From Erythrobacteraceae bacterium Alg239-R51 (GTDB taxonomy: Bacteria > Pseudomonadota > Alphaproteobacteria > Sphingomonadales > Sphingomonadaceae), in contig CAMZOI010000001.1 in NCBI GenBank assembly GCA_947331495.1, forward strand, positions 1,364,001 through 1,428,000: 64,000 nt of DNA. The letters run 5' to 3'. The position numbers were made by a program, and so were the translations under genes. This document shows, in pieces, positions 1 to 64,000 of this stretch. The notes below the pieces were generated by a model. The model was not told the DNA's origin. It did no database searches and saw only the letters and a program-made list of their open reading frames with translations. How positions within the stretch are numbered: the first letter of the stretch is position 1; each line of letters begins with the position of its first letter.

Positions 1-274
1 CGACTTCGCCGACCGACTTCATGTCGTCATCACGCGAAGCATCGTAGAATGCACCGCATTCCATGAACACGGTACCAACCACATTGTGGCCGCTGTGTGT
101 ATCGGCGTGCAACTCGTCGAAAGTGTAGTAGGCTGCGCCGGAAATGGCTTCGATGAAGTCGTGCCGCGGCTCCGGGAATGCAGAGACCAAAGGCCGCAGG
201 TCCCATAAATGGTGGTGGGGATCGACTATGGGCAGGTCCTGTTCGAGGATTTCTTCTTTCAGTTCCTTGTTCAT
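1..274 (-). CDS. Amidohydrolase family protein, N-terminal part (gene runs off the window start)
   Basis: I translated this by hand because the frame is open to the window edge. The 91 visible residues begin MNKELKEEILEQDLPIVDPH and contain DPHHHLWD at about residues 18-25, the first metal-binding histidine motif of the amidohydrolase-2 (COG3618, TIM-barrel hydrolase/lactonase) family. A later stretch, GTVFMECGAFYD, resembles the second beta strand of these proteins. The start is the ATG at 274, with GGAG about nine bases upstream. The gene is divergent from pyrH, and a palindromic candidate operator lies about 45 bases upstream. The substrate cannot be read from this fragment; relatives hydrolyse lactones, decarboxylate aromatic acids or act on sugar acids. 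Confidence 0.85.
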   Translation of the reverse strand, partial: MNKELKEEILEQDLPIVDPHHHLWDLRPLVSAFPEPRHDFIEAISGAAYYTFDELHADTHSGHNVVGTVFMECGAFYDASRDDDMKSVGEV

Positions 275-315
275 TTCCGGTGTCTCCCCGTTTGGCCGTC
301 CAGGTGCAATTTTTA

Positions 316-334
316 TTGGTGGACCACACTGGTC
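316..334. promoter_or_regulatory. Candidate GntR/FadR-type operator
   Basis: TTGGTGGACCACACTGGTC contains TGGT-N2-ACCA (317-326) directly followed by CAC and a third half site TGGT (330-333). TGGT-N2-ACCA is the half-site arrangement bound by FadR-subfamily GntR repressors such as UxuR/ExuR. It lies in the divergent intergenic region, 42 bases upstream of the amidohydrolase start and about 155 bases from pyrH, so the amidohydrolase gene is the likelier target. No regulator gene is visible in the window. The assignment rests on motif shape only. Confidence 0.35.
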
Positions 335-488
335 AACGGTCTGGCAAGTAAAACAAGACAGGTTAAGTGACGGCCGGAAGGTTCCCGTGACGTCGCGCCA
401 TAGCAAAAAGCCTTTCTCCTTTGCGCAGGTCCTTCATCATCGCTAAGGACGCGCAACCCGTTCCCGCAACATGGATTCTCCTTAGCCG

Positions 489-1214
489 ATGGCCGTTCCC
501 GAAATGAAACGCGTGCTGCTCAAGCTGTCGGGCGAGGTCCTGATGGGAGATCAGCCTTTCGGGATCGATCCCGCGTTCGTCACCGAACTGGCCAGGGAAG
601 TGAAAGCGGCGAAGGACCAGGGCCTGGAAATCTGTCTTGTGATCGGTGGCGGAAATATCTTCCGAGGAATGGCTGGCGCGGCGCAGGGTATGGACCGGGC
701 GCAGGCAGATTACATGGGCATGCTGGCGACCGTAAAGAACGCACTGGCAATGCAAAGCGCTCTGGAACAGATCGGTGTGGCGACACGTGTGCAAAGCGCT
801 ATCCAGATGGATCAGGTGTGCGAACCCGTGATCCGTCGCCGCGCCGAACGGCACCTGGAAAAAGGGCGGATCGTCATATTCGCCGCGGGCGTCGGCGCGC
901 CTTATTTTACCACCGATACAGGCGCGGCGCTTCGTGCTGCTGAAATGAAGTGCGACGCTTTGCTGAAAGGCACCAGCGTCGATGGCGTGTATGACAGCGA
1001 TCCGAAGAAAAACCCCGATGCGAAACGCTTCGACACGGTAAGTTACGATCGCGTTCTTGCCGACAATCTGAAGGTCATGGACGCCAGTGCCGTGGCCCTG
1101 TGCCGCGACAACAACATTCCGATCGTCGTGTTCTCGATCCGCGAAAAGGGCAATCTGGCCCGCGTTCTCGCGGGCGAAGGAACGCAGACGGTCGTGCAGA
1201 ACGACGCCAATTAA
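489..1214 (+). CDS. pyrH: UMP kinase
   Basis: Uridylate kinase phosphorylates UMP to UDP with ATP in the cytoplasm, the first step committing UMP to UTP and CTP. The 241-residue protein has the amino-acid-kinase fold signatures: [14 protein letters not shown] at residues 7-20, the glycine-rich GGGNIFRG near 53-60 and [20 protein letters not shown] in the C-terminal half. Length fits the family (about 240). The ATG at 489 has no clear ribosome binding site; a second in-frame ATG 15 bases later would remove only MAVPE. It is the first gene of a run reaching fabZ, with frr 11 bases downstream, the conserved pyrH-frr order. Confidence 0.97.
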
Positions 1215-1225
1215 GAGGAAGTCCC

Positions 1226-1783
1226 ATGGCCAAATACGACAAGACCGACATCGAGCGCCGCATGAAGGGGGCTGTCGAAAGCCTGAAGAGCGATCTTTCG
1301 GGCCTGCGCACGGGCCGTGCGAATACCAGCCTGCTCGATCCGGTGATGGTCGAGGTATATGGCTCGCTCATGCCGCTCAACCAGGTCGCAACGGTGTCCG
1401 CGCCCGAACCGCGCATGTTGAGCGTACAGGTGTGGGACAAGGCGAATGTCAGCGCGGTCGAGAAAGGCATCGCGAAGGCCAATCTCGGTCTCAACCCGAT
1501 GCAGGACGGCCAGACGGTCCGGCTCCCGATGCCCGACTTGACGCAGGACCGCCGCAAGGATCTTGCGAAATTGGCAAACGAGTACGGTGAGAAGGCCAAG
1601 ATCGCGATCCGCAATGTACGGCGCGACGGCATGGAAGCCCTGAAAGAAGACGAGAAGAAGAAGGACATCTCGGAAGACGAGCGCAAGCGTTCCGAGGACG
1701 AGGTCCAGAAACTGACCGACAAATATGTTGCCGAAACCGACGAGGTCGTGGCGAAAAAGGTTCAGGAAATTCTGACGCAGTAA
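1226..1783 (+). CDS. frr: Ribosome recycling factor
   Basis: Frr splits the post-termination ribosome together with EF-G so that subunits and tRNA can be reused. The 185-residue product has the typical features: a first helix with MKGAVESLKSDLSGLRTGRA, the central beta domain, and the DLAKLANEYGEKAKIAIRNV helix, ending in a long charged helix (KEDEKKKDISEDERKRSEDE). I chose the ATG at 1226, preceded by AAGAGGAAG; an upstream in-frame start would run back into pyrH. It lies 11 bases after pyrH and 28 before uppS. Confidence 0.97.
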   Translation: MAKYDKTDIERRMKGAVESLKSDLSGLRTGRANTSLLDPVMVEVYGSLMPLNQVATVSAPEPRMLSVQVWDKANVSAVEKGIAKANLGLNPMQDGQTVRLPMPDLTQDRRKDLAKLANEYGEKAKIAIRNVRRDGMEALKEDEKKKDISEDERKRSEDEVQKLTDKYVAETDEVVAKKVQEILTQ

Positions 1784-1811
1784 GGGTAATCGGGTTGCAG
1801 AAGGACTGACT

Positions 1812-2495
1812 ATGAGCGGGGAGGGGCAATCGGCTCGCCACGTCGCCATCATCATGGATGGCAATGGACGCTGGGCGAAGCGCAAGCACCTGCCGCGGGC
1901 CATGGGGCATCGCAAGGGCGTGGAGGCTGTGCGCGAGCTGGTCCGCAGCCTCCAGGACACTTCGCTCGAATGCCTCACGCTCTATGCGTTCAGTTCCGAA
2001 AACTGGAAGCGACCCGAGGACGAGGTCGACGACTTGATGAACCTGATGCGCAAATTCATCAAATCGGACTTGCCCGAGTTCATCGCCAACGATGTGAAAC
2101 TGCATATAATCGGTGACTGGCAGGGGCTGGCGCCTGATATCGTTGCCATGCTCGAAAATGCGCTTGAGCAGACAGCGAAAGGTTCTCGCACGCTGGCCGT
2201 GGCACTGAACTATGGATCGCAGGCCGAAATAGTGCATGCGGCCCAACTCGCGGCAGCAGACGGGGAGATCACCGAAGACAGTCTTGCCGCACATCTGTAT
2301 ACCGCTGCATTGCCGCCGCTCGACCTGCTGATCCGCACTAGTGGTGAAGTGCGATTGTCCAACTTCCTCTTGTGGCAGGCAGCGTATGCGGAAATGATCT
2401 TTACCGACGTGTTGTGGCCCGACTTCACGCCCCGGCATCTGTTCGATGCGCTGGACCAGTTCGCGGGCCGGGAGAGACGATTTGGCGGACGCTGA
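1812..2495 (+). CDS. uppS: Undecaprenyl diphosphate synthase (cis-prenyltransferase)
   Basis: UppS condenses farnesyl diphosphate with isopentenyl diphosphates to make C55 undecaprenyl diphosphate, the lipid carrier for peptidoglycan and surface glycans. The 227-residue protein shows all family motifs: [13 protein letters not shown] with the catalytic Asp near residue 17, [26 protein letters not shown] and [18 protein letters not shown], then [17 protein letters not shown] precedes the ATG. The 3' end overlaps the likely cdsA start by 14 bases, suggesting translational coupling. Dxr, encoded two genes on, feeds its substrate pathway. Confidence 0.97.
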
Positions 2496-3246
2496 GCCGC
2501 AATCCGAAATGAGAAAGCGCGACCGGTTCAGGCAACGCGCCCGACGATATGTCCGGGTTCCGCTTTCCGTGCGCACCTCTGACCTGCCCAAGCGGGCGGC
2601 TTCGGCGGTAGTGATGATAGCGATCGCCGTGGCGGCGGTGATGGCTGGCGACCCGTGGCTCGGCTGGTTCATCCTGACTGTGGCCCTGGCTACGCTGGTG
2701 GAACTGGTGCTGATCGTGATCAGGGCGACGGCAAACGTGCTGTTTCGTCTTGCAGGCATATTGGCTGGCGTGATCTATATCGGTCTTGCGGCCATTCTGC
2801 TGGCGCGATTTCCTCCGATTTTGGTGGTGGCGGTGGTTGGAGTTGTCATTTTCGTCGACACCTTCGCCTATTTTTTCGGACGGACATTGGGCGGCCCCAA
2901 GATTGCGCCGCGGATCAGTCCGTCGAAGACCTGGGCGGGGCTGGTCGGCGGTATCGTAGGAGCCAGCCTGTGGATCGGCAGCTGGATGTATCTCGTCAAC
3001 GAAACCGCAACTGGTGCCGGTTCCGCCGGTTTCGATTCCGGGGCCATCCTCCGGATCGTCATGATCGGAGCGCTGGTCGCCGTGGCGGCGCAGTCCGGTG
3101 ACTTTCTGGAAAGCTGGCTCAAACGCAAGGCGGGAGTTAAGGACAGCTCACGCATTATTCCCGGTCACGGAGGTGTGTTCGATCGCACCGATGGACTGAT
3201 ACCGGTAGCCATATTCGCGGGTGTGGTACTGGGTAACGGAGCATGA
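2482..3246 (+). CDS. cdsA: Phosphatidate cytidylyltransferase (CDP-diacylglycerol synthase)
   Basis: CdsA makes CDP-diacylglycerol from phosphatidate and CTP in the inner membrane, the branch point for phospholipids. The C-terminal signature is present: [19 protein letters not shown] followed by [11 protein letters not shown]. About seven hydrophobic segments cover residues 30-185. I prefer the TTG start at 2482 because GGAGAG sits five bases upstream; an ATG at 2509 is the alternative and would avoid overlap with uppS. An ATG further upstream (2446) would lie deep inside uppS. The stop overlaps dxr by four bases (ATGA). Confidence 0.93.
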
Positions 3247-4394
3247 CCCGCTCGATTTCAATTCTCGGCGCTACCGGTTCGGTCGGCGGGTCGACGCTCG
3301 ATCTTATCCGCCGCAACCCCGACGGGTGGCGCGTTGTCGCGCTTACGGCGAACTGCAATGCCGCGGAACTGGCCCGATTGGCCCGCGAATTCGGGGCCGA
3401 AGTCGCGGTCGTCGCCGACGAGAGCTGTCTGGCGGATCTGCGCGCCGCGCTCGAGGGCAGCGATATTGTCGCTGCGGCAGGCAGAGCAGCGCTGTGCGAA
3501 GCTGCGGCGCGACCGGCCGACCTGACCGTCGCCGCGATTGTCGGTTGTGCCGGTCTGGCTCCGACCATGGCGGCTATAGAACAGGGCGGGACAATCGCGC
3601 TCGCCAACAAGGAGGCGCTGGTATCCGCGGGCGAGGTGATGACCGCCGCGGTAACCCGGCACGGCGCAACGCTGCTTCCCGTCGACAGCGAACACAATGC
3701 GATCTTCCAATGTCTTGAAGGCGAGCGGATCGAGGACGTGCGCTGGATTACCCTTACCGCAAGCGGTGGGCCGCTGCGTGAGGCAAAGGACCTCAGCGCC
3801 GTGACGCCCGAACAGGCGATTGCGCATCCGAACTGGGACATGGGCGCCAAGATCAGCGTCGATAGTGCGACAATGTTCAACAAGGGGCTCGAGCTGATCG
3901 AGGCGCATCATCTGTTTCCCGTCGGGCTGGATCGCATTCGGATCGTCGTGCATCCGCAAAGCGTGATACATTCGATGGTCGAATATCGTGACGGGTCGAC
4001 ATTGGCCCAGCTTGGCCCTTCCGACATGCGTGTTCCGATTGCCTCGTGCCTTGCCTGGCCAGAACGGATCGATACGCCTTGCAAACCGCTGGACCTCGCG
4101 GCGATCGGCGAACTGACCTTCTTCGCGCCGGACGAGAAACGGTTTCCCGCCACGAGGCTGGCGCGCGAAGCGGCGCAAGCCGGCGGGGCTGCTCCGGCAG
4201 TACTGAACGCGGCCAACGAGGTGGCCGTCGCTGCTTTCCTGAACCGTCAGATACCGTTCAGCCGTATCCCGTTATTGGTCGAGGACGTTCTCATGCATGG
4301 AAATCTGCCAGACGCCCCTCGTTCACTTGATGAGGTGCTGATGGTCGACGAATCCTCGCGGCGACGTGCAACCGAAATGCTGGAGTTGGCTTGA
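3243..4394 (+). CDS. dxr: 1-deoxy-D-xylulose 5-phosphate reductoisomerase
   Basis: Dxr (IspC) converts DXP to 2-C-methyl-D-erythritol 4-phosphate with NADPH, the committed step of the MEP isoprenoid pathway. The 383-residue protein has the N-terminal NADPH motif [16 protein letters not shown] (about 7-22), [27 protein letters not shown] in the flexible loop, and [19 protein letters not shown] of the metal and substrate site. The ATG overlaps the cdsA stop by four bases. Dxr precedes rseP, as in the conserved proteobacterial cluster. Confidence 0.97.
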
Positions 4395-4398
4395 ACTG

Positions 4399-5541
4399 AT
4401 GGAATCGTCACTGCCTCTGTGGGTATATTATCTTATCGGCTTTCCGCTGGTGCTGGGCCCGTTGGTCGTTTTTCACGAACTTGGTCATTATCTCGTGGGC
4501 CGCTGGTTCGGCGTCGAAGCAGAGGCGTTTTCAGTTGGTTTCGGCAAGGAAATCGCCGGATTCACGGACAAACGGGGTACGCGGTGGAAGCTCGCCGTGC
4601 TGCCCTTGGGCGGTTACGTTCAGTTCAAGGGGGATATGAACCCGGCGAGCATACCTGATGCCGAGGCTAGTGCAAAGGCCAGTGTGGAGGAGCGGCGCGG
4701 CAGCTTCCATCACGCAGCCTTATGGAAACGTGCGCTGATCGTCTTTGCTGGTCCGGCAACGAACATCCTGCTGACGCTCGCAATTTTCGCTGGCTTCTTC
4801 ATGGTCATCGGCAATCCCGTTCCGGCCGATGCAGACCAGCAACTGACCGTTGCTGGCTTTGCCGAAAACTCCCCGGCCGAGATGGCTGGGATGGAAATTG
4901 GCGACCGCATTGTCTCCGTCGAAGGCGAAACGGTCGAAGATTTCCGTGACGTTCAGGATTCGATAATGCTCTACCCGGGGCGCACGCTCGAGATGACCGT
5001 TGCACGCGGTGCGGCCGAAAGAAGCTTCGCCGTGCCTGTCGCGAGCCACGAGATGACCGATCGGTTCGGCAACACGTCCAAGATAGGCATGGTCGGCATT
5101 CAGTCCGCCGGGGCGGAATACCAGTTCGAGAGCAAGGGGCCGATCGCGGCCCTGGGACTGGCGGTCGATCATTCGATCGGCATCGTCGACATGATGGTGA
5201 CCGGGATCGGCCAAATATTTACCGGCGAACGTTCGATCCAGGAGCTTGGCGGCCCGGTGAAGATCGGCAAGTATGCGGGCGAGCAATTGAGCATGGGACC
5301 GCTCGTTTTCGTCCAGTTCGCGGCGCTGATTTCGCTTAACTTGGCATTCATCAACCTCCTGCCAATCCCCGCGCTCGACGGTGGGCACCTGGCTTTTTAC
5401 GCGGCCGAAGCAGTCCGCCGAAAGCCGGTCGGCCCACGCGGTCAGGAAGTGGCATATCGTGCCGGCGTCGCACTCGTGCTGATGCTCATGATTTTCGTCA
5501 CGATAAACGATCTGGTCAGTCTTCCCGTTTTCGGGGGGTAG
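4399..5541 (+). CDS. rseP: Site-2 protease RseP (M50 membrane metalloprotease)
   Basis: RseP cleaves anti-sigma factors and leftover signal peptides inside the inner membrane. The 380-residue product has the zinc motif HELGH at residues 26-30 in the first membrane segment, one clear periplasmic PDZ domain (about 140-200, ENSPAEMAGMEIGDRIVSVE) and the C-terminal NLLPIPALDGGH motif that gives the third zinc ligand. Length matches alphaproteobacterial RseP, which is shorter than the double-PDZ E. coli form. I chose ATG 4399, just after dxr; an in-frame ATG at 4366 would overlap dxr by 29 bases. No anti-sigma/sigma pair is nearby. Confidence 0.95.
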   Translation: MESSLPLWVYYLIGFPLVLGPLVVFHELGHYLVGRWFGVEAEAFSVGFGKEIAGFTDKRGTRWKLAVLPLGGYVQFKGDMNPASIPDAEASAKASVEERRGSFHHAALWKRALIVFAGPATNILLTLAIFAGFFMVIGNPVPADADQQLTVAGFAENSPAEMAGMEIGDRIVSVEGETVEDFRDVQDSIMLYPGRTLEMTVARGAAERSFAVPVASHEMTDRFGNTSKIGMVGIQSAGAEYQFESKGPIAALGLAVDHSIGIVDMMVTGIGQIFTGERSIQELGGPVKIGKYAGEQLSMGPLVFVQFAALISLNLAFINLLPIPALDGGHLAFYAAEAVRRKPVGPRGQEVAYRAGVALVLMLMIFVTINDLVSLPVFGG

Positions 5542-5715
5542 GCCGGGGAAAAGGCAACCTAACGTAACCAGCATATCGCGGCAGCAAAGCTTGATTGACG
5601 CTAGCGCATCGTGCAGGGGCAGCCCAGGCCGCCCCGCCAAGCGGCGTAAGTGATGGATCGGGGCTGCCTCTGCCGGGTCCGTTTGATTATAACGAGGACG
5701 GGAATCTCCTTGTCG

Positions 5716-8412
5716 ATGACTGTATTTGCGAAAGCCGTTACGCGGCGCTCCATTCCAGCCGCGCGGCTTACAGTGGGGCTGATGGCCACCACGATGCTCT
5801 CCGGTATGCCTTTTGCCGCCTTGGCGCAGGAAAGCGAGGAAGACCCGGCCGGAGAACCTGTACCTGCCGTGCAGCAACAGGACGTCGTGCGCACCATTTC
5901 CGTCAGTGGCGCCCAACGGCTCGAACCGCAGACGATCCTTTCATATATCCGCCTGCGCCCGGGCGATGTCTGGACCCAGGAAGTCGGCGACCAGGTCCTG
6001 AAAGATCTGTACGCAACCGAGCTGTTCGCCACCGCCAGCGTAGTCAACAATGACGGCAACGTCGTGATAACGCTTACCGAAAACCCGGTCGTTAATCGCA
6101 TCGTGCTGGAAGGCAACGACCGTTTGAAGAACGACAAGATCCTGCCGGAGATCAAGCTTTCGCCGCGGCAGATCTTCACTCGTTCCAAAGTCCGCGCCGA
6201 CGTCGCTCGAATCATCGAACTCTACAAGCGGCAGGGCCGTTTCGCGGCGACGGTCGAGCCGCAAATGGTCGAACTGAGCCAGAACCGTGTCGACGTGGTT
6301 TTCGAGATTGACGAAGGTCCCAAGTCCAAGGTTCGCCAGATCAACATCATCGGCAACGAGGAATTTTCGGACGGCGAACTGCGCGGCGAGATGCTCACCA
6401 AGCAAGCCCGTCTGACCAGCTTTCTCAGTTCGAACACCAGCTACGACCCGGACCGGCTGGCATACGACCAGCAATTGCTGCGCCAGTTCTACCTGACCCA
6501 AGGCTATGCTGACTTCCGCGTGGTTTCCGCAGTGGCCGAACTGACGCCCGACCGGCGCGATTTCATCATCACCTACGTTGTCGAGGAAGGCGAGCGCTAC
6601 AAGTTTGGCGAAGTCGACGTGGACAGCCAGATCCGCGACTTCGACAGCCAGTCCATGACTCAGCGGCTGCCTATGGATACGGGCGACTGGTACGATGCGA
6701 AGCAGGTCGAAGACACGGTCGAGCAGTTGACGGAGCTGGCAGGTACGTTCGGCTACGCCTTTGCGGACGTCCAGCCTAACTTCACGCGCAATCCTGAAGA
6801 TCTGACGATGGACGTGACGTTCCAGCTTCGCGAAGCCCCGCGTGTCTATGTCGAGAGAATCGATGTCAACGGCAACACTCTGACGCAGGACAAGGTCATC
6901 CGTCGCGAGTTCCGCATCGCCGAAGGGGACGCCTTCAATTCGCTCGCCGTCGCGCGGTCCGCGGCGCGGATAAAGTCGCTGGGCTATTTCCAGGAGAACT
7001 TCGAGATCAACCAGGTCGAGGGCAGTGCACCGGACCGGATCATCCTCGAAGCCAATGTCGAGGAACAGCCGACCGGCGAATTGCAGCTTTCGGCTGGCTT
7101 TTCCTCGCTGGAAAGCTTCATCCTGTCAGGTTCGATCAAGCAGAACAACTTCCGCGGTCGCGGTCAGACCGTCGGCCTCAGCGTGAACTACTCGCGTTAC
7201 TCCAAGGGCGCGCAGATCAGCTTTACCGAACCCTATGTTCTGGATCGCAACATATCGGCCGGTGCGGATATCTATCACCGTGAATTCGACAATGATTTCT
7301 TCGCGACCGAGACCAACCGGTACAAGCAGGCGACGACGGGCCTGTCACTCCGCGCCGGGGTGCCTCTGACCGAGTATCTCTCGGCGATCGGCAGCTACAC
7401 TTTCAATTACGATGACATCTCGGTCGGCTCGTCCTTTTTTCAGGATCTGGACGGTGATGGCGTTGCCGAGTGTATTCAGTCGCGGTTTATCTGCGAGGCG
7501 ATCGGTCAGCGGACCAGTTCTATTCTTGGCCTGACCCTGAACTACAACACGCTCGACAGCCGTTTGCGTCCGACACGCGGCGAAACTTTCTCTTGGACGA
7601 CGGATGTCGCGGGCCTGGGTGGCGACGTGAAGTACGGCCGCATGCGCTTGCGCGCAGGGAAATACTGGCCGGTGGGCGCGGGTTTCATCTTCTCGGTAAC
7701 GGGCGAGGGTGGCTGGATCCGTGCGCTTGAGGACAACAACACCCCCGGGGTCGACGATATTCGCCTGACCGACCGGTTCTTCATCGGTGAAGGGCAGATC
7801 CGCGGTTTCGACATTCGCGGCATCGGCCCACGCGTCGTACGCCTTAATTTCATCGATGACGATGGCGATCCCGACACCCCGCTGGTGCAGGAGTCGCTCG
7901 AGGATGTCCTGAGCGCCAGCAACCGTCGCGGCAACGATGCACTGGGCGGGAAGGCCTATTACATAGGTCGGGCCGAACTGGAAATTCCGCTCGGCAGCGG
8001 CGCACGTGAACTGGGATTGAGGCCGTCCGTCTTTCTTGATGTCGGATCGCTGTTCGGCATCGATCAACCTGCTCTGCAGAACTTTCCCAACGGTATTCAA
8101 CGCCGGATTGGCGGTGAACCGCTATTCCTGCAGCCGATCCTTAATGACGAGGGCGAACCGACTGGCACCTTTACGGAAGTCACCACGCCACTCGGGCCGG
8201 ACGGAGCAGCGCTCGAACCGAGTATTGTCCCAGGCTCCCGCTTCACCGAAGTCTTCCTCGGCGACAGCGCAAGTCCGCGCATTTCCGTCGGCATCGGCGT
8301 GAACTGGAATTCGCCCTTCGGTCCATTCAGGATCGATCTATCGCATGTGTTGAAAAGCCAGCTCGGTGACGACACCAAAACACTTTCCTTCAATGTAGGA
8401 ACGCAATTCTGA
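5716..8412 (+). CDS. bamA: Outer membrane protein assembly factor BamA
   Basis: BamA is the essential Omp85 core of the beta-barrel assembly machine. From ATG 5716 the protein has a signal peptide of about 38 residues ending AALAQ, five POTRA domains (first one VVRTISVSGAQRLEPQTILS) and a C-terminal 16-strand barrel with the conserved loop-6 motif IRGFDIRGIGPR, ending in phenylalanine. The start is uncertain: a TTG two codons upstream and an ATG at 5650 are in frame, but 5716 gives a normal signal peptide. Two barrel loops are rich in aspartate, one with two cysteines (see findings). It overlaps skp by one base. Confidence 0.96.
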   Translation: MTVFAKAVTRRSIPAARLTVGLMATTMLSGMPFAALAQESEEDPAGEPVPAVQQQDVVRTISVSGAQRLEPQTILSYIRLRPGDVWTQEVGDQVLKDLYATELFATASVVNNDGNVVITLTENPVVNRIVLEGNDRLKNDKILPEIKLSPRQIFTRSKVRADVARIIELYKRQGRFAATVEPQMVELSQNRVDVVFEIDEGPKSKVRQINIIGNEEFSDGELRGEMLTKQARLTSFLSSNTSYDPDRLAYDQQLLRQFYLTQGYADFRVVSAVAELTPDRRDFIITYVVEEGERYKFGEVDVDSQIRDFDSQSMTQRLPMDTGDWYDAKQVEDTVEQLTELAGTFGYAFADVQPNFTRNPEDLTMDVTFQLREAPRVYVERIDVNGNTLTQDKVIRREFRIAEGDAFNSLAVARSAARIKSLGYFQENFEINQVEGSAPDRIILEANVEEQPTGELQLSAGFSSLESFILSGSIKQNNFRGRGQTVGLSVNYSRYSKGAQISFTEPYVLDRNISAGADIYHREFDNDFFATETNRYKQATTGLSLRAGVPLTEYLSAIGSYTFNYDDISVGSSFFQDLDGDGVAECIQSRFICEAIGQRTSSILGLTLNYNTLDSRLRPTRGETFSWTTDVAGLGGDVKYGRMRLRAGKYWPVGAGFIFSVTGEGGWIRALEDNNTPGVDDIRLTDRFFIGEGQIRGFDIRGIGPRVVRLNFIDDDGDPDTPLVQESLEDVLSASNRRGNDALGGKAYYIGRAELEIPLGSGARELGLRPSVFLDVGSLFGIDQPALQNFPNGIQRRIGGEPLFLQPILNDEGEPTGTFTEVTTPLGPDGAALEPSIVPGSRFTEVFLGDSASPRISVGIGVNWNSPFGPFRIDLSHVLKSQLGDDTKTLSFNVGTQF

Positions 8413-9089
8413 TGAAAATTCTCACCAAGACAATTACCGCTATCGCCCTTGCCGGAGCTTGCGTCGTTGCCGCGCCTGCCACCGCACAGGTGAACGGCAT
8501 CGCTACCAGCAGCCCCGAGGCTGTGATCCTGCGCAGCCAGGCGCGCATCAATGCCTATCAACAGATCGAGCAGCAATACGCGGCGCAGATCGGTCAGGTT
8601 CGCACGCTGCGCCAGGAAGTGAATGCGCTGCAGCAGAGCCTCGATACCAACAATGACGGTCAGTTGACGCAGGTCGAGGCTCAGGCAAATCAGGGCGCTG
8701 TGACCCAGATCCAGCAGAAGGAGCAGCAGATCGCGCAAATTTCGCAGCCGATCGTGCTCGCGCAGACCTATGCCATCGAACAGCTGATCAACGATTACAA
8801 CAATGCTCAGCAGCAAGTCATACAGCAAAAAAACATCCAGATGATGCTGTCGCCCGATGCGATCCAGTGGGCGCCGGAGACCGTAAACGTGACCAGCGAT
8901 ATCGTTACGGCGCTCAATTCGCGGATACCCACCGTGCAAATTACACCACCGGCAGGCTGGCGTCCGCGTCAGGAATCCTATGCCACCCAGCAGGCGGTTT
9001 CGCAGATCCTCCTCGGCGTGGCGCAGCAGCAGGCCGTTCAGGCAGCGCAGCAACAGCAGCAACAGGCTGCTCAGCCAACAGGTCGATAG
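8412..9089 (+). CDS. skp: Skp/OmpH family periplasmic chaperone with an EF-hand-like loop
   Basis: Skp trimers hold unfolded outer-membrane proteins in the periplasm for BamA. The 225-residue protein has a signal peptide ([17 protein letters not shown]..., cleavage near ATAQ), a long glutamine-rich helical hairpin (about 45-140) and a C-terminal Gln/Ala tail ([19 protein letters not shown]). Position directly after bamA (TGATG overlap) supports the call, although sequence likeness to E. coli Skp (about 160 residues) is weak and the protein is longer. Residues 78-89 read [12 protein letters not shown], a canonical EF-hand calcium loop, which classical Skp lacks. Confidence 0.85.
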
Positions 9090-9115
9090 ACGCCAGACGG
9101 ACGGGGGTGCACGGC

Positions 9116-9574
9116 ATGAGCAATGAGGGTACAGGTTTCGACGTCGTCGAGGTGCTGAAGCGCCTCCCGCACCGCTATCCGTTACTGCTCGTCGATCGTG
9201 TGGAAGAACTTGTGGTCGATGAACGCATTCATGCGGTCAAGGCGGTCAGCTTCAATGAAGACTTCTTCCAGGGACATTTCCCGGGCGCGCCGATCATGCC
9301 CGGCGTGCTCCAGATCGAAGCGCTGGCGCAGGCTGCTGGCGTGCTGGCGGTGGAAAGTCTGGGCCTCGCCGGATCGGGCAAGCTGGTCTATTTCATGGCA
9401 ATCGAGAACGCCAAGTTCCGCAGCCCGGTGACGCCTGGCGTGCTGCTCGACCTGAAAGCCGAATTCGTCCAGAAGCGCAGCCGCGTCTGCAAGTTCGCGG
9501 GCGAGGCCAGCGTGGACGGCAAGGTAACGTGCGAAGTGGCGTTCACGGCGATGATCGCGGACGCCCCCGAATAG
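9116..9574 (+). CDS. fabZ: 3-hydroxyacyl-[acyl-carrier-protein] dehydratase FabZ
   Basis: FabZ dehydrates beta-hydroxyacyl-ACP to trans-2-enoyl-ACP in fatty acid elongation. The 152-residue hotdog protein has [13 protein letters not shown] near the N-terminus and the catalytic block [19 protein letters not shown] (His in GHFPG) with the later Glu in [13 protein letters not shown]. The frame is open upstream into skp, but the ATG at 9116 gives the usual length and start. It follows skp directly; lpxD, which separates the two in E. coli, is absent, and lpxA/lpxB do not follow. Confidence 0.96.
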
Positions 9575-9576
9575 GG

Positions 9577-9605
9577 TTGTAAAATCTGGGCCGCGCCGTT
9601 ATGCG
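9577..9605 (+). promoter_or_regulatory. Probable housekeeping promoter of rpmE
   Basis: TTGTAA (9577-9582) and TATGCG (9600-9605) are spaced by 17 bases just after the fabZ stop. Transcription would start near 9612, giving a leader of about 55 bases that contains a perfect inverted repeat, TCGGAAC-C-GTTCCGA (9634-9648), twenty bases before the rpmE start. Confidence 0.42.
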
Positions 9606-9667
9606 CGCGCCTTTCCCAACACAGCTGGACCGGTCGGAACCGTTCCGATGCTCAAAGGACGAATATC

Positions 9668-9895
9668 ATGAAGGCTGAAGGTCACCCCGAATACCATACC
9701 ATCACGGTCAAGATGACCGATGGGACCGAATTCCAGACGCGCTCCACCTGGGGCAGCGAAGGCGACACGCTGACGCTCGACATCGATCCGACCAGCCACC
9801 CGGCTTGGACGGGCGGCAAGCAGCAATTGCAGGAAGGTGGCCGTGTCGCAGCCTTCAACAAGCGTTTTGGCGGATTGTCGCTCAAGAAGAAGTAA
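9668..9895 (+). CDS. rpmE: 50S ribosomal protein L31 (cysteine-free type)
   Basis: bL31 bridges the 50S and 30S subunits. The 75-residue product starts [20 protein letters not shown] and has the family motifs [15 protein letters not shown] and [14 protein letters not shown]. The Cys-x-x-Cys zinc ligands of the C+ form are missing, so this is the zinc-independent type; here it appears to be the constitutive gene, as no second copy or Zur-like box is visible. It has its own probable promoter and ends at a strong terminator. Confidence 0.96.
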
Positions 9896-9922
9896 TCTTC
9901 TTCAGCACATTGGAAGATTACG

Positions 9923-9954
9923 AAAAGGGCGGTCCCGCGCGGGACCGCCCTTTT
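9923..9954. terminator. Bidirectional intrinsic terminator between rpmE and the 2OG oxygenase gene
   Basis: A perfect 14-bp stem (AAAAGGGCGGTCCC paired with GGGACCGCCCTTTT) closes a GCGC loop. Both ends carry four A/T pairs, so it gives a GC-rich hairpin plus U-tract on either strand. rpmE ends 27 bases before it and the converging minus-strand gene ends at 9959, just beyond it. Confidence 0.9.
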
Positions 9955-9958
9955 GCGT

Positions 9959-10624
9959 TCACCACCCCCACGCCTGTTCGCGATACCATTTCGTGATCAC
10001 GTATTTCCTTCCTTTTCTCACTTTCATGCCGTGATGGATCGTGTTGGGGTTTTCGCGCCCGTCGGCGCGGCGATTGTCCCAGCAGAGAAGTTTTCCGGGC
10101 TCTGGATGGAAAGTCTTGGAGATCGATTTGAATCGCGTACCCCCGCCGCGCTCAACCTTGTTAAGGTAGATCATGAAGGTCCAGGTCCGTTGGCCGGCGA
10201 CAGAGCAGTATTTTTCCCAGTCCCGACCGCCCCGATTGAAATAGTCGCAATGGGGCTTGAACTCCTGTCCCACGTCGTAGCGCTGACCCTGCAGCGGTTC
10301 GCCATATGCTGGATCGATCCCGCTCAGTTCATTCAGTTTTGCTTTCAACTCCCGCACGGCGGGTTCCTCGGCATTCAAGTCGCACGTCTCGCTTGTGCGA
10401 AAAGCCCTGTCGTTGCCTGCATCTGCGAGGGTGGAGGGACGGCGATCCATCTCGGTGAGGCGGACCAACTCGGCACAATGCGGGAGCGATAGAAAGCCAC
10501 GCAGTTGAAACAGGTCGAGCTTGTCACTCGGCACGCGCTGGATCCCGGGACAGGACAGCAATCGTTCGACAGAGGATTCGCCCGCCCGGCCCATACTGGT
10601 GCACGATAGGCTGGTCCGCCCCAC
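9959..10624 (-). CDS. 2OG-Fe(II) oxygenase, prolyl 4-hydroxylase type
   Basis: This is a 221-residue protein of the P4Hc family, which hydroxylates a substrate using 2-oxoglutarate, oxygen and Fe(II). The iron triad is visible as PHCDYFNRGG (His-x-Asp, near residue 124) and the distal His in NTIHHGMKVRKGRKYVITKWY, whose Arg/Lys would bind 2-oxoglutarate. An earlier part, FRTSETCDLN, matches the family's RxS motif. An in-frame ATG ten codons downstream (10594) is an equally possible start. The natural substrate is unknown. It converges on rpmE and is divergent from tRNA-His. Confidence 0.87.
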   Translation of the reverse strand: MGRTSLSCTSMGRAGESSVERLLSCPGIQRVPSDKLDLFQLRGFLSLPHCAELVRLTEMDRRPSTLADAGNDRAFRTSETCDLNAEEPAVRELKAKLNELSGIDPAYGEPLQGQRYDVGQEFKPHCDYFNRGGRDWEKYCSVAGQRTWTFMIYLNKVERGGGTRFKSISKTFHPEPGKLLCWDNRRADGRENPNTIHHGMKVRKGRKYVITKWYREQAWGW

Positions 10625-10728
10625 CTACAACCATGAAAGATAATTGCGCGTCCGCCCCCGGCATTCGCTTTTTCGCTTCCCATTCTGGCTACACTGTGCA
10701 ACAGGCACGCGCCGTTGCGCGGGGCGGG

Positions 10729-10756
10729 TTGACGCTGTCACGCGCGGGCGTATCAG
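10729..10756 (+). promoter_or_regulatory. Probable promoter of tRNA-His
   Basis: TTGACG (10729-10734) and TATCAG (10751-10756) with a 16-base spacer match sigma-70 -35/-10 elements. Transcription would begin about 25 bases before the mature tRNA. A GC-rich stretch (CGGGCGGTTCCGGGGGC) lies in between. Confidence 0.5.
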
Positions 10757-10788
10757 GCCCCCTTTCCCGGGCGGTTCCGGGGGCATGT

Positions 10789-10866
10789 GGCGATCGTAGC
10801 TCAGTTGGTTAGAGCGCCGGTTTGTGGTACCGGAGGTCGGGGGTTCGAGACCCCTCGATCGCCCCA
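10789..10866 (+). tRNA. tRNA-His (anticodon GTG)
   Basis: Folded by hand. The acceptor stem GCGATCG (10790-10796) pairs with CGATCGC (10856-10862). T8/A9 follow, then D arm GCTC/GAGC, anticodon stem CCGGT/ACCGG with loop TTGTGGT (GTG at 10824-10826), a short variable loop, and T arm GGGGG-TTCGAGA-CCCCT. The discriminator is C (10863) and CCA is encoded (10864-10866). The G at 10789 is in position for the extra G-1 that pairs with C73 and identifies histidine tRNAs. Confidence 0.97.
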
Positions 10867-10920
10867 TTATCCCCTCGAAAACGCTGCGAATTACCGATTA
10901 ATCAGGGGCAGGCTTTCTCA

Positions 10921-11985
10921 ATGACGGCATTCTGGACCGAACCGGATTACGACGATCATGAACTGGTCGAAGTGATCCGTGACCGAAACAGCGGTCTGAC
11001 GGCTATCATCGCCGTTCATTCGACACATCTCGGGCCCGGGGCCGGCGGTACGCGGTTCTGGCATTATGCCGAGCCCGAAGCAGCGATGCGCGACGCGCTT
11101 CGACTGTCGCGCGGCATGAGCTACAAGAACGCCATGGCCGGTCTTCCGATGGGCGGCGGCAAGGCGGTGATCCTCGCGAACAGCGACAGGGCCAAGACAC
11201 CGACCATGCTCGCAGCGTTTGCCGATGCCGTCGATGCGCTCGGGGGGAAATACGTCACCGCTGAAGACGTCGGCATTTCGGAAGCCGATATGGCAGTTGT
11301 CGCCGAACGCACGAAGTTCGTATCGGGATTGCCGGTATCGGATGAGGACAAGGCCGGAGGCGATCCCGGTCCTTTTACCGCGCTCGGCATCTTTCTCGGC
11401 ATCAAGGCGGCGGTGAAGCACAAGCTGGGCAAGGATAGCGTCGAAGGCGTGCATGTGGCGGTTCAGGGCACGGGCAGTGTCGGTGGTGGCGTTGCAAGAT
11501 TGCTGGCCAAGGAAGGTGCCAGGCTGACCCTCTCCGACATTCACGAAGATCGTGCCCACTCGCTGGCGAGCGAGCTCGGTGCGGATACGGCAGCGCCTGA
11601 TGCGATCATGTCGGTTGCCTGCGACGTTTTCAGCCCCAATGCACTTGGCGCAATTCTCGACGAAGAAGGTATTGCCCGCCTCGATTGCCAGGTGGTGGCA
11701 GGCGGGGCGAACAACCAGCTCAAGCGCGACGAGCACGGACCCATGCTGGCAAAGCGCGGCATTCTCTATGCCCCGGACTATGTCATCAATGCCGGCGGCA
11801 TCATTTCCGTCACGCTCGAATATCTGTGTCGCCGCGAGCAGGCTCCATGCGATATAAACGAAGTGCGAAAGCGTATTGCGTTGATCCCCGGACGATTGGA
11901 ACAGATCTGGCAGGAAAGCGACAGGACTGGCGCTTCGCCCGATCAGGTGGCCGACCGCATGGCACAAGCGTTGATCGGACGGTAA
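10921..11985 (+). CDS. Glu/Leu/Phe/Val dehydrogenase family protein (leucine dehydrogenase-like)
   Basis: The enzyme would oxidatively deaminate a branched-chain or aromatic amino acid to its 2-oxo acid with NAD+. The 354-residue protein has the N-terminal catalytic domain with GPGAGGTRFW, the Lys motif MSYKNAMAGLPMGGGKAVI (catalytic Lys in GGGKAV) and TAEDVGIS. The NAD-binding Rossmann motif VAVQGTGSVGGGVARLL lies near residues 179-195, followed by ANNQLKRDEHGPMLAKRGI. Length fits leucine dehydrogenase (about 350-370), not hexameric GDH. The start ATG at 10921 lies 54 bases after tRNA-His. Specificity for Leu, Val or Phe cannot be told from sequence. Confidence 0.9.
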   Translation: MTAFWTEPDYDDHELVEVIRDRNSGLTAIIAVHSTHLGPGAGGTRFWHYAEPEAAMRDALRLSRGMSYKNAMAGLPMGGGKAVILANSDRAKTPTMLAAFADAVDALGGKYVTAEDVGISEADMAVVAERTKFVSGLPVSDEDKAGGDPGPFTALGIFLGIKAAVKHKLGKDSVEGVHVAVQGTGSVGGGVARLLAKEGARLTLSDIHEDRAHSLASELGADTAAPDAIMSVACDVFSPNALGAILDEEGIARLDCQVVAGGANNQLKRDEHGPMLAKRGILYAPDYVINAGGIISVTLEYLCRREQAPCDINEVRKRIALIPGRLEQIWQESDRTGASPDQVADRMAQALIGR

Positions 11986-12041
11986 TCTCTGCTCTTGCGG
12001 CAGGCGGAATGCGCTGCCAAAGCATCGGTGGATCAATTCCC

Positions 12042-12764
12042 ATGCACGGCTTCGCCAATCCCAAGCGTTTTCTCGGTCTCGCCCGCTGGCTGACACCGCT
12101 GCTGCTCCTCAGCGGCGTGTCGCTCAGCGCGGGCGCACTCTTCTGGGGCCTGACCCAGGTGCCGCCCGACCGGCTGATGGGTGAAACAGTTCGTATCCTG
12201 TTTATTCACGTACCTTCGGCCTGGCTGGGAATGGGTGGCTGGACCGCCATAGCCGTCTCGAGCCTGGTATTTCTTGTCTGGCGTCACCCACTGGCTGCGA
12301 TCGCCGCGCGCGCGGCGGCTGTTCCCGGACTGGTCTTTACGGCGATATGTCTAATCACCGGATCGATCTGGGGGCGCCCGACATGGGGCACCTGGTGGGT
12401 GTGGGATGGCCGGTTGACGAGCATGCTCGTATTGGCCTTCCTCTACTTCGCCTATATCGCCCTCGCTCAGACAGCGAAGAGGGAGGCTGTCTCGCAACGA
12501 ATTCCGGCTATCTTCGGCCTGCTCGGCGCGATCAATATTCCGATCATCAATCGCAGCGTCGTGTGGTGGAATTCGCTCCACCAACCGCCAAGCATCACGA
12601 TGGGCAACAGCGCCATCGACACCGAATTCCTGGTGCCCCTGCTGGTCGCCGTGTTGGGTTTCTCGTTCATTTTCGGGGGCGTAATGCTGGCAAGGATGCG
12701 GACATTGCTCGCCATTTTGCAAGCCGATGCACGCCTGCGCCGCCGTGCGATGGAAGCAGTGTGA
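12042..12764 (+). CDS. ccmC: Haem exporter/handling protein CcmC
   Basis: CcmC presents haem to CcmE on the periplasmic side during System I cytochrome c maturation. The 240-residue protein has six hydrophobic segments and the tryptophan-rich WWD motif (TWGTWWVWDGRLTSML, about 119-134), with flanking His residues in FIHVPSAW and WNSLHQPP as axial ligands. The ATG at 12042 follows a 56-base gap after the dehydrogenase gene. It is the first gene of ccmCDEFGHI; ccmA and ccmB are not in the window. Confidence 0.96.
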   Translation: MHGFANPKRFLGLARWLTPLLLLSGVSLSAGALFWGLTQVPPDRLMGETVRILFIHVPSAWLGMGGWTAIAVSSLVFLVWRHPLAAIAARAAAVPGLVFTAICLITGSIWGRPTWGTWWVWDGRLTSMLVLAFLYFAYIALAQTAKREAVSQRIPAIFGLLGAINIPIINRSVVWWNSLHQPPSITMGNSAIDTEFLVPLLVAVLGFSFIFGGVMLARMRTLLAILQADARLRRRAMEAV

Positions 12765-12904
12765 TGCGGGAGGCGCTCGACCAGTGGGACTTCGTCGCGG
12801 CAGCCTATGCAACGGGCATCATCGGCACATTGGCGATGGTCGCGTGGAGCTGGTTCGCCATGAAGCGCGCCGAGAGCCTCCGCGAAAGGATCCGTCGGAA
12901 ATGA
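12764..12904 (+). CDS. ccmD: Haem exporter accessory protein CcmD
   Basis: This 46-residue single-span membrane protein begins MREALDQWDFVAAAYATGII and ends in a basic cytoplasmic tail (MKRAESLRERIRRK). CcmD helps release holo-CcmE from the CcmABC complex. Recognition rests on size, one N-out hydrophobic segment with the W..D..AAYA pattern, and position: it overlaps ccmC by one base (TGATG) and ccmE by four. Confidence 0.9.
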   Translation: MREALDQWDFVAAAYATGIIGTLAMVAWSWFAMKRAESLRERIRRK

Positions 12905-13371
12905 GAACGCTCAAGCCCAAGCATCAGCGGCTCGTTCTGGTCGTGGTTGCCCTTATCGCTTTGCTCGCAGCCGGCCTGCTCGCAGCCTATGCACTGCGCA
13001 GTCAGGCAAGCTATTTCTACCTGCCGGAACAACTGCTCGCCGATCCTCCCGAAATAGGCCAACCCGTCCGACTTGGCGGAATGGTCGAGGAAGGTTCGCT
13101 GGCGACCGATTCAGACGGGGTGACCATGCGCTTCATGGTTACCGGTCGGGAGAATTCGCGCATTCCGGTACGGTTCAGCGGGATTGCCCCGGACCTGTTC
13201 GTCGAAGGTTCCGGCGTAGTGGCCGAAGGTCGGCTGGCTTCGAACGGCGTTTTCGTGGCCGACAATCTGCTTGCCAAGCACGATGAGAATTACGTCCCGC
13301 GCGAATTGCAGGACATGGAACAGCACCAAGCGGCGGAAATGGCTGAAGAGACTACGGTCGGCCTCGAATGA
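12901..13371 (+). CDS. ccmE: Periplasmic haem chaperone CcmE
   Basis: CcmE binds haem covalently and passes it to CcmF/H. The 156-residue protein has a basic N-terminus (MRTLKPKHQR), one membrane anchor (about 11-32), an OB-fold with VRLGGMVEEGS and VTGRENSRIPVRFSG, and the haem-binding His in LLAKHDENYVP with its downstream Tyr. The C-terminus is an acidic flexible tail. ATG 12901 overlaps the ccmD stop (ATGA). Confidence 0.96.
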   Translation: MRTLKPKHQRLVLVVVALIALLAAGLLAAYALRSQASYFYLPEQLLADPPEIGQPVRLGGMVEEGSLATDSDGVTMRFMVTGRENSRIPVRFSGIAPDLFVEGSGVVAEGRLASNGVFVADNLLAKHDENYVPRELQDMEQHQAAEMAEETTVGLE

Positions 13372-15347
13372 TCGCCGAATTGGGCCTTGCTGCCTTGTGG
13401 CTGGCCGCCGCTCTTGCGGCGCTACAGACCGTTGCCGGGTTTCTGAGCGTCCGAGCCGGGCAGGGCGCCGAGATCGCAGCGCTTATTCGCCCGGCTTCCA
13501 TGATGCAGGGTCTGCTGGTAGCGTTCTCTTTCGCCATGCTTCTGTGGCTGTTTGCGATTACCGATCTGTCGGTGAAACTCGTCGCTGCCAATTCGCATGT
13601 CGACAAACCGCTCATCTACAAACTTTCCGGCACGTGGGGAAACCACGAAGGTTCGATGCTGCTATGGGTGACGGTCATGGCGGCGGCCGGTGCGCTGATC
13701 GCGGCGGTCGAACATCGCCTGCCGGAACGTACCATGTATGCGACCCTGGGGGCGCAAGGGTTGGTTGCTCTCGGCTTTTACGGTTTCCTGCTTTTGAGTT
13801 CGAATCCGTTCGAACGGTTGCCGGTTCCCGCGCTGCAGGGGATGGGTCTCAACCCGCTGTTGCAGGACATCGGTCTCGCCCTGCATCCGCCAACACTGTA
13901 TTTCGGCTATGTCGGTCTTTCGGTCGCGTTCAGTTTCGCTGTCGGCGCGCTGCTTACACGATCCGTCACGCCTGACTTTGCGCGGGCCATGCGTCCGTGG
14001 GTGCTCGGGGCGTGGGTGTTTCTCACCCTCGGCATCACGGCCGGTTCCTACTGGGCCTATTACGAACTTGGCTGGGGCGGTTGGTGGTTCTGGGACCCGG
14101 TCGAAAACGCCTCGTTGATGCCATGGCTGGCCGCAACCGCATTGCTCCACTCCGCCAGCGTGCTCGCCAGCCGCGATGCGCTGCGGACATGGACCATCAT
14201 GCTGGGCGTGGTTGCCTTCTCGATGAGCATGATCGGCACTTTCCTGGTCCGCTCCGGCATTTTGACAAGTGTGCATGCCTTTGCGGTCGATCCGGAGCGT
14301 GGCACGTTCATCCTGGTGCTGCTGACGCTCTACATTGGCGGGGCGCTGCTGCTTTTTGCCCTGCGCGCCAATACGATCAGCGAAGGTAAGCGCTTCTCGG
14401 TCACCAGCCGCGAAGGAGCGCTGGTGTTCAACAATGTCATGCTCAGCGCGATCCTGGCAATTGTCCTGCTCGGCACGCTCTACCCGTTGCTCACCGAAGC
14501 ATTCAATGTTCGCGTTTCGGTGGGTCCACCATATTTCAATCCGGTCGGAGCGATTTTCTTCATGCCGATGCTGCTGGTGATGGGGGTCGGACCCTTGCTG
14601 CGTTGGCGCGAAGACAGGCCCGATAGGATACGGTCGGAACTCGCCCTGTTCGCTGCGCTCATCATCGCCGCTATCGTGCTGCTCAGCCTGCTTGTCGAAA
14701 TCGCTCTGCTTCCTCTGCTCGGTCTTGCAATGGGTCTGGGTCTGGCTGTGGCCAGTTTCATGCCGCTACGTAGCCGCCAGCTTGGCCGCATACCCGCGGC
14801 AACCTGGGGGATGGTTCTGGCCCATTTCGGTATTACCGTGGCGTTGATTGGCATGGCCAGCGAAAGCGCGTTTTCCGAAGAAGAGCTGGTAGCACTTTCC
14901 GCTGGCGAGAGCGCTACCGTGGGGCCCTGGACCGTCACGCTCGAAGCGGTCGAGCCGGTTGCAGGGCCGAACTGGACTGCGATACAAGGACGTCTCTCGG
15001 CTCGCTATGGCGATAGCGAACCGGTGGTTCTTGCGCCACAGGCGCGCAGCTTCTGGGCCCCGCCCCAGCAGACTACGGAGAGCGCCTTGTCGACCCGTTG
15101 GAACGGGCAGCTTTACGCTGTTATCGGCGATCCGGCAGGGGAGGGACGATTTCAGCTCCGCCTGTGGTGGAAACCGTTCGTGACGCTGATCTGGTACGGC
15201 GGCGTGGTGATTGCGCTTGGTGGCGTGCTGGCGCTTATCGGGCATGTGTTGAACGATCTGAGGCGTCGCCATCGGGAGCGGCGGTTGGATGAGCAACGTA
15301 GTGAAGAAGAGGCGCTGGGTATTCTCTCGGGAGAGGAAAGATTGTGA
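13368..15347 (+). CDS. ccmF: Cytochrome c haem lyase subunit CcmF
   Basis: CcmF, with CcmH/CcmI, attaches haem to apocytochrome CxxCH motifs. The 659-residue protein has about 13-15 membrane segments, the WWD domain GWGGWWFWDPVENASLMPWL near residue 240, and conserved periplasmic His-containing stretches (SGTWGNHEGSMLLW, LHPPTLYFGYVG, FLVRSGILTSVHAFAVDPERG). Length is normal. The start overlaps ccmE by four bases and the end overlaps the GTG of ccmG. Confidence 0.97.
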   Translation: MIAELGLAALWLAAALAALQTVAGFLSVRAGQGAEIAALIRPASMMQGLLVAFSFAMLLWLFAITDLSVKLVAANSHVDKPLIYKLSGTWGNHEGSMLLWVTVMAAAGALIAAVEHRLPERTMYATLGAQGLVALGFYGFLLLSSNPFERLPVPALQGMGLNPLLQDIGLALHPPTLYFGYVGLSVAFSFAVGALLTRSVTPDFARAMRPWVLGAWVFLTLGITAGSYWAYYELGWGGWWFWDPVENASLMPWLAATALLHSASVLASRDALRTWTIMLGVVAFSMSMIGTFLVRSGILTSVHAFAVDPERGTFILVLLTLYIGGALLLFALRANTISEGKRFSVTSREGALVFNNVMLSAILAIVLLGTLYPLLTEAFNVRVSVGPPYFNPVGAIFFMPMLLVMGVGPLLRWREDRPDRIRSELALFAALIIAAIVLLSLLVEIALLPLLGLAMGLGLAVASFMPLRSRQLGRIPAATWGMVLAHFGITVALIGMASESAFSEEELVALSAGESATVGPWTVTLEAVEPVAGPNWTAIQGRLSARYGDSEPVVLAPQARSFWAPPQQTTESALSTRWNGQLYAVIGDPAGEGRFQLRLWWKPFVTLIWYGGVVIALGGVLALIGHVLNDLRRRHRERRLDEQRSEEEALGILSGEERL

Positions 15348-15871
15348 GCTGGCGTTTGTGGATCCCCCTTATGGTGTTCGCAGGGTTCATCGGACTGGCG
15401 GCGTATCAGCTGACGCAGCCCAAGGACGATATCGTCGAGAGCCGCATGGTCGGTCAGGAGCTCCCATATTTTGAGCTGCCCCCCGCAGTCGAAAGGGGTG
15501 AGAGCATATCCAGCGCGGATTTCGCCGATGGTACGCCCCGACTGCTGAACATCTGGGCGAGCTGGTGTCTGCCGTGCATTGCCGAAGCCCCGCATCTCGA
15601 GCGACTTCAACGCGAGGGTGCCGAGATTGTCGGCATCGCCATTCGCGACCGACCCGAAGATGTCGCCCAATTCCTTGCGCAGCATGGCAACCCGTATACG
15701 GCGATCGGGCGCGATGACTTGTCGCAGGTTCAGCTTGAAATTGGTTCATCCGGTGTGCCGGAAACCTTCGTGATAGATGGCGAAGGCATGATCCGGTATC
15801 AGCATATCGGCGATATACGCCCCGAGGACGTACCGATTCTGCTCGAAGAACTCCGGAAGGCGGGGGCGTGA
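15344..15871 (+). CDS. ccmG: Thioredoxin-like protein CcmG/DsbE
   Basis: CcmG is the membrane-anchored periplasmic thiol reductant that keeps apocytochrome cysteines reduced. The 175-residue protein has an N-terminal anchor (RLWIPLMVFAGFIGLAAYQL) and a thioredoxin fold with active site WASWCLPCIAEAP near residue 70 and the cis-Pro segment SSGVPETFVIDGEG. It starts at GTG 15344 with GAGAGGAAAGA upstream, overlapping ccmF by four bases. Confidence 0.95.
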   Translation: MSWRLWIPLMVFAGFIGLAAYQLTQPKDDIVESRMVGQELPYFELPPAVERGESISSADFADGTPRLLNIWASWCLPCIAEAPHLERLQREGAEIVGIAIRDRPEDVAQFLAQHGNPYTAIGRDDLSQVQLEIGSSGVPETFVIDGEGMIRYQHIGDIRPEDVPILLEELRKAGA

Positions 15872-16275
15872 CCCGCCTCTTGGCTGCCATGCTCCTGACA
15901 GCGTTCGCCCTGCCACTTGCTGCGCAGGACACAATGCCACCCGCACCCTACGCTTACCGTCAGCTGGACGACCCGGCGGCGGAAGCCGAGGCGCAGGATC
16001 TCATGGAAACCCTGCGATGCCTGAAATGCCAGTCGCAATCGATTGCGGACAGCGATGCTCCGATGGCCGGCGACATGCGTCATCAGGTGCGCATACGCAT
16101 CGCTTCAGGAGAAAGCCCGAACGAGGTTCGTCAATGGCTGACCGAGCGATACGGGGACTATGTCAGTTACGAGCCTCAGATCAGCGCGACGACCTGGCCG
16201 CTTTTCGCTATTCCAATCTTACTGGTCCTGGTGGTCGGCGCGATCTTGTACCGGCGGTTCGGCAAGCTGCCATGA
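15868..16275 (+). CDS. ccmH: Cytochrome c maturation protein CcmH (CcmL type)
   Basis: This 135-residue protein has a signal peptide, the redox motif LRCLKCQSQSIADSDAPMA (LRCxxCQ) at about residues 48-66, and a C-terminal membrane anchor (LFAIPILLVLVVGAILYRRFG). It resolves disulfides between CcmG and apocytochrome. It corresponds to the N-terminal domain of E. coli CcmH; the TPR half is encoded separately by the next gene. Start is GTG 15868, overlapping ccmG. Confidence 0.94.
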   Translation: MTRLLAAMLLTAFALPLAAQDTMPPAPYAYRQLDDPAAEAEAQDLMETLRCLKCQSQSIADSDAPMAGDMRHQVRIRIASGESPNEVRQWLTERYGDYVSYEPQISATTWPLFAIPILLVLVVGAILYRRFGKLP

Positions 16276-16922
16276 GCTGGCTACCGATCCTTTTCCTCGC
16301 GGCGATCGCTTTCGTCGTGGCGGCGTTTATCCTGCGACTGCCGCGTTATACGTGGACATTGTTCGCTGCAGCCTTGCTGTTCGGCTTGACCGGCTATGCC
16401 ATGCAGGGTTCGCCGGGACAGTCTGCCGCACCTGCCGTTCCTCGCGACCAGATCGTGCAGGACGGCGAATTGCTCGTCGCTGCCCGGCGTGAGTTCTACG
16501 GCAATGGATTGCCATCACGCTTTGTCATCACCGCCGATGCTTTCGCCCGCCGGGGGCAGTATGCGAAAGCGGCCAGCTTTCTGCGCAACGCCGTGGCGGA
16601 AAACCCGGGCGATGACGAAGCCTGGCTTGCCCTCGGAAACGTGCTGGTGGAACACGCCGAGGGGCAGCTGACCGCGCCCGCCCTTTATGCCTATTCGAAG
16701 GCCGACGACGTCCGGCCCGGCCAGGCTGCGCCAACCTATTTTCTCGGGCTGACCTATCTGAGGGCCGGGCAGCCGGAGCGCACGCTCGAACTGTGGCGTG
16801 AACTGCTAGAGGGGGCGCCTGCAGATGCCGAATGGCGCGCTGCTCTTGCAGAGCGACTCGCCCGGCTGGAAGATATGCTTGGTCTCGCCCCCCTGAACGA
16901 CAGCGTCGAAAGCCCACGGTAA
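16272..16922 (+). CDS. ccmI: TPR protein CcmI/CycH
   Basis: CcmI binds apocytochrome c and delivers it to the CcmF/H lyase. The 216-residue protein has two N-terminal membrane segments (PILFLAAIAFVVAAFIL, WTLFAAALLFGLTGYAM) and then tetratricopeptide repeats: FARRGQYAKAASFLRNAVAENPGDDEAW, a middle repeat around ALYAYSKADDVRPGQ, and YLRAGQPERTLELWRELLEGAPADAEW (repeat cores only). It lacks the long C-terminal domain of larger CcmI proteins. The ATG at 16272 overlaps ccmH by four bases. This ends the ccm operon. Confidence 0.88.
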   Translation: MSWLPILFLAAIAFVVAAFILRLPRYTWTLFAAALLFGLTGYAMQGSPGQSAAPAVPRDQIVQDGELLVAARREFYGNGLPSRFVITADAFARRGQYAKAASFLRNAVAENPGDDEAWLALGNVLVEHAEGQLTAPALYAYSKADDVRPGQAAPTYFLGLTYLRAGQPERTLELWRELLEGAPADAEWRAALAERLARLEDMLGLAPLNDSVESPR

Positions 16923-16935
16923 TTCGGCGTTTTGT

Positions 16936-17026
16936 GCATTGTGTTGCAGGTGCGAGGCCTTGCTGCTAATCGCCGCGACCTTGCAAGGGGGCAAATGGTC
17001 CCCGCCATGTGGCAATGACACAATGC
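16936..17026. repeat. Widely spaced inverted repeat upstream of kup
   Basis: GCATTGTGT (16936-16944) is repeated in inverted form as ACACAATGC (17018-17026), 9 of 9 bases, separated by 73 bases. The left arm touches the candidate kup -35 element and the right arm ends 19 bases before the kup start. It could be a pair of operator sites or a leader-RNA closing stem, or chance. Confidence 0.35.
16944..16972 (+). promoter_or_regulatory. Probable promoter of kup
   Basis: TTGCAG (16944-16949) and TAATCG (16967-16972) are separated by 17 bases, giving a start near 16980 and a leader of about 65 bases. No riboswitch-like structure beyond a short GGGG/CCCC hairpin was recognised in the leader. Confidence 0.42.
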
Positions 17027-17045
17027 GGTCGGACCTTTTCATATC

Positions 17046-18989
17046 ATGAGCGAGAATGCTTCGGTGCAGGATACCGTGCCTGACGGCATCCCTTCGCAAG
17101 AGGGCGGGGGCCTTGGACATGGTGCATCCAAGGGTGCACTCGCCTTCGGTGCCATTGGCATCGTTTTCGGCGATATTGGTACCAGTCCGCTCTATGCTTT
17201 CCGGGAAACTTTCGCCGGTACTGCCAGCATTGCGATAGACCGGCTTCACGTCCTGGGCGTCGTAAGCCTGATCTTCTGGTCGATGACGCTGGTGGTCTCC
17301 ATCCAGTATGTTTCCATCCTGATGCGCGCCGACAACAAGGGACAGGGCGGGAGCCTTGCGCTAGTCGCGCTGCTGAGCCGTCACATCGGAAAATCCGCAT
17401 ATGGCTGGCTGGTAGTATTGCTGGGGGTTTTCGCGACATCGCTGTTCTACGGAGACAGCATGATTACGCCTGCCATCTCGGTGCTGTCCGCGGTCGAGGG
17501 GTTGACTGTCGTCGACGAAGGGCTGCAACAATTCGTCATTCCCATCGCGCTGGTGCTGCTGGTGTGCCTGTTCCTGCTTCAGCAACGTGGCACGGCCAAG
17601 GTGGGTGCGCTTTTCGCGCCGGTGATGATCGTCTATTTCATCGTTATCGCCGGACTTGGCATCAACCAGATTATCCAGAACCCGGATATTCTGCTGGCGC
17701 TCAACCCCTACTATGCCGTGATGTTTTTTGTTCTCGACGGGGCGACTGCGTTCTTCGCGCTGGGCGCGGTGGTGCTGGCGGTAACGGGGTCCGAAGCGCT
17801 TTATTCCGATATGGGTCATTTCGGTCGCGGACCGATGCGGTTGAGCTGGTTCGGCTTCGTCATGCCGTGCCTGCTGCTCAACTATTTCGGGCAGGGCGCG
17901 ATGATCGCAGACCTTCCGCCCGAACAGGCGGCCGAGGTGATCCGCAACCCGTTTTTCATGCTGGCGAGCGAGGAGTTCCGCCTGCCGCTGGTGATCCTTG
18001 CCACGGTGGCGACCTTCATTGCCAGCCAGGCGGTGATTTCCGGTGCGTTCTCGATCACCCACCAGGCGATGCAACTCGGCTTCATTCCGCGCCTGTCTAT
18101 TCGGCATACGAGCGAAACCGAAGCGGGTCAGATATACATCCCGGTGGTAAATTGGGCGCTGATGGTCGCGGTCATCATCCTGGTGCTTACCTTCCAGACC
18201 TCATCCAACCTCGCCGGTGCATACGGTATCGCGGTGACCGGTGCGGTCACAATCGACACGCTGCTGATGGGCGTGCTGTTTGTCGGCGTGTGGAAATGGA
18301 AATGGTGGACGGCGGCACCAGTCGTGATCGTCTTCCTGATCGTCGATGGCGCCTATTTTGCCGCGAACCTGGTCAAGGTACCCGATGGCGGCTGGTTCCC
18401 CCTCGTCATCGGGCTTGTTGCCTTCACCCTGCTGACGACTTGGGCCAGGGGTCGCAAGCTGATGCGCGAACGGATGAGCGAGACCGCGCTGCCGATCGAG
18501 ATCTTCGCCAAGAGCGCCAAGAACTCCGCCACCCGCGTCCCCGGTACGGCGATCTTCATGGCGAGCCAGACGGCAGGCGTGCCGTCTGCGTTGCTGCATA
18601 ACATCAAGCACAACAAGGTTCTGCACGAGCGTGTCGTGATCCTGACCGTCCTGATTGCCGATACGCCTTACGTGCCGCAGCACGAGCGGTGCGAGATGAT
18701 CGATCTGGGCGATGGCTTCTATCGTGCCGTGCTGCATTACGGTTTCATGCAGGAAACCAACGTTCCGCTCGGCCTTACGGAAATGGAACGCTGCGGTGGC
18801 AAATTCGACATGATGCAGACCAGCTTTTTCCTCAGCCGCCAAACCCTGCTTGCCAGCGATAAGCCCGGCATGCCGATCTGGCGCGAGAAGATCTTCGCCT
18901 GGATGCTGCGAAACGCGGCGACCGCGATGGATTTCTTCCGCCTGCCGACCAATCGGGTGGTAGAGTTGGGGAGTCAGGTGGAGATTTAG
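17046..18989 (+). CDS. kup: Low-affinity potassium transporter Kup
   Basis: Kup (Trk-D) is a K+/H+ symporter of the KUP/HAK/KT family in the inner membrane. The 647-residue protein has the family signature [19 protein letters not shown] (about residues 38-56), about twelve membrane segments to residue 450, [19 protein letters not shown], and a C-terminal cytoplasmic domain beginning near [20 protein letters not shown]. Length and architecture are those of E. coli Kup (622). It stands alone with its own probable promoter. Confidence 0.96.
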
Positions 18990-18991
18990 TA

Positions 18992-19330
18992 TTGCAACTG
19001 CCGCCAGAACGCCCGGACGAGCCGGAATGGTTGCAAGTTCAGCGACAAGAAAAGAGTAAGCAGAGCAATTTTGCTATGGGGATTCCGCTAGGGAATCTCG
19101 TATTCGCTTTTTTACTGCTTCCGATGCTCTTTGCTGAAGCAGGAACGACCACTGGCGGTGCTATTTTATTCGGCTACATGACAGGGGTCTTTGGTCTGAA
19201 TCTACGGTTGGTGCGTCCGAAGTTCGAGCGAGGTTCAACATTCCGATATGCGAGTAATATTGTTGGAACTTACTCAGGAATTGCTTCGGCAATGAGCGGC
19301 ATTTTTTTGATTTTCCGGTTAGCCATCTAA
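18992..19330 (+). CDS. Hypothetical small membrane protein, atypical composition
   Basis: I do not recognise this gene. A TTG start at 18992 has GGAG about nine bases upstream and gives 112 residues; ATG 19076 would give 84. The N-terminus is charged (PERPDEPEWLQVQRQEKSKQ) and is followed by three hydrophobic segments (IPLGNLVFAFLLLPMLFA; GGAILFGYMTGVFGLNL; YSGIASAMSGIFLIFRLAI). Codon third positions are much richer in A/T than in neighbouring genes (many ATT, TTT, GGA, TTA codons), unlike kup and yciB. It starts right after kup and converges on yciB with an 11-base gap. It may be a recently acquired or orphan gene. Confidence 0.5.
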   Translation: MQLPPERPDEPEWLQVQRQEKSKQSNFAMGIPLGNLVFAFLLLPMLFAEAGTTTGGAILFGYMTGVFGLNLRLVRPKFERGSTFRYASNIVGTYSGIASAMSGIFLIFRLAI

Positions 19331-19341
19331 GAAATGTCAAG

Positions 19342-19980
19342 CTAAGCCGTCGGCGGTTCGTCCTTCACCACATCGTCCTTTTCCTCGACCGCCAGGCCAT
19401 GTTTCATCAGCATCGGGATCTGGGTGAAGGTGAACAGGAAACTGAGTGGCATGAAGACCCAGAACTTCGCCCATAGCCAGCTTTCGAAGTCCAGCTGCGC
19501 GCGGAGGATCTCGTTGAGGCCGGCAAGTAATAGGAAGAAGATGCCCCAGTTGCGCGACAGCTTGAGCCAGCCTTCGCGGTCCAGTCCCTCGAAGGCTGCT
19601 TCGAGCAGGATCTGTAGCAGCGCCTTGCCGCGCATCCATCCGCCGATCAACAACACGCCGAACAGGATGTAGATCGCAGTCGGCTTGATCTGGATGAAGC
19701 GTTCGTCGCGCAGCCAGATGGTCAGCGCGCCGAACCCTACGATTAGCGCGGTCGAGAGCATTAGCATTGGCGAGATATGGCCGAACTTCCATTTGCTGAA
19801 CGCCAGCGCGACCACGGCGGCGACCATAAAGGCTATCGTACCGTAGATCACCGCCGCGATCTCGCCGAATGTCGACGTTTCGGGCGGCTGGTAGAACTTG
19901 TACACGCCGAGGAAGACCAGCAATGGACCGTAATCGACGAGGATATTGAGCCAGCCCGATTTGGGCTTTTCTTCGGACAC
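19342..19980 (-). CDS. yciB: Inner membrane-spanning protein YciB (intracellular septation protein A family)
   Basis: YciB (IspZ/IspA) is an inner-membrane protein linked to cell division and envelope integrity. The 212-residue product has six hydrophobic segments and family features DYGPLLVFLGVYKF, SKWKFGHISPMLMLS, WLRDERFIQIKPT, LSRNWGIFFLLLAGLNEILRA and FWVFMPLSFLFTFTQIP. The start is GTG 19980, whose codon overlaps the ftsY stop by one base (TAGTG), so it is the last gene of dapF-mtaB-ftsY-yciB. Confidence 0.93.
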   Translation of the reverse strand: MSEEKPKSGWLNILVDYGPLLVFLGVYKFYQPPETSTFGEIAAVIYGTIAFMVAAVVALAFSKWKFGHISPMLMLSTALIVGFGALTIWLRDERFIQIKPTAIYILFGVLLIGGWMRGKALLQILLEAAFEGLDREGWLKLSRNWGIFFLLLAGLNEILRAQLDFESWLWAKFWVFMPLSFLFTFTQIPMLMKHGLAVEEKDDVVKDEPPTA

Positions 19981-20906
19981 TAAGCCACTCCTGCAATGAC
20001 ACGCGCAACAAGGTCGGGATCGAAGGGGCGCAAATCGTCCAGCTTCTCGCCAACGCCGATGGCGTGGATCGGCAACCCGTACTGCTCCGCCGCCGCGACC
20101 AACACGCCACCGCGCGCAGTGCCGTCGAGCTTGGTCATGACGATTCCGGTCACGCCTGCGACCTCCTTGAACACGTCAATCTGGTTCAAGGCGTTCTGGC
20201 CGTTGGTGGCATCGAGCACCAGCACGACATCGTGCGGTGCTTCGGGGTTGAGGCGCCCGAGAACTTTGCGGATCTTGGCCAGTTCGTCCATTAGTTCGCG
20301 CTTGTTCTGCAATCGCCCGGCGGTATCCACGATCAGAGCATCGGTCCCGATCTCGGTGCCTTTCTTGACCGCGTCGAACACGATGCTGGCCGGATCGCCG
20401 CCTTCGGGCCCGCGGACGATCGGCACACCCACGCGGTCGGCCCAGGTCGCAAGCTGGCCGATGGCGGCGGCGCGAAACGTGTCGCCTGCCGCCAACATGA
20501 CATTGTAGTCGTCCTCGACTAACAGATGGGCCAGCTTGGCGATGGTGGTAGTCTTACCGCTGCCGTTCACGCCGATCACCAGAATGACCTGCGGGCGTGG
20601 AAAGGCGGTCACTTCGATCGGTTTCGCGACCGGGCGCAGGATTGCGGCGATTTCGTCGGCTACCGCTTCCTTTAATTCGCGCTCGGTTATCTCCAGCCCG
20701 AAACGCTTCTCGGCCAATTTGGCGCGAATGCGTGCGGCGGCCGAAGGACCAAGGTCGGACAGGATCAACGCATCCTCGACATCGTCGAGCGTCGCATCGT
20801 CGAGCTTCGCAGTGCCGACAATTTCGGTGAGGTTGGATGTCAAACGTTCGGAGGTCTTTCGAAATCCGCCGAACAGTCGATCGCTCCAGCTAGGTCTGTC
20901 ATTCAT
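19980..20906 (-). CDS. ftsY: Signal recognition particle receptor FtsY
   Basis: FtsY is the SRP receptor GTPase that docks ribosomes translating membrane proteins. The 308-residue protein has the N-domain (KTSERLTSNLTEIVGTAKLD) and G-domain motifs GVNGSGKTTTIAKLA (P-loop), DTAGRLQNKRELMDEL and TKLDGTARGG. It lacks the long acidic A-domain of E. coli FtsY, as usual in alphaproteobacteria. I chose ATG 20906 (MNDRPSWSDRLFGGF); the frame stays open upstream into mtaB. The start overlaps the mtaB stop by four bases. Confidence 0.96.
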   Translation of the reverse strand: MNDRPSWSDRLFGGFRKTSERLTSNLTEIVGTAKLDDATLDDVEDALILSDLGPSAAARIRAKLAEKRFGLEITERELKEAVADEIAAILRPVAKPIEVTAFPRPQVILVIGVNGSGKTTTIAKLAHLLVEDDYNVMLAAGDTFRAAAIGQLATWADRVGVPIVRGPEGGDPASIVFDAVKKGTEIGTDALIVDTAGRLQNKRELMDELAKIRKVLGRLNPEAPHDVVLVLDATNGQNALNQIDVFKEVAGVTGIVMTKLDGTARGGVLVAAAEQYGLPIHAIGVGEKLDDLRPFDPDLVARVIAGVA

Positions 20907-22078
20907 CGCAGAAGCCCATCCTCGATAGCGTTCGGCGTAACGGTAACGATCTCGCCGCGCCTCGTGCTTTCGGGCAGGGCGACACGCGCGAATTGCGGAG
21001 TGTACCCTGTACCGTCTGCCTCGGCGAGGACCGGATGCGGCTTGTCGACGAGCGTTGCCAGCCATTCGGCGCGTACCTTCCCAACGACAGCGCGCAGTTC
21101 GGCCGCGCGCCGCTTGACCGTGGGCCGGTCAACCTGTGGCATGCGCGCAGCAGGCGTCTCCGGACGAGGAGAGTACGGAAAGACATGACCATGAACGATT
21201 TTGAGTTCCTCTATGATAGAGAGATTGGCCGAATGATGTTCTTCAGTCTCGGTGGGGAAACCGGAGATCAGATCCGCACCGATCGCAAGGTCGGGACGAT
21301 GTTGCTTGAGCCGGCGCACCACGCCGAGGGCATCGCCACGCAGATGCCGCCGTTTCATGCGCTTGAGGATCAGGTCATGTCCGTGCTGAAGCGACAGATG
21401 CAGATGCGGCATTAGCCGTTGTTCGCTCGCGAACAGTTCGAACAGCAGCGGGTCGATCTCGATACCGTCGAGCGACGACATGCGCAGGCGCTGGAGATCG
21501 GGGAAGCTGTCCAGAACGGCGCGCACCAACTCGCCCAGTGCAGGTGTGTCGGGCAGGTCGTGGCCCCACGAGGTCACGTCGACCCCCGTAATCACAACTT
21601 CGGCGGCACCGAGCGTCCTATGCCGCTCGACCTCGCCGAGGACTTCGGGTATGGGTTTCGAACGACTTTTTCCCCGCCCCTGCGGAATCACGCAGAAGGT
21701 ACAGGCATGGTCGCAGCCGTTCTGAACCGCAATGAAGGCACGGGTGTGGACCGGGGGTAGGGCTGGCGTATCCAGCGGTATGTTCCAGGCGCGCGGGTCA
21801 AGCTTGGTTTCATTACCGATCAGGCCATCGACTTCGGGCATGGCGGCAAGCTGCTCGCGTTCGATTTCAGCGGCGCATCCCGTCACCAGCAGGCGTGCGC
21901 TCGGATTGGCACGCCGTGCGCGACGGATCGTCTGACGGGTCTGGCGCACCGCCTCGCTCGTCACCGCGCAACTGTTCACCACGACGAGATTCTCCTCGCC
22001 CGCCAGCATTGCCCGGATGTTTTCGCTTTCCGACAGATTGAGCCGACAGCCCAGCGAGATGACTTCGGGCGCAGTCAT
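20903..22078 (-). CDS. mtaB: tRNA t6A37 methylthiotransferase MtaB
   Basis: MtaB converts t6A at position 37 of ANN-decoding tRNAs to ms2t6A using two 4Fe-4S clusters. The 391-residue protein has the N-terminal MTTase cysteines in ISLGCRLNLSES, VVNSCAVTSEA and VTGCAAEIE, and the radical-SAM motif NGCDHACTFCVIPQGRGKSRS (CxxxCxxC). A small C-terminal TRAM-like segment follows residue 335. It lacks the longer spacing of MiaB, which favours MtaB. The ATG at 22078 overlaps the dapF stop (ATGA). Confidence 0.92.
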   Translation of the reverse strand: MTAPEVISLGCRLNLSESENIRAMLAGEENLVVVNSCAVTSEAVRQTRQTIRRARRANPSARLLVTGCAAEIEREQLAAMPEVDGLIGNETKLDPRAWNIPLDTPALPPVHTRAFIAVQNGCDHACTFCVIPQGRGKSRSKPIPEVLGEVERHRTLGAAEVVITGVDVTSWGHDLPDTPALGELVRAVLDSFPDLQRLRMSSLDGIEIDPLLFELFASEQRLMPHLHLSLQHGHDLILKRMKRRHLRGDALGVVRRLKQHRPDLAIGADLISGFPTETEEHHSANLSIIEELKIVHGHVFPYSPRPETPAARMPQVDRPTVKRRAAELRAVVGKVRAEWLATLVDKPHPVLAEADGTGYTPQFARVALPESTRRGEIVTVTPNAIEDGLLR

Positions 22079-22884
22079 GCAAACGCGCTCCATTCGAACG
22101 AGCCGCGAAAGCTTTCCGTGGCCGGACCGGTCATCCGGATGCGGTTGTCCTCTTCCCAAGCAATGGACAGATCGCCCCCCGGAAGGGTTACAATTGCGTC
22201 GCGTTCCACCAGCTTGCGGCGCATTGCGACGGCTGCGGTAGCACAGGCCCCGGTGCCGCAGGCACGGGTCAGGCCAACCCCGCGTTCCCAGACTCGCAGC
22301 CGGATGTGTTTCCTGTCCAAAAGGGTCGCGACATTAACGTTGACCCCTTCAGAAAACAGCGGATCATTCTCGATTTGCCGGCCGAGCACGTCCAGTGGCA
22401 CGGCATCGCAATCATCGACGAAAAACACGACGTGTGGATTGCCGACGTTCACTGCTCCCGGTTCCTCCAGCATTTCCCATCTCACGGGCATCGAAAGCGT
22501 GTCCATGGCATAAGCCAGGGGTATCTCTTCCCACCCGAAGCGGGGGGCCCCCATATCGACAGTCGCTCCGCCTTCATGCGGCTCGACGTAGATGAAGCCA
22601 CCGGATGTTTCGAGCTGCGCCGGAGAGCCGTGCAACAGCGCAATGGCGCGGCTGGCATTACCGCATGCGCCGACTTCACCCCCGTCGGCATTGAAGATGC
22701 GCATCCGGAAATCGGCGCTATCGCTAGGATCGAGCACGATTAGCTGGTCACAGCCAATACCCGTACGTCGATCGGCGATGCGGCGGGCAAAGCCATCATC
22801 GAAAGCGGGCAGGGGGCTTTGGCGCGCATCCAGTACGACGAAATCGTTGCCCAGCCCATGCATCTTGAGGAATTCGACCCGCAT
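22075..22884 (-). CDS. dapF: Diaminopimelate epimerase
   Basis: DapF interconverts LL- and meso-diaminopimelate, giving the meso form for peptidoglycan and lysine. The 269-residue protein has FLKMHGLGNDFVVLDAR at the N-terminus and the two catalytic cysteines in EVGACGNASRA and RACGTGACATAAVA. An ATG four codons upstream (22896) is an alternative start; neither has a strong ribosome binding site. It is the first gene of the overlapping operon dapF-mtaB-ftsY-yciB, 52 bases after the GGDEF/EAL gene on the same strand. Confidence 0.96.
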   Translation of the reverse strand: MRVEFLKMHGLGNDFVVLDARQSPLPAFDDGFARRIADRRTGIGCDQLIVLDPSDSADFRMRIFNADGGEVGACGNASRAIALLHGSPAQLETSGGFIYVEPHEGGATVDMGAPRFGWEEIPLAYAMDTLSMPVRWEMLEEPGAVNVGNPHVVFFVDDCDAVPLDVLGRQIENDPLFSEGVNVNVATLLDRKHIRLRVWERGVGLTRACGTGACATAAVAMRRKLVERDAIVTLPGGDLSIAWEEDNRIRMTGPATESFRGSFEWSAFA

Positions 22885-22936
22885 CGTGCGCGGCATCTAT
22901 GCGTTGTCGCAGGCAGCGTCCAGTGCGCGGGGCAGG

Positions 22937-24625
22937 TCAGCCGGCCTGGGCGCCTCCTTCGGAGCGATCGGGCTTGTCGCCAAATGCGATCTTGGTGACA
23001 TTGCCGGTCTCCTTGTTTGCTAGCAGACCTTTTGCATCGAGCCGCTCGATGACCTTGTCAGCCGGTTCGGGCCGACCATAGTGATAACCTTGGCCTTTCA
23101 TGCTGCCCATGCATTTGAGCGCCTCGAGCACGGCCTCGTTTTCGATCCCCTCGGCGGTGACGGGCAGGTGGAGACCTTCGCTCATAGAAAGGATTGCATC
23201 GACAAGCTCGGTACCGTGTTCTTCCTTGAGATCGGAAATGAAACCGCGATCAATCTTCAGCCGGTCGAATGGCAGGGAGCGCAGTTGCGAGAGGCTTGAA
23301 TACCCCGTTCCAAAATCGTCCAGGCTGATTTGCACGCCCTGGTTGCGGAGACTGGTAATCATCGATCGCACGATGCCGACATTTTCGTGCAGGCAGCTTT
23401 CGGTAATCTCGACGTCGAGACGATTGGCCGGAAAGTTATGCTGGACAAGCATCTTCAGCAGCTTCTGCGCAAACCACGGGTCGCGCATCTGAACGGGCGA
23501 GATATTTACCGACAGGGTCAATTTCGCGTTCCAGTTCTTCGCGTCTTCGAAAGCCTGAGCCATGAGTTTTTCGCTCAATTCGCCGATAACGCCAATATCT
23601 TCTGCAATGGGAATGAAGATATCGGGCCCGACCACCCCCATTTCCGGCGATTCCCAGCGGGCCAGCATTTCAAACCCGACCAGGGCTCCGCTCTCGAGAT
23701 CGATCTGCTGTTCGTAATATGGCTTGAATTCCCCTGCGGCGATGCCCTTGCGAATGCCCGATTCCAGCTCGTTACGGAATCTCAGTTCGTTTTCCATCGG
23801 GGCTTCAAACCAGTAGAACCGGTTCTTTCCCTGCTTCTTGGCGTGATACATCCCGATATCGGCCTTGTGCATCAGCCGTTGGGCAGACGCAGTCCCAAGG
23901 CCCGTCTCGTCAAGCTGAATGCTGGAGGCGATACCGATCGATATCGTGATGTCGATCTCCCCGCCGGTGCAGGCGACAGGTCGTGCGACCTGTTCGACCA
24001 TACGCGTGGCGATCTGGTCGATCCGGTTCGGTGCCCGACTGTGATAGGGCAAGGCGCAAATGAATTCGTCTCCTCCAAGGCGGGCCAGAACGCCGCCGGG
24101 CGGTAGCAGCCGCTCGATCCGCTGAGCGGTCGCGTAGAGCACTTCGTCACCGACCTGGTGGCCGTTCAGATCGTTGACCTGCTTGAAGTTATCGAGGTCG
24201 ATGGCGATCACTGCAAGCGCGCTTTCGCATGGATCGATCTGGCCCAGCATCTGGCCGAGTGCGGCTGTAAAGCTGCGACGGTTCTGGCACCCTGTCAGGT
24301 GGTCGATATCGGCGAGCCGTCGGGCCTCCTGCTCCGAGACGGTACGCGCCTTCAATTCTGCGTTCAGCACCTTGAAGCGGTTCCATCCAAGCAGGATGAG
24401 GGCAATGTTGAGGAGCAGCGCGTTGGTCAACACGACATCGGGCGGCGCAGCCTCGCCCCGCCACGCTCGTACCAGACCCGGCATCACGAGGCTTGCCGTA
24501 CCGACAAACAACATGACTGCAGCCAGGGCGATGGCCAAGGTCAAATGATCGTGTTCGTGCCGATCGAAGAAGCGGCTGATCCTGCCCTTTTTTGTGGACC
24601 GATGAATTGAATGTCTTGCGGACAA
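22937..24625 (-). CDS. Membrane-bound GGDEF-EAL protein (c-di-GMP synthesis and/or hydrolysis)
   Basis: The 562-residue protein has two N-terminal membrane segments (about 28-53 and 66-81), a GGDEF domain (about 105-265) with intact RLGGDEFICALP, and an EAL domain (about 280-525). The EAL motif reads EML, and the other catalytic residues are present: VNISPVQM, VEITES, DDFGTGYSSLS, KIDRGF, AEGIEN and the Gln of GQGYHYG. No RxxD product-inhibition site precedes GGDEF. It is therefore a plausible active phosphodiesterase, possibly bifunctional. There is no sensory domain beyond the short membrane region. Confidence 0.92.
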   Translation of the reverse strand: MSARHSIHRSTKKGRISRFFDRHEHDHLTLAIALAAVMLFVGTASLVMPGLVRAWRGEAAPPDVVLTNALLLNIALILLGWNRFKVLNAELKARTVSEQEARRLADIDHLTGCQNRRSFTAALGQMLGQIDPCESALAVIAIDLDNFKQVNDLNGHQVGDEVLYATAQRIERLLPPGGVLARLGGDEFICALPYHSRAPNRIDQIATRMVEQVARPVACTGGEIDITISIGIASSIQLDETGLGTASAQRLMHKADIGMYHAKKQGKNRFYWFEAPMENELRFRNELESGIRKGIAAGEFKPYYEQQIDLESGALVGFEMLARWESPEMGVVGPDIFIPIAEDIGVIGELSEKLMAQAFEDAKNWNAKLTLSVNISPVQMRDPWFAQKLLKMLVQHNFPANRLDVEITESCLHENVGIVRSMITSLRNQGVQISLDDFGTGYSSLSQLRSLPFDRLKIDRGFISDLKEEHGTELVDAILSMSEGLHLPVTAEGIENEAVLEALKCMGSMKGQGYHYGRPEPADKVIERLDAKGLLANKETGNVTKIAFGDKPDRSEGGAQAG

Positions 24626-24775
24626 ATCCGCCCCCTGCCGTATCTAACCCGTCAGGCGATATCCACGGACGCCTAAGAAGCGGTTAATTGCAGGCAAGCA
24701 AGCAGGGGTGGCCAGCCAAAGTGCCCGCGGCTATCGCGCACTCTTTCCGCTCTCGATCGAGGAAGTTGTCTTACG

Positions 24776-25183
24776 ATGCGCTACTGGCTGATGAAGTCCG
24801 AACCGTTCAAATATAGTTGGGACGATCTCGTCGAGGAAAAGGAAGGGACCTGGGACGGTGTGCGCAACCACCAGGCGAAAAACAATCTGGCGGCAATGAA
24901 CAAGGGCGACCAGTGCTTCTTCTATTATTCGCGCGAAGGGCTCGAAGTCGTTGGCATATGCGAGGTAAGCGAAGCGGGAATCACCGACCCGACCGATCCG
25001 GAGGGAAAATGGGCGGCTGTGAAGGTGAAGCCGAAAACCAAATTGCCGCATCCGGTATCACTCAAATCGATCAAGGCAGAACCCAGATTGGCCGATTGCG
25101 AACTCGTGCGCCTGTCCAGATTGTCGGTGGCGGAAATCAAGCCGGCCGAATGGTCGGTCATCTGCTCCATGGCAGGTATCTAG
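24776..25183 (+). CDS. EVE domain protein (PUA-like)
   Basis: The 135-residue protein is a stand-alone EVE domain: MRYWLMKSEPFKYSWDDLVE, GTWDGVRNHQAKNNLAAM, KGDQCFFYYSREGLEVVGI and the C-terminal SVAEIKPAEWSVICSMAG. EVE domains fold like PUA/YTH domains and bind modified bases in DNA or RNA; the closest well-known relative is thymocyte nuclear protein 1. GAGGAAG lies twelve bases before the ATG. It is divergent from the GGDEF/EAL gene across 150 bases in which I see nothing else. No restriction or modification genes are nearby. Confidence 0.92.
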   Translation: MRYWLMKSEPFKYSWDDLVEEKEGTWDGVRNHQAKNNLAAMNKGDQCFFYYSREGLEVVGICEVSEAGITDPTDPEGKWAAVKVKPKTKLPHPVSLKSIKAEPRLADCELVRLSRLSVAEIKPAEWSVICSMAGI

Positions 25184-25222
25184 TTCTCGTCGCAACCGTT
25201 GCTCGCTTGGTCGTACCGGTCC

Positions 25223-25248
25223 GGAACGCTCGAAGCGGGTCCTGCGTT
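25223..25248 (+). promoter_or_regulatory. EcfG-type general stress promoter of the CsbD gene
   Basis: GGAAC (25223-25227), 17 bases, then CGTT (25245-25248) matches the alphaproteobacterial EcfG (PhyR-NepR-EcfG) consensus GGAAC-N16-17-CGTT exactly. The CsbD start lies 54 bases downstream. CsbD-like proteins are classic general-stress genes, which supports the call. Confidence 0.68.
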
Positions 25249-25302
25249 ATCTCTTTGTAAGCGCGCAAAAACCTGCGCCGCAATGTGACTAGGAGATACA
25301 TC

Positions 25303-25473
25303 ATGGGTGAACTGACAGAAAAAGCCAAAGGCAACGCCAATGAAGCGGTTGGAAATATGAAGCAGAAATCCGACGATCCAAAAACCCGCGCTGAGGGTCG
25401 CTCGCAAGAGAAGAAGGGTGAAGCTCAGCAATTGAAGGGCGAAGTCGAAGGCAAGCTCGGCAACGACGTCTGA
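25303..25473 (+). CDS. CsbD family stress protein
   Basis: This 56-residue, very hydrophilic protein starts MGELTEKAKGNANEAVGNMK and has the CsbD repeat pattern (KGKxxEAxGxxK...), with KAEGRSQ-like and LKGEVEGKLG segments. CsbD proteins accumulate under stress; their biochemical role is unknown. AGGAGA is seven bases before ATG 25303; an upstream in-frame ATG (25285) would precede the ribosome binding site. It has a consensus EcfG promoter and a terminator. Confidence 0.9.
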   Translation: MGELTEKAKGNANEAVGNMKQKSDDPKTRAEGRSQEKKGEAQQLKGEVEGKLGNDV

Positions 25474-25497
25474 TCCCATTCTGGCAAGGTAAAATGA

Positions 25498-25533
25498 AAA
25501 CGGGCCGCGTTCCATCGGGAGCGCAGCCCGTTT
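25498..25533. terminator. Bidirectional intrinsic terminator
   Basis: AAACGGGC-C-GCG pairs with CGC-A-GCCCGTTT (one mismatch) around a short loop. T-rich tracts follow on both strands (TTTCGTTTCG on plus, TTTTCATTTT on minus). It ends the CsbD transcript and the converging flavoprotein transcript, whose stop is at 25544. Confidence 0.8.
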
Positions 25534-25543
25534 CGTTTCGTCT

Positions 25544-26464
25544 CTAGCGTCTGAGCGGTTCGATTTCGGTCAGAAGATTTCGGATCGCCGTGGCAGCGAC
25601 GCCTGCCTGTCCCATCGCATGGCTTATTTGGTCAAGACCGACCACGACATCGCCGGCGGCAAACAGACCTGGAACATCGGTTTCCAGATGATCGTCCACC
25701 TCGATGCAGCCTTCTTCGCTTACCTTTGCGCCGCAACTGACCGCGAGTTCGGAACGAATTACCGAACCCAAAGCGGGATAGGCGCTGTCGTAGGCCTTCC
25801 GCCCATCAGCGGTTCTGAAGGCAATCCGGTCTCCTTCTATCGCGAACTCGCCGCAAGGTCCGGCAAGGCGTACGATCCCGGCGTCGTCGAGCACGGAGGA
25901 ACACTCGTCCGAGAGATCGTGATCGCCTTCGGGAGAGATCAAGGTCACGTCGCGAGTGTAAGTACGCAGAAACTGCGCTTCTGCGGTGCCGTGATCGCCG
26001 GTCCCGATCACGGCCACCCGCCTGTCGGTAACTTCGTACCCGTCGCAGACAGGGCAATAGCGCAGGAGGCCACGCGCCAGCGCCTCGTCGTGCATGCGTT
26101 CGTCGATTCCTTCGGGCCGGTTGTTCACGACGCCCGTGGCGAGCAACACGGTGCGCGCCCGATGTTCGTCGTCACCGCAGTATACGGTGAAGGCCTTGCC
26201 GTCGTGTTTCAGGTCGGTGACGCGTCTGGGCTCACGCATCGCCCCGTATTTCGCCGCCTGTTCGCGCATGCGGTCGAGCAGCTCCTCACCGTTTATGCCG
26301 TCCGGGAAACCGGCGTGGTTGTGGCTCGTCGGGATCCAGCTTGCACGACTGGTGCCGCAATCGAACATCCGGATCGAAAGATAATAGCGCGCCAGATAAA
26401 TGGCGGCGGTCAGGCCTGCCGGGCCCGCGCCCACAATGATGCAGTCGTCGATTTCAGTGTTCAT
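25544..26464 (-). CDS. Thioredoxin reductase-like FAD flavoprotein with a CPVC redox motif
   Basis: The 306-residue protein has the TrxB fold: FAD motif [19 protein letters not shown] (9-27), the redox pair in [10 protein letters not shown] (about residue 136), a second Rossmann motif [10 protein letters not shown], and the C-terminal FAD motif [13 protein letters not shown]. In thioredoxin reductase the second Rossmann motif is followed by HRR(x)3R for the NADPH 2'-phosphate; here the equivalent is [10 protein letters not shown], with no arginine cluster. It may use NADH, ferredoxin or another donor, or be an oxidase. No thioredoxin gene is adjacent. ATG 26464 is the only sensible start. Confidence 0.85.
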
Positions 26465-26548
26465 TAGCGGGTGAACGCGCGGGATGGCAAAGCGGTGCCC
26501 TAAAGTCTAAGGAGTGATCTCATCTGCGAAGAACGAGGTAGTTTTAAC

Positions 26549-27055
26549 ATGAGCGCACCTTCGGACAGGTGGCAGTTTCGGGAGCGATGGTTCTTCCTGC
26601 TGATCCTGCCCTGCTCGTTTGCCGCAGAATGGGCATTTGCCATCACGCAAGATTGGACCGCTTATCCCCGCAGCGAGTGGGTAGTCCTGTTCGATCTCTG
26701 CATTTTTCTGCCGTTGATCTACTATGGCCTTTTTTCGAAAGCGCTCGATCGCAGACCGCGCTTCATCCGCGCGCTGGGAATCGCTGGCCTAGGCCTCTTG
26801 TTTGCGCAGTTCATCGTACCCGAAAACAATCAGTTTCTCGTCGACGAAATAGGTGGTGTCCGAAATACTGTATTGGTGTTCATCGTTGCCTTCGAAATCT
26901 GGGTAATGACCAAAGTAGTATCGGCAGTTTATCGGAAAAGCGCGTCAGCAAAGGATCTCCAGCGCGATTTCGCAATGCCCGAGTGGATGGCGAAACTTAT
27001 GGTGCTCGAGGCGCGGTTCTGGAAGGCAGTGTGGCGGTTCTTGCGAAGAAAATGA
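26549..27055 (+). CDS. Hypothetical membrane protein upstream of trmD
   Basis: I do not recognise this family. The 168-residue protein has four hydrophobic stretches ([73 protein letters not shown]) and an amphipathic basic C-terminus ([13 protein letters not shown]). The stop overlaps the trmD start by four bases (ATGA), so the two are translationally coupled. In E. coli this place is taken by rpsP and rimM, which are not in the window. A TAAGGAG about 40 bases before the ATG is too distant to be its ribosome binding site. Confidence 0.8.
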
Positions 27056-27777
27056 CCTTCGCGGCAACGATCCTCACTCTGTACCCGGAGATGTTTCCTG
27101 GGCCGCTCGGCATTTCACTCGCGGGACGGGCTCTCGAGCGTGGGGACTGGTCGTGCGAAGCGCTGCAGTTGCGCGAGTTCGCGACCGATAGGCATCGTAC
27201 GGTCGACGATACGCCTGCAGGCGGCGGGGCAGGAATGGTGCTCAAGGCAGATATTGTGGGAGCGGCGTTGAAGAGAGTTGGTCAAGGCAGGCCGATCCTT
27301 GCCATGACCCCGCGCGGTAAGCCGATCTCGCAGGCAAGGATTCGTGAGATTGTGACAGGTCCGGGCGTCGCGGTTCTCTGTGGCCGGTTCGAAGGGTTCG
27401 ACGAACGGATTTTTGAGGCTCATCCCGAAGTTGAACAGGTCAGTCTGGCCGATATCGTTCTTTCGGGCGGAGAACCTGCCGCGCTGGCGATCCTCGACGC
27501 TTGCATTCGCCTGCTTCCCGGAGTAATGGGCGCGCCCGACAGCGGACATGAGGAATCGTTCGAGGACGGTTTGCTCGAATACCCGCAATATACCCGACCT
27601 CAGAAATGGGAAGGGCGCACGATCCCTGAAGTGCTGCGATCGGGGGATCATGCGAAGATCGCGGCTTGGCGCAAGGCAAGAAGCGAAGAAGACACACGGT
27701 TACGCAGGCCGGACCTTTGGGAGCGTTATAGTGACGTTCGGGACCGACCTGCCTCTGGCGCGCGGCAAAAAGACTAG
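27052..27777 (+). CDS. trmD: tRNA (guanine-N1)-methyltransferase
   Basis: TrmD methylates G37 of tRNAs with CNN anticodons and Pro tRNA, preventing +1 frameshifts. The 241-residue SPOUT protein has [52 protein letters not shown] (trefoil knot) and [26 protein letters not shown], then the [22 protein letters not shown] segment in two pieces. The upstream frame is open inside the previous gene, but ATG 27052 gives the conserved N-terminus. rplS follows after 12 bases. Confidence 0.97.
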
Positions 27778-27789
27778 GACCTACAGGCC

Positions 27790-28161
27790 ATGAACCTGAT
27801 CCAGACTCTCGAGGCGGAAGCCATCGAAAACCTCGGGAAGGACATTCCCGATTTCCGTGCCGGCGACACTGTGCGTGTCGGCGTCCGCGTTGTCGAAGGC
27901 AATCGCGAGCGTATCCAGAATTTCGAGGGCGTCGTCATCGCCCGCTCCAATCGCAGCATGGGGTCCAACTTCACCGTCCGCAAGATGAGCTTCGGTGAAG
28001 GTGTGGAGCGTGTGTTCCCGCTCTATTCGCCGATCGTCGACAGCATCACCGTGGTTCGCCGCGGTATCGTGCGTCGTGCCAAGCTTTATTACCTGCGCGG
28101 CCGCACCGGCAAGCGCGCGCGTATCGCTGAACGTCGCGACAACGCACCCAAGGGTTCGTAA
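27790..28161 (+). CDS. rplS: 50S ribosomal protein L19
   Basis: bL19 lies at the 30S-50S interface. The 123-residue protein starts [20 protein letters not shown] and has the family blocks [40 protein letters not shown] and [21 protein letters not shown], with [17 protein letters not shown] near the C-terminus. It follows trmD, the conserved order, and ends at a strong terminator. Confidence 0.97.
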
Positions 28162-28182
28162 GCGACCATTACCTGTTACCCG

Positions 28183-28211
28183 AAGGGCGGCTCTGCGGGG
28201 CCGCCCTTTTT
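28183..28211 (+). terminator. Intrinsic terminator of the trmD-rplS operon
   Basis: AAGGGCGGC (28183-28191) pairs with GCCGCCCTT (28200-28208) around a short loop, followed by further T residues (28207-28211). It starts 21 bases after the rplS stop. Confidence 0.88.
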
Positions 28212-28278
28212 GTATTTGCTTTCCACACTCGCGATTGCGAGGAACCGGCTCGGAAAAAGACGAGAGGTTGCCCTTGAT

Positions 28279-30501
28279 ATGCGATTGCTTACCCTTGCTG
28301 CGCTGCTCGCCGGGGCGCCGGCCCTGGCGGACGACCACACGATGACCGACGGACCCGACCTGACCTTCGAACGGGTGTTTGCTTCGCCCTCGCTCGACGG
28401 TCCTTCACCGCGCCAGCCCAAACTTTCACCCGACGGCCGTTTTCTCACGCTCCTGCGCAATCGCGAGGATGACCGGGAAAGGTACGACCTTTGGGCCTTC
28501 GACCGTGAAAGCGGCGAATGGGCAATTCTGGTCGACAGCGAAACGGTCGGTTCGGGCCGCGAACTCTCCGAGGATGAGAAGATGCAGCGCGAGCGGGCGC
28601 GGGTCGGAAACCTCAAGGGGATCGTCGCATATGAATGGACTTCGAACGGCCAGGCTCTGCTCGTGCCGCTGGATGGCGATCTCTATCTTGCCAGTCTCGA
28701 CGGAAAGGTGGTCCGCCTTACCGATACGGAAGAAAGCGAACTTAACCCGAGCTTGAGCCCGCACGGCAATTACGTCAGCTTCGTGCGCGACCAGCAATTG
28801 TGGGTCGGCGAGGTTCTGGGCGATGCGTCGCCGATAACCCCGAAAGAGGGTGAAGCTGTTCGTTGGGGCGAAGCGGAATTCGTCGCGCAGGAGGAAATGG
28901 GGCGCGATACGGGTTACTGGTGGAGCCCGGACGAGAACCGCATCGCGGTCGAGCGGTTCGATGAAAGCGGAGTAGGCATCGTTACTCGCGCGGCGATCGG
29001 TGCCACGGGCACCGAGGTGTTCGACCAGCGCTATCCGGTGGCAGGTAGCGACAACGCGCTGGTCGAACTGTATCTCATGGATCCGGACGGCGGGAACCGC
29101 GTGAACGTCGACCTGGGCGAGGAAACCGACATCTATCTGGCGCGCGTCGACTGGGCGCCGGATGGCCGCACACTTTACGTTCAGCGGCAGAATCGCGAAC
29201 AGACCGTCCTCGACATGCTGGTTGTCGATCCGGCTACCGGGGCGAGCCAAGTCCTCTTTACCGAACGCGCGGCGATGAACGATTACTGGATCAACCTTTC
29301 CAGCGATTACCGTTGGCTGGATGATGGCAGCCTGATCTGGTGGTCCGAGCGTGACGGCTATGGTCACCTCTATCGCTGGGCGAATGGCGGTTGGACCCAA
29401 CTGACAAAAGGCGACTGGGTCGTCACGAAACTTGTCGGAATCGATCAGCAGGCGGGCCGGGTGTTCTTCGCCAGTACCAAGGACGATGTGCTGGCGCAGC
29501 AGATCTATGCGCTCGAACTAAACGATCTAGGCACGATCACGCGGTTGACCGATCCTGATTTTGCCAATTCGGCCAGCATGGACTCGAAGGGCCAGACACT
29601 GATCGTAACTCGCTCCAACGATACCACGCCGTCGCAGAGTTACCTCGCCAATGCGCAGGGCGAGCGCCTCGCCTGGATCGAGCAGAACCCACTCGATGCC
29701 GATCACCCGTATGCGCCGTTTCTCGCCAGTCATCGCCCGACGCAATACGGCACGATCGAGGCCGCTGACGGGACGCCGCTCCATTGGGAAATGGTCACGC
29801 CCGAACTCGAGCCCGGCAAGCGCTACCCGGTCTATTTCTACCACTATGGCGGGCCCGGTCCGCAAATTGTCAACAAGGGTTGGGACGGCGGTTTGCGCCA
29901 GGCAATTGTCGACAGGGGTTACATCTGGTTCGCGCTCGACAATCGCGGCAGCGCCAATCGCGGCGTCGCTTTCGAACAGCCGCTGTACCGGGCCATGGGC
30001 GGGGTCGAAGTGCGCGACCAGAAGGCTGGCGCGGAGTATCTCAAGACGCTCGACTTCGTCGATCCGGAAAAGATCGCGATCGATGGCTGGTCCTATGGCG
30101 GCTATCTGACGCTGAAGCAGTTGCAGGCCGATCCCGGACTTTATGCCGCCGGTATCAGCGGTGCGCCGGTGACACGGTGGGAGCTTTACGACACGCATTA
30201 CACCGAACGCTACATGGGCACTCCACAGGCGGACGGTGCCGCCTATGAAGCAGCCAGCGTGATTCCAAACGCGACCAAGATCACCGATCCTTTGCTCATC
30301 ATCCACGGCATGGCCGACGACAATGTCGTGTTCGAGAATGCGACCGAGGTCATCTCGGCGATGCAGGAGAGCAACGTGCCGTTCCAGATGATGCTTTATC
30401 CCGGATACACGCACCGTGTATCGGGCGAGCAGATCAGCCCGCATCGTTACAACACGGTCTTCCGCTTTTTGGAGCATCACGGAGTGACGCCGCCGGAGTG
30501 A
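28279..30501 (+). CDS. Exported S9 family dipeptidyl peptidase (DPP IV type)
   Basis: The 740-residue protein has a signal peptide ending APALADD and the DPP-IV arrangement: an N-terminal beta-propeller (about 30-470, with WTSNGQALLVPLDGDLYL and EEMGRDTGYWWSPDENRIAV) and a C-terminal alpha/beta hydrolase. Catalytic Ser is in DGWSYGGYLTL, Asp in IHGMADDNVVFEN and His in YPGYTHRVSGE. EEMGRDTG corresponds to the Glu pair motif that anchors the substrate N-terminus in DPP IV. It would release X-Pro or X-Ala dipeptides in the periplasm. I prefer ATG 28279; the longer frame lacks a signal peptide. It stands alone between two intergenic gaps. Confidence 0.93.
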   Translation: MRLLTLAALLAGAPALADDHTMTDGPDLTFERVFASPSLDGPSPRQPKLSPDGRFLTLLRNREDDRERYDLWAFDRESGEWAILVDSETVGSGRELSEDEKMQRERARVGNLKGIVAYEWTSNGQALLVPLDGDLYLASLDGKVVRLTDTEESELNPSLSPHGNYVSFVRDQQLWVGEVLGDASPITPKEGEAVRWGEAEFVAQEEMGRDTGYWWSPDENRIAVERFDESGVGIVTRAAIGATGTEVFDQRYPVAGSDNALVELYLMDPDGGNRVNVDLGEETDIYLARVDWAPDGRTLYVQRQNREQTVLDMLVVDPATGASQVLFTERAAMNDYWINLSSDYRWLDDGSLIWWSERDGYGHLYRWANGGWTQLTKGDWVVTKLVGIDQQAGRVFFASTKDDVLAQQIYALELNDLGTITRLTDPDFANSASMDSKGQTLIVTRSNDTTPSQSYLANAQGERLAWIEQNPLDADHPYAPFLASHRPTQYGTIEAADGTPLHWEMVTPELEPGKRYPVYFYHYGGPGPQIVNKGWDGGLRQAIVDRGYIWFALDNRGSANRGVAFEQPLYRAMGGVEVRDQKAGAEYLKTLDFVDPEKIAIDGWSYGGYLTLKQLQADPGLYAAGISGAPVTRWELYDTHYTERYMGTPQADGAAYEAASVIPNATKITDPLLIIHGMADDNVVFENATEVISAMQESNVPFQMMLYPGYTHRVSGEQISPHRYNTVFRFLEHHGVTPPE

Positions 30502-30513
30502 CGCTTTAGCTCT

Positions 30514-30535
30514 CGCAATCGAAAGTTCGGTTGCG
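30514..30535. repeat. Short inverted repeat after the S9 peptidase gene
   Basis: CGCAATCG (30514-30521) and CGGTTGCG (30528-30535) form an 8-bp stem with one G-U pair and a 6-base loop, 12 bases after the stop. There is no T-tract, so it is at best a weak terminator or 3' stabilising hairpin. Confidence 0.35.
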
Positions 30536-30580
30536 GGTGCGCCGGCAATCGCTATCTCGGCGGCGAACAGAAGCTGGAGA

Positions 30581-31612
30581 ATGGGTTTGGGTTATCGTGT
30601 TGCCGTGGTTGGCGCGACCGGAAATGTCGGGCGCGAAGTGATGATGGTTCTGGCCGAGCGGGAATTCCCGATCGACGAGATCGCCGCCGTCGCTTCGAGC
30701 CGTTCGCACGGGGTCGAAGTCGAGTTCGGCGACACCGGCAAGATGCTCAAGTGCAAGAATATCGAGCATTTCGACTGGTCAGGTTGGGACATCGCCCTGT
30801 TTGCGGCGGGCAGCGGTCCGGCAAAGGACTACGCACCCAAGGCTGCGGCCGCCGGCTGCGTAGTGATCGACAATTCATCGCTTTACCGGATGGATCCCGA
30901 CGTGCCGCTGATCGTGCCGGAAGTGAACCCGGACGCAATCCACGATTATTCGAAGCGCAACATCATCGCCAATCCCAACTGCTCTACCGCGCAGTTGGTC
31001 GTGGCCTTGAAACCGCTGCACGATGCGGCGAAAATCAAGCGCGTGGTGGTTTCGACCTATCAGTCGGTTTCCGGCGCAGGAAAGGCCGGAATGGACGAGC
31101 TGTTCCAGCAGAGCCGTGCGATTTTCGTCGGCGATCCGGTGGTCCCGGAGAAATTCACCAAGCAGATCGCCTTCAACGTCATCCCGCATATCGACGTGTT
31201 CATGGATGACGGCTCGACCAAGGAAGAATGGAAGATGGTGGTCGAGACCAAGAAGATCCTCGACCCGAAGATCAAGCTCCATGCCACCTGCGTTCGCGTT
31301 CCTGTGTTCGTCGGACATTCGGAAAGCGTGAATATCGAGTTCGAGAACGAGCTTAGCGCCGAACAGGCGCAGGAAATCCTGCGCGAGGCGCCGGGGATCA
31401 TGCTGATCGACAAGCGCGAGGACGAGGGATACATTACCCCTGTCGAAAGCGCGGGCGATAGCGCGACCTATATTAGCCGCGTGCGCGATGATCCAACGGT
31501 CGACAATGGCATTTCGCTGTGGTGCGTGTCCGACAATCTTCGCAAGGGCGCGGCGCTCAATGCGGTGCAGATTGCCGAATTGCTTGGCCGGGAATGCCTC
31601 AAGAAGGGGTGA
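30581..31612 (+). CDS. asd: Aspartate-semialdehyde dehydrogenase
   Basis: Asd reduces aspartyl phosphate to aspartate semialdehyde, the entry to lysine/DAP, threonine and methionine synthesis. The 343-residue protein has VAVVGATGNVGREVM at the N-terminus, DNSSLYRMDPDVPLIVPEVN, the catalytic cysteine in ANPNCSTAQLV, and HATCVRVPVFVGHSE with the catalytic His region. GGAGA lies directly before the ATG, unusually close. The stop overlaps a lipoprotein gene by one base. dapF, later in the pathway, lies 8 kb away on the other strand. Confidence 0.96.
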   Translation: MGLGYRVAVVGATGNVGREVMMVLAEREFPIDEIAAVASSRSHGVEVEFGDTGKMLKCKNIEHFDWSGWDIALFAAGSGPAKDYAPKAAAAGCVVIDNSSLYRMDPDVPLIVPEVNPDAIHDYSKRNIIANPNCSTAQLVVALKPLHDAAKIKRVVVSTYQSVSGAGKAGMDELFQQSRAIFVGDPVVPEKFTKQIAFNVIPHIDVFMDDGSTKEEWKMVVETKKILDPKIKLHATCVRVPVFVGHSESVNIEFENELSAEQAQEILREAPGIMLIDKREDEGYITPVESAGDSATYISRVRDDPTVDNGISLWCVSDNLRKGAALNAVQIAELLGRECLKKG

Positions 31613-32193
31613 TGCGTACCGGCTTCCTCCTTGCCCTACCGTTTCTTCTCACTGCGTGCGATGGCGGCCTGGGGCCGGGCGAAGACGCGATAACTGCCGT
31701 CGATCCGGAAGGAACCGAGAGGCCGCGAACCAATCCACTGATCGAGCGGTTCGACGATGTGAAGATCGTCGTCGACGCGAACGGGCTGGGCGCCTATCAG
31801 GGCGAACCGCTCAGGTTTGGAACGCCGCGCGATACAGTCGACACGATGGCGGCCAAAGCCTTCGGCGAAGAAGGCGAGACATCGCGCAACGAGGAATGCG
31901 GCGCAGGTCCGATGGAAATCAGCAACTATGGGCCGCTCCAGATCGCCTATCAGGACGGCAGATTCGCAGGCTGGTTTCTGCGCGCGGGCCAGGGAGTCGT
32001 AACCTCCGACGGTATCCGGCCCGGCGTGTCGACACTGGAATCGCTGGAGGCCGAGCGGCAGGTACGTGAACTCGATACAACGCTCGAGGGCGACTTCGAA
32101 TATACAACCGCCGATTTCGGCACGATCCGGGGGTTTGCCGATGAAGGCCGGATCACCGCGCTCCAAGCGGGTGTGAGCTGCTTCTTCCGTTGA
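31612..32193 (+). CDS. Hypothetical lipoprotein coupled to asd
   Basis: The 193-residue product has a lipoprotein signal MRTGFLLALPFLLTAC (lipobox LTAC, Cys 16), followed by an acidic linker and a compact domain with NPLIERFDDVKIVVDANGLG, a CGAGPMEISNYGPLQIAYQDGR stretch (in two parts) and GVSCFFR at the end. Two further cysteines (near 90 and 190) may form a disulfide. The order of conserved-looking elements suggests a folded periplasmic domain, but I do not recognise the family. ATG 31612 overlaps the asd stop (TGATG), so expression is coupled to asd. Confidence 0.82.
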   Translation: MRTGFLLALPFLLTACDGGLGPGEDAITAVDPEGTERPRTNPLIERFDDVKIVVDANGLGAYQGEPLRFGTPRDTVDTMAAKAFGEEGETSRNEECGAGPMEISNYGPLQIAYQDGRFAGWFLRAGQGVVTSDGIRPGVSTLESLEAERQVRELDTTLEGDFEYTTADFGTIRGFADEGRITALQAGVSCFFR

Positions 32194-32218
32194 ACGGCTG
32201 CTCGCGTATAAGCGCGGC

Positions 32219-32866
32219 ATGACCTTATCAGCAAATCTCTATTTCAGCTTCCGCTCGCCCTACAGCTATCTTGCCGTGGGTCGCTATCGCACGATGGCGG
32301 AGGAATACGATTTCGACATTGCGTTGCGTCCGGTCTGGCCACTGGCTATTCGCGAGCCGGACTTCTTCGAACGCAACCATCCCAACTGGATGGCCTATAC
32401 CTTGCGCGACATGATGCGCGTGGCGCAGTTTCACGACATCCCGTTCGGCCCGCCTCGTCCCGACCCGATCGTGCAGGATCCGGCGACCCGCGAGATCGCT
32501 GCCGAACAACCGCATATCCGCCGCGTCACCCGCATGGGTCAGGCTGCGGCGCGTCGTAGCAGGGGTCTCGCCTTCGCGCACGAGGCCGGGCAATTGATCT
32601 GGGGAGGTCAGCTAGGCTGGAACGAGGGCGATCATCTTGCGGGCGCGCTGGAGCGGGCAGGTCTCGATGCAAGCGCAATCGAAGCCGAAGTCGAAAGCGA
32701 GGCGGATGCGCTGGACGCGGAAATCGCCAACAATCAGGAAGCGCTCGAAACGGCCGGTCATTGGGGCGTGCCCACGCTGGTCCTAGATGGGGAACCCTTT
32801 TTCGGGCAGGACCGTATCGAAATGGCCAAATGGCGCATGGAGCAGAAGGGCCTCACGAAGCGGTGA
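32219..32866 (+). CDS. DsbA-fold oxidoreductase, 2-hydroxychromene-2-carboxylate isomerase/kappa-GST type
   Basis: The 215-residue protein has the thioredoxin-like N-terminal segment LYFSFRSPYSYLA, where a Ser-Pro-x-Ser motif replaces the DsbA CxxC, and the C-terminal GVPTLVLDGEPFFGQDRI typical of the HCCA isomerase/kappa GST family. Such enzymes use glutathione in isomerisation or conjugation. The absence of naphthalene-degradation genes nearby means the substrate is unknown. It is the first gene of a three-gene overlapping set with a hydrolase and a membrane protein. Confidence 0.85.
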   Translation: MTLSANLYFSFRSPYSYLAVGRYRTMAEEYDFDIALRPVWPLAIREPDFFERNHPNWMAYTLRDMMRVAQFHDIPFGPPRPDPIVQDPATREIAAEQPHIRRVTRMGQAAARRSRGLAFAHEAGQLIWGGQLGWNEGDHLAGALERAGLDASAIEAEVESEADALDAEIANNQEALETAGHWGVPTLVLDGEPFFGQDRIEMAKWRMEQKGLTKR

Positions 32867-33618
32867 GAACCGAACGTTTCGCCAGCTTCGACGGGACTGA
32901 ACTTGCCGTGCACCGCCACGGGGAGGGGCGACCATTCGTCCTGCTCCACGGCTTGTTTTCCAGCGCGCAGATGAACTGGATCAAGTGGGGGCATGCCGAG
33001 GCAATTGCGGCGTCGGGTTTCGAGGTCCTGATGCTCGATTTTCGCGTGCACGGCGAAAGCGCTGCACCGCGGGAGCCGGAAGCCTATCCGCAGAACGTGC
33101 TGGTGCGCGATGTGGTGGCACTGGTCGATCATCTGGGGCTGGACGATTACGACCTCGGCGGGTTTTCGCTGGGTGCGCGGACTTCCCTCCATGCGGCGGC
33201 AAATGGCGTGCTCGAACCCGGGCGGTTGGTTGTGGGCGGCATGGGCACTGCCGGGCTGGGCGAGTGGGCCAGACGCTCGGCGCATTTCAAGCGCGTCATC
33301 GACGAATTCGACACGATCGAGCGCGGTGATCCGGCCTATTTCTCGATGCAGTTTCTCAAATCGCAGGGCGTTGACCGCGTGGCGGCGCGGCTGCTGCTGG
33401 ACACCATGTCCGATCTCGATCTCGCCCTGCTCGACAAGGTGACGATGCCGACGCTGGTGGTGTGCGGAGACGAGGATCGGGACAATGGCTCGGCCGAGGA
33501 ACTGGCTGGCCTCCTGCCGGATGCGGATTTCGTCGAGGTGCCGGGGACACATATGAGCAGCGTGACGAAGCCCGATCTTGGACGGGCGATCGCCGATTGG
33601 CTGGCGCGTCCGAAATGA
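32863..33618 (+). CDS. Alpha/beta hydrolase
   Basis: The 251-residue protein has the oxyanion-hole HGLFSS motif near residue 27, LDFRVHGESAAP, the nucleophile elbow GGFSLGARTSL (Ser near residue 102), Asp in VVCGDEDRDNG and His in VPGTHMSSV. The start is GTG 32863, overlapping the preceding stop by four bases; the frame is open further upstream inside the DsbA-like gene. Substrate unknown; the family includes esterases and C-C hydrolases. Confidence 0.87.
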   Translation: MRTERFASFDGTELAVHRHGEGRPFVLLHGLFSSAQMNWIKWGHAEAIAASGFEVLMLDFRVHGESAAPREPEAYPQNVLVRDVVALVDHLGLDDYDLGGFSLGARTSLHAAANGVLEPGRLVVGGMGTAGLGEWARRSAHFKRVIDEFDTIERGDPAYFSMQFLKSQGVDRVAARLLLDTMSDLDLALLDKVTMPTLVVCGDEDRDNGSAEELAGLLPDADFVEVPGTHMSSVTKPDLGRAIADWLARPK

Positions 33619-34130
33619 TCCACCGGCAGCCGAACCTGCGCTGGTGGCTGATCGGACTAGGAATCTTCGTGGTTGTTATCGCCCTCGGTGTCTGGCTGCG
33701 AAGCGCTTCTGCATACGGCATAGTCGACCATCAGCTTGCAGGAACCGCGCAGCAAGTTGACATAGTACAAGCGGGCTGGCGTGCGGACGGTGTGCGCTGG
33801 CTGGCGATGCTGAGCATGGTCGTCGACCTCATCTTCATCGGTGTGTACAGCCTTGGAGCCTGGATCGCCGGTCGCGGGTTTTCAAGCATTTACAACCACT
33901 TAATAAGGGTTTTCGGCTGGATCATCGCGTTCGCCGCGGCCCTGTTCGCGTTCACCGACTATGTCGAGACGGGGTTGCAGTTCGCCCAGCTCGTGCGGGA
34001 ACAGGGCGTGGGGTGGATGGCACAAACGGCCGCAGCGATGCAGACGGTCAAGGTCGCCTCGTTCCTGACGTCGCTTCTGGGAATCATTGCGGTATTGATC
34101 CTGCGTCGTTTTGCCGCGCCTGGCGCTTGA
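33615..34130 (+). CDS. Hypothetical membrane protein with four predicted segments
   Basis: The 171-residue protein has hydrophobic stretches at about 9-28 (WWLIGLGIFVVVIALGVWL), 61-85 (WLAMLSMVVDLIFIGVYSLG), 97-116 (VFGWIIAFAAALFAFTDYVE) and 140-163 (VASFLTSLLGIIAVLILRRF). I do not recognise the family. It overlaps the hydrolase stop by four bases and ends the small operon, which appears to terminate at the hairpin at 34151-34178. Confidence 0.78.
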   Translation: MIHRQPNLRWWLIGLGIFVVVIALGVWLRSASAYGIVDHQLAGTAQQVDIVQAGWRADGVRWLAMLSMVVDLIFIGVYSLGAWIAGRGFSSIYNHLIRVFGWIIAFAAALFAFTDYVETGLQFAQLVREQGVGWMAQTAAAMQTVKVASFLTSLLGIIAVLILRRFAAPGA

Positions 34131-34150
34131 TTAAGTCAGGCTGCAGGTTC

Positions 34151-34178
34151 AATCCGGTAGCAACGGATACCGGATTTT
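34151..34178 (+). terminator. Intrinsic terminator (or leader hairpin) between the hydrolase operon and the M2 peptidase gene
   Basis: AATCCGGTA (34151-34159) pairs perfectly with TACCGGATT (34168-34176) around an 8-base loop and is followed by TT, giving a TTTT run at 34175-34178. It lies 21 bases after the membrane-protein stop and only 20 bases before the M2 peptidase ATG. Any promoter for that gene must therefore be upstream of the hairpin, or transcription must read through it. Confidence 0.65.
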
Positions 34179-34198
34179 CCTCAAGAGGACTGAACACG

Positions 34199-36046
34199 AT
34201 GAATTTGCTTCGCACTTCGCTTGCCGCGCTCGCCATTGCATCGGCTGCGCCGGCGCTGGCTGACGACCCCACTACCGAAGACACGGAAGCGCCCGCGGTT
34301 TTCCCGCTGACCCCGCAGGGTGCGGCGGACTGGGTGGCGATGGTCGAGAAGGACATGTTCGATTTCTCGATCGAATATGGCCGGGTGCTGTGGCTCAATT
34401 CCACCTACATCGTCCATGACAGCGACATGCTGGCGGCGAAATACGGCGCGGAAAGTACCCAGAAGTCGGTCGAGTACGCCAACGAGGCCGCCCGATATGC
34501 GCAAGTCCGGGGGCTCGACCCCGAAGTTGCCCGCAAGCTCGACATGTTGCGCAACGGTATCGTCATGCCTGCCCCGGTGCGCGATGGCGCGGCAACCGAA
34601 CTTAACGAGATCGCCACCCGCCTCGGCTCGATGTACGGCAAGGGCAAGGGCACGCTGAACGGCGAGGAGATCGTAGGTTCTGACATCGAGGCCGAGATGG
34701 GCAATCTCGAGCGAACTCCCGCCGAGTTGCAGGAAATGTGGACCAGCTGGCACGACAATGTTGGGGCGCCGATGCGCGCCGATTACCTGGCCATGACCGG
34801 CATCGCCAACGAAGGCTCCAAGGATCTGGGCTTTGCCGATCTCGGCGCGATGTGGCGGTCGAATTACGACATGGACCCCGACCAGTTCGCCGCCGAGACC
34901 GAGCGCATGTGGCAGGAGGTCAAACCACTATACATGGCATTGCACACCTATGTCCGCAGCAAGCTGAACGAGAAATATGGCGATGCGGTCCAGCCTGCCA
35001 CCGGGCCGATCCGGGCCGATCTGCTCGGCAATATGTGGGCGCAGGAATGGGGCAATATCTATCCTCTGGTCGCGCCTGAAGGGGCCGGGGACATCGGCTA
35101 CGACCTGACCGATCTGATTGCGCAGAAAGACTTCGACGAGGTCGAGATGGTTCGCGTGGGCGAGCAGTTCTTCTCCTCGCTGGGCTTCGAACAACTGCCC
35201 GAAACGTTCTGGGAACGCAGCCAGTTCACCAAGCCCGCCGACCGCGAGGTGGTCTGCCATGCCAGCGCGTGGGACGTGGACAATGTCGACGATCTGCGGA
35301 TCAAGATGTGCATCAAGCGCAATGCCGACGATTTCATCACCATCCATCACGAGCTTGGCCACAATTATTACCAGCGCGCCTATAACGAGCAGGACTATCT
35401 GCATCTGAACGGCGCAAATGACGGCTTCCACGAGGCGATCGGGGACATGATCGCGCTCTCGATCACGCCCGAATATCTGACGCAGATCGATATGCTCGAG
35501 CCTTCGCAAGTGCCCAGCGCGGACAAGGATATCGGCCTGTTGCTGCGCCAGGCGATGGACAAGGTCGCCTTCCTGCCCTTCGGCCTGATGGTCGACCGTT
35601 ATCGCTGGGGCCTGTTCGATGGCACGATCCCGGCGGACGGTCTGAACGCTGGCTGGAACGATCTGCGGCTGGAATACCAAGGGATTGTCCCGCCGGTGCC
35701 GCGTGACGAGACGCAGTTCGATGCAGGGGCGAAATATCACATCCCCGCCAACGTGCCCTATACCCGCTATTTCCTTGCCCGGATCCTGCAGTTCCAGTTC
35801 TACAAGGCCGCGTGCGACCAGGCTGGCTGGGAAGGGCCGCTGCATCGCTGTTCGTTCTACGGAAACGAGGAGGTGGGCCAGAACCTCAACGCGATGCTCG
35901 AAATGGGCGCAAGCGAACCGTGGCCCGAGGCGCTCGAGGCGTTTACCGGCGAACGGGAGATGAGCGGCAAGGCCATGCTGGAATATTTTGCCCCGCTGAT
36001 GGCCTGGCTCGAAGAGCAGAACGAAGGCAAGCCCCAGGGGTGGTAG
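34199..36046 (+). CDS. M2 family peptidyl-dipeptidase (angiotensin-converting-enzyme-like), exported
   Basis: The 615-residue protein has a signal peptide (MNLLRTSLAALAIASAAPALAD) and a single ACE-type catalytic domain of normal length. Zinc ligands and the catalytic Glu are in TIHHELGHNYYQ (HExxH), with the third ligand in GFHEAIGDMIALS. The substrate-binding region KYHIPANVPYTRYFLARILQ (two parts) is also conserved. M2 enzymes remove C-terminal dipeptides from short peptides; with the nearby S9 peptidase it suggests periplasmic peptide scavenging. AAGAGGA precedes the ATG. It overlaps the next gene by seven bases. Confidence 0.94.
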   Translation: MNLLRTSLAALAIASAAPALADDPTTEDTEAPAVFPLTPQGAADWVAMVEKDMFDFSIEYGRVLWLNSTYIVHDSDMLAAKYGAESTQKSVEYANEAARYAQVRGLDPEVARKLDMLRNGIVMPAPVRDGAATELNEIATRLGSMYGKGKGTLNGEEIVGSDIEAEMGNLERTPAELQEMWTSWHDNVGAPMRADYLAMTGIANEGSKDLGFADLGAMWRSNYDMDPDQFAAETERMWQEVKPLYMALHTYVRSKLNEKYGDAVQPATGPIRADLLGNMWAQEWGNIYPLVAPEGAGDIGYDLTDLIAQKDFDEVEMVRVGEQFFSSLGFEQLPETFWERSQFTKPADREVVCHASAWDVDNVDDLRIKMCIKRNADDFITIHHELGHNYYQRAYNEQDYLHLNGANDGFHEAIGDMIALSITPEYLTQIDMLEPSQVPSADKDIGLLLRQAMDKVAFLPFGLMVDRYRWGLFDGTIPADGLNAGWNDLRLEYQGIVPPVPRDETQFDAGAKYHIPANVPYTRYFLARILQFQFYKAACDQAGWEGPLHRCSFYGNEEVGQNLNAMLEMGASEPWPEALEAFTGEREMSGKAMLEYFAPLMAWLEEQNEGKPQGW

Positions 36047-37053
36047 GCCTGGACAAGGTATCATCGGCCCTGGCGCTGCTGTTGATCACGGCATGTGCGC
36101 CAATGGCCGATGGTCCATCTCCGCCACCGGCCGGCGATGCTGCGGGCACGCTGTTCGTCGCGGGCAAATTCGGCGATACGCTCGCCAAGGTCGATCTCGG
36201 CTCTGGCGAGCAGGTGGCCAAGGTCGACAGTTGCGCAAATCCGCACGAACTGGCGACCTCGCCCGACGATCGATACGTCGCGCTTGCCTGCTATGGCGGG
36301 ACGAGCGTGGACATCTTCCGCACGTCCGATCTGACGCGGACAAAGAGCATCGAACTGGGCGAGAATGCGCGTCCGCACGGGATCGTCTGGCATGCGAATG
36401 GCGACCTGTATTCGACCGCCGAGGGGCGCCAGTCGGTGTTCTGGATTCGCGACCCGCTGGGCGTTGCGGAAACGTTCGAGTATTCTACCGGCCAACGGGG
36501 CAGTCACATGATTGCGGTTGCGCCTGACGGGAATCATGCCTGGACCACCGATCTCGGTTCGCGCACGGTGACGCGGGTCGACCTCAAGACCCGCCGGGCG
36601 CCGATCTCGGTCGAGGTTGGCGAAGAGCCGGAGGGTATTGCCCTGTCGCCCGATGGCGACACGCTGTGGGTGTCGGCGCGCGGATCGGACAAGGCCTTTG
36701 CACTCGACCCGATGACGCTGGAGGTTCGCCAGGAAGTTGCCACCGGCGATTTCCCGCTGCGCATCGCGATCCGTCCGCAGGGCGATTACGCCGTCACCAG
36801 CAATCTGGCCGACGGGACGTTGAGCGTCATCGACCTTGCCAGCGGCAGGAACGTGCGAACGATCGCCGTGTCGAGCCGCGCCGGAGCCGAGGACCGGATG
36901 CAGGTCACCATCCTGTGGTCGCCCCATGGGAAGCGAATTTACGCTGCCGAGACGATGGCGAACACGATCGCGGAAATTGACTTTGCCAGCGGCGAGGTCC
37001 TACGGCGGCTGCCAGGAGACGGAGGCGGCGACGGGATCGCGATCATCGAATGA
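36040..37053 (+). CDS. YncE-like beta-propeller lipoprotein
   Basis: The 337-residue product starts at GTG 36040, inside the end of the M2 gene, and begins with a lipoprotein signal (SSALALLLITAC, Cys near residue 17). Six or seven repeats of the YVTN/YncE type follow, each with a strand such as GTLFVAGKFGDTLAKVDLGSG, ELATSPDDRYVALACYGGTSV (in part), IALSPDGDTLWVSARGSDKA and ILWSPHGKRIYAAETMANTI. Such propellers bind ligands or partners and have no common catalytic function. The stop overlaps the next gene by four bases, linking it to the protease-RimK pair. Confidence 0.83.
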   Translation: MVGLDKVSSALALLLITACAPMADGPSPPPAGDAAGTLFVAGKFGDTLAKVDLGSGEQVAKVDSCANPHELATSPDDRYVALACYGGTSVDIFRTSDLTRTKSIELGENARPHGIVWHANGDLYSTAEGRQSVFWIRDPLGVAETFEYSTGQRGSHMIAVAPDGNHAWTTDLGSRTVTRVDLKTRRAPISVEVGEEPEGIALSPDGDTLWVSARGSDKAFALDPMTLEVRQEVATGDFPLRIAIRPQGDYAVTSNLADGTLSVIDLASGRNVRTIAVSSRAGAEDRMQVTILWSPHGKRIYAAETMANTIAEIDFASGEVLRRLPGDGGGDGIAIIE

Positions 37054-37514
37054 CCATCAAACGCAAGGAATTACCGGTCGTCGGATGGCGCGAACTGGTG
37101 CATTTGCCAGAACTTGGCCTGCACGGCATGGCAGCCAAGATCGACACCGGGGCGCGCACATCCTCGATCCACGGAGAAGTTCTGGAGGAATTCGAGCGGG
37201 ACGGCGAAAAATACGTCCGTTTCGCAGTCGATTTCGAACAGCAGCATGTCCGCCAGGTTTGCGAGGCGGTGCATGTCGATATTCGTGGCATCACCAGTTC
37301 CAACGGCAAGACGCAGCGGCGCTATGTCATCAAGACCCCGCTCAGGATCGGGGACCTCGAATTCCGCGCCGAGATCAGCCTGGCCGACCGGCGCGACATG
37401 AAATTTCCAATGCTGATAGGGCGCTCGTCGCTGCGTCGTCGTTTTGTAGTCGACAGCGGCTATTCCTGGTTGCAGACGCCGGAAATCAAGACCACCATCG
37501 GGCACAAGCCCTGA
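37050..37514 (+). CDS. Retropepsin-like protease of the ATP-dependent zinc protease/RimB family
   Basis: The 154-residue protein (PF05618-type) has the aspartic-protease-like motif AAKIDTGARTSSIHG (residues 27-41), NGKTQRRYVIKTPLRIGDLEF and the C-terminal MLIGRSSLRRRFVVD. In Pseudomonas a RimB protease of this family removes glutamates added to ribosomal protein S6 by RimK; here it lies nine bases before rimK, which supports the same role. The historic name 'ATP-dependent zinc protease' is probably a misnomer. The ATG overlaps the propeller stop by four bases. Confidence 0.88.
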   Translation: MTIKRKELPVVGWRELVHLPELGLHGMAAKIDTGARTSSIHGEVLEEFERDGEKYVRFAVDFEQQHVRQVCEAVHVDIRGITSSNGKTQRRYVIKTPLRIGDLEFRAEISLADRRDMKFPMLIGRSSLRRRFVVDSGYSWLQTPEIKTTIGHKP

Positions 37515-37523
37515 GGAGAGCCC

Positions 37524-38429
37524 ATGAAGATCGCAATGCTGGCGCGAAATCCGAACCTTTATTCGCACCGGCGGCTCAAGGAAGCGGCGGAAGAACGGGG
37601 CCACGAACTCGATATCCTCAACACCACGCGGTGCACCGTGCATATCGCCAGCCACAAGCCCGAAGTGTTCTACAATGGCGAACCCTGTTCAAGCTATGAC
37701 GCGGTGATCCCGCGTATCGGGGCCAGCATCACCAATTACGGCCTCGCCATCCTGCGCCAGTTCGAAATGCGCGGCTGCTGGCCGCTCAACGAAAGCGTGG
37801 CGATCGGTCGCAGTCGCGACAAGTTGCGGTCGATGCAGATCCTCGCCAAGCATGGGCTGGGCCTGCCGCTGACCGCCTATGCCAACGATCCCAAGCAGGC
37901 GGAGGAGATCATCAAGGCGGTCAAGGGGCCACCGGTGGTCATCAAGCTGCTCGAGGGGACGCAAGGCATCGGCGTGGTCCTCGCCGAGACGATGAGCAGC
38001 GCCAAGTCGGTGATCGAGGCCTTTCGGGGTGCCAATGTGAACATCCTGGTGCAGGAGTTCATCAAGGAAGCCGGCGGCACCGACATTCGCGCGCTGGTCG
38101 TGGGCGGCAAGGTCGTGGCGGCAATGAAACGCACCGGCGCGGCGGACGATTTTCGCAGCAACCTTCACCGCGGCGGCAGCGCGCAGCTGATCAAGATCAC
38201 GCCAGAGGAACGCAGCACCGCCGTTCGCGCGGCCAAGCGCATGGGTCTAAACGTCTGCGGCGTGGACATGCTGCGGTCCAATCACGGCCCGGTGATCATG
38301 GAGGTAAATTCCTCGCCCGGTCTCGAAGGCATCGAGAAGGCGACCGAGAAGGATATCGCCGGGCAGATCATCGAATTCATCGCGAAAAGCGCGAAGGATG
38401 GGAAGACCAAGACCAAGGGCAGCGGTTAG
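37524..38429 (+). CDS. rimK: RimK-type alpha-L-glutamate ligase
   Basis: RimK is an ATP-grasp ligase that adds glutamate residues to the C-terminus of ribosomal protein S6. The 301-residue protein starts [18 protein letters not shown] and has [19 protein letters not shown], the ATP-grasp core [36 protein letters not shown] and the metal-binding [15 protein letters not shown]. Length equals E. coli RimK. The S6 gene (rpsF) is about 4 kb downstream on the other strand. Confidence 0.95.
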
Positions 38430-38695
38430 CCGCGGCGACGACTGATTTAGACCCTGAGAGCGGACATTGGGCTTCGATGCGCTCACCTTTCAGCTACGTA
38501 TCTGCGAGGGCATCTCGTCCGGTCGGGGAGGCCATGCGACCCCATAAGCCAGACAAGACAGATGGTTTCGGCGTTTCTCGCGCCAAGCTTCGGATTCTCA
38601 TAACCTTTGTTGAAAACCGACATACGTAAACGACAGTCGTGACCGAATCGTTGCACCTAGCCTCTTGGCGGGTGGGCCGCCGAGGGACACAAGAC

Positions 38696-38839
38696 ATGAC
38701 TTCACGGGATTACGAGAGCGAGCTGGCCGAAAGATTCGAACTGATAGCAGAAGGTTACTGGGTTAGCGGCATGAGCCTTGATGAGGCCCGCGCCAAGGCC
38801 GCCAAGGCCACTGGCGAGCGGCGCGATAAAGAAGGCTAG
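38696..38839 (+). CDS. Hypothetical small protein (47 residues)
   Basis: ATG 38696 follows GAGGGA ten bases upstream. The product is charged and probably helical: MTSRDYESELAERFELIAEG, then YWVSGMSLDEARAKAAKATG and a basic-acidic tail. SLDEARAKA resembles a short helix-forming segment of stress or toxin-antitoxin-type small proteins, but no family is recognised. A GTG 19 codons upstream is a less likely start. The following frame begins five bases after the stop. Confidence 0.45.
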   Translation: MTSRDYESELAERFELIAEGYWVSGMSLDEARAKAAKATGERRDKEG

Positions 38840-38844
38840 CGGTC

Positions 38845-39048
38845 ATGTCTCCACTAGTAGCGACATTGCTCATACTCCTTGTCGGCACCGGGACTTACCT
38901 ACTGGGCGAATTGCTGGCGACGGTCCTCAGCGGGCCTGCTCGATACAGGGGCGAACACCGCGCAGTTGATCTTAAATCCAGCTGGTATCACCGCCAGGAA
39001 CAGCAGCCGCTGGGCCGCAGGAATTTTCGCTTTCCACGCCTTTTCTGA
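38845..39048 (+). CDS. Possible small membrane protein (67 residues)
   Basis: The frame starts with a convincing membrane segment (SPLVATLLILLVGTGTYLLG, extending through LLATVL) followed by a basic, arginine-rich tail (WYHRQEQQPLGRRNFRF). There is no ribosome binding site, but the start is five bases after the previous stop, so coupling is possible. The C-terminal half has no visible conserved pattern and may be non-coding. Confidence 0.35.
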   Translation: MSPLVATLLILLVGTGTYLLGELLATVLSGPARYRGEHRAVDLKSSWYHRQEQQPLGRRNFRFPRLF

Positions 39049-39213
39049 AAAGCAAAACAAAGGGCTTGTGGAACGCGAAATTTGGGTAAGGGCAGACACG
39101 TCCGATCTTTAATGGTCCACAAATGAAAGATGGATTGTCCGGGGCCGGATGGGTCTGCGCAATGCAGTGGCACCCGGCAGTTCACCGAAGCTGCAGGCTC
39201 GCCTCGCCCGGCG

Positions 39214-39975
39214 TCACGCATTGCGCGCTGTCAGACCGCCATCGACGGGAATTACCGCGCCGGTGATGTAACTTGCCGCAGGCAGCACGAGCGAGAGTGT
39301 CATGTGCGCGACCTCCTCCGGCTCGCCATAGCGCCGCAAGGCCGTGCGGCGGTGGGCGAAGGTGGCCTTGTGTTCGTCGGGCACGGCGTCGGTCATCGCG
39401 GTGCGGATGGGGCCGGGGCAGATGCAGTTGACGGTAATCCCTTCCTTGCCGAGATCGACCGCCAGCCCGCGCGTCAACCCGATCACGCCCGATTTTGCCG
39501 CGACATACGGGGTATCGCCCGGAGTCGCGCCCAGCCCTTCGGTGCTGGCGATGTTGACGATCCGCGCAGCATCGCTCCGACGCAACCACGGCAGCGCGGC
39601 GCGGACCATGCGCTGGTGCGCGCTGAGCATCACCGCCAGCGCGCGGTGCCACACCTCTTCATAGGCCGCGCCGCTATCGAGCGATGCGAAGCTGGAGACG
39701 CCCGCATTGTTGACCAGGATATCGATGCCCCCGAAATCCTCGGCCACTTGCGCAACGACGCGTGCAATCGCCTCTTCATCGGCGACATCGAGCGCATAGG
39801 GCCGCGCGGCTGCCCCGTATTCGCGCGCCAGTTCCTGACAGGCCGCGTAGTCCAAATCGGTCACTGCCACCTGCGCGCCCGCAGCCGCGAACAGCCTGGC
39901 GGTCGCCGCGCCCATGCCACTGGCCGCACCGGTCACGATGGCGACCCGTCCGGCGATCGAGCGCGGATCGCTCAT
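39214..39975 (-). CDS. Short-chain dehydrogenase/reductase
   Basis: A classical SDR of 253 residues: NAD(P) motif VTGAASGMGAATARLF (TGxxxGxG), acidic residue after beta-2 (VAVTDLDYA, favouring NAD), NNAG in ILVNNAGVSSFA, catalytic Ser in NIASTEGLG and YxxxK in TPYVAAKSGVIG, ending VIPVDGGLTARNA. The substrate is unknown. I chose ATG 39975; the frame is open upstream into amn. It overlaps the amn stop by four bases and is therefore in its operon. Confidence 0.93.
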   Translation of the reverse strand: MSDPRSIAGRVAIVTGAASGMGAATARLFAAAGAQVAVTDLDYAACQELAREYGAAARPYALDVADEEAIARVVAQVAEDFGGIDILVNNAGVSSFASLDSGAAYEEVWHRALAVMLSAHQRMVRAALPWLRRSDAARIVNIASTEGLGATPGDTPYVAAKSGVIGLTRGLAVDLGKEGITVNCICPGPIRTAMTDAVPDEHKATFAHRRTALRRYGEPEEVAHMTLSLVLPAASYITGAVIPVDGGLTARNA

Positions 39976-41411
39976 CTGAACGGGGGCTCGTTGAAGGCGC
40001 GCAGCTTGCGGCTGTGCAGGCGCGGGCCTTCCTCGCGCAGGCGGCGGCATGCGGTGACCCCGATCTGGAGATGCGCGGCAATGGCCTGTTCGTAGAACGC
40101 ATTCGCCTGGCCGGGCAGCTTGATCTCGCCGTGGAGCGGCTTGTCGGACACGCACAGCAAGGTGCCATAGGGCACGCGGAAGCGGTAGCCCTGGCCCGCA
40201 ATTGTAGCGCTTTCCATGTCCACCCCGACTGCGCGGGAAAGCGACATGCGGTGGGCCGAGCTGGTGTAGCGCAATTCCCAATTGCGGTCGTCGGTGGTGA
40301 CGACAGTGCCGGTGCGCATCCGCTTTTTCAGATCCTCGCCATGTTCGCCCGAAACTTCCTCCGCCGCACCGGCCAGAGCCTGCTGGACCTCGGCGATGGC
40401 AGGCAGGGGTATTTCGGGCGGGAGGACCGGATCGAGCACGTGGTCGTCGCGCAGATAGGCGTGCGCGAGGACATAGTCGCCGATCTTCTGACTAGGGCGC
40501 AACCCGCCGCAATGGCCGATCATCAGCCAGGCCTCGGGGCGCAACACGGCCAGGTGATCGCAGATCGTCTTGGCGTTGGAAGGTCCGACACCGATATTGA
40601 CCAGGGTAATGCCTTCGCGATTTGCGCCGACGAGATGATAGGCGGGCATCTGGTGGCGCCGCCATGCGGTATCGGAGAGCTGGCCGCGCGCGTCGTCGGT
40701 CTTCTCGGTCAGCATCATGCCACCTGCCCCGGCCAGCGCGGTATATCCGTCCGAACCGAGCTGCGAACCGGCCCAGTCGACGAATTCGTCGACATAGCGG
40801 TGGTAATTGGTGAACAGGATGAAGCGCTGGAAATGTTCGGGCGCGGTGCCGGTGTAATGGGCGAGGCGGGCGAGGCTGAAATCGGTACGCAACCCGTCGA
40901 ACAGTGAAAGCGGGATGGCATCATCGGGACCGCCGAGGACAATGCCATCTGCCAGCTCGTCGCCAATGTCGGCCAGTTCGGTCGATGGAAAATGCCGCGC
41001 GACGAGATTGGGATCGACACCTGCCAGTTCGGCCCCCGACGCCCCGTCCAGCACGTAGGGGAAGGGAATCTCCTGCCGCGAGGAGCCGACTTCGACCTCG
41101 ACCTCGTAATTGGCCGAGATCAGTTCGAGCTGTTCCTTCAGATATTCGCGGAACAGGGCGGGGCGGGTGACGGTGGTCGTGTAGAGCCCCGGAGCGTTGA
41201 GCCGTCCGAAGGCGCGGTTGCGGTCAGCCGGCTGATCGCCGCCGCGAAAGCGCAGCCGCAATTCGGGGTAGGCATAGCTGCCATCGCCTCGACGTTCGGG
41301 CGCGGGCAGATCGCGGTTGCGACCGAAGGCGATGACATCCTCGCGCAGCCGTTCGATCGCGGCGTCATAGAGTTTCTCGAGCTTGTCGAGTGTCTGTTCG
41401 ATCGATTCCAT
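39972..41411 (-). CDS. amn: AMP nucleosidase
   Basis: Amn hydrolyses AMP to adenine and ribose 5-phosphate and so controls adenylate pools. The 479-residue protein has the AMNp N-terminal domain (about 1-190) and a C-terminal nucleoside-phosphorylase-like domain with NIGVGPSNAKTICDHLAVLR, MIGHCGGLRPSQKIGDYVLA and VDMESATIAGQGYRFRVPYG, where the Glu of DMES contacts ribose. Length fits E. coli Amn (484). I chose ATG 41411 (MESIEQTLDKLEKLYD); an in-frame start 27 codons upstream adds a non-conserved stretch. Confidence 0.95.
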   Translation of the reverse strand: MESIEQTLDKLEKLYDAAIERLREDVIAFGRNRDLPAPERRGDGSYAYPELRLRFRGGDQPADRNRAFGRLNAPGLYTTTVTRPALFREYLKEQLELISANYEVEVEVGSSRQEIPFPYVLDGASGAELAGVDPNLVARHFPSTELADIGDELADGIVLGGPDDAIPLSLFDGLRTDFSLARLAHYTGTAPEHFQRFILFTNYHRYVDEFVDWAGSQLGSDGYTALAGAGGMMLTEKTDDARGQLSDTAWRRHQMPAYHLVGANREGITLVNIGVGPSNAKTICDHLAVLRPEAWLMIGHCGGLRPSQKIGDYVLAHAYLRDDHVLDPVLPPEIPLPAIAEVQQALAGAAEEVSGEHGEDLKKRMRTGTVVTTDDRNWELRYTSSAHRMSLSRAVGVDMESATIAGQGYRFRVPYGTLLCVSDKPLHGEIKLPGQANAFYEQAIAAHLQIGVTACRRLREEGPRLHSRKLRAFNEPPFR

Positions 41412-41506
41412 GGGCCTCGTTCGCGCCTCTTCGTGTTTTCGGATTCTTCTTGTCCCGACCAGAGCCGGAGTCTCTTGCCGGTCATAGCACATGCCCGAAC
41501 GGGATA

Positions 41507-41521
41507 CCGGATCAAGTCCGG
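41507..41521. repeat. REP-like palindrome
   Basis: CCGGATCAAGTCCGG forms a 5-bp stem (CCGGA/TCCGG) around a short loop, in the gap between amn and rplI. To my recollection the phrase 'ccggatcaagtccgg' recurs as an intergenic palindrome in many alphaproteobacterial genomes. Only one copy was noticed in the window. Confidence 0.4.
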
Positions 41522-41536
41522 GCTGGTATGGGGTAC

Positions 41537-41570
41537 AAAAAGGGCGCGGGAGCCGAAGCCGCCGCGCCCT
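41537..41570 (-). terminator. Intrinsic terminator of the rpsF-rpsR-rplI operon
   Basis: Read on the minus strand, AGGGCGCGG pairs with CCGCGCCCT, continued by an inner stem capped by a TTCG tetraloop (one C-C mismatch), then five T residues. It begins 21 bases after the rplI stop. Confidence 0.9.
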
Positions 41571-41591
41571 GATTATTCGTGTCGCGTGCGA

Positions 41592-42260
41592 TCAGCTCTG
41601 GTCGCCTCCGGGCGCAGTCGCTTCAATCAGTGCCTCGCGCCGGGTGGTGTCTTCTTCGGTGCTGACACCGTCCTCGAGCATGTCGACGGGGATTTCACCG
41701 GGCTCGAGCGTCGGATCGGTGGCATTGGCTTCGGCCATTTCCTCGATCTCGGCCTGCTCTTCCTCGAACAGCTGGGCGAGGACGTCGACGCCCTGGCTCT
41801 GCAGTTCGGCCTCGTCCTGCGAACGGGCGACATTGGCCTTGACCGTGACCGAGACCTCGGGGTGCAGGTCCACGCGGACTTCGTGCATGCCGATCGACTT
41901 GATCGGGTTGCCCATGATGACCTGCTTCTTGTCGATCTCGTGGCCCTTCTCGGCCAGTGAGTTGACGATATCGCGAACGTTGACCGAACCGTAGAGCTGG
42001 CCGGTGTTCGACGATGCGCGGATCAGGACGACCTCGACACCATCGACCTTTTCGCCGGCCTTTTCGGCTTCGCCGCGACGTTCCGCGTTTTCCTTCTCCA
42101 GGCGTTCGCGGTTCGCTTCGAAGACCTTCTTGTTGGCTTCGTTCGCGCGCAGTGCCTTTTTCTGCGGGAGCAGGAAGTTGCGAGCATAGCCGTCCTTGAC
42201 GGTGACGACGTCACCGATCGTGCCGAGCTTTTCGATCCTCTGAAGGAGAATGATATCCAT
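41592..42260 (-). CDS. rplI: 50S ribosomal protein L9 with an extended acidic C-terminal tail
   Basis: bL9 starts [20 protein letters not shown] with the conserved [16 protein letters not shown] and a long connecting helix (about 45-80), then the C-terminal rRNA-binding domain ([40 protein letters not shown]). At 222 residues it is about 70 longer than E. coli L9; the extra tail from about residue 150 is strongly acidic ([17 protein letters not shown] and beyond). AAGGAG is seven bases before the ATG. It is the last gene of the S6-S18-L9 operon. Confidence 0.96.
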
Positions 42261-42272
42261 GATGTATTCTCC

Positions 42273-42497
42273 TTACTTCACGATGTACGGCAGCAGGCCG
42301 ATATGACGCGAGCGCTTGATCGCCTTGGCGAGTTCGCGCTGCTTCTTGGCGCTGACGGCGGTGATCCGCGAAGGAACGATCTTGCCCCGCTCGGACATGA
42401 AGCCCTGCAGCAGACGCACGTCCTTGTAATCGATTGCGGGTGCATTCTTGCCCGAGAACGGGCAGGTCTTGCGGCGGCGGAAAAAGGGACGGGCCAT
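42273..42497 (-). CDS. rpsR: 30S ribosomal protein S18
   Basis: bS18 pairs with S6 in the 30S platform. The 74-residue protein has [40 protein letters not shown] and [20 protein letters not shown]. Only one of the zinc-ribbon cysteines is present, as in other C-minus S18 proteins. The start overlaps the rpsF stop by one base; rplI follows after 12 bases. Confidence 0.97.
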
Positions 42498-42862
42498 CAG
42501 TCGCGCTCCTCACGTTCACGGCGTTTCTTGGAATCACGCTCGTTCTTGCGCATCATCACGGAAGGGCCTTCCTCGTGCTCGTCGACGCGGATCGTCATGT
42601 AACGGATCACGTCTTCGTTGATGCGGGTCTGGCGCTCGAGCTCTTCGACAACCGCGCCCGGTCCGTCGATATTGAGCATGACGAAATGCGCCTTGCGGTT
42701 GCGGTCGATCTTGTAGGCGAGGCTCTTGAGGCCCCAGGTCTCCGTCTTGGTGACCTTGCCGTCGTTCTGCTCGATAATCTCGGTGGCGTTGGCGGCCAGC
42801 TGGTCGACCTGAGACTGGCTCAGATCCTGGCGCGCCAAGAATACATGCTCGTAAAGAGCCAT
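42497..42862 (-). CDS. rpsF: 30S ribosomal protein S6
   Basis: bS6 binds S18 in the 30S platform. The 121-residue protein starts [20 protein letters not shown] and has [21 protein letters not shown] and [20 protein letters not shown]. The C-terminus is a long charged extension ([17 protein letters not shown]), where E. coli S6 is extended by RimK with glutamates. AAAGGA lies eight bases before the ATG. The probable promoter leaves a leader of about 95 bases, room for S6:S18 autoregulation. Confidence 0.96.
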
Positions 42863-42963
42863 GTTCTTGTCCTTTCACTCGTGGCCGATCGCTGGCTGAT
42901 CCGCGGGATTGCGGGGCCCCTCCGGCTTTCTTCAGTATCCCGGTCGGTGACAGGGAAGGCGCG

Positions 42964-42991
42964 CACATAGCGGTATGGCGCAGAATTGCAA
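42964..42991 (-). promoter_or_regulatory. Probable promoter of the rpsF-rpsR-rplI operon
   Basis: On the minus strand TTGCAA (42991-42986) and TATGTG (42969-42964) are 16 bases apart; transcription would start near 42957. The leader (42957-42863) contains a GC-rich block with a CCGG...GGGGCCCC stretch around 42900-42925 that could fold. Confidence 0.45.
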
Positions 42992-43061
42992 GGCTGGTTT
43001 GGGACTTGCCGCGGCGCAGCAAGCGAGGCAGGGGACGGTTCCTTGCAAACAGGAGACACGC

Positions 43062-44036
43062 GTGCCCGGCGGACTGGTAGCCCTTCTCGACGACGTATCG
43101 ATCATCGCCCGGACCGCGGCGGCCTCGGTCGACGATATTGCCGCCGCCGCAGGTCGGGCGGGGTCGAAGACGGCGGGGGTGGTCATCGACGATGCCGCCG
43201 TCACGCCATCCTACGTCACCGGCCTTTCCCCGGCGCGCGAATTGCCGATCATCTGGGCGATTACCAAAGGCAGTTTCAAGAACAAGCTGCTGATCCTCTT
43301 GCCCGGCGCGGTACTGCTCAGCGAATTTCTGCCAGGCGCGATCATCTTCATCCTGATGCTGGGTGGTCTTTTCCTGTCCTATGAAGGGGCGGAGAAGGTC
43401 ATGGAGAAGCTGGGCGCCGAAAAGCACGGCAAGACCGTCGATGATGTCATCGAGGACCCGGCGAAGTTCGAGAAACAGCGCATAGCAGGCGCCATCCGAA
43501 CCGACCTGATCCTTTCTGCGGAAATCATGGCAATCGTGCTGAACGAGCTGTCGAACGAGGCGATCGCCGATACCTTCTGGGGCCGCGGCATTGCACTTGG
43601 CCTCGTTGCAATCGCAGTCACGATCGCGGTCTATGGCTCGGTCGCGCTGATTGTGAAAATGGACGATTTCGGGCTGCACCTGACGACGAAGGAGTCGAGC
43701 GGTGCTCAGAGCTTTGGTCGTTTCCTGCTTCGTGCCATGCCCAAGCTGCTCACCGCATTGTCCGTAATCGGCACGGTAGCGATGCTGTGGGTCGGTGGCG
43801 GTATCCTGCTGCATGCCATGCACGAATTCGGTTTCGATCCGGTCTATGACGCGGCGCACGGGCTGGAATATGCGGTCAAGAACGCCACCGGAGGGATGGG
43901 CGGCCTGCTGGGCTGGTTGACCTACGCCGCGCTATCAGCCCTGCTGGCGCTGGGCGTTGGCGCAGTCATCGCTTTCGTGCTGCACAAGGTGCTTCGCATG
44001 GGCCACGGCGTCGGCGAGAATGCCGAAGCGCATTGA
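43062..44036 (+). CDS. DUF808 family membrane protein (YedI-like)
   Basis: The 324-residue protein belongs to the DUF808/YedI family: GGLVALLDDVSIIARTAAAS, GSKTAGVVIDDAAVTPSYVTG, LPIIWAITKGSFKNKLLIL and YEGAEKVMEKL in order, with about six to seven membrane segments. No function is established. The start is GTG 43062, chosen because AGGAGA ends five bases upstream; an in-frame ATG (42975) lies inside the rpsF promoter. It is divergent from rpsF and converges on the Mur ligase gene with a 12-base gap. Confidence 0.9.
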   Translation: MPGGLVALLDDVSIIARTAAASVDDIAAAAGRAGSKTAGVVIDDAAVTPSYVTGLSPARELPIIWAITKGSFKNKLLILLPGAVLLSEFLPGAIIFILMLGGLFLSYEGAEKVMEKLGAEKHGKTVDDVIEDPAKFEKQRIAGAIRTDLILSAEIMAIVLNELSNEAIADTFWGRGIALGLVAIAVTIAVYGSVALIVKMDDFGLHLTTKESSGAQSFGRFLLRAMPKLLTALSVIGTVAMLWVGGGILLHAMHEFGFDPVYDAAHGLEYAVKNATGGMGGLLGWLTYAALSALLALGVGAVIAFVLHKVLRMGHGVGENAEAH

Positions 44037-44048
44037 ACTTGGCATTTG

Positions 44049-45476
44049 TCAGGCCAAGCGGTCGAACAAAGCCTTGGCAAAGGTGGTCAGCGTGTCATCG
44101 CGCGCGCCCATGACCACGATCCGGTCCCCAGGAGCGGCGACATTGGCAATCCGGTCGCTCACTGCCTTGCGACTGGGTATGTATTCGGCACGCCCGCCAG
44201 CTTGTTCGATCAGCCGCACGATCCGTTCGCTGCCTTGGCTTCGGTCGACGGTACCGCCGAAGTAGACCGGGTCGCACAGGACTACCAGGTCGTCTGGGCC
44301 GAGTTCCTCGGCGAAAGTCTGTGCCAATTCCTCGCCCATTTGCTGCAACGGGCCGTAGCCATGGGGTTGAAAGAACACGATGACGCGTCCCGGATGCGCT
44401 TTCAACGTGCGCAGGGTTGCCGCGCATTTTTCAGGATTGTGTCCGAAATCGTCGATGACGGTGATGGCCGAAACAGTGGTCCCGATCACGTCGAAACGCC
44501 GCGCGAGACCTTCGAACCCGGCGAGCGCCTCGACTGCAACGGCAACGGGAACACCCGCTGCCGCAGCACCCGCGATGGCGCCAAGCGCGTTCGAGAGATT
44601 GTGACGACCCGGCATGTGCAGTGTGAGCGCATGCTCGCTGCCATCGTGACGGTCGATCACCATCGCCGCCTGACGTAGCGGACCTTCGGCGATACTATCG
44701 GCAACCACGCCGATCTGAGCTTTTTCCTGCGAAATCCCGAAGGTGATGGCCTCTTTCGCGTGCGGCAGCAGAGCAAGCGCTTCATCGTCGTCCGCGTTGA
44801 TGACCGAGATGCGGCTGCGCGACAGGTAATCACCGAACAACTGGCGCAATTCCTCCATGCTCTTGTGGTCCAGGCTGACATTGAGAAGGATGCCGACCGC
44901 CGGGCGATAGAGCGCGATCGATCCGTCGCTCTCGTCGACCTCGCTGACATAGATGCTCTGCCCGCCCACCACCGCGCTGGCATAGGGCCGTTCGGGCGAG
45001 ACGAAGTTCTTCATCACCGCGCCGTTCATGATCGTCGGTTCGCGCCCGCACGCCTGGAGGATCCAGCCAAGCATTCCGGTCACGGTGGATTTGCCGCTGG
45101 TCCCGGCCACGGCAAGGCCTGCTCCGCTGGTGTTGAACAGGATCGAATTGAGCTCGGCCCGGGACAGGCGAAGGCATTCCAGCTCATTGGCGCGCTTTGC
45201 ATCGGGCACGCTATCCTCGACCGCGGCGGATGCGACCAGGACCTGCTCGCCGGAAGTTATTCCGCTGCCGTCCTGGGGATGAAGTTCGAAACCCTGCCGT
45301 TCCAGCGAGGCGAATTTTTCCGGCAGGCGACCCTGGTCGAAACTGCGGTCAGATCCTGCGACCTGCGCACCGCGCCCTGCCAGTATCTGGGCCAGCGGCA
45401 ACATTCCCGACCCCCCGATGCCGCAGAAGAAGAACGGGCGTGCGAACAGGTCCTCGGGGCTGGGCATATCAGTCAT
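44049..45476 (-). CDS. Mur ligase family protein, MurC/Mpl type
   Basis: The 475-residue protein has the three Mur ligase domains: N-terminal UDP-binding FFFCGIGGSGMLPLAQILAG, central ATP-binding VAGTSGKSTVTGMLGWIL (GTSGKST where MurC/Mpl usually have GTHGKT), EVDESDGSIALY and NVSLDHKS, then PGRHNLSNALGAIAGA and the C-terminal DDFGHNPEKCAATLRTLK and FQPHGYGPL. MurC adds L-Ala to UDP-MurNAc; Mpl attaches recycled tripeptide. The divergent LD-carboxypeptidase gene 56 bases away, which makes that tripeptide, favours a recycling role. No dcw cluster is present, which argues against the housekeeping MurC. Confidence 0.82.
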   Translation of the reverse strand: MTDMPSPEDLFARPFFFCGIGGSGMLPLAQILAGRGAQVAGSDRSFDQGRLPEKFASLERQGFELHPQDGSGITSGEQVLVASAAVEDSVPDAKRANELECLRLSRAELNSILFNTSGAGLAVAGTSGKSTVTGMLGWILQACGREPTIMNGAVMKNFVSPERPYASAVVGGQSIYVSEVDESDGSIALYRPAVGILLNVSLDHKSMEELRQLFGDYLSRSRISVINADDDEALALLPHAKEAITFGISQEKAQIGVVADSIAEGPLRQAAMVIDRHDGSEHALTLHMPGRHNLSNALGAIAGAAAAGVPVAVAVEALAGFEGLARRFDVIGTTVSAITVIDDFGHNPEKCAATLRTLKAHPGRVIVFFQPHGYGPLQQMGEELAQTFAEELGPDDLVVLCDPVYFGGTVDRSQGSERIVRLIEQAGGRAEYIPSRKAVSDRIANVAAPGDRIVVMGARDDTLTTFAKALFDRLA

Positions 45477-45532
45477 GGACAGCTTCGCTATGCAGTTGTG
45501 TCGGGGAACACAAGCGGGCTAGAAGCGCGCCC

Positions 45533-46372
45533 GTGCCCCGACGCTTCAGCAACATTGCCATCTGCGCGCCTGCAACTGCGTTGAGACGCGAATATGCCGA
45601 GCGCGTGCAGGCCCTCGCGGCCGAGGAATTTCCTGCTATCACGCTTCATTTCCATGACCAGTGTTTCGTGCGTGAAGGGCATTTTGCAGGATCGGACGAA
45701 GTGCGGCTGAACGCCTTGCTCGAATGCGCGAACGATCCGCAATTCGATGCGGTCTGGTTCGCCAAGGGCGGCTACGGATCGAACCGGATCGCGCAGCGAG
45801 CCCTCGATCGGCTTGGCGCGAATGCGAACAAGAAGGCGTATCTCGGCTATTCCGATTGCGGCACCTTGCTCGGCGCCTTGTATCGTGCCCGGATCGGCAC
45901 GCCGGTTCACGCGCCGATGCCGATCGACGTCAAGCGCGAAGGCGGCGAAGAGGCTATCCGCCGGGTGCTGGACTACATGGCGGGCGGTGACAGCGGCCTG
46001 GAACCAGGTCTGTGTGGCCCGCCGGCGGTCGCCTTCAACCTCTATACCCTGGCCATGCTGGTCGGCACGCAATTCATGCCGAACCTTGCCGGACACGAAG
46101 TGCTGATCGAGGAGGTTGGCGAATACGAATACGCCGTCGATCGCCTGCTGTTTCACCTGGTCGAGAACCTGCGCGATATTGCTGGACTGCGGCTGGGCGA
46201 GGTTTCCGCGATCCCGGAAAACACCCGTCCGTTCGGCGCTTCGGTCGAGCAGATCGCGCGGTACTGGTGCGAGCGAGCGGGGATACCCTATCTCGGCCGG
46301 GCCGCAATCGGCCATTCCCCGGCCAACAGGATAGTGCCCTTCGGGCTTGAGGCGCGCGGCCCGCACTCCTAA
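45533..46372 (+). CDS. LD-carboxypeptidase (S66 family)
   Basis: LdcA-type enzymes remove the terminal D-Ala from murein tetrapeptides in the cytoplasm during recycling. The 279-residue protein has the nucleophile serine in FAKGGYGSNRIAQRAL (about residues 78-93), the Glu of EEVGEYEYAVDRLL and the catalytic His in AAIGHSPANRIVPFG, a Ser-His-Glu triad. The best start is GTG 45533 (PRRFSNIAICAPAT); it lacks a strong ribosome binding site and no better in-frame start exists. It is divergent from the Mur ligase gene and 23 bases before fabD. Confidence 0.88.
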   Translation: MPRRFSNIAICAPATALRREYAERVQALAAEEFPAITLHFHDQCFVREGHFAGSDEVRLNALLECANDPQFDAVWFAKGGYGSNRIAQRALDRLGANANKKAYLGYSDCGTLLGALYRARIGTPVHAPMPIDVKREGGEEAIRRVLDYMAGGDSGLEPGLCGPPAVAFNLYTLAMLVGTQFMPNLAGHEVLIEEVGEYEYAVDRLLFHLVENLRDIAGLRLGEVSAIPENTRPFGASVEQIARYWCERAGIPYLGRAAIGHSPANRIVPFGLEARGPHS

Positions 46373-46395
46373 GCGCACTTGGCAAGGAGAATTTC

Positions 46396-47334
46396 ATGAT
46401 AGCATTCATCTTCCCCGGACAGGGAAGCCAGAAGGTCGGCATGGGCGCCGATCTCGCCGAGGCCAGCGCGTATGCCCGCGAGGTTTTCGAAGAAGTCGAC
46501 GAGGCACTCAAGCAGAACCTGTCGGGCCTGATGCGCGAAGGACCCGAAAGCGAGCTGACCATGACCGCGAATGCGCAGCCTGCGATCATGGCCAATTCGT
46601 TGGCCACCTTACGCGTTCTGGAAAAGGAATTCGACGTGGTCCTGGCCGAAAAAGCCGACTGCGTCGCCGGTCACTCACTTGGCGAATACAGCGCGCTGTG
46701 CGCCACAGGAGCGTTTTCGCTGACCGAAACCGCCAAGCTGCTACGCCTGCGCGGTATCGCGATGCAGGACGCCGTGCCTATCGGGCTGGGCGCGATGGCG
46801 GCGCTTCTCGGCGCCGATATCGAGAAAGCCACCGCCCTTGCCGAAGCGGCGGCGCAGGGTCAGGTGTGCGAAGTTGCCAATGACAACGATCCCGGCCAGG
46901 TCGTCATTTCCGGCCATGCCGAGGCCATCGACCTGGCGATCGAGCTGGCCAAGGTTCACGGGATCAAGCGGGGCATCAAGCTGCCGGTTTCCGCACCGTT
47001 TCACTGTTCCTTGATGCAGCCTGCCGCCACGCGGATGAAGCTTGCGCTCAACAACACGCCGCCACGGGCATTTACCGTTCCACTTTACGCCAATGTCACC
47101 GCTTCGCGCGTCACCGATCCGGCGCAGGAGCGGGATTATTTGGTGGAGCAGATAACCGGTCGTGTACGCTGGCGCGAAAGCGTGCTGGCGATGCGTGAAG
47201 CCGGAGTCGATAAGTTCGTCGAACTGGGTGGCAAGGTCCTGTCGCCGATGGTCGGTCGGATCGACAAGGATGCCGAGACCGAAAGCCTGGTCACGATGGA
47301 CGATCTTGAAAGTTTCGCGAAGGGGAGCGCATGA
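46396..47334 (+). CDS. fabD: Malonyl-CoA:ACP transacylase
   Basis: FabD moves malonyl groups from CoA to ACP for fatty acid synthesis. The 312-residue protein starts MIAFIFPGQGSQKVGMGADL, has the nucleophile in VAGHSLGEYSALCATGA (GHSLG), the Arg of LRLRGIAMQDAVPIGLGAMA and the His of LPVSAPFHCSLMQPA. The ATG at 46396 has AAGGAGA upstream. fabG overlaps its stop. Confidence 0.97.
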   Translation: MIAFIFPGQGSQKVGMGADLAEASAYAREVFEEVDEALKQNLSGLMREGPESELTMTANAQPAIMANSLATLRVLEKEFDVVLAEKADCVAGHSLGEYSALCATGAFSLTETAKLLRLRGIAMQDAVPIGLGAMAALLGADIEKATALAEAAAQGQVCEVANDNDPGQVVISGHAEAIDLAIELAKVHGIKRGIKLPVSAPFHCSLMQPAATRMKLALNNTPPRAFTVPLYANVTASRVTDPAQERDYLVEQITGRVRWRESVLAMREAGVDKFVELGGKVLSPMVGRIDKDAETESLVTMDDLESFAKGSA

Positions 47335-48086
47335 TGTTTTCACTCGAAGGAAAGACCGCTCTCGTGACCGGTGCCAGCGGCGGGATCGGTTCGTCGATCG
47401 CCTATGCCCTGGCGCGGCAGGGCGCACGCCTGGCACTGTCGGGCTCCAACGGCAGCAAGCTGCGCGCTTTTCGCGAGCAGTTGAACGACGAGTTCGGACA
47501 CGACCATGTCGAGATCACCTGCGACCTATCGAACAAGGAGCAGGTCGAGGAACTAGTGCCCGCCACCTTGGACACGCTCGGCACGATGGACATCCTGGTG
47601 AACAATGCCGGCATCACGCGCGACAATCTTGCCATGCGGATGAAGGACGAGGAATGGGACGAGGTGGTCCGCATTAATCTGGAGGCGAGTTTTCGCCTGA
47701 TGCGCGCCAGCGCACGACCTATGATGAAAGCCAGGGGTGGCCGGATCATCTCCATCACCAGCGTGGTAGGGCACACGGGTAACCCGGGCCAGATGAACTA
47801 TGTCGCGGCCAAGGCCGGGTTGACGGGCATGAGCAAGAGCCTGGCGCAGGAGCTTGCCAGCCGGAACATCACCGTCAATTGCGTGGCGCCAGGTTTTATT
47901 CGCACCGCGATGACCGAGCAGCTAGACGACAAGCAGAAGGATGCGATCAACGGCCGTATCCCGATGGGCCGCATGGGCGAGGGCGACGAGGTCGGTGCTG
48001 CTATCGCTTTCCTCGCCAGCGACGAGGCTGCGTATGTCACCGGCCAGACGCTGCACGTAAACGGCGGCATGGCAATGCTGAGCTGA
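47331..48086 (+). CDS. fabG: 3-oxoacyl-[acyl-carrier-protein] reductase FabG
   Basis: FabG reduces beta-ketoacyl-ACP with NADPH in each elongation cycle. This SDR of about 250 residues has LVTGASGGIGSSIAYALARQ, ILVNNAGITRDNLAMRMKDE (the NNAGITRDNL block is typical of FabG), catalytic Ser in ISITSVVGHTGNPGQMNY, YxxxK in NYVAAKAGLTGM and the C-terminal TGQTLHVNGGMAM. The start is one of two adjacent ATGs (47331 or 47334), overlapping the fabD stop. No acpP follows directly; dnaN is next after 148 bases. Confidence 0.96.
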   Translation: MMFSLEGKTALVTGASGGIGSSIAYALARQGARLALSGSNGSKLRAFREQLNDEFGHDHVEITCDLSNKEQVEELVPATLDTLGTMDILVNNAGITRDNLAMRMKDEEWDEVVRINLEASFRLMRASARPMMKARGGRIISITSVVGHTGNPGQMNYVAAKAGLTGMSKSLAQELASRNITVNCVAPGFIRTAMTEQLDDKQKDAINGRIPMGRMGEGDEVGAAIAFLASDEAAYVTGQTLHVNGGMAMLS

Positions 48087-48234
48087 ACCACGCCACTTTA
48101 TCCCCAAGCAATTCCGGCCACTGCGCAATGAACCTTGCTCCGCATGTCACCCCCGCTAAGGTCGCCATCCATATTCCGGCGCTGGTGGGGCGAATCCGGC
48201 CGGCCGTGCGCCCAAAAGGGACGAAAGTAGGACC

Positions 48235-49362
48235 ATGAAGGCCACCATCGAACGCGCGACGTTGCTGCGCTGTCTTTCCCACGTCCAGTCGGTCGTGGAA
48301 CGCCGCAACACCATCCCGATCCTTTCCAACGTTTTGATCGAGGCGGAGGGGAACAATTCGCTCAAGGTCATGGCGACCGATCTCGACCTCCAGGTGGTGG
48401 AGCATATGGAAGCTGCCGGCGTGGAGAGCGAAGGCGCGGTTACGGTGTCGGCGCATCTGCTGTTCGACATCGCGCGCAAGCTGCCCGACGGTTCGCAGGT
48501 AAGTCTCGAGACCGCCGAAAACCGGATGACAGTCAAGGCCGGGCGCAGCCGCTTCTCGCTTCCCACTTTGCCGCGCGACGATTTCCCGGTGATCGTGGAG
48601 GGCGATCTGCCCACCAGCTTTGAACTGGCGGCCAAGACGCTGGCCGAACTGATCGATCGCACGCGTTTTGCGATCTCGACCGAAGAAACGCGGTATTACC
48701 TCAACGGGATATTCTTTCATGTCTCGGACGATGACCGGCCGGTGCTGAAAGCTGCTGCGACCGACGGCCACCGTCTTGCCCGTTTCACCATCGACCGGCC
48801 CGACGGGGCGGATGGCATGCCCGATGTGATCGTGCCGCGCAAAGCGGTGGCAGAATTGCGCAAGCTGCTCGATGAAAGCATGGACGGCAATGTCCAGATC
48901 GACCTGTCGGCCAGCAAGATCCGCTTTACCCTTGGCGGCGAGGGTGGGGTGGTCCTGACCAGCAAGCTGATCGACGGGACCTTCCCCGATTATTCGCGCG
49001 TCATTCCAACGGGCAATGACAAATTGTTGAAAGTCGATCCGAAAAGCTTCCACGAAGGTGTCGATCGCGTGGCGACCATTGCCACTGAGAAAACCCGCGC
49101 AGTCAAGATGGGTCTGGAAAAGGACAAGGTGGTCCTGACCGTAACCAGCCCTGACAACGGCACCGCGACCGAGGAACTGTCCGCGGAATACGCAGCGGAT
49201 GGCTTCGAGATCGGATTCAATGCGACCTATTTAAAGGACATCCTCAACCAGATCGACAGCGATACAGTGGAAATCCACCTCGCCGACGCCGGTGCACCCA
49301 CACTGATCCGCAAGAACGATAACAGCCCCGCCCTATACGTGCTGATGCCGATGCGGGTCTAG
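48235..49362 (+). CDS. dnaN: DNA polymerase III beta subunit (sliding clamp)
   Basis: DnaN is the homodimeric ring that tethers DNA polymerase III. The 375-residue protein starts MKATIERATLLRCLSHVQSV and has VERRNTIPILSNVLIEAEGN, FAISTEETRYYLNGIFFHVS, VIVPRKAVAELRKLLDES and the C-terminal SPALYVLMPMRV that lines the client-binding pocket. Length and three-domain structure are typical. It is not next to dnaA or recF in the window. Confidence 0.97.
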   Translation: MKATIERATLLRCLSHVQSVVERRNTIPILSNVLIEAEGNNSLKVMATDLDLQVVEHMEAAGVESEGAVTVSAHLLFDIARKLPDGSQVSLETAENRMTVKAGRSRFSLPTLPRDDFPVIVEGDLPTSFELAAKTLAELIDRTRFAISTEETRYYLNGIFFHVSDDDRPVLKAAATDGHRLARFTIDRPDGADGMPDVIVPRKAVAELRKLLDESMDGNVQIDLSASKIRFTLGGEGGVVLTSKLIDGTFPDYSRVIPTGNDKLLKVDPKSFHEGVDRVATIATEKTRAVKMGLEKDKVVLTVTSPDNGTATEELSAEYAADGFEIGFNATYLKDILNQIDSDTVEIHLADAGAPTLIRKNDNSPALYVLMPMRV

Positions 49363-49417
49363 GCACTCGCAATCCGGCTCGGCGGCCGCTAGCATTTCCT
49401 CGCAAGGGAGAGATGCA

Positions 49418-50488
49418 ATGCAGCAGGTTCATGTCGACAAGACCGATATAACGCAAGCCGAACTGGTCGAGCTTGAACAGGGCGCGCTTGCCCCAGACGC
49501 GGTCAGGCTCGAGGTCGAGAGCTTCTCGGTCACGAGCAACAACGTGACTTACGCGGTGGTCGGTGATGGATTCGGCTACTGGAATTTCTTTCCTGCCCCG
49601 GAAGGCAAGGGGATCGTCCCGATGTGGGGGCACGCTCGCGTTGTCGAGAGCAACCATCCCGCCATCGCGGTCGGCGAACGAGTTTACGGCTACCTGCCGA
49701 TGGCGAGCCAACTGGATGTCGTGCCGGGCAAGGTCTCGAAGAGCGGTTTTGTTGATAGTGCCGAGCATCGTCAGCCGATGAGCCCGATCTACAATCAGTA
49801 TTCGCGGCTTGACGGCGATCCCGAACACGATCCGGTGCGCGAGGGCGAGCGGATGATTTTCGGTCCGCTGTTCAAGACCGGGTTCCTGATCGAGTATTTC
49901 ATGCGCTCCGAGGAATGGTTCGGTGCGCAGAACCTCGTTATCACCAGCGCATCGTCGAAAACCGCAATGGGTCTGGCCAGCGTCGCCAAGCACCGTTCGC
50001 CCGATATCCGGCGCCTGGGACTGACGTCTCGCGGCAATGTCGAATTCGTGAAAGCAAGCGGACTTTACGATGATGTGCTCTCTTATGACGCCGTGGCAGA
50101 TCTAACCCCAATTTCCAGCGTAGCGGTCGATTTCGCAGGCAATTCCAGCCTGTTAGGCAAGATTCACGAGCATTTTGGCGATGCGCTGAAGTATTCGTGC
50201 ATGGTCGGGGCGACGCATATCGAGGAGCGGGGCGGCGGTACCGAAGATTTGCCCGGACCGAGACCCACGCTGTTTTTCGCGCCCGACCACGCGGTAGCGC
50301 TGTTCAAGGAATTGGGCCCTGAAGGGGCCGGACGGCAAATGGCAGATAGCTGGCGCGCCTTTCTCGCCGATGCAGGCGACAGCGTGACAATCGAGAGACA
50401 TGGCGGGCTCGAAGCGGCGCGCGACGTGTTCGTCCGGATGGTTGGCGGAGACGTGGACCCTGCCAAGGGAATTGTCATCGAGCCCTAG
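49418..50488 (+). CDS. DUF2855 family protein
   Basis: The 356-residue protein matches the uncharacterised DUF2855 family: RLEVESFSVTSNNVTYAVVG, FGYWNFFPAPEGKGIVPMWG, GERVYGYLPMASQLDVVPGK, and IFGPLFKTGFLIEYFM. The order (a GroES-like N-terminal part, then a nucleotide-binding-like core LVITSASSKTAMGLASV) resembles medium-chain dehydrogenases without the usual GxGxxG, so an oxidoreductase role is inferred only. AAGGGAGAG precedes the ATG. Its stop shares CTAG with the stop of the converging oxidoreductase gene. Confidence 0.87.
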   Translation: MQQVHVDKTDITQAELVELEQGALAPDAVRLEVESFSVTSNNVTYAVVGDGFGYWNFFPAPEGKGIVPMWGHARVVESNHPAIAVGERVYGYLPMASQLDVVPGKVSKSGFVDSAEHRQPMSPIYNQYSRLDGDPEHDPVREGERMIFGPLFKTGFLIEYFMRSEEWFGAQNLVITSASSKTAMGLASVAKHRSPDIRRLGLTSRGNVEFVKASGLYDDVLSYDAVADLTPISSVAVDFAGNSSLLGKIHEHFGDALKYSCMVGATHIEERGGGTEDLPGPRPTLFFAPDHAVALFKELGPEGAGRQMADSWRAFLADAGDSVTIERHGGLEAARDVFVRMVGGDVDPAKGIVIEP

Positions 50489-51495
50489 ATCTCCACGGCG
50501 ATCTTGCCAAAGTGCTTGTTCGCTTCTTGGTGACGGAAGGCGTCGGCCAGGTCGGCGAGCGCGAATGTATCGCTGATGACCGGCTTGATGCCGTTCGCCT
50601 CGATCGCGGCGATCATGTCCTGCTGCATCGCGCGGCTGCCGACGGTAAGGCCTTGCACGGTCAGGTTTTTCGAGAACAGGAGCGCTGTCTGGACCGGGCC
50701 GGCCATGCCGGTCAGAACGCCGATGAGCGAAACGTGCCCGCCAACGCGCGCGGCTAGCATGGATTGATCGAGAGTTCCCGGTCCCCCGACCTTGACCACG
50801 CAATCGACGCCGCGTCCGCCAGTCATTCCCAGCGCCTTGGGGCCCCAAGCTTCGATTTCCTTGTAGTTGATGACGTGGTCGGCACCGAGTTGCTTCACTC
50901 GTTCCAGCTTTTTATCGGAGGAGCTTGTTGCAATGACCGTCGCGCCCGCCGCCTTGGCAAACTGCAATGCGAAAATCGACACGCCGCCCGTTCCCTGAAC
51001 CAGCACGGTGTCCCCCGGTTTGAGAGCATAGTCTACGAACAGAGCGCGCCATGCCGTCAGTCCGGCGCAGGTCAGCGTGGCTGCCTCAGTATGGCTAAAG
51101 CCTTCCGGCGCGCGGGTGAACGCGGTCGCCGGCGCGGTAATGCTTTCGCGCGCAAAGCCGTCGATCCCGTCGCCCGGCACGCGGGTGAATGCACTTTGCG
51201 GAGGTGGACCGGTGAGCCATTCGGGAAAGAAGGTACTTACGACAGTGTCGCCACTGGCGAATTCGGTCACGCCTTCGCCAATGGCTGTCACAACACCTGC
51301 GCCGTCCGACATGGGGATGCGGCCCTGTTCGGTAGGGATCATTCCCTTGACGACGGCAAAGTCGTGGTAGTTCAGCGAACTGGCCTTCAGATCTACCGTG
51401 ATTTCGCCCGGGCCAGGCCGTGGCGCATCATCGATATCGACCAGTTCAAGACTGTCCAGTGTGGAAGGTGATGTACCTGTTCTGATAGCTTTCAT
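50485..51495 (-). CDS. Zinc-independent medium-chain dehydrogenase/quinone oxidoreductase-like protein
   Basis: The 336-residue MDR protein has the GroES-like N-terminal domain (SSLNYHDFAVVKGMIPTEQG, PMSDGAGVVTAIGEGVTEF) and a Rossmann domain with VLVQGTGGVSIFALQFAKAA, SSSDKKLERVKQLGADHVIN and GGRGVDCVVKVGG. The catalytic-zinc Cys/His set of alcohol dehydrogenases is absent, pointing to an NADPH-dependent reductase of the quinone/enoyl type. I chose ATG 51495, overlapping the deacylase stop by four bases; the frame is open upstream. It is the last gene of the phaC operon. Confidence 0.88.
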   Translation of the reverse strand: MKAIRTGTSPSTLDSLELVDIDDAPRPGPGEITVDLKASSLNYHDFAVVKGMIPTEQGRIPMSDGAGVVTAIGEGVTEFASGDTVVSTFFPEWLTGPPPQSAFTRVPGDGIDGFARESITAPATAFTRAPEGFSHTEAATLTCAGLTAWRALFVDYALKPGDTVLVQGTGGVSIFALQFAKAAGATVIATSSSDKKLERVKQLGADHVINYKEIEAWGPKALGMTGGRGVDCVVKVGGPGTLDQSMLAARVGGHVSLIGVLTGMAGPVQTALLFSKNLTVQGLTVGSRAMQQDMIAAIEANGIKPVISDTFALADLADAFRHQEANKHFGKIAVEI

Positions 51496-53246
51496 TCCGC
51501 TGCCTCCGCCAGTTCGATACGTTGCGGCCCGCGGATCAGCCCGCCGGGGGCCTTCCCTGTCCATTCGCCTTCGCGAAAGGTAACCACTCCGTTCTTGATC
51601 GTCGCCACGTAACCGTCGGCCTTTTGCAACAGCCGTTTGCCCCCTGCGGGAAGATCGAAAGCGAGCCATGGTTTGCCAAGCTTGATCCTGTCCATGTCGA
51701 TAATGTTGAGATCGGCAAGGTAGCCCGGCGCGATCACTCCGCGATCATCCAGGCCGTAAAGCCGGGCGGTGTCGGCACATTGGCGTTTGATTGCATTTTC
51801 GAGCGTGATGCGCGCGCCGCGCTTGCGATCGCGCACCCAGTGTTCGAGCATGAAGGTCGGGCTCGCCGCATCGCAGATCGTGCCGCAATGCGCGCCGCCA
51901 TCGCTGAGCGAGTTGACGGTATCGTCGGCGTGTTGAAGCGGAAGCAGAAATTCCAGATCCCCGTCCGAATAATTCAGGATGGGAAAGTAGATGAACCCTT
52001 TGGCATCGTCGCGGCAGAGCATCTCGTACGCATAGTCCTGCGGATCGATACCAGCCGCCTTGGCGCGCGCGTGAACTGTGGCATCCTGAGGCGGTTCGTA
52101 GTCGAAATCGTCGTCCATCTCGAACATCAGGCCCCAGCCATTGGTCAGGGCGAAGACGACTTCCTTCGTATCTTCCGCAACTTCGGAGTAGTCGTTCTGT
52201 TCAGCCAGTAGTTTCGCCTTGAACTCCGGATCGAGCAGGCGCGCTTTTTTCTCATCCCACGGCAAATCGGCCATCGCCTGCCAGCTTGGCCGCAGGATGA
52301 ACGGGTTTACCGTGCCTTGCCACGCCATGATGATGCCATTTCCGCGCAGGGCAATCTGCGCGACGATGTTCGCGCCATTGTCGTTCTGCGCGCGCATCGT
52401 GGCGATCTGTTCGTCGAGCGGAAGTTCCTTGGCGATCGATTGCAATGCGGCGAAGGTGACGGGAAGGCCGGTCTCCCGGCTGAGATCGCCCATCCATTCG
52501 AATTCGTTCCATTCGCGCCGCAGATCGCTCGCCATTTCGAACACGCCATGCCCGGCGCGGCCCAGAGCGCGGCCGAGTTCGACCAGTTCGTCAGCCTGCG
52601 CGGTGGTGCCGGGAACCAGCACGCCTTCGACATCCTTGTGCAGAACGGTGCGCGAGGTGGAAAAGCCGAGCGCCCCGGCGCGCACGCCGTCCTCGACGAT
52701 CCGAGACATCTGCGCGATTTCGCTTTCGCTGGGAACGACGCCGGGTTCCTCGCAGCCGCCCAGCACATAGGCGCGCACTGCGCCATGCGGGACGTGCGTG
52801 CCGACGTCGACCGTGCGCGGCAGCTTCTCCAGCTCGTCGAGATATTCGGGGAACGTCTCCCAGTTCCACGTCATGCCTTCGGCCAGCGCGGTGCCGGGAA
52901 TGTCTTCTACGCCTTCCATGAGACCGATTAGCCAGTCATGCTGGTCCGGGCGGGCCGGAGCGAAGCCAACGCCGCAATTTCCCATCACGACAGTGGTGAC
53001 GCCATGCCAACTCGACGGTGCCATTTCCTGGTCCCACGTCGCCTGTCCGTCATAGTGCGTGTGAATATCGACGAAGCCCGGCGTGACGACCATGCCCGTT
53101 GCATCGATTTCCTCCGCGGCGTCGCCAGGTACGGTGCCGACTTCGACGATCAGACCATCCCTGATGGCAACATCGCCGGAAAATCGCTTTTCCCCGGTTC
53201 CGTCGACAACAGTGCCATTGCGAATTACCAGATCGTATGTGGGCAT
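51492..53246 (-). CDS. Amidohydrolase of the N-acyl-D-amino-acid deacylase family
   Basis: The 584-residue protein has the D-aminoacylase/amidohydrolase-3 layout: an N-terminal beta domain ([20 protein letters not shown]), metal motif [14 protein letters not shown] (near residue 60), [29 protein letters not shown] and the C-terminal [17 protein letters not shown]. It would hydrolyse N-acyl groups from D-amino acids or related amides; the true substrate is unknown. It lies 73 bases after the transporter gene and overlaps the oxidoreductase, all on one strand behind phaC. Confidence 0.9.
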
Positions 53247-53319
53247 GCGGTGCTCCTCTCTCCTCGCGGGAAGGTCTCACATTGCAACCGATGAGTCCAG
53301 CACGTGTGCGTCCGCAGAC

Positions 53320-54810
53320 TCAGGCCGCTTCGCGTTCCGGCATTCGCACCGATATCAGGATCGCCAGCCCGATCAGGAAAAGGATCGAGATGGAAGCCAT
53401 GCCGATCCGCTGGTCGGTGAACCACAAGGTGAAATATTCGACCAGGAGCGGCCCCATCCACACGGTGATCGTCCCGGCAATAGCGTACAGACCGAAGAAT
53501 TCGCCGCTGCGGCCTGGTGGAGCGAGCGCGACGAGCATAGTGCGGCTCGAGGAAATACTGGCCGTGGCAGTGACGGCGACCACGCTGATAAGCGCCAGAT
53601 AGCTGAGGTCCGACAGCGTCTGGAATGCAAGGCCGTCCCAGACCTGGTAATTGTCGATCGTTCCGAACAGCAGGCTTTCCTGCGTGATGCTCAACTGCAC
53701 CGCCAGGGTGACGACCATTCCGGTTATTTCGATGATAAGCGCCCGCTTGACCCCGATCCGTTCATCGAGCCATCCGCCGAACAAGCCGCCTCCGAAGGCG
53801 CAGGCACTGGCGAAAATGGCGTAGCAGAGCATTTCGAGAAAGCCCCAGTCCAAGAACAGCGCGACGTATACCGCCCCCAGCGCAAGCAGGGCTGCCATGC
53901 CGTCTGCATAGAACATGCGCGCAAGCAGGAACTTCATCAGTTCGCGATATCGCGCTGCTTCGCGCAGCGTGGTCATCACACCGCGCGTGCCGGCTGCAAA
54001 TGCCTTGCGCCAGCTTGCCCCGGGTGTTCCGGGATCTTGGGCGAACAGGAAGAAGGGTATCGAGAACAGGGCGAGCCAGACCGCGCAGATCGGCCCGGCA
54101 ATCCGCATGTGTTCGAAGCTTTCGACATCGATGCCGAATTGAGCGCTGGCGAACGGCCAGCCGACTAGGCTTGGCAGCACGAACAGGAGTACCAGCGCCA
54201 CGAAGATAAGGGTTGCGGCAAGATTGCCGAGGCCCAGCCCGAGACCCGAAATCATCGACAACCGTCTGGGCGCGCCCGCAACGCTCAGCATCGCGTTATG
54301 CGTGACTTCGGAATAGGTATAGCTGACATAGGCGACCACCAGCAGGGTCATGATTACCGGCACCGGAAATCCCTGCCCCCCGGGCATGGCGAACCACAGC
54401 AGGGCCGAACAGATCACGATCGAGCCGAGAAATAACGCCAGGATCGGTTTGAGCCTGCCACCCCGGTCGAGCGCGGCACCCAGCACCGGCGCGGTAAGAG
54501 CCGCGATGAACCCGGCCCACTTGGTCACCGAAGCGATGGTTGCCTGACCCTGCGCATTGGCGGCAGCGGTCGCCTGGTCGGGCGGGAGTGCATCGAGCGT
54601 ACCGCCTGCCAGCAGGTCCGCCCCGATGATGTCCCGGGCGAAAAAGGGCGCGAAGATGTAGATGACGATGAGGATGTAATACGGGTTGCGCGCCCATTCG
54701 AAGATTGCCCAGGCAAAGCCGGTCCGGCCGAGAGCCCCGCCTTCGCCCTGGAAGGCGCGCGGGGGCTGGTTCGCAAGCGGGTTGGCGGCGAGGGCGGGGT
54801 CGGAGGCCAT
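53320..54810 (-). CDS. MFS transporter, UMF1/ATG22 type
   Basis: The 496-residue protein has twelve hydrophobic segments and the UMF1-family N-terminus AWAIFEWARNPYYILIVIYI (compare AW.lYDWAnS), with a loop motif ALDRGGRLKPILALF. The two halves are separated by a cytoplasmic loop near residue 250. Substrates of the bacterial family are unknown; the yeast relative Atg22 exports amino acids from the vacuole. It starts 23 bases after the depolymerase gene and is in the same operon. Confidence 0.9.
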   Translation of the reverse strand: MASDPALAANPLANQPPRAFQGEGGALGRTGFAWAIFEWARNPYYILIVIYIFAPFFARDIIGADLLAGGTLDALPPDQATAAANAQGQATIASVTKWAGFIAALTAPVLGAALDRGGRLKPILALFLGSIVICSALLWFAMPGGQGFPVPVIMTLLVVAYVSYTYSEVTHNAMLSVAGAPRRLSMISGLGLGLGNLAATLIFVALVLLFVLPSLVGWPFASAQFGIDVESFEHMRIAGPICAVWLALFSIPFFLFAQDPGTPGASWRKAFAAGTRGVMTTLREAARYRELMKFLLARMFYADGMAALLALGAVYVALFLDWGFLEMLCYAIFASACAFGGGLFGGWLDERIGVKRALIIEITGMVVTLAVQLSITQESLLFGTIDNYQVWDGLAFQTLSDLSYLALISVVAVTATASISSSRTMLVALAPPGRSGEFFGLYAIAGTITVWMGPLLVEYFTLWFTDQRIGMASISILFLIGLAILISVRMPEREAA

Positions 54811-54833
54811 CTGTGCGTGCCGTCCGCGCCCGT

Positions 54834-55694
54834 TCAGGCCGCGCGGTCCAGTTCTGCCTGCGTACCCGGAGCATCAAGGAATTCGCGCAACATGGCCACG
54901 CTTTCATCGGAATGGGTCAGCAGGAACAGGTGCCCCCCGTCCTCGAAGACTTCCAGGCGCGAATTGCGGATCGCAGCGTTAAGAATTTTGCCGTTGACCG
55001 CCGGCACGATCTGGTCGTCCCCGCCCATCATGATCAGCACTTCCTTGTCCATGAAGGGCAAGGCAGGAAGGCTGGTCCAGCCGAGCATGGCGATGAGCTG
55101 GTAAAGATAACCGCGCGGGGAGGGCGGTTTCAGGCGACCGACATGGTCCGCCTTGCTTCCGGGCCGTTTGGTCATGCCGCCATAGAGCGTCATGAAATGC
55201 TCGTTCATGAATTCGGGATCAATATAGCGGCGCGGGTCGGCCATCTTGCTCAGCGCCTTAGGATTGCCCGGCACCATGAGCATGCCCGCGGTTGTCGCCG
55301 CCAGCACCAGCCGCCGCGTCCGCTTGGGGTGCTGCAGGGCGAAATGCTGCGCCATCGCGCCGCCCCAGCTCACGCCCATCACATCAGCGACTTCGACTCC
55401 GAGCTGGTCCAGTACGCGCGAAGCAGTCCAAGCCATGATGAACGGATTGTAGGGCACGCTTGGATCGGGACTTTCGCCGGTGCCAGGCATGTCGAACATG
55501 ACGAAACCGCGCTCTGTCATGCGTTCGGCAAGCGGACTTACTGCCTCGATATTAGCGCCGATGCCGTTGAAGAACAGGATCGGGGGATAGTCGCTCGGCT
55601 CGTTCAGTCGCCAATGAGCCACGCGCAAGGTGCGCCCACCTGCTTCGATCAACTCGATCGTAGCGGTCATCGGCTCGTCTTTGGATACAGTCAT
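54834..55694 (-). CDS. phaZ: Intracellular medium-chain-length PHA depolymerase-like hydrolase
   Basis: The 286-residue alpha/beta hydrolase resembles Pseudomonas PhaZ along its length: ILFFNGIGANIEAVSPLAER, FDMPGTGESP, nucleophile VMGVSWGGAMAQHFAL (Ser near residue 110), LVLAATTAGMLMVPGNPKAL, DPRRYIDPE, LYGGMTKRPG, Asp in MGGDDQIVP and His in EDGGHLFLLTHSDE. Such enzymes mobilise stored polyhydroxyalkanoate. GAAGGG precedes the ATG. It follows phaC by 19 bases, the Pseudomonas phaC1-phaZ order, which strengthens the call. Confidence 0.87.
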   Translation of the reverse strand: MTVSKDEPMTATIELIEAGGRTLRVAHWRLNEPSDYPPILFFNGIGANIEAVSPLAERMTERGFVMFDMPGTGESPDPSVPYNPFIMAWTASRVLDQLGVEVADVMGVSWGGAMAQHFALQHPKRTRRLVLAATTAGMLMVPGNPKALSKMADPRRYIDPEFMNEHFMTLYGGMTKRPGSKADHVGRLKPPSPRGYLYQLIAMLGWTSLPALPFMDKEVLIMMGGDDQIVPAVNGKILNAAIRNSRLEVFEDGGHLFLLTHSDESVAMLREFLDAPGTQAELDRAA

Positions 55695-55713
55695 TCGCGG
55701 CCCTTCAAATCGT

Positions 55714-57402
55714 TCAACAGGCTTCCATTACGTAGAGACCGGGAGCGGGGTCCAGCGGTTCGTGGTTCTTGTTCCCCATTTTCGAAGGCGCCTTCGTCTT
55801 CTCGCCGCCACGTTCCTGCAGCCAATCGATCCAGAGCGGCCACCAGCTTCCGGCGACTTCCTGCGTTCCCTTCAACCATTCGTCGGCTGTCCCGGGAAGC
55901 TTCTTGCTGCTGTTTTTTTGGACGTAGTATTTGGCTTTCGGATTGCCGGGCGGATTGAGGATCGCCTGCATGTGGCCCGAATGACTGAGGACGTAGGTCA
56001 CGTCCTTCGAGCCGAATAGCTGGGTCGAGCGGTAGGTCGCCTTCCACGGGGTGATATGATCCGTCACCCCGCCAAGGATGAACAGATCGCTCGTCACCTT
56101 CGACAGGTCGATCTTATGGTCCACCATTTCGACTTCGCCTTTCCTGGTGAAGGCAAGGGTTTCGTAGATGGTCAGAAAATCGCCCATCAGGCTAGCCGAC
56201 AGATTGGTCGCATCCGCGTTCCAGAACAATACGTCGAATGCGGGCGGATCCTGGCCAAGCAGGTAATTGTTGACGACGTAGTTCCAGACAAGGTCGTTGG
56301 GTCTCAGCCAGGCGAACCCGCGCGAAAGATCATCGCCCTTGATGATGCCTTTCTTGTCGGCGCGGCGTCGGGCCAGCGCAAGTCCGTTGTCACTGATCAG
56401 TGAACCGGCTTCGATATCGTTCTGCTTCGGATGAAGCACACAGACCATCAGGGTCAGGGCACCGAGCAGATCGTCTTCGTCGGCCGCCATCTTGCTCGCG
56501 AGCATCGCGGCCGTCTGCCCGCCCGAACACCCGGCCGACACGTTCACTTTCTTGCTGCCGGTAATCGAAGACACCGCTTCCATGGCTTCCCGGCAGGACC
56601 GGACATAATCGGCCATGTCCCATGCGCCTTGTTCCCGAGTAGGATTCTTCCAGCTGATGACGAACGTCTGGATGCCGTTGTCGAGCTGGTATTTCACCAC
56701 CGACTTCTCCGGCGAGAGATCGTTGATGTACATCTTGTTGATTTGTGGAGGGATGGTCAGCTGGGGAATCGCATAAACCTCCTCGGTCGTGGGCGCGTAC
56801 TGGATCAACTCCATTATGTCGGTACGCAACACGACCGATCCCTTCGAAGTCGCAACGTTCTCGCCCAGTTTGAACGGCTTCTTGTCGACCTGGCTGACCA
56901 TACCCTTGTTGTGAACCATGTCGTCATAGGCGTTCTTTAGCCCCTTCATCAGCGACAACCCGCCGCTGGTGATCGCCATTTTCTGGGCTGCCGGATTGCC
57001 CGCCAGGGTATTGGTAGGTGCCACGGCATCGATGATCATGTTCGAGACGAACCGTGCCCGGTCGCGCTCCAGTTCGTCCAGTTCTAGGTCTTCAAGCCAT
57101 TGCGAAGCGCCCTTCTGTACCGCAAGATAGTATTGCATCCCCGCTCGCATGAACGGATTGTATTGCCAGGCGGGGTCCTGGAACCGCTTGTCCTTGGGGT
57201 GCGGTGCAAGATCGCTCTTGCCGGTCATGATCTTGACCATGTCCTGACCCATCGCCTGCCCATGCTTCATCAGCCGCTGCGGATCGGAAGCGGTTTCGCG
57301 CAACATGAGCGCGACCGCGCCGAAGATGTCTTCCCGGGTGAGACCCACGAGCGGCCCCAGGGCACTGGTATGTTGGGCGGCTTCATTTTCGAGCTGGGTC
57401 AT
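55714..57402 (-). CDS. phaC: Class II-like poly(3-hydroxyalkanoate) synthase
   Basis: PhaC polymerises 3-hydroxyacyl-CoA into storage granules. The 562-residue protein has the lipase-like box SAGCSGGQTAAML with the catalytic Cys near residue 296, Asp in LGGVTDHITPWKATYRS and His in LSHSGHMQAILNPPGNPKAK. Several stretches match my memory of Pseudomonas class II synthases: DPAWQYNPF, APTNTLAGNPAA, VPPQINK-like IPPQINKMYINDLSPEKSV, LRPNDLVWNYVVNNYLLG and the C-terminal WLQERGGEKTKAPSKMGN. There is no phaE or phaR subunit gene adjacent, so class III/IV is excluded. GAGAGG precedes the ATG. A consensus EcfG promoter lies upstream. Confidence 0.93.
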   Translation of the reverse strand: MTQLENEAAQHTSALGPLVGLTREDIFGAVALMLRETASDPQRLMKHGQAMGQDMVKIMTGKSDLAPHPKDKRFQDPAWQYNPFMRAGMQYYLAVQKGASQWLEDLELDELERDRARFVSNMIIDAVAPTNTLAGNPAAQKMAITSGGLSLMKGLKNAYDDMVHNKGMVSQVDKKPFKLGENVATSKGSVVLRTDIMELIQYAPTTEEVYAIPQLTIPPQINKMYINDLSPEKSVVKYQLDNGIQTFVISWKNPTREQGAWDMADYVRSCREAMEAVSSITGSKKVNVSAGCSGGQTAAMLASKMAADEDDLLGALTLMVCVLHPKQNDIEAGSLISDNGLALARRRADKKGIIKGDDLSRGFAWLRPNDLVWNYVVNNYLLGQDPPAFDVLFWNADATNLSASLMGDFLTIYETLAFTRKGEVEMVDHKIDLSKVTSDLFILGGVTDHITPWKATYRSTQLFGSKDVTYVLSHSGHMQAILNPPGNPKAKYYVQKNSSKKLPGTADEWLKGTQEVAGSWWPLWIDWLQERGGEKTKAPSKMGNKNHEPLDPAPGLYVMEAC

Positions 57403-57442
57403 GGGTCACGTTTCCTCTCGATTTTACATTTGTTATGCAGCT

Positions 57443-57475
57443 TGAACGAACGGTCGGGGCGGCCCGTTCCGTTCA
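57443..57475. repeat. Inverted repeat between fprA and phaC
   Basis: TGAACG (57443-57448) and AACGG (57449-57453) pair with CCGTT (57464-57468) and CGTTCA (57470-57475), an 11-bp stem with a single bulged base. It starts within the fprA stop codon and has no T-tract. It overlaps the EcfG-type promoter, so it may be a 3' hairpin of fprA, a regulatory site, or both. Confidence 0.5.
57445..57470 (-). promoter_or_regulatory. EcfG-type general stress promoter of the phaC operon
   Basis: On the minus strand GGAAC (57470-57466), 17 bases, then CGTT (57448-57445) fits the consensus GGAAC-N16-17-CGTT exactly. Transcription would start near 57436, about 34 bases before the phaC ATG. The same spacing is used at the CsbD promoter in this window. 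Confidence 0.6.
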
Positions 57476-58777
57476 TCCGCGCGCCGCTATCATGCTTTCG
57501 ATGTCGATGAACTTCTCGCGCGGTGCGCCTTCCCGGGCCGCAGCGATTTCTGCCTCCTCGATCTTCTGCCAGTCGCGAAAGGTCACGATGTCGAGCCCAC
57601 GTTCGGCGGCCAGTTCGTCAAACCCTTCGCGTCCGCGCTTGTGCGAACCAGTGCCGATATCTTCGTCGACAATGTCGATCACGGCATACCCGTCGGGTCG
57701 GTTGGTGCCGATCGTGCCCGACGGTCCGCGCTTGGCCCAGCCGACGCAATAAAGGCCGGGCAGGATGCGCCCGTCTTCGTTCGCGAACCGGCCCGCACGT
57801 TCATCGAACGGGACACCCTCGATCGCCGAAGACCGGTAGCCGATACAGCTTATGACGATGTCGGCGGGGATTTCGTAGGTCGCGCCGGTCGCAACGGGCC
57901 TTCCATCCTCGAGGTGGGTCTCCTCGACCTCGATCGCCAGCACTTTTCCGTCATGGCCTCGCAAGGCGTTCGGACTGGCGAAGAAATCGAACTCGATGGC
58001 GATTGGCTTGCCGCGATACGCCTCGTCATTGGCAGCAAATTCGCGTAGGAGGTTCACCGATTTGCGCACCCCCGGCTCCAGGTCGGCGTCCTCGTCTGCC
58101 GGGGGCAAGTCGCCCGGATCGACCTTGGGGCCGCCGCGTTCCAGGTCCCGCAACTCCCCAAGTTCCTTGGGCGTCATCATGATCTGGTGCGGTCCGCGTC
58201 GGCCAAGAATGGTGATCGTTTCGAGATGTGATCTCGCCAGCCTGTCGAGCGCATGAGCGACGATGTCCGAACCTTCGAACTCCTCCGGTGTCTTTGCCAG
58301 GATGCGGGTCACGTCGAGCGCCACATTGCCCATGCCGATGATCACCGCATGCCGTCCCGAAAGATCCGGATCGAGCGTCGCAAATTCGGGATGGCCGTTA
58401 TACCAACCGACGAATTCGGCACTTCCGAAGACATTGCCAAGCTCTACCCCCTCGACGGACAGGCGGCGATCATGCGGGGCGCCGGTTGCGAAAATGACGG
58501 CGTCGTAAAAAGCCTGCAATTCCGTAACCGATATGTCCCCGCCCACGCTCACATTGCCGGCAAAGCGCACCGTATCGCCCTTCGCTACCTTTTCGTATCG
58601 GCGGGCTACCCCTTTGATCGACTGGTGATCTGGCGCAACGCCGGTGCGGATCAAGCCGAAGGGAACCGGCAACCGATCGAAAATATCGATCCGGCAGTCC
58701 TCTCCCCATTTCTTCGCCGCCGCTTCGGCGGTGTAATAGCCTGCAGGGCCCGACCCCACGATCGCGATGTGCCGCAT
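57473..58777 (-). CDS. fprA: Ferredoxin-NADP+ reductase, adrenodoxin reductase type
   Basis: The 434-residue FAD enzyme transfers electrons between NADPH and ferredoxin. It has IAIVGSGPAGYYTAEAAAKK at the N-terminus, the signature PFGLIRTGVAPDHQSIKG, the NADPH motif HAVIIGMGNVALDVTRIL, ITILGRRGPHQIMMTPKELG, and PSGTIGTNRPDGYAVIDI in the C-terminal FAD region. This matches FprA/adrenodoxin reductases. No ferredoxin gene is adjacent. It precedes phaC by 70 bases but the latter seems to have its own promoter. Confidence 0.94.
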   Translation of the reverse strand: MRHIAIVGSGPAGYYTAEAAAKKWGEDCRIDIFDRLPVPFGLIRTGVAPDHQSIKGVARRYEKVAKGDTVRFAGNVSVGGDISVTELQAFYDAVIFATGAPHDRRLSVEGVELGNVFGSAEFVGWYNGHPEFATLDPDLSGRHAVIIGMGNVALDVTRILAKTPEEFEGSDIVAHALDRLARSHLETITILGRRGPHQIMMTPKELGELRDLERGGPKVDPGDLPPADEDADLEPGVRKSVNLLREFAANDEAYRGKPIAIEFDFFASPNALRGHDGKVLAIEVEETHLEDGRPVATGATYEIPADIVISCIGYRSSAIEGVPFDERAGRFANEDGRILPGLYCVGWAKRGPSGTIGTNRPDGYAVIDIVDEDIGTGSHKRGREGFDELAAERGLDIVTFRDWQKIEEAEIAAAREGAPREKFIDIESMIAARG

Positions 58778-58965
58778 CCTCGTTCCCCCGAAGATTTCCT
58801 ACCTGCCCTGATGCCCGTCATGAACCGTGCTGGCAAGCACTGGCTGGGCGCGCCGCCTCATGCCCAACATGGTTATGCCTTTCGTAAGAAATTGCGGATA
58901 CTTACCACCGAAAGGGCGCTCAGTCGCGTGCCAGAACATTCCGAGCGGGAGTCCGGAGCATTACC

Positions 58966-61167
58966 ATGGCAGGTTTCTTCTCGCGGGCGATGGCGACGGT
59001 CGAACGAGACGAAGCGCCTGCGAACGCACCGCTCGTTCCGATCGACGCAACCGATGCCGTGCGCCGCGTCGAATTGCTCGACAGCTTCGAGAATGCCGGC
59101 CTTGGTTGGTTCTGGGCCACCGATGCTCAGGGCAGGCTGATCTACCTTTCGCCGAACGCCGCCGAAAAACTGGGCTGGGAACACGAAGGCACGCTCGGCA
59201 GGCCGCTGACCGACCTGTTCATCCCGGACGAAGATGGCGATCCGGACCGGGCGGAGCGACCGCTGGCCTTTCTCCTAAGCGCCCGTAATTCGATCAGCCA
59301 GCTCCACGTGCGCCTCGCGACGGAGAAACAGGTGGTGTGGTGGGAAATCGCGGGGAAGCCTCAATTCGATTCTAGGCAGCGCTTTACCGGTTATCGTGGC
59401 AGCGCCAAGGACATCACGGCCAGCCGCGAAACGCAGCTGGATGCCGAAAGGTTGGCGCAATACGATTCGCTTACCGGTCTGGCCAACAGACACCGCATGA
59501 CCAAGCGGTTGTCCGCAACGCTGAAGGCCTATCGCAACTCGAAGCGCTCCTGCGCCCTGCTGATGCTCGATCTCGACAGGTTCAAGCAGGTCAATGACAC
59601 GCTGGGCCATCCGGCGGGCGACGAACTGCTCAAACAGGTCGCGGCACGGCTAGAACGAATTGTCGGCAGCAAGGGCGAGATCGGCCGCCTCGGGGGCGAT
59701 GAATTCCAGGTCATGTTGCCGGACATGGATGACCGCGGAATCCTGGGCGATCTGGGACAGCGCGTGATCCAGATGATTTCGCAGCCCTATTCGGTCAATG
59801 GCTCGCGTGCGATCATCGGCACATCGGTTGGCATCGCGATTGCGCCCTATGACGGGCTGGATACCGAGGAACTGGTCAAGGCGGCCGACCTGGCGCTGTA
59901 TGCTGCCAAGGGGGGCGGGCGCGGCCAATACCGATTTTATTCGAGTGATCTGAAGGACGGGGCCAAGCACCGCAGACAGGTCGAGGAAGATCTGCGCGAC
60001 GCCATCGATAAGGGTGAGCTCGCCATGCACTACCAACCGATCGTGTGCGCGAAGACGCATGAGGTGAAATGCATGGAAGCGCTCATGCGATGGGAGCATC
60101 CCGAGCGGGGAAACATCTCTCCGGGCGTATTCATTCCCGTTGCCGAAGAAATGGGCTTCATCAAGAGGCTCGGCGATTGGGCCCTGCTGGAAGTCTGCCG
60201 CCAGGCAGTCGATTGGCCAGTCGACCTGCGTGTGGCGGTCAATGTCTCGGCGGTGCAATTCGCGCATGACGATTTTGCGCAGTTCGTTGAGCGGGCGCTC
60301 AACCAGTCTGGCCTGGCGCCCGATCGCCTCGAACTTGAAATCACCGAAAGCGTGTTCCTGGGGGATACCGGGCGCGCGCAGACGATGTTCAAGGATCTCA
60401 AAAGCCTGGGTGTGCGACTTGCACTCGACGACTTCGGGACCGGTTACAGTTCGCTCAGCTATCTGAGCCAAGCGCCCTTCGACAAGATCAAGATCGATCA
60501 GAGCTTCGTGCGCGGCGCGACCGAGAAGGGCAACAACAATGCCGCGATCATGAGCGCGATCGTCAGCCTGGCCGAAGCGCTCGACATGGAGACGGTTACC
60601 GAGGGCGTGGAGACAAAGGACGAGTTGCGGTTGGTTACCGAACGTGGGACCAGCCATATCCAAGGGTTCATCTTCTCCCGCGCGATGGGCAATGACGACG
60701 TGATTGACCGGCTAGAAAAGGGCGAACTGAAATTCACCGCCCGCGGGCCGGCAAAGTACCGGGCGGATCGCAAGACCGTCTTTCGCAGGATTGGCCTGAT
60801 ACACGAGGATTTTCGATATCGTGTGGTCATGCGCAACCTGTCGAAAACAGGTGCAGCAATCGAAGGCTTGCTTGATGTCCCGGTAGGCACCCAGATCGTG
60901 CTCGATCTTGGTGGTGGCCAACTTGCAGTTGCGGTCGTGCGACGTTCGAACAGCTATTCGCAGGGTGTAGAGTTCGAAACCGCGCTCATCAGCAACGGGG
61001 CTGACGGGCTGTGTACGCGTCACCGCGTATCGCCATACGATATCGAAGCTGCAGGGCGCCCGTTGTCCTCCCTGCCGCAGGACCCCTATGCTCTGATGGC
61101 TGGCGGTCAGACGGGTGCGGCGGGCCGGCGAAAATTCGTGGAGGTGGACATAAACAATCCCAGATAG
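58966..61167 (+). CDS. PAS-GGDEF-EAL-PilZ protein, both enzyme sites intact
   Basis: The 733-residue cytoplasmic protein has a PAS domain (about 37-155, ENAGLGWFWATDAQGRLIYL), GGDEF (about 160-330, RLGGDEFQV at 241-249, no RxxD inhibitory site), EAL (about 345-590) and a C-terminal PilZ domain (600-700). EAL catalytic residues are all present: CMEALMRWEHP (EAL at 371-373), VNVSAVQF, LEITES, LDDFGTGYSSLS, KIKIDQSF, TEGVET and HIQGFIF. PilZ shows RKTVFRR and RNLSKTGAAIEG, the first with one residue more than the usual RxxxR. It probably makes and degrades c-di-GMP with feedback through PilZ. Confidence 0.93.
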   Translation: MAGFFSRAMATVERDEAPANAPLVPIDATDAVRRVELLDSFENAGLGWFWATDAQGRLIYLSPNAAEKLGWEHEGTLGRPLTDLFIPDEDGDPDRAERPLAFLLSARNSISQLHVRLATEKQVVWWEIAGKPQFDSRQRFTGYRGSAKDITASRETQLDAERLAQYDSLTGLANRHRMTKRLSATLKAYRNSKRSCALLMLDLDRFKQVNDTLGHPAGDELLKQVAARLERIVGSKGEIGRLGGDEFQVMLPDMDDRGILGDLGQRVIQMISQPYSVNGSRAIIGTSVGIAIAPYDGLDTEELVKAADLALYAAKGGGRGQYRFYSSDLKDGAKHRRQVEEDLRDAIDKGELAMHYQPIVCAKTHEVKCMEALMRWEHPERGNISPGVFIPVAEEMGFIKRLGDWALLEVCRQAVDWPVDLRVAVNVSAVQFAHDDFAQFVERALNQSGLAPDRLELEITESVFLGDTGRAQTMFKDLKSLGVRLALDDFGTGYSSLSYLSQAPFDKIKIDQSFVRGATEKGNNNAAIMSAIVSLAEALDMETVTEGVETKDELRLVTERGTSHIQGFIFSRAMGNDDVIDRLEKGELKFTARGPAKYRADRKTVFRRIGLIHEDFRYRVVMRNLSKTGAAIEGLLDVPVGTQIVLDLGGGQLAVAVVRRSNSYSQGVEFETALISNGADGLCTRHRVSPYDIEAAGRPLSSLPQDPYALMAGGQTGAAGRRKFVEVDINNPR

Positions 61168-61258
61168 GGCAACCGGAATTGATCGCGTTAGGCCTATGCT
61201 AACCATTACCCGATAGATCAGACGGCAATTAGGTGCGTTGGAACAAGGCGGAACGACG

Positions 61259-63475
61259 ATGGGGGCGATGCCCTTTTCCGATCTATTCAGAAGCAGAAAG
61301 ACGCCGACAGACGATGTCGCGTCGGAGCCATCCTCCGCGTCTGCGTCCACGATGTCGTCCGCCGATAAACTTCTGGTAATTGAGGACATCGAACAGTCCG
61401 GCCTGACAGGTTTCTGGGCCACAGACTCGCAAGGCCAGATCACCTATCTCAGCCCTGCGATAGTCGAACGGCTCGGCGGCACGTTCGAGATGGTTATCGG
61501 AACCTCGCTTCAGCATCTGCTGGTTCCCGCCGAAAACGAAGGCGACGGTCGCTCGCTTGGCTTGAAGCTCGCTACCCGAAAGAGCTTCTCCAATCTTACC
61601 GTCCAGGCGAGTGACGAGAAGCATGAGCTGGTGCTGCGCCTCTCGGGCAAACCTTTATATAACCGGGAAGACTTCGCTGGCTTCCGGGGAAGTGCCAGCG
61701 ATGTGACCGAAGAATTTCGCAGCGAGGAAGAAGCGAAGCGGCTTGCCAAGTTCGATTCGCTGACCGGCCTTGCCAACCGTCACCGGATGGAACAGCGGAT
61801 CAATTCGACGCTTCACGCCTTCAAAACCGCAAAGCGATCGGCAGCGCTGATGATGCTGGACCTCGACAAGTTCAAGCAGGTCAATGACACGCTCGGACAC
61901 GCGGCGGGCGATCAATTGTTGCAACAAGTTGCGGAAAGATTGCGCAGCGTCGTTGCGGGCCGGGGCGAGATCGGCCGACTGGGCGGCGATGAATTCCAGG
62001 TCCTCGTGCCCGACATGGATGATCGCGGAGAACTCGGCGAGATTGCCAAGAAGATCATCCAGATACTCTCGCAACCCTATTCGGTGGAAGAAGGCCGGGC
62101 GATCATCGGATGCTCCGTAGGGATAGCGGTCGCGCCCTACGACGGGCTCGGATGCGACGAGCTGACCCGAGCGGCGGATCTTGCGCTTTACGCCTCCAAG
62201 AATGGGGGCCGGGGGCAGTTCCGCTTCTATGCCGCCGATCTCGAGCATGAAGCCAATTTGCGCAAGCGAATGGAAGAAGACCTCGCTCAGGCGATGGATG
62301 ATGGAAAGTTCACGCTGGAATATCAGCCCGTCGTATCCCTTTCAGACAACCGCGTCGTCGGTCTGGAAGCGCAGTATTGCTGGGACGACGAGGAGCGTGG
62401 ACGGGTCACACCGGACACCTTCCTGCCGGTAGCGGAGGGCAGCCGCCTGATCATCCCGATTGGCGAGTGGGCAATTCGCAAGGTCTGCGAACAGGCACTA
62501 GAATGGCCCGGGTCGCTTCGCGTTTCGCTGCACGTCAGCCCGTTGCAGTTCGAAGCGTCTGGTTTTGTCGAAAGTGTTGAGCAGTCGCTGAAAGATACCG
62601 GTCTCGATCCCGCCCGGCTCGAACTTCGCCTGCCGGAATCGGTTCTGCTGGGCGATGCCGCCAAGATCGAAGCCGCTCTGGCAGCCTTGTTCAAGCTCGG
62701 CGTGCGACTCACGCTCGATCAGTTCGGCAGCGGGCTTTCCTCGCTCAGCTATTTGAGGCGCGCACCGCTCGACGCCTTGCGCATCGGCGAAGGCTTCTTC
62801 GAACCGATGATGGGTAGCGATCTGGGCGATATAGAGCTGGTCCGTGCAGTCGTCGCCCTTTCCGCGGCAATGGGAATGGAAACGCTCGCCTCGGGCGTTC
62901 ATGCAATGGATCTGATGCGGGAACTCAAGGCGCTCGGGGTCGATCAGGTCACCGGCTTCGTCTATTCCGACGCGCTGTCGCCGGACCAGGTGCGCGAGGA
63001 ACTGGAGGAGGGCGAATGGACGCTGGCGCCTTCGGATAACGGTGCCCAGCGGGCCACCCGGCGAACCGTGTTTCGCAAGATCGGCGTCATTCACGAAGAT
63101 TGCTACTACGATGTCACCCTGCGCAATCTTTCGAGGTCCGGTGCGATGATCGAAGGGTTGGAGGACGTCCCGACGGGAACGTTGTTCGTGCTCGATTTCG
63201 GGCAGGGTCAGCTGGCGGTAAGCAGGGTCAAGCGTTCGATGAACGATACGCAGGGCGTGGAGTTCGAACAGGAACTCGTGGATGATGGCGCTGGTGGATT
63301 GTGCACGCGTCATCGCGTCAGCCCTTACGAACTGGCCGCGGCCGGCGCGCCGCTTCAGGCATTGCCGCCAGGCAAGTACGCGATGGCCCAGGGTCTGGCG
63401 AGCACCGAAGGCCTTGCCCAGTTCAAGCTGTCCGGCAATGCTCCCAAACAAAGCGGCAGGAAGGTTGCCGCTTAG
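61259..63475 (+). CDS. PAS-GGDEF-degenerate EAL-PilZ protein (tandem paralogue)
   Basis: The 738-residue paralogue of the preceding protein has the same domain order: PAS (about 42-155), GGDEF (intact RLGGDEFQVLVP near 240), EAL (about 345-590) and PilZ (600-700, RRTVFRK and RNLSRSGAMIEG). The EAL domain has lost most metal and catalytic residues: VNVS is LHVS, EITES is RLPES, DDFGTG is DQFGSG, KID is RIG, AEGVE is ASGVH and the late QG is TG. Only the first Glu (GLEAQY) and one Asp remain. It is inferred to be a diguanylate cyclase with a non-catalytic EAL. ATG 61259 has AAGGCGGA upstream. Confidence 0.92.
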   Translation: MGAMPFSDLFRSRKTPTDDVASEPSSASASTMSSADKLLVIEDIEQSGLTGFWATDSQGQITYLSPAIVERLGGTFEMVIGTSLQHLLVPAENEGDGRSLGLKLATRKSFSNLTVQASDEKHELVLRLSGKPLYNREDFAGFRGSASDVTEEFRSEEEAKRLAKFDSLTGLANRHRMEQRINSTLHAFKTAKRSAALMMLDLDKFKQVNDTLGHAAGDQLLQQVAERLRSVVAGRGEIGRLGGDEFQVLVPDMDDRGELGEIAKKIIQILSQPYSVEEGRAIIGCSVGIAVAPYDGLGCDELTRAADLALYASKNGGRGQFRFYAADLEHEANLRKRMEEDLAQAMDDGKFTLEYQPVVSLSDNRVVGLEAQYCWDDEERGRVTPDTFLPVAEGSRLIIPIGEWAIRKVCEQALEWPGSLRVSLHVSPLQFEASGFVESVEQSLKDTGLDPARLELRLPESVLLGDAAKIEAALAALFKLGVRLTLDQFGSGLSSLSYLRRAPLDALRIGEGFFEPMMGSDLGDIELVRAVVALSAAMGMETLASGVHAMDLMRELKALGVDQVTGFVYSDALSPDQVREELEEGEWTLAPSDNGAQRATRRTVFRKIGVIHEDCYYDVTLRNLSRSGAMIEGLEDVPTGTLFVLDFGQGQLAVSRVKRSMNDTQGVEFEQELVDDGAGGLCTRHRVSPYELAAAGAPLQALPPGKYAMAQGLASTEGLAQFKLSGNAPKQSGRKVAA

Positions 63476-63524
63476 GCTTTTGCCTGCTGACAGTGTCATG
63501 CAGCGCCGCTAAGGCGCAACCGCA

Positions 63525-64000
63525 ATGACCGACCTATCCAAGATCCGCAATTTTTCAATCATCGCCCATATCGACCATGGCAAGTCGACGTTGGCGGATC
63601 GGCTTATTCAGCGGTGCGGAGGGCTGACCGACCGCGAGATGTCCGAGCAAGTCCTTGATAACATGGACATAGAACGCGAACGCGGCATCACCATCAAGGC
63701 CCAGACCGTCCGCCTTAACTACACCGCCCAAGATGGCGAGACCTACGAGCTCAACCTCATGGACACGCCGGGCCATGTCGACTTCGCCTACGAGGTCTCG
63801 CGCAGCCTCGCCGCGTGCGAGGGCGCATTGCTGGTCGTCGACGCGGCGCAGGGCGTGGAGGCGCAGACCCTCGCCAATGTCTACCAGTCGATCGAGCACG
63901 ACCACGAAATCGTCCCCGTCATCAACAAGATCGACCTGCCCGCCGCCGAGCCGGAGCGCGTCGCGGAGGAGATCGAGGAAATCGTCGGCATCGAAGCCAC
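63525..64000 (+). CDS. lepA: Elongation factor 4 (LepA), N-terminal part
   Basis: LepA is a ribosome-bound GTPase that remodels or back-translocates stalled ribosomes. The 158 visible residues start [20 protein letters not shown] and contain [15 protein letters not shown] (P-loop), [20 protein letters not shown] (switch I), [20 protein letters not shown] (G3) and [13 protein letters not shown] (G4). The G2 sequence and the G1 AHIDHGKST form distinguish LepA from EF-G. The gene runs off the window end. A palindrome TGACAGTGTCA lies 27 bases before the start, and a small GCGCC/GGCGC hairpin just before the ATG. Confidence 0.97.

Follow-up and report, generated by a model that had tools for sequence, protein, structure and literature searches.

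A predicted EcfG-type general stress promoter upstream of an accessory PHA synthase gene, with superimposed EcfG and sigma70-like forms among related genomes

Which sigma factor is likely to act on the PHA synthase gene phaC of Erythrobacteraceae bacterium Alg239-R51? In the 64,000-nucleotide stretch of DNA analyzed here, referred to as the window, phaC lies on the minus strand behind an fprA-like oxidoreductase gene, and only 70 nt separate the fprA stop codon (57473-57475) from the phaC start codon (ATG at 57402). Both boxes of the motif GGAAC-N17-CGTT fall within this gap and on the same strand, with the fprA stop codon 2 nt before GGAAC. A sequence-only reading had proposed that this motif is a general stress promoter of the EcfG type, a group of sphingomonad promoters that presumably corresponds to ECF15. 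Our comparative evidence strongly supports the prediction of an EcfG-type promoter on phaC. Taken as a whole, we consider it very probable that this promoter drives the accessory phaC together with a depolymerase-like gene, and that an ancestor carried an EcfG promoter superimposed on a sigma70-like one.

The genes of the locus and the elements discussed below are collected in Table 1. The phaC product, which scores below the cut-off of the curated class II model TIGR01839 and is therefore termed class-II-like only, contains PhaC_N and alpha/beta-hydrolase domains, as well as a GCSGG box and the motifs TDH and SGH, which we take to be catalytic. The gene for the depolymerase-like hydrolase starts 19 nt after phaC and lies directly downstream of it in all 20 named relatives of the clade, making it a probable operon partner, while the Atg22-like MFS gene is a possible third gene of the same transcript. 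In the 20 named loci L009-L028, the distance from the end of an fprA relative to phaC is 51-110 nt. On the other side of fprA, two tandem GGDEF-EAL-type genes occupy window positions 58966-63475 (plus strand); the first is divergent from fprA and has PAS, GGDEF and EAL matches, and the second displays the same domain pattern by eye.

Table 1. Coordinates of genes and sequence elements in the window.
Feature	Position	Strand	Basis or remark
-35 box GGAAC	57466..57470	-	Read in sequence; invariant in 17 aligned sites chosen for having GGAAC
-10 box CGTT	57445..57448	-	17 nt after the -35 box; exact at N17 in 24/44 genus genomes with accessory phaC, window included
Predicted transcription start region	57435..57438	-	Inferred from ECF promoter geometry, 7-8 nt after the -10 box
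Imperfect hairpin overlapping the promoter	57444..57478	-	RNA folding, -20.1 kcal/mol, z -3.27
phaC, class-II-like PHA synthase, accessory in the genus	55714..57402	-	PF07167, E 1.8e-58; TIGR01839, 620.6 bits (class II cut-off 855.4)
Depolymerase-like alpha/beta hydrolase	54834..55694	-	TIGR02240, 202.2 bits, below cut-off 250.6
Atg22-like MFS protein	53320..54810	-	PF11700; downstream of phaC in 10/20 relatives
fprA-like NAD(P)/FAD oxidoreductase, upstream of phaC	57473..58777	-	PF07992
Sigma70-like fprA promoter TTGCCA-N17-CAT	58811..58836	-	Sequence; possible read-through source for phaC
Comparison site GGAAC-N17-CGTT	25223..25248	+	36 nt before the CsbD-like ORF 25285-25473

The assignment to the EcfG type follows from the form of the element: both boxes are exact, the spacer of 17 nt lies within the 16-17 nt range, and the motif stands on the same strand less than 100 nt from its gene. 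The distance from CGTT to the phaC ATG is 42 nt, and a predicted start 7-8 nt past CGTT would give a leader of about 34-35 nt, in agreement with the 34 bases calculated earlier. The likeness to a second promoter, assigned by the sequence-only reading to csbD, also holds, as the comparison site has the same N17 form; the ORF behind it is only CsbD-like, with 28.8 bits under the Pfam cut-off of 40. According to the main texts of two sphingomonad studies, the EcfG motif is GGAAC-N17-20-GTT in Sphingomonas melonis, where it is over-represented at no more than 100 bp from starts (PMC6599016), and GGAAC-N16-CGTT in Sphingopyxis granuli, whose targets include csbD, mscS and HWE kinase genes (PMC7083833). 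The element before phaC thus resembles the EcfG promoters of S. melonis Fr1 and S. granuli TFA in both boxes, in spacing (16-17 nt) and in its distance of less than 100 nt from the start codon.

The most serious rival is that the motif is a chance match, with phaC transcribed by read-through from fprA or from an unrecognized sigma70 site. The bare nine-base pattern is indeed common: GGAAC-N16-18-CGTT occurs 80 times in the genome (N16 21, N17 32, N18 27), fewer than the 124 matches of a reversed control, and is not over-represented. This explanation also draws on the sigma70-like promoter of fprA, with its gap of only 70 nt to phaC, and on a TAAAAT stretch at 57421-57426, although RNA initiated from the latter would begin at the ribosome-binding site. 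Against it stands a positional enrichment that is specific to spacing. When the surroundings of all 80 matches were retrieved and genes called in them, 18 of the 32 N17 matches proved to be non-coding and followed within 100 nt by a gene on the same strand, versus 0.68 expected, as did 9 of the 21 N16 matches (0.45 expected), whereas N18 was not enriched (1 of 27 upstream of a same-strand gene within 100 nt, 0.57 expected). The expectations derive from the 2.1% of window positions that qualify as upstream sites, a background taken from the window alone with a custom gene finder that overlooks short genes (csbD and nepR, for example). The observed-to-expected ratio for N17 implies that nearly all upstream N17 sites should be real, the phaC site among them. 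This genome differs from S. melonis and S. granuli in that upstream N17 sites outnumber those with N16 (18 versus 9).

Comparison with relatives, suggested along with the original proposal, confirmed that the boxes are conserved. The accessory phaC is present in 44 of the 60 genus genomes searched; beyond the 24 with the exact motif, eight have a single -10 change (TGTT or CATT), giving a relaxed total of 32/44, all at N17. The remaining 12 lack even the relaxed motif, and EcfG-type control is not universal in the genus. The sole other exact spacing in this sample, N13, arises in the window itself, whose site contains a further CGTT. Among 80 named loci, the exact motif occurs upstream of phaC in 12, always as N17 and at no other spacing from 8 to 26, and it recurs in 2 of the 29 family loci L091-L119, a set drawn in part from the same genomes. 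Across 17 aligned sites, pairwise diversity is 0.00 in the -35 box, 0.06 in the -10 box, 0.54 in the spacer and 0.66-0.68 in the flanks, box values that are biased by the selection of these sites for having the boxes. Conservation at N17 only, across spacers that have diverged, and the upstream enrichment of N16 and N17 sites lead us to reject a chance match, which we regard as very unlikely.

In phylogenetic terms, the 15 rows with the exact motif (12 named loci, the window, L091 and L092) all fall within one group of 23 on a first, quick phaC tree, where this group has a support of 86, and the exact motif is found in none of the 60 phaC rows outside it. In a second, careful tree of other rows, which leaves out 5 of the 44 genus rows for want of a full gene and takes in ten further ones, the base of the group forms an open fork, also joined by L034, L043 and L050, which have no EcfG motif.

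The regulators expected for such a promoter are encoded in the same genome. NepR (E 9.4e-16) is adjoined by an ECF sigma factor, a sigma70 r2/r4 protein that we call EcfG on account of its neighborhood with nepR, and PhyR combines sigma-like and receiver domains. An N16 site lies upstream of nepR-ecfG, and it went uncounted in the positional statistics because the gene finder missed nepR. Further genes with upstream sites encode PhyR itself, an HWE kinase, DJ-1/PfpI, fasciclin and Fpg-like proteins, an S30AE protein of the ribosome-hibernation type and, identified by eye, an MscS-like protein; two of the ten scanned proteins behind sites matched no Pfam family. NepR, the adjoining ECF sigma factor, PhyR and the csbD-like, MscS-like and HWE kinase genes as likely targets are all shared with S. 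melonis and S. granuli. The target described here, a PHA synthase/depolymerase-like pair, sets this locus apart and goes unnamed in both main texts, that of S. granuli containing no match for phaC, PHB or polyhydroxy (PMC7083833) and that of S. melonis none for polyhydroxy, PHB or phasin (PMC6599016). A real promoter used by another ECF sigma factor instead of EcfG would be compatible with the sequence, in which paralogous ECF factors cannot be told apart, and the main text on S. granuli describes two EcfG paralogues (PMC7083833). The element nevertheless has the form of the published EcfG motif and of the sites upstream of nepR-ecfG and phyR in its own genome, and this alternative appears less probable still.

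A general stress promoter before phaC, as first proposed, is thus supported by genome-wide position and spacing statistics, by conservation at a fixed N17 and by the presence of the regulators. The PhyR/NepR/EcfG partner switch is well established. By this route, PhyR would remove NepR from EcfG under stress, the EcfG-RNA polymerase would bind GGAAC-N17-CGTT, and phaC would be transcribed with the downstream depolymerase-like gene from about position 57437.

The sequence-only reading had also described an 11-bp inverted repeat over the promoter and the fprA end, possibly serving a second regulator or terminating fprA. A stable fold does cover the promoter, but the repeat is imperfect: the 41-nt fold (57440-57480) has 10 outer pairs, two of them read as G-U, and 4 inner pairs, and ungapped arms of 10 nt with at most one mismatch are absent from the site. 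Its z-score depends on the frame (-3.27 for 41 nt, -2.27 in the frame used for relatives, -1.61 for 101 nt). Part of the hairpin follows from the complementarity of the boxes themselves, since GGAACG and CGTT pair over the four bases AACG/CGTT, and its position upstream of the predicted start means that only transcripts reading through from fprA could contain it. The site has no T-run and no terminator-like match, with 7 such matches in 50400-59100 versus 7.6 expected. We therefore reject the hairpin as a terminator or operator on the missing T-run, the missing conservation and the partial box complementarity. The broader idea that the GGAAC/CGTT repeat is an operator or an RNA hairpin (for a second regulator, as an fprA terminator or as a 3' end stabilizer) and no promoter is the least likely of the alternatives: the 41-nt fold is the most stable among the 29 EcfG-type promoter regions of the genome, but 0.86% of 41-nt stretches in the window fold as stably, and 14 other promoters of relatives keep the boxes and their spacing but not the fold (z -1.74 to 0.79).

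Many relatives have a different promoter form before phaC. In the 80 named loci, with spacings of 16-18 tried, TTGC-N17-CAT precedes phaC in 50, of which 44 belong to the 60 not in the group of 23 and 2 also carry GGAAC-N17. The 44 phaC promoters of the genus comprise 25 with the EcfG form only (18 exact, 7 near), 8 with the sigma70-like form only, 7 in which both are superimposed and 4 with neither, so that TTGC-N17-CAT, alone or superimposed, is found in 15. One locus (L267, on the same contig as L020) was reassigned from sigma70-like only to none, reducing that class from 9 to 8, as its match is N16 and reads into the fprA end. The superimposed EcfG/sigma70-like promoter is reported here as new, and all seven genomes have it in one fixed register, with TTGCA[AT]TC directly before GGAAC. 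In the window, the region before phaC contains no TTGC-type -35 with a CAT-type -10 at 16-18 nt. With the EcfG form only, the window's phaC would be expressed at a low level in unstressed cells and would depend on read-through from fprA.

We read TTGC-N17-CAT as sigma70-like, keeping RpoH as an alternative. Of 18 relatives, 15 have the element upstream of fprA as well (20 loci were given, two with fprA cut off), and in these 18 regions it occurs at no other spacing from 12 to 22. A TTG-type -35 with a 17-nt spacer, as in alphaproteobacterial sigma70 (RpoD) promoters, thus precedes fprA and the phaC of many relatives, whereas the window's phaC is without it. That the element might instead be a heat-shock (RpoH) or PhaR site was considered. 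Against the sigma70-like reading speak its rarity in full form, TTGCCA-N17-CAT being found in only 2 of 180 upstream regions of the genome, and a strict E. coli-type promoter scan that returned nothing in 50400-59100, the fprA element included. In S. meliloti, moreover, sigma70 and RpoH promoter sets overlap, according to the available text (PMC3616915). The sigma70-like assignment was retained because the same form and spacing recur before fprA and because CTTG-N20-[CT]AT shows a spacing preference, occurring in 10 of the 180 regions, drawn mostly from the surroundings of GGAAC matches, versus 1-6 at 12 other spacings.

The distribution of these forms suggests how the promoter may have evolved. 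The row nearest to the window is L010, with the sigma70-like form only, on the first tree and the dual L234 on the second, which includes more rows and places the window with weak support (80/87) among rows that are mostly dual. Dual rows also surround L240 (support 100/97), in which both EcfG boxes are broken and the sigma70-like form stands alone. The ancestor probably carried EcfG boxes over TTGC-N17-CAT, and its lineages would have kept both, the sigma70-like form only or the EcfG form only. The presence of the EcfG form requires 6 changes on the first tree or 7 on the second, and these changes, together with several weak branches, make repeated gain of the EcfG boxes a possible alternative. 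The distribution could further reflect a sigma-factor handover in progress, in which a housekeeping TTGC-N17-CAT promoter gained EcfG boxes in a fixed register and descendants dropped either set. Toward this we lean only slightly, since the base of the group of 23 is an open fork on the second tree. If true, closely related species would differ in the control of the same storage gene, which would be housekeeping, stress-induced or both.

Two individual loci deserve separate mention. The phaC promoter of L240 closely resembles those of L236, L237 and L243, and L240 alone has both EcfG boxes damaged with the sigma70-like ones intact, which may represent a natural loss of stress control. In L238, GGATC-N16-CGTT overlaps the sigma70-like promoter; it is a possible degenerate EcfG site and was counted as sigma70-like only.

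The wider suggestion that carbon storage as such is under EcfG is too broad: it would apply to the accessory phaC, which has the promoter form, and does not extend to the second synthase of the genome. This class I-like PhaC (622.3 bits, just below the cut-off of 622.65) is encoded in 60/60 genus genomes. Of 30 regions upstream of this gene, only that of the window's own genome has a relaxed EcfG site (GGAAC-N17-CATT, 102 nt upstream). We reject EcfG control of the class I-like phaC because the site is missing from all 29 relatives examined, a sample of the 59 other genomes that carry the gene; it is thus the accessory synthase that has the stress promoter.

On contig C2, the class I-like phaC adjoins a phasin gene and is about 10-14 kb away from nepR-ecfG; the genome also encodes the regulator PhaR. 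Within about 15 kb of this one contig (C2:188000-203000) lie nepR-ecfG, phyR, the phasin gene and the class I-like phaC. The promoter of the phasin gene, TTGACT-N16-TATTTT (L200, C2:199000-204500), is located between two GTGCAGTGCAC-like palindromes, possibly PhaR operators, and similar repeats are found in L205, L206 and L209.

Links between general stress regulators and storage polymers are known from other bacteria. As summarized in the available text of a review on PHA regulation (PMC9049629), RpoS acts on the PHB genes of Azotobacter vinelandii through the activator phbR and may act negatively on phaC1 in Pseudomonas putida. The predicted arrangement resembles that of Azotobacter in that a general stress sigma factor would favor storage polymer synthesis, and differs in that the factor is of the ECF type and its site lies directly on phaC instead of acting via phbR. 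The same text has no match for "extracytoplasmic" or "general stress" (PMC9049629). In Methylorubrum extorquens, a strain mutated in phaR showed altered expression of homologues of phyR and nepR, as stated in the available text (PMC6520949); this likewise ties PHA regulation to the general stress response in an alphaproteobacterium, with no EcfG action on phaC described there. Accumulation of PHA by mixed cultures has been associated with Qipengyuania, according to the accessible part of the report (PMC9003127). EcfG control of a PHA synthase is named in no paper among the matches listed, a statement that applies to the papers apart from their supplementary tables.

Our findings lead to the prediction that, in these marine bacteria, the general stress response turns on one of two PHA synthases. 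Such control would link the storage polymer to stress survival. Because close relatives carry one and the same promoter in EcfG-only, sigma70-like-only or superimposed form, the evolution of sigma-factor switching can be tested directly.
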